Positions 1 through 20,346 of a DNA stretch of 20,346 bases are shown here, in pieces; positions within the stretch are counted from its first letter, which is position 1, and the number at the start of each line of letters is the position of its first letter. The notes beneath the pieces were generated by a model. The model was given only the letters and a program-made list of their open reading frames with translations, was not told the DNA's origin and did no database searches. The translations under genes and the position numbers were made by a program. Source of the DNA: Chrysochromulina tobinii (Eukaryota; Haptophyta; Prymnesiales; Chrysochromulinaceae); the NCBI GenBank assembly GCA_001275005.1, contig JWZX01001640.1, forward strand, positions 1 through 20,346, given 5' to 3'.

Positions 1-1558
1 TGACATACAGGCGCCACTTGCCGTCGCCCAGCGGCACAGCGTAACTCATCATCTTGCGTGCGGACGAAAAGATCTGGCTCCATCCCTGTTTCTGGGTCTC
101 CAGCGACCGGCCAATCGTCTCCTTACGAATCTGTTCGTAGTCGTGGCCGAGGGTGCGAACGCAGATGAGCAACGCGCACTCGGTCGGATTGCCCTTGAAC
201 ACCGGCCAACCGCCGGGGGCGAGGGGCGGCTGGACAAACGACTCGTCCATCGTGCAGATCGCCATGAGGTCGGCGATCAGCTTCGTCGTCGCCGCGGGAA
301 TTTTCGTAGCAAGGATTGAGCCGGCGGTATCGCTGATCCCGTAGTCCGAAGGCAGGATGTACTCGCCGCCGAGGAAGCAGGCGCGGACGGTCATGCGATT
401 AGCTGTGAGGGTGCCCGTCTTGTCGGTGCAGATGGTGGTCGCAGAGCCCATCGTCTCGCACGACTTGAGGATCTTGACGAGGTTGTTCTCCTTCATCATT
501 TTATTCGAGGAGATCGAGAGGGCGAGGGTGACGGCGAGCGGCAGACCCTCAGGCACGGCGACGGCGAGGACGGTGATTGCGATCATGATCGCTTTGACCA
601 CGAACGCCGCAACGCCCTCATCCTTCTCGACCCTCTGAGGGAGCCCACGAGCCAACAAGGCGATCAGAGCGATGAGAGCTAACGCCAGGCCGGTGTTGGA
701 AATCTTAAGCACCATCCCGTTGAGCTTGTTCTCGAGGGGCGTGCCCTCATCTTCGCCCTCCTCCTGCTTGCCGTACACCGCGGCCGCGATCTTACCGGCG
801 GTCGAGTTTGGCCCCACAGCCACAATGAGCAACTTGCCCGAACCGGACACGGCGTTGGTGCCGGCGAGGATGTAGGGGTCTTTGCCCGCCGGCTCCTTCG
901 AGATGAGCTTCGGCTCACCGGTGAGAGCCGACTCGTCCATCTTCACGTCCGTGCCGTCGACGAGAAGGCCGTCGGCAGGGATCGACGCCAGGTTGACCGA
1001 GTTGAAGCAGACGATGTCGCCGACGACGATCTCAGAATCTTTGATGTCAATCTGCACGCCGTCCCGAATCACGCGCTTCAGGTTGCCCGATTTGAGGGCA
1101 TCCTGAAGCTTGGCGAAGAGGGCCTGCTTGCGAAAGTTGATGATGGAACCAGCGTTCACAACAAAAGCACAGGTGAGCATGATCGCGAAGCCATCGATCC
1201 AACCGGTTGCCTTGTGGTCCCCAACGGTGCTCTCCATGACGATCGAGATAATCGACATGACGAGCAGCAGCTGGATCGTCGTATCGCCCAGCGCGTCCTT
1301 GCAAAACTCCCAGTACGTCGTCAGCCTCCTTTCCTCAACCAGGTTCGCGCCGAAGGCGCTCTGACGGTGACGAAAGTCGTCGGCTGTGTGCGTACGCCCA
1401 TTCATCACGTCAGTGTCGAGCATGGGCGCGAGACTTTGCGCAGGCGGAAGCGCCTTGTCCAAGTTCAAGTGGCTCGAGTCCTTCTCCTCCATCATCTTGA
1501 CGAGGTTTTCCATGGTTGGCCATTTTGGGTTGTGGAGAGCGGGTGCGACTTTCGACAT
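1..1558 (-). CDS. P2B-type (plasma-membrane-type) Ca2+-transporting ATPase, N-terminal part, cut by window edge
   Basis: The minus strand is open without introns from an ATG at 1558 to the left edge (519 codons), so the C-terminal half is missing. The family exports Ca2+ from the cytosol at the cost of ATP. Seen in order: a soluble N-terminus of about 85 residues; two membrane spans (about residues 90-135); the actuator motif TGE at 213-215; two more spans, the second containing PEGL at 336-339; the phosphorylation motif DKTGTLT with the acceptor Asp at 379; and the start of the nucleotide-binding domain, with GNPTECALL and ARKMMSY blocks. The TM4 to DKTGTLT stretch (PEGLPLAVT, MMKENNLVK, CETMGSAT) is characteristic of P2B pumps rather than SERCA. 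A CT-rich tract ending in CAG lies about 60 nt upstream of the ATG on the coding strand. It could be a 5'UTR splice acceptor or a promoter initiator. Family call is very sure; target membrane is unknown. Confidence 0.95.
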   Translation of the reverse strand, partial: MSKVAPALHNPKWPTMENLVKMMEEKDSSHLNLDKALPPAQSLAPMLDTDVMNGRTHTADDFRHRQSAFGANLVEERRLTTYWEFCKDALGDTTIQLLLVMSIISIVMESTVGDHKATGWIDGFAIMLTCAFVVNAGSIINFRKQALFAKLQDALKSGNLKRVIRDGVQIDIKDSEIVVGDIVCFNSVNLASIPADGLLVDGTDVKMDESALTGEPKLISKEPAGKDPYILAGTNAVSGSGKLLIVAVGPNSTAGKIAAAVYGKQEEGEDEGTPLENKLNGMVLKISNTGLALALIALIALLARGLPQRVEKDEGVAAFVVKAIMIAITVLAVAVPEGLPLAVTLALSISSNKMMKENNLVKILKSCETMGSATTICTDKTGTLTANRMTVRACFLGGEYILPSDYGISDTAGSILATKIPAATTKLIADLMAICTMDESFVQPPLAPGGWPVFKGNPTECALLICVRTLGHDYEQIRKETIGRSLETQKQGWSQIFSSARKMMSYAVPLGDGKWRLYV

Positions 1559-2244
1559 GCTGTTGATCGTCCGACAACACGCGGAAAACCGTCCGCTCAA
1601 GAAACCTGCGAGAGACGAGAGAGCGCGCGCGAGAGAGATCCGAGGTTTGCATGCGTCACTGGCACCTGGAGAGGGTCAGGGACCATCGGGGTGGTGTGGC
1701 CATCCGCTTTTGCAGCGTCACGCAGGGCGCTTGCAGCGCAGGTGCTCCTGGCCCCGACGCTATGCTTGCGACGACCCCGAGGCGCCCGCCGCGCGCCTCA
1801 CCGCGCTCACGAAGGGTCGCGGCCCACCTGGAACTGAAAAGCTGCAAGCGAAGTGTCGAAGCGCTCCCCTGCAACGAACGGATGCGGGAGGTGACGCAGG
1901 GTTTCACAAGAATGGAGAACAGTTTTCCAACGGATCTCCTCAAAACCTCAACCGACGAGGGGACAAGTTCAATTGTGCCTCATCCTCTCCGTCGACTCTC
2001 ACCCCCACTGCTAGCCTCCATAGCACTGTCGTTGTACGTTGTTTATGTAGTAACTGAACTTGAACCTCTTGGACAAACGGACATAGATGGCACAGATGGG
2101 TCAACGTATTACATGTATTTGCTTTTCATGCACACTTGCCAGACACCTTCACTGAACTCGTGCTTGACTTGACTTGACTTGACTTGACTTGACTTGACAT
2201 GACTTGACTTGACTTGACTTGACTTCTCGAAACCTTCTCTTCGG
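1559..2244. other. Divergent intergenic region between Ca2+ ATPase and small plastid protein
   Basis: This spacer separates two head-to-head genes and so should carry both promoters. It has GA-rich sequence at about 1609-1645 (CT-rich on the ATPase coding strand), no clear TATA box, and a (GACTT) microsatellite at its right end. Open frames cross it on both strands, but none has a recognisable domain or convincing composition, so I call no gene here. Confidence 0.6.
2166..2225. repeat. (GACTT)12 microsatellite
   Basis: Twelve consecutive 5-nt units read directly. All are GACTT except one GACAT at 2196-2200. The tract ends 19 nt before the ATG of the 111-residue gene, so it probably lies in that gene's 5'UTR or core promoter, where copy-number change could affect expression (inference). 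Confidence 0.95.
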
Positions 2245-2580
2245 ATGGAGTTCTCGCGACGCTTTGTCGGCATCACGCTCCTTCTCGCGTTACAGTGCGC
2301 TGATAGCTTCGAGAGAGTTTATGTGCGTTCATCAATCATCACGACGTCGCATCGTCGACATCACCGTTTCCTGAGCGTCAAAAGCAAGGAAAATTTTGAG
2401 CCGCCACCCGGATACTTCAGAGGTCTGGTTGAGAGCCCCCTGGACTTCCGCGAAGACGAGCAGCTCGACAACATCACACCAAACGTAAAACTGGTGGTGG
2501 CTGTTGCCACAATTTGCATGGCGCTCGTCGGCGCCTTTGTCGCGTTGAACCTCGAACCGCCCCCGGCGAGCTACATTTGA
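2245..2580 (+). CDS. Small single-span membrane protein with plastid-type bipartite presequence
   Basis: This ORF of 111 residues starts at ATG 2245 and ends TGA. Residues 1-21 form a signal peptide (Arg-Arg followed by a leucine-rich core) ending CADS, directly followed by Phe22. Phe after the cleavage site is the classical marker of bipartite targeting into red-derived secondary plastids. A basic, Ser/Thr/His-rich stretch (about 23-47) then fits a transit peptide. The mature part is short and acidic (about 50-77), followed by one strong membrane span (about 82-103) and a Pro-rich tail ending PPPASYI. The size and one helix near the C-terminus resemble small photosystem or cytochrome b6f accessory subunits, but I recognise no specific family. 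Plastid location is inferred from the N-terminus only. Confidence 0.7.
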   Translation: MEFSRRFVGITLLLALQCADSFERVYVRSSIITTSHRRHHRFLSVKSKENFEPPPGYFRGLVESPLDFREDEQLDNITPNVKLVVAVATICMALVGAFVALNLEPPPASYI

Positions 2581-2780
2581 TCGAGAGCGGCACCGTAACA
2601 CTGCTGCTGTGCAACCATGATGCTGTGTAGGATAAAGACACTCTTTCAACTGACACTGCACTCCTGCCCTCACACAACTCACCCGGTGCAACGTTGTCCA
2701 CAAATGTGGAGCCAAAGAGACGCCGCTGGGGCGGCTGCGTTTGCCGCTCCGCGCCGCCCGGCTAACCGCGCCAAACCGCG

Positions 2781-2788
2781 TATATAAA
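2781..2788 (+). promoter_or_regulatory. TATA-box-like TATATAAA
   Basis: This exact TATATAAA is flanked by AACCGCG at 2764-2770, 2774-2780 and 2795-2801 and followed by CTACCG repeats. In a GC-rich genome it stands out as a possible core promoter. No protein gene starts within 1.5 kb downstream, so if functional it would drive a non-coding RNA or an unrecognised transcript. Equally it may be chance. Confidence 0.25.
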
Positions 2789-3030
2789 CGTCTTAACCGC
2801 GTACCGGGCTACCGGCTACCGCGCTCCGCGGCTTTCGGATCGGCTCTCGCGCCGCCGCCGCCGCCCTCGCGCGCAGCGTGATCCGTGAACACAGAACAGT
2901 GACTCCTGTTTCTTGTCCTGTTTATATCTATACCTCTAGATTCTGTATAATTCCATGTTCCCATGTCGCATGACGCCTTACTCCCACGCCGACCTCCCCT
3001 TCAAATTCCCCCACCGCAACTCAGGGGGTC

Positions 3031-3064
3031 CTGCCAATGTGTAGGTAGCTTAGTAAGTTACAAA
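3031..3064. repeat. Dispersed 34-35 bp motif, copy 1
   Basis: The 20-nt core CTGCCAATGTGTAGGTAGCT is identical to the copy at 11012-11031. After a short divergent spacer both copies continue with AGTTACAAA. The surrounding sequence is not similar, so the motif itself is what recurs. Confidence 0.8.
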
Positions 3065-4518
3065 GTTCTCTCTCTCTGTAAATTCTCTCTTTAATTCTCG
3101 GCTCTCGCTGGGCTGTCAATTGGACTGTCGATGTGAGTTGAGAGTTGCGCCCTTGCCGGTTGCGTCGCTCGCGTGTCGAGTCTCTCAGGCCTGCGGCGCG
3201 CCCAAAGCGGCGCCCGAGACGGCCCGACAACACACCAAGCAACACACACTGAAGCCCGCCAGCCGCCACCACTGCCATGAACACGTGAAACCCGGGAACC
3301 CGAAACCCGAAGAGGGCTAAATCTGCTGAACCCTGAGATGTCGGTCTGCGGTCAAGATCACGGCCGACTATATGTCCTTGAAACACCCGACAGGGTAACT
3401 CGCCTGACCTCGACCCGGCTGAGTGCGTGAAGCTGAAGCCTGAAGGCCCTGATTCTGCAAGTGGCAGCAAGGGCGTCCAACCAATCGCTCGCCGCGCAGT
3501 GCGCCTGCCAATGGCGCCTGCATGGGCGCCTGCGCGGTTAACAGTTAAGTTTAACAAACGTTTAAGTTAAAATGTGTAAAAAGCTAGTCTGCTTAAATAC
3601 TCGCTTACTCGGCCGTCGCCGTCACCCGGCCGCAGCGGCAGCGCGGTGACCCAGGCGTGTCCCCGCTCGTGTCGGCGCCGGGTGGGACTGCCGGGGGGTC
3701 TTGGATTGTCGGCGACGGGAGGGATTGCCGGGGGATCTTGGATCGCGTATGACCGTTCCAAAAAATGACAATCAATCATAATCAAACTAACCATCAGACA
3801 TGTGATATGGTAGCGTGATTTTGGCGCGGACACCCGTGACCCTGCGCCTGCCTGTACTATTGCCCAGCTGCTACGAGTAGCATCGGAAGAAACCCTCACA
3901 TGCAGCAGGGGATGGCGGAGTGAAAGCACGGGTACCTCGCCGTCATGATGGATCGTCAACGGATCCTCGGTGGTTGCTCTGGATGGTCGAGTATCTGAGT
4001 GGCAGGCTGCGCCGGTGCTGATGAACTCGCCGCAGCAGGTGGTGCAGAAGGCGACACGTGCTGAGCGCTCATGTTGTGATCGGCCGAGTCGAAGTATCGC
4101 TTCTCTTTGGCGCCGAGCAGGTTTGGCCTTTTCGGCAGTGCGCCTCCATACCTTGCTGCCAGCCTAGCACAGCACAGCAAGGCAAAGGGAGGCTGTTGTG
4201 AGCCATGGGAGCGTGAATTCACATATGCCGCGAGCGCGTTTGGCTGCCGGGCGTCGTGAGGAGCATGCGAATATGTGCGTGCGTACTTAGCCTCGGCCTC
4301 TTTTTCCGCCCCACTGACGTTTTCCTCCATTTGTCTGCAGCGTTGTGAAGAAACTGTGAAGAAACTCACCCAAGGCTCGGAGAGCGTAGAGTCCCACAAC
4401 AGTGCTCGGCGTTAAATTGCTCTCGAAGCAATCGGTTCCTGGAAGTTCCGAATCTCCCATCATGGAGGTCAAGAAATTCTGCCGATCTGCGACGCGACAC
4501 CCTCGAGCCGACGGCCTA

Positions 4519-6078
4519 ATGCTCTACGTTGCAAAGACCTTGTGCCTGGTGCTGGCGGCCCTCCAGGGCGGTGATGCCCTTGTCGTCGGAGCCCCCCGCG
4601 CGCAGCCCACTCAAACGGTGTTCCGCGGCTCCACGCCGATGATGGCGGCTATGCCGCTCACCAAGGTCGTGGCCACCGTCGGCCCGGCTTCGGAGGAGTT
4701 TGAAACGCTTCAAAAGTGCCTCGCCGCCGGTATGTCGGTGATGCGCTGCAACTTCTCGCACGCGACCAAAGACGAGTTCTTCCTGCGCACGGGCAACCTG
4801 CGCAAGGCCAAGGGCGGCGAGCGGATCAACTTGATGCTCGACACCAAGGGCCCGGAGATCCGGATGGGTGGCCTCAAGATCTGCAAGGAAACGGGCAACC
4901 GCAAGGCCAAGATCGAGATGGTCAAGGGCGAGATGATCGTGCTGAGCAATGACCCGGCCCTCGACGGCGCATCCGACAACAAGAACCTGTACGTGGGCTA
5001 CGACAAGCTCACCGAGAAGCTCGTGCCGGGCACCAAGGTGCTCCTGGACGACGGCCTGATCAGCCTGGTGGTGAAGAAGAAGGTGGACGACAAGTCGGTG
5101 GAGTGCGAGATCATCAACACGTCCGAGATCGGCGAGCGCAAGGGCGTCAACCTGCCGGGCATCAAGACCGGGCTGCCGGCGCTGTCGACACAGGATCGGG
5201 CAGACATCGCGTTCGGCATCCAGAACGACATCGACTGCATCGCCGCGAGCTTTGTGCGCTCGGCGGAGGGCGTCGAGCTGATCCGCGAGTACGTGATGGA
5301 GTGCCACAACAAGTACTGCCCGGACCCGAAGAACACGCCGCCGCCAATGATCATCTCGAAGGTGGAGACGACGGAGGCCCTGGAGAACCTGCAGGAGATT
5401 GTCGACGCCTCTGATGGCGTCATGGTGGCGCGCGGTGATCTGGGCGTTGAGGTGGACATCTGGGAGGTGACCACGTGGCAGAAGGAGATGGTGCGCATGT
5501 GCGTCGAGGCGGGCAAGCCCGTCATCGTCGCCACGCAGATGCTCGAGTCCATGCAGAAGAACCCGCGCCCGACTCGCGCTGAGGTGTCTGACGTTACTAA
5601 TGCGGTGCTCGAGCTTGCCGACGCCGTTATGCTCTCGGGCGAGTCGGCCAACGGACTGTACCCCGACGGGAGCATCGGTATGCAGTCGAGCATCATCACG
5701 CACGCCGAGCAGTGGGCGCGTGAGCAGGACCAGTACCCTCTCTACTGCGTCGAGCCCGATGCCCTTGGCTCCATGTATGCGGTCGCGCAGTCGGCGGCCG
5801 TGCTCGCGGAGAGCTCTGAAGCGGCCGCCATCGTGGTCATGGAGAACGGCTGGGGCGACCTCGCGCGCGCCGTCTCGGCGTGCCGCCCGGACATGCCCAT
5901 CGTGCCGATCTCGCCATCGATGAAGGTGTGCCGCCAGCTGATTGTCAACCGTGGCGTCTACCCCATCAAGGGCCCCGTGGAGGACCCAGTCCAGGCCGCG
6001 CGCGACGCTGGCTACGCGGCGGCAGGCGAGCCTGTCGTGCTGCTCGACAGCGACGGCAAGCTCTCGGTCGTCTCGTAG
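4519..6078 (+). CDS. Pyruvate kinase, probably plastid-targeted
   Basis: This 519-residue enzyme transfers phosphate from phosphoenolpyruvate to ADP, giving pyruvate and ATP, the last step of glycolysis. Seen: substrate-side Arg76 in MRCNFSH; LDTKGPEIR at 107-115, whose Glu113 corresponds to the Glu of K+-dependent enzymes; the B domain at about 119-214; the active-site block IISKVE with catalytic Lys281 and metal-ligand Glu283; MVARGDLGVE at 302-311; and ATQMLESM with Thr339. A complete C-terminal domain follows. The start at 4519 places a signal peptide (MLYVAKTLCLVLAALQGGDA) first, then a Ser/Thr/Pro-rich transit-like stretch to about residue 45. The frame is open further upstream with another ATG at 4462, but that would bury the signal peptide. 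No intron is visible. The NDK-like gene follows 318 bp downstream on the same strand. Confidence 0.96.
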   Translation: MLYVAKTLCLVLAALQGGDALVVGAPRAQPTQTVFRGSTPMMAAMPLTKVVATVGPASEEFETLQKCLAAGMSVMRCNFSHATKDEFFLRTGNLRKAKGGERINLMLDTKGPEIRMGGLKICKETGNRKAKIEMVKGEMIVLSNDPALDGASDNKNLYVGYDKLTEKLVPGTKVLLDDGLISLVVKKKVDDKSVECEIINTSEIGERKGVNLPGIKTGLPALSTQDRADIAFGIQNDIDCIAASFVRSAEGVELIREYVMECHNKYCPDPKNTPPPMIISKVETTEALENLQEIVDASDGVMVARGDLGVEVDIWEVTTWQKEMVRMCVEAGKPVIVATQMLESMQKNPRPTRAEVSDVTNAVLELADAVMLSGESANGLYPDGSIGMQSSIITHAEQWAREQDQYPLYCVEPDALGSMYAVAQSAAVLAESSEAAAIVVMENGWGDLARAVSACRPDMPIVPISPSMKVCRQLIVNRGVYPIKGPVEDPVQAARDAGYAAAGEPVVLLDSDGKLSVVS

Positions 6079-6397
6079 AGGGTCCAACTCGGACGAGGCT
6101 CGGAGCGGGGCAAGAGAGGGGAAGGTGCTGGGGCGGAGAAGGAGTGAAGGAGAGCTGTACCATGTGCGGTCCGTGTGTTGCAGTCTCAGCACTGGACACG
6201 AGTATTTGCGGCCGAGCATGCCCGATTCGTATCCCACTGTGCAGGGTGCCTGTGTGACGTTGATAAGTAAGATCGTTGCGCGCGTTGAGCGCGCGTGGCA
6301 AAATCTCGGAACCGGAGAGCGGCTGAAGTCTCCAGGCGGGGTTTGCCTCACACAAGCTACTTGTAGGACTGTCCCTGCGTGATCGGACGACAAACAC
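6079..6397 (+). other. Intergenic region pyruvate kinase to NDK-like gene
   Basis: This 319-bp spacer holds no gene. A GCGCGC-GTTGA-GCGCGC hairpin (6278-6294) lies about 200 bp after the pyruvate kinase stop and could be part of the 3'UTR or end-processing region. The rest should carry the 5' region of the next gene. Confidence 0.5.
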
Positions 6398-7402
6398 ATG
6401 CGACCCTCTGCCATCGCATCCATGCGCCTATTGTGCATCCTTTGCGCCACGACTGCGTGCTCTGCGCTCAAAAACACTGCGCTGGTATTTGTGAAGCCGC
6501 ACGCATCCACGGACACCGTCTCCGCATTTGTGCGCAGCCATCTCATGGCGGCGGGCTTAAGCATCGTTGACGAGGGCGTCAAGACTGCCGAGGAGATTGA
6601 CAGCCGGAAGCTCATCGATCAGCATTATGGATCCTTGGCGACATTGGCGATGGATGTTCCTCCGAGCGAATTAGCCCTGACGCCGGACGCTCTCAAGGCC
6701 TTCGAATCGACTTACAGCATGCCATGGGCGACGGCGGTGATGTCAACGATGACCAACACTGAAGCCCTCACGAGCCTCGGCGTCGACGGCTTGTCCCTCG
6801 AAACGATGTGGCGAGGCGGCTTGCAGTTGAAGCTGGCGCCGGGTACTTACATCTCGCGGATCGATAAGGCTGGAGACGCTCTCTTCACCGTGAATGGCTT
6901 CTATCCCGCGATGCGGCAAGCTTTTGTTACGCCAGGCGCTATGGTCCGGTACCTCGTCTGCGAGTGGGACGAGGCCGAGCTCTCGTGGCAACGCTTTCGC
7001 CGCGACGTGATTGGCGCGACTGACCCGAAGGCCGCCAGCGTGGGCTCGTGCCGCAACGTGATGCTCAGCATGTGGCAAGAGCTCGGGCTCTCTGAAGCTC
7101 CGGGCATGCCCAATAACGTGGTGCACGCGAGCGCAGGCCCGCTCGAAGGCCTCAAGGAGCGCGCGGTGTGGTGCGGTGCGGATGTCGCGGCAGACGAGCT
7201 GGCGCAGCAGCTCTTCCAAGCGGGCTTGACGCGGGCAACCCTCGACATGTGGCTGTCAGACAACCCGAAAGTAACCCTGGGCGGAGGGACGGACAAGGTC
7301 TTTGACCTCACCGAGGAGATGGGTGCGGAGGCCGTCGTGCAGCTGGTGCGCGCGCAGATGGGAGGTGCGTACGAGTACGCGGCCGCGCAGGCGGTCTTTT
7401 GA
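6398..7402 (+). CDS. Nucleoside-diphosphate-kinase-like protein with large internal insertion and signal peptide
   Basis: This ORF encodes 334 residues. Residues 1-23 form a signal peptide (an alternative ATG at residue 9 keeps it). The NDK fold is then recognisable in pieces: FVKPH with Lys33, DQHYGSL with Tyr77, RDVIGATDP with Thr208, GSCRN with Arg219, and NNVVHAS with Asn240 and His243. These match the ATP-binding Lys, Tyr, Thr, Arg and Asn and the phospho-accepting His of canonical NDKs, so catalysis may be retained. Canonical NDKs have about 106 residues between that Lys and His; here there are 210, mostly an insertion between Tyr77 and Thr208. About 75 further residues follow the NDK core. 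It would act in the secretory system or plastid. Homology is read by eye from the motif order; the substrate is not certain. Confidence 0.75.
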   Translation: MRPSAIASMRLLCILCATTACSALKNTALVFVKPHASTDTVSAFVRSHLMAAGLSIVDEGVKTAEEIDSRKLIDQHYGSLATLAMDVPPSELALTPDALKAFESTYSMPWATAVMSTMTNTEALTSLGVDGLSLETMWRGGLQLKLAPGTYISRIDKAGDALFTVNGFYPAMRQAFVTPGAMVRYLVCEWDEAELSWQRFRRDVIGATDPKAASVGSCRNVMLSMWQELGLSEAPGMPNNVVHASAGPLEGLKERAVWCGADVAADELAQQLFQAGLTRATLDMWLSDNPKVTLGGGTDKVFDLTEEMGAEAVVQLVRAQMGGAYEYAAAQAVF

Positions 7403-7619
7403 GCCACGATGCAGCCCGCCGAGGAAATTGTGCTCCCGGGCATGGCTCCCACTGTGACTTTTTGGCTAGTCTAGGTGCCACTATGTTCATGTTCACAGAA
7501 CTCGCGGTAAGCGGCTTCAAAAAAGGGATTGGTTTCATTACCGGTACACCTGTCGATTGCCATCTCTCTCGGAGCTGCAGAGCCCCGAGGAGCCCCGCTC
7601 CCAACAGTTCATTAGCGCC
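7403..7619 (+). other. Short intergenic region NDK-like to UROD
   Basis: This 217-bp spacer has no ORF with support. It should contain the UROD promoter and 5'UTR. A CT-rich stretch and a GAG/CCC-rich stretch at 7560-7605 lie just before the UROD ATG. Confidence 0.5.
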
Positions 7620-8893
7620 ATGTTGTCGGCACTCTTGCTGGCCTCGCAGGTCACTGGCTACGGTAAGCTACCGGCAAGATACTCCCCCGCATGCTCCCAC
7701 ACCTGCTCACCACCACTTGACCGTCCGTCGCAGGCATCGGCGGCGCTGCAGTGAGTGCATCGTCCATGCGTTCACACGTGTCGATGAGCGCTTTGGACGA
7801 GCCTCTGCTGCTCCGAGCGGCGCGTGGCGAGAAGGTCGAGCGAACACCAGTGTGGATGATGCGCCAGGCCGGGCGCCACATGGCGTGCTACCGAGCGCTC
7901 GTCTCCAAGTACCCAACCTTCCGCGAGCGCTCGGAGACGCCGGACGTGTCTCTCGAGGTGTCGCTGCAGCCGTGGCGCGCGTACGGCGTCGACGGAGTCA
8001 TCCTCTTCAGCGACATCCTCACGCCACTTCCGGCCATGGGTGTCGGCTTTCAGATCAGCGAGGGGGGTGCCGTCGCCATCGAGCCCATCCGCACGCGCGA
8101 GGCTTTCAAGCGCATGACCGACCACGGTGCCTTCAACCCGCAGCGCGACGTGCCCTTCGTGGGCGAGGTTCTCGGCAAGCTGCGCACGGCAGTAAAGGGA
8201 TCGGGCGCGACAGTGCTCGGCTTCGTGGGGCTGCCGTTCACGCTCGGCACTTACCTGATCGAGGGCGCCACCGGCACCAAGACGGGCTTCGCCGAGACCC
8301 GAGCTCTGCGCGAGTCGAACCCCAGTCTAGTGAAGGACATCCTGTCGCTGCTCGCCCAAAACATCGCGCAATACGCCTGCTACCAGATCGAGTCGGGCGC
8401 GCAGGTCATTCAAATCTTCGACTCGTGGGCGGGACACCTCGAGCCCGCCGAATTCGACACGTGGGCCGCGCCCTACCAGAAGGCGGTGGTCGACGGCATC
8501 AAAGCGAAGCACCCGAACGTGCCTATCATAGTCTACATGGCCCCTGACAAGCACTCGCGCGGCGGCGCGCTGCTCACTCGGCTGGCCAAGTCAGGCGTCG
8601 ACGTCATCTCGGTCGATCACACGATCGATCTCGGCGAGGCCAAGAAGCTGCTGGCGGCCGCAGGCTACCCAAAGATTAGCCTGCAGGGCAATCTCGACCC
8701 CGAGCTGCTCCGCGACGGGACCCCAGACGAGATCAAGGCGGCGACCGAAAAGATTCTCAAGGCGGCGGGGGACACCGGCCACGTGATGAACCTTGGCCAC
8801 GGCATCGAGCCCACCACCCCCGAGCCCAACGCCGCCTTCTTCGTGAACACCGTCCACGCGTTCGATCATGAGAAGGCGAAGGCCCTCGCCTGA
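7620..8893 (+). CDS. hemE: Uroporphyrinogen decarboxylase (UROD), two exons, plastid-type presequence
   Basis: The enzyme decarboxylates the four acetate side chains of uroporphyrinogen III to give coproporphyrinogen III in heme and chlorophyll synthesis. Joining 7620-7662 to 7734-8893 gives 400 residues. Both family signatures are present: WMMRQAGRH (Arg58 to His63) and GFVGLPFTLGTYLIEG (177-192, with Tyr188). The catalytic Asp is Asp108 in FSDILTP, and NLGHGI carries His370. Exon 1 supplies MLSALLLASQVTGYG, a signal-peptide-like start, followed by an Ala/Ser-rich transit-like stretch. Without splicing, the exon 1 frame stops at TGA 7752-7754. The exon 2 frame has an internal ATG at 7766 that would give a form without the signal peptide, so dual forms are possible. 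Enzyme identity is certain; the exon 1 model is strong. Confidence 0.95.
7663..7733 (+). other. Spliceosomal intron in UROD gene (71 nt)
   Basis: The donor is G|GTAAGC and the acceptor CCGTCCGTCGCAG|GC, with a CTTGAC branch-like sequence about 20 nt before the acceptor. It is a phase-1 intron. Removing it joins the signal-peptide exon in frame to the UROD body. This is the only intron in the window that I can support from reading-frame logic. Confidence 0.85.
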
Positions 8894-8962
8894 GCAGCAG
8901 AGCCGAGAGCCGGTATGTCTATGAGGGCTCTTGGGTGCGCTCGGGCTGTGCATGTGGCCCCT

Positions 8963-9001
<39 letters not shown>

Positions 9002-9233
9002 TCTGCACACGATCGGCCGGTCATGTGTACCGTACTGTACGTGTACGGACCGAACGACGCGGAACCTCGGCGATCCTTTGAGCGGCAGTGAAAGGCGTAA
9101 CGACAACGACAACAAACGTGCTCCGCTAGGTCAGTCATAACAAAGCAACGTTTCGGGGCCCGAAACCAAACAGATCGAGCTCTGAAGACTCCCCTTTTGA
9201 CGACCTTGACACTCGTCCCGCCGGGGGTCAGGG
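8894..9233. other. UROD 3' flank
   Basis: No gene is seen. It contains the AC microsatellite and a CCGTAC...GTACGG inverted repeat near 9030-9048. CGACCTT at 9201-9207 is repeated at 10415-10421 on the far side of the mobile-like element. Confidence 0.5.
8966..8999. repeat. (AC)17 dinucleotide microsatellite
   Basis: Thirty-four bases of uninterrupted AC lie about 75 bp after the UROD stop codon, probably in its 3'UTR. Confidence 0.97.
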
Positions 9234-9281
9234 GGGGTTTGTTATCGAGTTTGGGGGGGTTTGTTATCAGGATACGTATCC
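9234..9281 (+). repeat. Left 48-bp terminal inverted repeat
   Basis: This repeat is the exact reverse complement of 10341-10388. It contains two direct copies of GGGGTTTGTTATC with a run of seven G between them, and ends in the palindrome GGATACGTATCC. Confidence 0.95.
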
Positions 9282-9760
9282 TGATGTATTGTGATGTATC
9301 CTGCGTGTATCCTGAAGGATACATGTATCCCTCGTGTATCCTGATGTATCTCAAATGTATCTTAAATGCCCTGTTACATTCCAGGGGAATACATGTATCT
9401 TGATATTTTGCATGTATTTTACACGTATCCCAAACGAGTCCAGGATACATTTTGGGATACACATCAGATACATCAAAATACATGTATCTTGGGCGCTTCC
9501 TTGGTACTTCCTTGGTGTCACACTGGATACATGTCAGGATACATGTATCTTGGATTCTTCATCACGATACATCAGGATACACCGGGATACAAAATTAAGA
9601 TACATGTATCTTGAACGCGTCATGACGACACTTCAGGATACAATCAGGATACATCACAATACATGTATCTCGGACGCTCCGTCCGAGCCGCGCTGGATAC
9701 ACACAAGATACGCTCGAGATACACAGCAGATACATCAAGGATACGTATCTTGGGCTTGTT
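9282..9760. repeat. Left palindrome array of the element
   Basis: GATACATGTATC-type palindromes lie at 9317-9330, 9389-9398, 9478-9487, 9538-9549, 9598-9611, 9659-9668 and 9740-9749 (the last with an ACGT centre). Four consecutive centres are 59-61 nt apart. Many half-sites (GATACA or TGTATC) fill the intervals. Confidence 0.9.
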
Positions 9761-10076
9761 CTATTTGCCCTGCTGTCCAAGGAGCTGAAGGCGCTCCGCA
9801 TCTTCGTCGCTCGAGTCGGGCTCCACTTGGGGCTCGCGTTGAAGGGCTGGCACCGGTGCCTTTCGATTGTTCCCCATGAGCCCCGCCTTCTTTCCGTCTG
9901 CTGGGCCGCTAGCTGTGTGCCCGAGGGTGGCATCAGGGTCAGTGGTTCTGGCATGGGCTGAAAGTATGTGAGTGCCAGGTTCTTCAAGTCAATGAGCTGG
10001 TCGAGCTGCACGGCAGCAGTCCTCGCCCTCTTCATCTCCTTTGCGCGCCCCTGTAGCTGTTGCAAGGTAGGCACAC
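9761..10076 (-). pseudogene. Exon-like gene fragment inside the element, with probable frameshift
   Basis: This is the only non-repetitive part of the element. On the minus strand it begins after TTCCTCCTCGCAG, which looks like a splice acceptor. The first part reads as an amphipathic helical segment (VPTLQQLQGRAKEMKRA, then LDQLIDLKNLALTYFQP). The frame one base back is open from a TGA near the middle to TAG at 9761 and reads as a plausible acidic C-terminus (for example PALQREPQVEPDSSDEDAE). The switch between frames suggests a one-base insertion or two-base deletion in a captured 3' exon. No family is recognised. It may instead be chance open sequence. Confidence 0.4.
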
Positions 10077-10090
10077 CTGCGAGGAGGAAC

Positions 10091-10340
10091 GCACGTAGGA
10101 TACATAAGAGATACATGTGGGATACATGCGGGATACATATGGGATACATGTATCTGCAGCGGTTCGAGGATACATGGAGGATACATGCGGGATACATGAG
10201 GAATACATGTATCTCAAATGTATCCGGAGAAGTACGTATCTCAGATGCAAGTTACATGCGGGATACATGCGGGATACATGTATCCTCAGAGGTCATCAAG
10301 ATACATGCGGGATACATGCACGATACATGCGCGATACATG
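10091..10340. repeat. Right palindrome array of the element
   Basis: Palindromes lie at 10143-10154, 10203-10212 and 10272-10285, 60-70 nt apart, with many GGATACATGCG-type half-sites between them. Half-site orientation is mostly opposite to the far left end of the element. Confidence 0.88.
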
Positions 10341-10388
10341 GGATACGTATCCTGATAACAAACCCCCCCAAACTCGATAACAAACCCC
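10341..10388 (-). repeat. Right 48-bp terminal inverted repeat
   Basis: This is the perfect inverted copy of 9234-9281. It starts with the palindrome GGATACGTATCC and carries a run of seven C. Confidence 0.95.
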
Positions 10389-10497
10389 ACGTCACCCGCT
10401 GTCCCCCGGTGTACCGACCTTACTTGTATGGCCACTTTGCGCTTCTTGGCTAAGCCAAAAAAATTTATGGAAGCGCGCCGCGGTCGGCAACACTCCG

Positions 10498-10842
10498 ATG
10501 CCGACGTGCGCCGTCGTCCTGCTGCCGCTCCACGGTTCGGAGTTTGCCGCGCGCCTGCAACGGCGCTTCGAGCTCATTGGCTGCGCGACCCTTCACTGTG
10601 AGCGCGTCGCACAGTACCTGCCGAGTGGAGTGCCCCTTGAGGGCAAATGCTTGGCTACCGCTTGGGAGGTGAGCTCGCCGGCGGTGCTCGACGCCATGAA
10701 ACTGCTCATTGGCAACGAGGACGCCGTCGCCGGTTCGGTTCAAGGCGCATTTGGCTCCAGTGCGGCCGTGGGCCCCATCACCGATGGTGACCTATCCGCT
10801 GCCATCCTTGCTCCTCATACACAGCTACATGATCGAAGTTGA
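10498..10842 (+). CDS. Short degenerate NDK-like protein or gene remnant
   Basis: This ORF of 114 residues starts at ATG 10498. VVLLPLHG aligns with the NDK start strand but lacks the Lys. LIGNEDAVAGSVQGAFG resembles the NDK block around GxTxPxxAxPGSxRGDFG, with Gln in place of the ATP-binding Arg. The NxxHGS catalytic His motif is absent. If related to NDK it is catalytically dead. The frame ends at TGA 10840; another frame stays open to 10933 and could carry a lost C-terminus. It lies about 110 bp right of the TIR element. The family call is weak. A chance ORF or an unrelated small protein is possible. Confidence 0.35.
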   Translation: MPTCAVVLLPLHGSEFAARLQRRFELIGCATLHCERVAQYLPSGVPLEGKCLATAWEVSSPAVLDAMKLLIGNEDAVAGSVQGAFGSSAAVGPITDGDLSAAILAPHTQLHDRS

Positions 10843-11397
10843 AGACCATTTTGGTGAGAAGTACGGCGTCGCTCGGACGTCCGCCCCGCTCGTGGGCCTG
10901 GCGACCGTGCAGACGGACAGGGCGTACAGCTGAGCATTGCACCTTCAGCAAGTAAGAGTAAGACATTCAACCCGCACATTCCGCAAGATGATCACTCAGG
11001 CTCGCTGGTCGCTGCCAATGTGTAGGTAGCTAGGGTCAGTTACAAATCTGACTCGGGCACACAAACACAAACGCAGGAGGTTGTCCCCTGCTCATGCAGA
11101 CCCGAGCCCCACCGCTGACACGTGAGCGGCAGTGAGTGTTGGTCTCTGGTTCGATAACGTCGTACCTCCTAGATCGGATTTCACACAGTTTTCGCGCGCG
11201 GCCGCGCGGGTCGGTGCGCCGTGCCGCGTGCGGCGCGTGTGCGCGCAGGTAGCACGCAAAAATTGCCGGAGGAAAAGGCGAAAACACCTGAAGCCACACG
11301 TCATCGACACATGTAACGTGTGGAAGGCCATCACGGCCAGTACACACGCGCGAACCCGCGCGGTACGGAGCGCGCAAGACGATCACAAACTAACGTG
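10843..11397. other. Intergenic region with dispersed motif copy and CpG-dense tract
   Basis: No supported gene. It holds the second copy of the dispersed motif (11012-11046) and a 14-bp palindrome CGCGCGGCCGCGCG (11195-11208) inside alternating CG/GTG-rich sequence (about 11193-11250). The 3' end of the GtrA-like transcript (minus strand) must lie here. Confidence 0.5.
11012..11046. repeat. Dispersed 34-35 bp motif, copy 2
   Basis: The 20-nt core CTGCCAATGTGTAGGTAGCT is identical to 3031-3050. The tail AGGGTCAGTTACAAA corresponds to TAGTAAGTTACAAA in copy 1. Confidence 0.8.
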
Positions 11398-12072
11398 TCA
11401 CAATACAATCACTGTACCCCTTGTCATTGGTGGTGAAGGCTCACGACTGCGCGATGAATCCAACGGTGCAGGTGGTGACTCTGGCGCCGCTGAGTCTGAG
11501 ACTAATTCCGCTGTTTCTGATGTTAATTCCACTGAATCTGATGTTAGATGAGTGAGCTGCTCAAAATCGCTCGGGTCGCCTCTGCCCGCCAGCTGCTGGT
11601 ACTCGCCTCTGCCCGGGTATTCATGTATACTGTCAGCAGCGCGCCACACGTTTCTGAGCGCCACGTAGCTCCACACCACAGAGAAGCACGCGGTGATGAT
11701 CAACGCAATGTCTGGCTTGCACACGTCGCCCCAAACCAGCAGCATATTGACCGCTGTAGACGCCACGATCGTGCTCACATACGTCATGAACGTCTTACTC
11801 ATAGCGAGCCAAAAGGGATCGGCGTGCTGGCCGAATACGCAGTACGCATGGGACAAGTGTCGCAACGGCACGGTGAAAGTGTACGAGAGTGTCCAGGACG
11901 CCGTCGGAGTCCACCAGACATCCGGCGGAAGAACCAAGGTGAGGGCGCGGTCTAGCGCCAGCTGCGCGATGTTGCACAGAGAGCCCGACAATGCAAAGAA
12001 GATGAATCGTGGCGGCTGCCTGCCGCACACGACGCACGTGTCCGCCAGCGATGAGGAGGCTGGCATGGACAT
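11398..12072 (-). CDS. GtrA-like four-span membrane protein
   Basis: Starting at ATG 12072 (a second in-frame ATG lies two codons on) gives 224 residues. After a short N-terminus with a CVVC pair come four hydrophobic spans: about 23-41, 53-70, 90-113 and 121-140. Basic/aromatic motifs follow span 2 (PLRHLSHAYCVFG) and span 4 (SYVALRNVWR). This layout is typical of the GtrA family, small membrane proteins often linked to polyprenyl-phosphate sugar translocation or to GT2 partners. The last 75 or so residues are a hydrophilic tail rich in Ser, Glu, Asp and Thr, with a degenerate SDSVELTSETAELVSDS repeat, an addition not usual in bacterial GtrA. The family assignment rests on topology and short motifs. 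Another four-helix protein is possible. Confidence 0.6.
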   Translation of the reverse strand: MSMPASSSLADTCVVCGRQPPRFIFFALSGSLCNIAQLALDRALTLVLPPDVWWTPTASWTLSYTFTVPLRHLSHAYCVFGQHADPFWLAMSKTFMTYVSTIVASTAVNMLLVWGDVCKPDIALIITACFSVVWSYVALRNVWRAADSIHEYPGRGEYQQLAGRGDPSDFEQLTHLTSDSVELTSETAELVSDSAAPESPPAPLDSSRSREPSPPMTRGTVIVL

Positions 12073-12301
12073 CCGCGCGAACACCAGGCCGCTCAAAACG
12101 ACGCTTTTCTGCGGGCTGCTTGGCGCCCAAAGTTACGCAGCTTGAACTCAACGTGAAGGTGTCGATCACATGGTACAGTATCCATCATGGAACCAGATCA
12201 GGGGGATACGGAGAGCCCTGGGTATGGGGCATGTTCTCCGCCGTCTGCCGCGTTCGTTTCGGAAATCTGAAAATTCCTTTAGAAGGATATAGGAGACTGT
12301 T
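12073..12301. other. Intergenic region between GtrA-like gene and hairpin
   Basis: This region is upstream of the GtrA-like gene on the minus strand and should hold its promoter. Short ORFs overlap it in other frames without recognisable content. No TATA box is seen. Confidence 0.45.
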
Positions 12302-12408
12302 CCCGGAAGGGAAGGCATATCGCACCGGGAAGGCATATCGCACCGGGAAGGCATATCGCCGAGTAGGGAAGGCGTAACGCCAGCCGGTGATATGGCTTCC
12401 CTTCCGGG
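12302..12408. repeat. Inverted repeat enclosing 18-bp tandem repeats, beside the tRNA
   Basis: CCCGGAAGGGAAGGCATATC (12302-12321) pairs with 12389-12408 as a 20-bp inverted repeat with one mismatch. Between them GGGAAGGCATATCGCACC is repeated in tandem at 12309-12326 and 12327-12344, with a truncated third copy from 12345 and a diverged fourth at about 12366. The unit ends 5 bp from the tRNA 3' end and could be a small insertion into tRNA-flanking DNA. Confidence 0.85.
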
Positions 12409-12409
12409 C

Positions 12410-12413
12410 AAAA
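12410..12413 (-). terminator. RNA polymerase III T-run terminator of tRNA-Val
   Basis: TTTT on the minus strand directly follows the tRNA discriminator base, as expected for a polymerase III terminator. Confidence 0.7.
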
Positions 12414-12486
12414 TACCCATGATCGGAGTCGAACCGATGACCCCCGGCATGTAAAGCCGTTGCCTTAACCACTTGGCCACACAGGC
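12414..12486 (-). tRNA. tRNA-Val (anticodon UAC)
   Basis: On the minus strand 73 nt fold as a tRNA: acceptor GCCTGTG with CATGGGT, D-arm GCC/GGC with the AAGTGGTTAA loop, anticodon stem CGGC/GCCG with loop TTTACAT, and T-arm ATCGG-TTCGACT-CCGAT. The discriminator is A and no CCA is encoded, as expected for a nuclear gene. Internal promoter boxes are clear: A box TGGCCAAGTGG and B box GGTTCGACTCC. Weak points are three G-U pairs in the acceptor stem (including the first pair), an A-G apposition at the top of the anticodon stem, and only three D-stem pairs. It could be a slightly decayed copy or a tRNA-derived repeat. Confidence 0.88.
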
Positions 12487-12699
12487 AAAAGCAAATGAAA
12501 ATCTTCTTGGGCAACTGTTCTTGAATGATAATAAATCAGAGAGCGCGAACCTCTCGACACAATCGTGCGGCCGCGACATAAATTTCTGGTGTACCCGAAC
12601 ACGCCAGAGGCTGGCTGGTTTTACGCCGCCCCCCGCCCACGCACTGTCACAGCGCAGCGCAGCGCCGGGCGCTCGTCGCGCACCGCTGGGCACAGTCCA

Positions 12700-14829
12700 A
12701 TGCCTTCTTTCAGCAGCTCAAGGCGCATCCGCGTCCGCCAGAGCGCGCTACCCATTCGAAACCCGCCCGCTAATGCCCAGCCTTACGCCTGTGCGTGCAG
12801 CACCACAGCGCGGCGGTGCCTCATGGTTGTCGGCTTCCTCTACTTCCAGCTCTCCACGTTCACACTTGTACAGTGGGTGCGTGAGCACGCGAGTGAGCAC
12901 GCCGACGAGGCGAAAGGCTCTCTCTTCGACGCGCGTGGTGGTGCGGCACAGCAGCAGCCTCGTGTGTCCGCAGACCAAGCCGCAGACGGTCAGCGTGCCG
13001 CGCCGACGCCACCTGTGCACCCTTCGCCACCGCCACCTTCACGGCCGCGCGCAGCGCCTTCACCGCCGCCCTTGTCAGGGGCAAGCACTGCCGGCGCTGC
13101 GACGCAATCACATTCGAAAGCTGAGGAGGTCGCTGCCGCAATCGACGATCTGGAGGACGACCCGGACGCCGGTGGTGTCGACGACTCAGCGGTGCGTGCG
13201 CAGATGGGCGAGGGCATGGAAGGGCTCGATTCGGATGCCAGCTTGGCTGCCGCTGCGACGAGCCAGCACGCCAGCGCCGGCGCGGCCGAAGCGGGCGTGG
13301 GCGGCGGCGGTGCCGGTACGTTCAAGACGACGCGTCTTGCCTCATGGATCGATTCGGACTCGTACGGCAGGTTCATCGGCATCACGACCTTCTTCAACCC
13401 GGGACGCCACCAGAACAAGGTGGACAACTTCCGCAAGTTCCGGTCGTCGGTGGCGGCGCAGGGGCTGCAGATGCTCTGCGTCGAGCTCGTCTTCGGCGAC
13501 GAGCCTTTCCAGCTGCGTGGGCCCGACGACGATGCGGCCGAGGTTGGTGGCGACGGCGACGGCGGCGACGGGGCTCTGCTCGATGCGGACGAGGCAGCGG
13601 ACGCGGGCAGCAAGGGCGGTGGCGACACAGGCGGCGGCGGCGGCGGCGACGGCCAGTCGCAGCAGAAGCAGCGGCAGCCCGCCGACTGCGATATCCTCAT
13701 CCATCGACGCACCTCGGCCGGTAACACCCTGTGGCAAAAGGAGCGGCTGCTCAACATCGCGCTCGAGAACTTGCCAAACTCGGTCGATAAGGTCATGTGG
13801 CTCGATTCGGATCTCATCTTCCTCAACGACGACTGGGTGGTCGAGACCTCCGAGCTGCTCGACCATTTCCCAGTGGTGCAGCCGTTTGGGTGGATGACGT
13901 ATCTGAGCGCCAACCAAGACGGCTCCGACTTTCTCGAGACGCTCGGCACCCTGCCGCTTGGGCAGGGCGTTGGCGCCGTCTACCACTCCGCAGGCCTGGG
14001 ATTGCAATCCTTCCCCGACATGTGCTTCCGCTCCAACTTTCTGCTCGGGCACCCGGGCTTTGCGTGGGCAGCCAGGCGCGAGGTGATGGTCAACGGCTTC
14101 TACGACCGGTCGATCATCGGCGGCGGCGATCGCATCATGCTCAATGGCTTCACGGGCCATTACTTCGGGGTCTCCCGCAAGATGCCCAAGGCCATGGAGG
14201 AGGATGTGCGCGCCTTTGGACGCAAGCTGACCCTCCTAGCGGGCCCGACGAATGTGAGCTACACTCCGGGCGTCGTGGTGCACATTTGGCACGGCAACCG
14301 CGCGGACCGCGACTACACGAACCGGTACCACATCCTGCTGGACAATAATTACGACCCTGGGCACGACGTGCGCATCAACGAGGCTGGGGTCCTTGAATGG
14401 GCGAGCGCGAAGCCGAAGCTGCACAAGATGGTGAACGAGTACTTCAGCAATCGGAAGGAAGGGCCGAAGCCCAACCAGACCAAGGAGGGCGGCAAGGAGG
14501 GTAGCGAGGACGATGAGGAGGCTGCGTGGGCGGCCTCGCGACGGTCGATGTCGCGCCCCGTGCGCTCATACCTCGGCTACCACTGCAGACGGCCCGACTA
14601 CCGTGCCTCGTGCAAGGTGGCATTCCAGCTATGGGGCGACACGCTGCGTGCGGCGCAGCTGCAGCTGCTCAACAAGAAGCTGCGCGCTGAAGAGCAGGCC
14701 GCGAAGGAGGCGCTGACGGCGAGCCGCGAGGCCGCACTGAAGCGTTCCCGCGGCAAGCGCAAGCAGATGCATGAGCGGAAGGAGAAGCGGCGAGGAGGGA
14801 GAGGAGGAGGTGGTGGTGGTGGTGGATAG
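12700..14829 (+). CDS. Type II membrane glycosyltransferase (GT-A fold, DxD motif) with low-complexity inserts
   Basis: From ATG 12700 this is 709 residues. The frame is open upstream only from a GTG, so ATG 12700 is chosen. A basic cytosolic tail of about 40 residues precedes one membrane span (about 41-61), the usual Golgi type II layout. A long Pro/Ala/Ser-rich stem follows. The catalytic domain starts near FIGITTFFNPGRHQNKV, continues through LWQKERLLNIAL, and has the metal- and nucleotide-sugar-binding DxD motif in VMWLDSDLIF (Asp369, Asp371). VVVHIWHGNRADRDY follows further on. A Gly/Asp/Gln-rich insert of about 55 residues splits the catalytic domain before DILIHRRT. The tail is a Lys/Arg/Glu-rich helix ending in poly-Gly. 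The WQKERLLN plus WLDSD arrangement resembles glycosyltransferases seen in algae and large algal viruses. Donor and acceptor sugars are unknown. Confidence 0.82.
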   Translation: MPSFSSSRRIRVRQSALPIRNPPANAQPYACACSTTARRCLMVVGFLYFQLSTFTLVQWVREHASEHADEAKGSLFDARGGAAQQQPRVSADQAADGQRAAPTPPVHPSPPPPSRPRAAPSPPPLSGASTAGAATQSHSKAEEVAAAIDDLEDDPDAGGVDDSAVRAQMGEGMEGLDSDASLAAAATSQHASAGAAEAGVGGGGAGTFKTTRLASWIDSDSYGRFIGITTFFNPGRHQNKVDNFRKFRSSVAAQGLQMLCVELVFGDEPFQLRGPDDDAAEVGGDGDGGDGALLDADEAADAGSKGGGDTGGGGGGDGQSQQKQRQPADCDILIHRRTSAGNTLWQKERLLNIALENLPNSVDKVMWLDSDLIFLNDDWVVETSELLDHFPVVQPFGWMTYLSANQDGSDFLETLGTLPLGQGVGAVYHSAGLGLQSFPDMCFRSNFLLGHPGFAWAARREVMVNGFYDRSIIGGGDRIMLNGFTGHYFGVSRKMPKAMEEDVRAFGRKLTLLAGPTNVSYTPGVVVHIWHGNRADRDYTNRYHILLDNNYDPGHDVRINEAGVLEWASAKPKLHKMVNEYFSNRKEGPKPNQTKEGGKEGSEDDEEAAWAASRRSMSRPVRSYLGYHCRRPDYRASCKVAFQLWGDTLRAAQLQLLNKKLRAEEQAAKEALTASREAALKRSRGKRKQMHERKEKRRGGRGGGGGGGG

Positions 14830-14900
14830 CAGTTCCCCGCTTCGAACTTGTGCCAAAAACGGAAAAGGACCCTCGGTGTGATCAGACACGGCGGGTTGTG

Positions 14901-14985
14901 GATTTCACGAATCACGCGTGTCGATTTCACGTGCAGATTTCACGGCGGGTTTTGTGTGCTGGATGTCAAAAATGTCGATTTCACG
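14901..14985 (+). promoter_or_regulatory. Four GATTTCACG motifs upstream of the GTPase gene
   Basis: GATTTCACG occurs at 14901-14909, 14923-14931, 14936-14944 and 14977-14985, between the glycosyltransferase stop and the GTPase start at 15018. Repeated short motifs just upstream of a start suggest transcription factor sites. No factor can be named. Confidence 0.45.
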
Positions 14986-15017
14986 ATTTGCCGCCGTGTA
15001 GTGGACGTTGCACCGAA

Positions 15018-15827
15018 ATGGCGCTCGAACTGATCGCCATCGCGGCCGGCATTGGACTGGGCCTATCATTGGGAAGCCGCTCGCGACAGGTTGCGTACGA
15101 AGAAGCCCAGGATGAGGTGGAGCGCTCTACAAGACAGGATAAGCTCGTGTGGGTGAGCACCAGCGGCACGGGCGGGAGCGATCTGCTGCAGGAAGTACCG
15201 GAGACGATCATGACAGTCATGCTGATTGGCGATTCGGGATCAGGGAAGACGCTCTTCTGCCGCCGCATCACCGAGCCCGATGCACTCGGAAGCGGGACAC
15301 TTCAGAAGTCGGTCGAGCCTTCGTGGCACTCCGTTCACGTCTCACTTCAAGCAGAATCTCCACCTCGCCAGATTCGGCAGCGGCTCATCGTGCAGATGCT
15401 CGATACGCCCGGGCGCGACTCGTTGACATCGCTCATTGTGCCCTTCTACCGCTCGATCCAGGCGTGCATTCTCGTCTTCGACGCGGGAAGCACCGCCTCC
15501 TTCCAGGCTTGTCAGGAAAGGTGGTACTCCGCGGTGCAGCAACATCGGCTGAGCGCGGGCTCGCGGGTGGCCACGGGCTCGAATGTGGTGCTCGCTCACA
15601 TCCTCGACGAAGGTCGCGAGCGCCAGGTGAAACGCCGCGAGGCCGCGCTGTGGTGCTCGACGGTTGGCCTCGCGTACTTTGAGACGCATGCTAACGACAA
15701 ATACGAGTGGAAGAAAATGTTCTCCCACCTCGCGGCCGCAATCGCACCTGTGCAGCCCGCGGCGGTGAGTTCAGGAGCAAGCGGGGCCGCTGATGGCGAT
15801 TCGTCGGTTTCCGCCGCGGCCCGATGA
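15018..15827 (+). CDS. Rab/Ras-like small GTPase with N-terminal membrane anchor and degenerate G4 motif
   Basis: From ATG 15018 this is 269 residues; the frame is open further upstream but without a better start. Residues 3-19 are hydrophobic and followed by basic residues, a signal-anchor-like start. The GTPase domain shows the P-loop GDSGSGKT (71-78), DTPGRD (129-134) in place of DTAGQE, a Rab-like FYRSIQACILVFDAGSTASF, and ETHA (222-225) in place of the G5 ETSA. The guanine-specifying NKxD motif is missing; AHILD stands at that place (193-197). The C-terminus (SSVSAAAR) has no prenylation Cys, so membrane attachment would be through the N-terminus. SRP-receptor beta has a similar layout, but the core looks closer to Rab. 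It probably acts on a membrane surface; nucleotide specificity is doubtful. Confidence 0.78.
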   Translation: MALELIAIAAGIGLGLSLGSRSRQVAYEEAQDEVERSTRQDKLVWVSTSGTGGSDLLQEVPETIMTVMLIGDSGSGKTLFCRRITEPDALGSGTLQKSVEPSWHSVHVSLQAESPPRQIRQRLIVQMLDTPGRDSLTSLIVPFYRSIQACILVFDAGSTASFQACQERWYSAVQQHRLSAGSRVATGSNVVLAHILDEGRERQVKRREAALWCSTVGLAYFETHANDKYEWKKMFSHLAAAIAPVQPAAVSSGASGAADGDSSVSAAAR

Positions 15828-16008
15828 TCGTGTTTCGGAGATAATTATGCCGGAGTTTGGGGCTCAATTGTCGCACGCAATGACGCGGGACTCTCCGCAC
15901 GCACGAAACCCCACACTTCCAACTCATGTCGCGTGAATTTTGACGAAACCGCTCGCGGAACTCGAGAGAACACATCTCCTTTCGTCGCGATTGATCTCGT
16001 CGACCGAT
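15828..16008 (+). other. Intergenic region GTPase to carrier with TGACGAAACC motif
   Basis: This 181-bp spacer carries the carrier promoter. TGACGAAACC at 15941-15950 lies 59 bp before the carrier ATG. The same motif recurs three times at the right edge of the window. Confidence 0.45.
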
Positions 16009-17004
16009 ATGAGTCGGCCAGTGCCTTTGCTGACGCTGCTGCTCGTGTGTAGTGCATCGGGATTGCAGCTGCTTAGCAAAGACGAGCGCAAAGACGAGCC
16101 AAAGGCTGCAGCAGGCAAAGACAAGAAGCCAAAACGCTGGCTCGACAAGCCTGCCACAAAGAGTGCAATGCTTATCCTGGCTGGTGGGCTGAGCGGCGCA
16201 TTGGCAAAGTCAGTTGTCGCGCCGCTCGAGCGCGTAAAAATCATGTCACAGGCTGGAGACAACGGCAACTTTCTCAAGCTGCTCGCCGATGTGGTGAGAG
16301 CCGAGGGCTGGACTGGCCTGTGGCGCGGCAACACTGCCAATGTGATTCGCGTCATCCCCAACAAGGGTGTCCTCATGATGTGCAGCGACATGTACAAGGC
16401 AGGGGTCGCCGCCGCTCTCCCGACCATCAACGGCGCGTCCGTAAGCTCCATCGCTGGCGGTCTCGCTGGCGTGACGGCCGTGATTTGCACGTACCCGCTC
16501 GAACTCGCACGCACGCGTATGGCGTACCGCATTCAAGACGGGAGCACTCAATACAACAACTTGATATCGACGTTTCGTGCGGTTATTGCGTCCGACGGCC
16601 TGCTCGGTCTGTACTCGGGCGTGTGGGCCACTTTACTCGGCGTCTTGCCCTTCGAGGGCATCAAGTTTGGCTTGTATGACATTCTCAAATCCGCGCTGCC
16701 GAGGAATAGCCTGGACAAGCTACCGCCGATCTGGACGCTCGTCGCGGGGGCCCTCTCAGGCGCGATCGCTCACTTCCTCACCTACCCGCTCGACACCGTG
16801 CGGCGGCGCATGCAAGTCTCGGGTGCCGTCGGTGCAGCCAAGTACTCGAACATCTTCAACTGCCTGCAAACTATCATCAAGAAGGAAGGGTGGACCGCGC
16901 TCTTCTACGGGCTGGCCCCGACGATGCTGCGCGCGATTCCGGGGCTGGGTATCCACATGTTTGTGTACGAGATCATGAAGATCGCTCTCGGGCTCGACAA
17001 CTAG
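16009..17004 (+). CDS. Mitochondrial-carrier-family (SLC25) transporter with signal peptide
   Basis: This 331-residue carrier starts at ATG 16009; the frame is open upstream but has no ATG. All three carrier repeats are complete, with PLERVK (72-77), PLELAR (163-168) and PLDTVR (260-265) ending the odd-numbered helices. APLERVK in repeat 1 and TYPLDTVRRRMQ in repeat 3 are typical of the adenine-nucleotide/CoA branch (SLC25A16/24/42-like). Residues 1-18 are a signal peptide (PLLTLLLVCSASG), followed by a Lys-rich stretch to about residue 48. Ordinary mitochondrial carriers lack a cleavable signal peptide, so this one probably goes to the ER or the secondary plastid, perhaps exchanging nucleotides or CoA across a plastid membrane. 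The family is certain; substrate and location are inferred. Confidence 0.93.
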   Translation: MSRPVPLLTLLLVCSASGLQLLSKDERKDEPKAAAGKDKKPKRWLDKPATKSAMLILAGGLSGALAKSVVAPLERVKIMSQAGDNGNFLKLLADVVRAEGWTGLWRGNTANVIRVIPNKGVLMMCSDMYKAGVAAALPTINGASVSSIAGGLAGVTAVICTYPLELARTRMAYRIQDGSTQYNNLISTFRAVIASDGLLGLYSGVWATLLGVLPFEGIKFGLYDILKSALPRNSLDKLPPIWTLVAGALSGAIAHFLTYPLDTVRRRMQVSGAVGAAKYSNIFNCLQTIIKKEGWTALFYGLAPTMLRAIPGLGIHMFVYEIMKIALGLDN

Positions 17005-17449
17005 CCATGAGCTGCAGATTGGAGGCCAAAGCGCGCGCTCTGCCTTCTGGCCGTAGCTTATTGTCGTGCTACATCGCTCGCTGCACTGAGCCTCGATAAC
17101 TATCGAAACGGTAGGGGGAAACGGCAAGTTGTAACGGATCCGACCGGCTCCCGTCCGCTGTTGTGTCACGTCGTGTGGCCGTGTTCAAGGCACGGACGGG
17201 AGGTCAGCTGGTCAGGGCAATTGGGTCAGGCTGCTCTGTGTGGGTGTGGCTGCATGGATAACGATGTCAGTAATATTTTCAATGCGTTAGCACGTGGTGA
17301 CCTAACCGCGTGGTTGCCGGCCGGGCTACCGCATTGAGAATCTGACCGTGGATAACGTATTACCAGTTGTATACGGATCCGCGACATTATCTCTGGATAA
17401 CATCTGACCGTCACCGTGAGACCTGCTGCGTGATCCAACGGCCGCGGAA
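17005..17449. other. Convergent intergenic region carrier / M41 protease
   Basis: This region holds both 3' ends and no gene. TGGATAAC occurs three times (17254, 17348, 17393), and ATCTGACCGT twice near 17340 and 17400. CTAACCGCGT...CCGGGCTACCG at about 17302-17330 resembles the sequence around 2763-2820. Confidence 0.5.
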
Positions 17450-18424
17450 TCATCGCACGCACACCGCGTGCTTTGGTGCGAGAGCTGGGTCGAGCGCCGG
17501 GCACAAGAACAATCCCCACAGCATGCCGAACGTGAACGGGTACGGCGCCGCGAGATCAAGCATGAGATCGAGCGGGTGACGGAGGAGGCCGCCGCTGGGC
17601 TGCCGACTGCACGCGCACTCATCCGGTGCGCCGCTGAGCGCACAGCGGTGCTGGCGCATGAGCTCCTCGTGCTGCGCGCCGTCGACGGTGCCACGCACCA
17701 TGAGAGCCCCCGAGAGGGCACAGACCGCCGCCCAGCGCGACGCTACAATTGCATCCGCAAATTCGAAGGCAGCCTTGACGACCAGCGATGGAGGAGCGCC
17801 GGCGGGTGCGTCCGTCGACAGTGCGGCGCACGCCACCTGCTGCGCCTTGCGCAGGTCGCCCGTGGCTGTCGCGGGGTTCGCGATCAGACGAGACAGTCGT
17901 TCGCCGATGGGCAGGTGCGTCCAGACAGACGTGGAGTGCCCGTACCACGAGTAAGGCGCCGCATAGAGGCGCTGCTCGGCGCAGTGGCCCCCGAAGAGGT
18001 ATGCAATGCGGGCCAGGCTCGGGAGTATCGCTGGGCACTCGGCGACGACGCTGCTGCACTCGAGAGTGGGCGGCAGCTCGCTGGTGGAGGATACGGTGGT
18101 GGCGGTGGTTGCGGTAGTGGCTGACCATCGAAGATGCGGCGACATGTCGCGCCAGCGTACTGTGAGCTTCGTCTCGCCGAGATAGTACTGCCCCTTTTCG
18201 GTCACACGCGGTGTGATGGTGGCATATCGCAGCAGTGGTCGTGAGCCGAAGAAGTGTCCAACCCATCCTTTGTCGGTGTTCACACCGGTCTCTGCGACGT
18301 GGTCCGCCACTGTCGCATGCCCCGCTTCGTGAAACGCCGTCGGCAAACGCTCGGCGACGGTCGCCGTCGCGCCGAGCACACCGAGGCCGCCAGCGAGGCG
18401 CACCAACTCGCTGACCACCGTCAT
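17450..18424 (-). CDS. Stand-alone M41 (FtsH-type) zinc metalloprotease domain lacking AAA+ ATPase
   Basis: This 324-residue protein starts at ATG 18424; an in-frame TGA lies 20 to 30 codons upstream with no other ATG between. The M41 zinc motif is HEAGH (His32, Glu33, His36) in TAFHEAGHATVA. Next come ATITPR, matching the FtsH strand after the active site, and LFGGHCAEQRLY at 144-154, matching FtsH GGRAAEE. ATGDLRKAQQVA supplies the expected third zinc ligand, Asp190. A segment like the end of the FtsH peptidase domain (VRGTVDGAQHEEL) follows. FtsH normally has a membrane part and a roughly 200-residue AAA+ module before this domain. Here only about 30 residues precede HEAGH and no Walker motif exists. 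A Thr/Ser-rich insert lies at about 102-120, and a hydrophobic stretch at about 296-310 may be a membrane span. All catalytic ligands are kept, so activity without ATP unfolding, or with a partner, is plausible. Confidence 0.78.
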   Translation of the reverse strand: MTVVSELVRLAGGLGVLGATATVAERLPTAFHEAGHATVADHVAETGVNTDKGWVGHFFGSRPLLRYATITPRVTEKGQYYLGETKLTVRWRDMSPHLRWSATTATTATTVSSTSELPPTLECSSVVAECPAILPSLARIAYLFGGHCAEQRLYAAPYSWYGHSTSVWTHLPIGERLSRLIANPATATGDLRKAQQVACAALSTDAPAGAPPSLVVKAAFEFADAIVASRWAAVCALSGALMVRGTVDGAQHEELMRQHRCALSGAPDECACSRQPSGGLLRHPLDLMLDLAAPYPFTFGMLWGLFLCPALDPALAPKHAVCVR

Positions 18425-18620
18425 GCCCTGCGGCTGTGCCTGTGCCGAGGAGAGTGCTTGACCGCGACGCTCACGAACACCGATTATTCGCGATTGTCGT
18501 GTTAACGTTCACACCGCCGCGACTCTGCATTTCCACATATCTTCACGCATATCTTTACTTAAGAGTTTAGTCGCACGTCGGCAGCTCTGTGGGGGGGTCG
18601 GCAATTCCCGAAAAGGAGAG
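18425..18620. other. Divergent promoter region M41 / 464-residue gene
   Basis: This 196-bp gap between head-to-head starts has an AT-rich segment (about 18530-18570) and a run of seven G (18591-18597). It should contain both promoters. Confidence 0.5.
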
Positions 18621-20015
18621 ATGGCAGCCTCGTCACCCCGCCGCCGACGGCTAGCCTATCGCCATGCGCTCCTCGAGAGGGACGTACAGCCGCGTCTCAG
18701 CATCTTTGTGGCTCACCGCTCTCTCACGCATCGAAGCTTCCCGCTGCCACCCACGCCGCTTCCAAGCTACGCGGAGCGCGAGCTTCTTGGAGTGCGCGAC
18801 CGCCAGCTCTTGATGCAGTCTGTACCACGGCGCCTCGTGCCAACATGGATCGAGGGCGAGCTTGCAGAGCAAGAGGCGGTTCGTGTGCCACTCACCGGCT
18901 GGGAGCTCAGCGAGAGTGGACTGGCAGTCGCTCTCGATTTCGATGCGGCACGCGCTGACTTGGATACGCCTCCACTGCTAGCGGCCTCGAGCAACGGCAC
19001 CGTGCAGCTCGCGACCGAGATTCAGCTGCAATTCGATGGGCACCCGCTGCGAATATGGCGCTACGGTGTGCCGTCCGAAGCTGTGCGCGTGCACGGCAAG
19101 CGCACGGTACGCATGCTGGATGCGGCCGAGCGCAGTATGTTGGTTGGATGGCATGCATGCACAACGGAGGGCACCAGCTTGCTGCAGCTCGACACGCCAA
19201 GCTATGGCACCGACGGTCTGGCCGATGTGTGGCACCTCTCGCGCATGCGCGTGGCGCTAAACGTCTTCGAGTTATACCACGCGCTGCTGCCAAAACTCCT
19301 TGGCACTCACCTCGGCGCTCTTCGTAGGCAATCAACGGCCACCGAGCCTTTCATGACCACATGCGAGCTGCAGCTCGGCTTCTATGATAGCTGTGCCGCA
19401 ACGGTCGCTTCCGCCCGGCTACCTGTGGTGCTCGAGGCGGGCGCGCTGCCAACAACACCAGAGCCACGCCGTGTGCCCGTGATCAACGTAGTGGCGACAC
19501 TGGATCCAAGGCAGGTCGCTGGCGAGGTCGTGATACCCGCCACTGGCTGGCTCCCGCGAAACGGCATGGTGAGCCTAGTGCTCCGTCAGGGCGGCCGAAT
19601 CGTGTTGCGTGCGTGCATGCTGTATCATAACGCGCTGGGCTCGGTGGACGCAGCCTGCTGGTCACTTGGAGAGGCCCAGTATCAGGACGTGAGCGACACG
19701 ACACATCGAGAAGCGCTCCTGGGACGATTGTCCACCGGCAAGGTGAAGGTACGACGAACGCGGTGCACTAGCAGCAGCAAGCCCCTCGGCGACGCCGAAA
19801 TTGAGGACGAGGCCCTCACTGCAGAATCGCAGGGGCGTGGGGGCGAGGAGGAAGCGGCGTCGCTCGAGGCGTCGTCGCTCGAGTGGTGCCTCGCGGGATT
19901 CCATCTATCGATGCTCATCCCCGGGGAGGACGTACCGCCCGGCGTCCAATTTCGAGCACACGCGTGTGAGGCTGAGTGGGTCGCTCAGCTGAGGAGTGCT
20001 CTGCGGCCGAGGTGA
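18621..20015 (+). CDS. Unrecognised 464-residue protein with an internal PxTGW repeat
   Basis: This intronless ORF runs from ATG 18621 to TGA 20015. I recognise no family. The N-terminus is Arg-rich (RRRR at 7-10) with no signal peptide. Two blocks look alike: RVPLTGWELSESGLAVAL (88-105) and VVIPATGWLPRNGMVSLV (303-320). Both pair a beta-like strand with PxTGW and then another strand, suggesting two related lobes. A third similar turn may be IPGEDVPPGVQF near 433-444. A highly acidic low-complexity segment lies at about 392-418. There are no long hydrophobic spans, so a soluble or surface-associated protein is likely. It is divergent from the M41 protease gene 196 bp away. The length, clean frame and composition support a real gene. 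Confidence 0.7.
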   Translation: MAASSPRRRRLAYRHALLERDVQPRLSIFVAHRSLTHRSFPLPPTPLPSYAERELLGVRDRQLLMQSVPRRLVPTWIEGELAEQEAVRVPLTGWELSESGLAVALDFDAARADLDTPPLLAASSNGTVQLATEIQLQFDGHPLRIWRYGVPSEAVRVHGKRTVRMLDAAERSMLVGWHACTTEGTSLLQLDTPSYGTDGLADVWHLSRMRVALNVFELYHALLPKLLGTHLGALRRQSTATEPFMTTCELQLGFYDSCAATVASARLPVVLEAGALPTTPEPRRVPVINVVATLDPRQVAGEVVIPATGWLPRNGMVSLVLRQGGRIVLRACMLYHNALGSVDAACWSLGEAQYQDVSDTTHREALLGRLSTGKVKVRRTRCTSSSKPLGDAEIEDEALTAESQGRGGEEEAASLEASSLEWCLAGFHLSMLIPGEDVPPGVQFRAHACEAEWVAQLRSALRPR

Positions 20016-20095
20016 AGCTCGTGATTCCTGCTGGTGACCAACGAAGTTTGCGCGGGGCGACCCGCTGTGTGTTTAGTTGTAGTATGTTAGTGTGC

Positions 20096-20156
20096 GACGA
20101 CGTATGGATTCGATGATCGATCCTCGGTATACGTCGTCACCGAGGATCGATCATCG
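20096..20156. repeat. Perfect hairpin with pseudoknot-order second helix
   Basis: CGATGATCGATCCTCGGT (20111-20128) pairs perfectly over 18 bp with 20139-20156. The 10-nt loop ATACGTCGTC (20129-20138) is the exact complement of GACGACGTAT at 20096-20105. The order is A-B-A'-B', as in an H-type pseudoknot. It lies 80-140 bp after a stop codon, so it may be in the 3'UTR of the 464-residue gene. Confidence 0.9.
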
Positions 20157-20273
20157 CTGTTCGCTCGGTGCACGCCCTACCGTCTAGTTTACAATTACGA
20201 TTTCGAAATATAAACTCGCACGACAAGCGTACAAACTCTATATAGTACGGAGATCTAGTACCGGTAGCCCTAA

Positions 20274-20337
20274 TGACGAAACCCTCTGGTTGCCTAATAA
20301 AGAGATGACGAAACCCTGCGAGGTCAGTGACGAAACT
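20274..20337 (+). repeat. Three TGACGAAAC direct repeats
   Basis: TGACGAAACCCT occurs at 20274-20285 and 20306-20317, and TGACGAAACT at 20328-20337. The same core lies 59 bp upstream of the carrier start (15941-15950), hinting at a shared regulatory element. Confidence 0.6.
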
Positions 20338-20346
20338 TCGACGAAC

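What the first reader, a model, noticed from the sequence alone, without database searches (positions are those of the whole stretch)
9234..10388. A 1.15-kb element with perfect 48-bp inverted termini built almost entirely from GATACATGTATC palindromes
The two 48-bp ends are perfectly inverted over 1.1 kb, which implies recent insertion or active homogenisation. The interior is two palindrome arrays around one unique segment, with no transposase. This design does not match a standard MITE (usually short and AT-rich) or a simple satellite (no TIR). It may be an undescribed family of non-autonomous element, or a structural DNA module spread by transposition.
Basis: partly seen in the sequence, partly recalled or inferred. 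Interest (0 to 1): 0.78.

Follow-up and report, generated by a model that had tools for sequence, protein, structure and literature searches.

The report
Gutted Mutator transposon with phased arrays
The repeat-filled element is a shortened, non-self-moving copy of a Mutator-type jumping gene from a probable haptophyte alga; its repeated palindromes belong to the whole transposon family and probably serve as docking sites for the protein that moves it.

Summary
The inverted ends are perfect over 48 bp and continue 9 bp further on each side: the element is 9225-10397 (1,173 bp). It is one of many in this 53-Mb draft: 41 + 59 terminus matches against 0 in reversed-pattern controls, and 169 GATACATGTATC sites against 1.

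Its 'unique segment' is the start of a transposase exon, splice acceptor included, joined to that gene's last ~45 codons and stop. It is thus an internal-deletion derivative of a larger element.

A truncated larger relative (contig C997) carries the transposase gene, a divergent second gene, arrays and one terminus. The transposase is Mutator-like: Foldseek's only PDB matches at E<=0.001 are the IS256/Mutator transposase ISCth4, and 4 of 20 two-ended copies have an exact 10-bp target duplication. Pfam's MULE model matches only below its cut-off.

The arrays are GATACAT half-sites about one helical turn (11 bp) apart, under the ends and in a predicted intron of the transposase gene. I infer that they bind the element's own protein.

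The window copy has no target duplication, so recombination or an assembly mis-join cannot be excluded.

Verdict: new variant of a known kind (MULE).

The parts
9225..10397 (-). Whole element: internally deleted, non-autonomous Mutator-like element; the transposase remnant reads on the minus strand
   Evidence: Ends from the alignment of many termini; family; coding remnant
9225..9281 (+). Left terminal inverted repeat: GGGTCA tip, two copies of a G-run plus TTTGTTATC box, palindrome GGATACGTATCC
   Evidence: 57-nt arm, 95% complementary to the right arm, inner 48 perfect; 41 similar termini genome-wide, control 0
9282..9750 (.). Left subterminal array of GATACAT half-sites and GATACATGTATC palindromes, on the 3' side of the transposase stop codon
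9761..9895 (-). C-terminal end of the transposase coding region with its stop codon (...DSSDEDAERLQLLGQQGK*)
   Evidence: Frame shown; tblastn match of P0001, P0003, P0005 and P0024
9893..9900 (.). Approximate internal-deletion junction between the exon-2 start and the C-terminal piece
   Evidence: exact base not determined
9898..10076 (-). Start of transposase exon 2 (VPTLQQLQGRAKEMKRA...)
   Evidence: 97-98% identical to C997 over the shared part; P0019 match
10077..10089 (-). Predicted splice acceptor TTCCTCCTCGCAG in front of exon 2
   Evidence: Identical in L043 and L040, one nearby difference in L002; splicing not tested
10090..10340 (.). Right array; matches the predicted intron array of C997 (window 9893-10346 against C997:1329-1807, 91%)
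10341..10397 (-). Right terminal inverted repeat (GGGTGACG tip)

Best explanation
The element is a non-autonomous, internally deleted Mutator-like DNA transposon (MULE). A fuller but truncated relative (C997) has this order, read from its right end inward: right inverted terminus; array; a second gene pointing towards that end; a divergent transposase gene running the other way, made of a DNA-binding exon, a predicted intron filled with the array, and a catalytic exon. A left array and left terminus, seen only in deleted copies, presumably complete it. In the window copy, deletions removed the middle of the catalytic exon and everything from inside the intron to the right terminus. Shown by sequence: the deletion structure, the family, the termini, and 10-bp duplications in some copies. 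Inferred: movement in trans by a relative's transposase through cut-and-paste; the arrays are multiple binding sites for an element-encoded protein (best candidate the WRKY/GCM1-like exon-1 domain), set on one face of the helix by the 11-bp spacing; the array between the exons is a spliced intron.
Against: The window copy and 15 others of 20 lack a target duplication. PF10551 stays below its cut-off in the proteins scanned (20 against 27.6 bits at best) and the family search of the genome found nothing at E<=0.001. Foldseek TM-scores to ISCth4 are low (0.23-0.26 by query length). No intact autonomous copy was seen: C997 is cut by the contig end and interrupted in frame. Array binding, splicing and the fold of exon 1 rest on inference; the exon-1 model is poor (pLDDT 50) and its best PDB match has E 0.0085.
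Confidence: 0.85

Rival explanations
1. The family is mobile, but this particular copy is a hybrid: its two halves come from different insertions, joined by ectopic recombination in the cell or by the assembler. That would explain perfect ends without a target duplication.
For: No duplication at the window copy (3 of 10). 20 of 40 first-subtype termini run into a contig end within 120 bp on the inner side, 0 of 40 on the outer side, so the assembler struggles inside these elements. 5 of the 16 copies without a duplication have ends of different subtypes, 0 of the 4 with one (C308 left end, C1819 and C1178 judged by eye).
Against: The window copy has ends of the same subtype. C2166 has the same interior structure at 98% over the coding segment, so that structure is not a one-off join.
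Confidence: 0.3
2. The element is a transposon of another DDE superfamily with long repetitive ends, such as a Galileo/Foldback (P-type) or hAT element.
Confidence: 0.07
3. The array is mainly an intron-making module (Introner-like): array-rich copies insert into genes and are spliced out.
For: The same array forms a predicted 544-bp intron of the transposase gene, and Introners derived from DNA transposons are known from aquatic protists (passages of PMC9860276).
Against: No copy was shown to lie in a host intron; the one look at open frames across empty sites gave only short to middling frames, at most 220 codons for the four copies with enough flank. No transcript data.
Confidence: 0.06
4. 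It is a non-mobile satellite or structural DNA module.
For: Dense tandem repeats.
Against: Defined ends at about 100 terminus matches, flanks that differ from copy to copy, exact 10-bp duplications in 4 of 20 copies.
Confidence: 0.02

Closest known systems
Mutator-like elements (MULEs), including two-ORF elements such as maize MuDR (mudrA/mudrB)
   Same: Inverted ends, IS256/Mutator-type transposase fold, 10-bp duplications (8-11 bp reported), an additional ORF, internally deleted non-autonomous copies (features from passages of PMC6446971)
   Different: Arrays of phased half-sites under the ends and in a predicted transposase intron; the two genes are divergent here; Pfam MULE score below cut-off
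MULEs with tandem terminal inverted repeats (tomato, Arabidopsis; PMC3310237: abstract and two sections seen)
   Same: Extra copies of terminal, presumably transposase-recognised sequence; amplified non-autonomous elements
   Different: There the repeated unit is a whole TIR of 100 bp or more; here it is a 7-12-bp half-site or palindrome in long arrays
Galileo / Foldback-like elements (PMC3688188: abstract and outline seen)
   Same: Several binding sites for the transposase's DNA-binding domain in internally repetitive ends
   Different: P-element superfamily with a THAP domain; here IS256/Mutator-type catalytic fold and a WRKY/GCM1-like exon-1 domain
Rehavkus elements (one section of PMC6446971 seen)
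   Same: MULE-like transposon with a minisatellite next to a terminus
   Different: Described there as restricted to insect and annelid hosts, with a PHD finger and the minisatellite before the 3' TIR only; no PHD family appeared in the Pfam scans here
ISCth4 / IS256 family bacterial transposases
   Same: Best structural match of the catalytic protein
   Different: Bacterial insertion sequence; remote (10-17% identity)

Membership tests
Mutator-like elements (MULE) | Target site duplication of 8-11 bp | tested here: met
   Family level: exact 10 bp in 4 of 20 two-ended copies, null best 8 in 380. Not met by the window copy itself (3 of 10).
Mutator-like elements (MULE) | Terminal inverted repeats (14-500 bp reported) | tested here: met
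   57 nt at 95% in the window copy; many related termini
Mutator-like elements (MULE) | IS256/Mutator-type RNase H-like transposase fold | tested here: met
Mutator-like elements (MULE) | Pfam MULE domain (PF10551) over its curated cut-off | tested here: not met
   Best family but 20 against 27.6 bits in C997; 7 of 22 homologues match at E<=1; genome-wide family search found none. A cut-off of one library, not a biological feature.
Mutator-like elements (MULE) | DDE catalytic triad and C-x2-H motif | tested here: inconclusive
   Candidate residues by motif, of 15 aligned rows: H.DGK in 5, SDH in 8, E[SA][WY]H in 11, C[WY]PH in 8; rows are partial, and P0024 lacks the third motif. Not checked on the model's active site.
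Mutator-like elements (MULE) | SWIM zinc finger (common, not universal) | tested here: inconclusive
   SWIM-like C..CK...GICSHV in 9 of 15 rows; Pfam lists no SWIM family for any of 22 members at E<=1
MITE | Short (a few hundred bp), non-coding, derived from an autonomous element | tested here: inconclusive
   The window copy (1,173 bp, coding remnants) is too long; shorter relatives exist (C1178, 271 bp)
Galileo/Foldback (P superfamily) | P-type transposase with THAP domain | tested here: inconclusive
Introner | Copies spliced out of many host genes | not testable with these tools
   No transcripts or gene annotation at hand; only a predicted intron in the element's own gene

The most novel reading that the evidence does not exclude
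A two-gene MULE lineage of haptophytes and relatives in which the same helically phased palindrome array sits at three places, under both ends and inside the transposase gene's own intron, so that the docking sites for transposition double as an operator with which the transposase or the ORF2 protein throttles its own transcription or splicing; deleted copies that carry little but arrays would then act as decoys that titrate this repressor.
Probability: 0.25. Interest if true: 0.65.

Novelty: new variant of a known kind. Interest (0 to 1): 0.42.

Why it matters
This family is abundant enough to break the draft assembly repeatedly, and my paper searches found no description of it (open-licence library only). 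It offers a clean, testable case of phased multi-site docking in a DNA transposon, also inside a transposase intron, and shows how array-rich derivatives arise by internal deletion. Its second gene has 180 database matches, one of them from the named haptophyte Chrysochromulina tobinii, so complete copies may be found in a culturable alga.

Tried and rejected
Non-mobile satellite: rejected (defined ends, duplications). Undescribed class with an unrelated interior: rejected after the interior proved to be transposase pieces. An 8-bp duplication, considered from C1482 (7 of 8 at the ends): replaced by 10 bp once the ends were set at GGGT. A shifted, imperfect repeat at the window copy (CGTCCCGCCGG / CTGTCCCCCGG, 7 of 11) and one in C668 with extra bases: seen, not counted. 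Viral relatives: no exact match of a terminus pattern in viral contigs; BFVD gave two matches at E<=0.001, an uncharacterised bracoviriform protein and a Pandoravirus hAT-type protein, not pursued. Pfam on the C308 cargo frames and the C1597 frame: nothing over a cut-off. Exon-1 homologues: no Pfam family over a cut-off and no PDB match by profile at E<=5. Literature: no paper with GATACATGTATC; none with all of 'subterminal repeats', transposase, 'binding sites', Mutator and intron; none with Mutator-like, terminal inverted repeats, tandem repeats and Rehavkus; the titles and abstracts listed (2 of 2 papers; 10 of 11; 6 of 8) do not describe this family. only waited.

Full report
Setting. The window is contig C703 of a 53,154,812-base draft in 2,253 contigs. 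Every contig whose length I saw is at least 10 kb, which suggests a binned metagenome assembly (inference). The host is probably a haptophyte: among the 120 listed of 180 relatives of the element's second gene, the only one with an organism name is from Chrysochromulina tobinii (76% identity over 88% of the query; lineage). That is inference from one protein.

The observation. The perfect 48-bp inverted ends and the dense GATACATGTATC-type repeats are there and far above chance. The element is 9225-10397. The tip holds two copies of a G-run plus TTTGTTATC box, then the palindrome GGATACGTATCC.

Copy number. A 39-base terminus pattern with up to 3 mismatches matches 41 places (reversed control 0). 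A pattern for a second subtype (TTTCCTATC) matches 59 places (control 0). By eye the two lists share no place. GATACATGTATC occurs 169 times, against 1 for the pattern read backwards. These are probably lower bounds: for 20 of 40 first-subtype termini the contig ends within 120 bp on the inner side, and for 0 of 40 on the outer side (one of 41 left out on each side for want of a contig length). The assembler tends to break inside the element.

Target duplications. Among 20 copies with both ends in the fetched DNA, 4 (C308, C1556, C2117, C1819) have an exact 10-bp direct repeat at the ends; among 380 mismatched pairings of left and right flanks the best is 8 of 10, reached twice. The other 16, the window copy among them, have 0 to 6 matches. 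Boundaries were set by eye at GGGT or its variants. Copies with only one end in the fetched DNA were left out. C1819 was fetched after one search had shown both of its ends. An earlier, smaller count was 3 of 14.

What the interior is. The minus strand of 9761-9895 ends in ...KAPVPALQREPQVEPDSSDEDAERLQLLGQQGK*, matching the C terminus of metagenome proteins such as P0001 (...LLPALQRAPHVEPDSSDEEAERLELLGQQGK). The minus strand of 9898-10076 reads VPTLQQLQGRAKEMKRA..., the start of exon 2 of the same gene in contig C997 (97-98% identical over the shared part). The acceptor sequence TTCCTCCTCGCAG is kept, ending at 10077. The two pieces are fused at about 9893-9900. C2166 has a near-identical segment (98%); C514, C1127 and C2015 keep related pieces. 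Window 9893-10346 matches C997:1329-1807 at 91%; the array part of that match lies in the gene's predicted intron. So the window element lost the middle of exon 2 and, separately, everything from inside the intron to the right terminus.

The fuller relative. C997:1-3647 (locus L043) is cut by the contig start. It holds, on the minus strand, exon 1 (from 2507), a 544-bp predicted intron full of the array (6 + 24 heptamers), and exon 2, which is interrupted in frame. The intron is my prediction: a GT donor and an AG acceptor with compatible phase, other phase-compatible GTs nearby, no transcript. On the plus strand it holds a divergent second ORF of 227 aa (2629-3309), then an array and a terminus. 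Metagenome relatives read openly across the place where C997 is interrupted (e.g. P0004, P0019). Of 16 metagenome exon-1 homologues, 12 run on into array-like translation (a looser word count gave 13, against 1.7 for shuffles). Two exon-2 homologues, P0023 and P0025, begin in array translation and run into the exon. The array between the exons is therefore shared by relatives. The second ORF matches 4 places in this genome: C997 and C1597 have a terminus on the same contig nearby, C2210 has a terminus match about 360 bp away, and C540 has a palindrome about 270 bp away. I take it as the element's own gene.

How it probably works. A relative's transposase would recognise the doubled tip box and cut and paste the element, duplicating 10 bp; this is inferred from the superfamily. 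Over the loci examined, adjacent same-strand GATACAT half-sites lie 11 bp apart in 376 cases, 10 bp in 99 and 12 bp in 57, about one helical turn; palindromes lie most often 70-72, then 59-61 and 89 bp apart. Phased sites suggest a cooperative DNA-binding protein. The exon-1 domain is the best candidate: its low-confidence model (pLDDT 50 overall, about 70 in the core) has WRKY domains as its top three PDB matches, with Aft2 and GCM further down, but none reaches E 0.001, and neither Pfam nor a PDB profile search supports it. Galileo shows that such a design exists: its THAP domain binds several sites in repetitive ends (abstract of PMC3688188).

What stays open. Why do 16 of 20 two-ended copies lack target duplications? 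Five of them have ends of different subtypes, which points to recombination between copies or to assembly joins; the window copy has like ends and still none. No read data, strain comparison, transcript or binding data were available, and no intact autonomous copy was seen.

Verdict. It is most likely a MULE deletion derivative. The phased arrays under the ends and in the transposase intron are the unusual part.

Noticed in passing
L068 (C308) about 2890-4020: The 2,099-bp copy with an exact 10-bp duplication carries about 1.1 kb of non-array DNA with frames that match no Pfam family over a cut-off; possibly captured DNA, as in Pack-MULEs.
   Followed up: partly
L018 (C1597) 1-1200: The end of the second gene is preceded by unrelated-looking, low-complexity coding-like sequence (398-aa open frame), so cargo seems to vary between copies.
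   Followed up: partly
L043 (C997) 1180-1370: Exon 2 holds tandem copies of a SGTQLAAQQT-type unit (about 60 bp) that the window copy has only once.
   Followed up: no
window 12309-12486: A perfect 18-bp tandem repeat (2.8 copies) lies about 55 bp from a tRNA gene at 12414-12486, minus strand.
   Followed up: no
window 2163-2225 and 8966-8999: A CTTGA pentamer array (12.6 copies) and an AC dinucleotide run (17 copies), the latter between the UROD-like frame and the element.
   Followed up: no
P0101 (Chrysochromulina tobinii): The named haptophyte homologue of the second gene ends in CILMYLDVS, which looks like array translation; the same architecture may exist in that genome.
   Followed up: no
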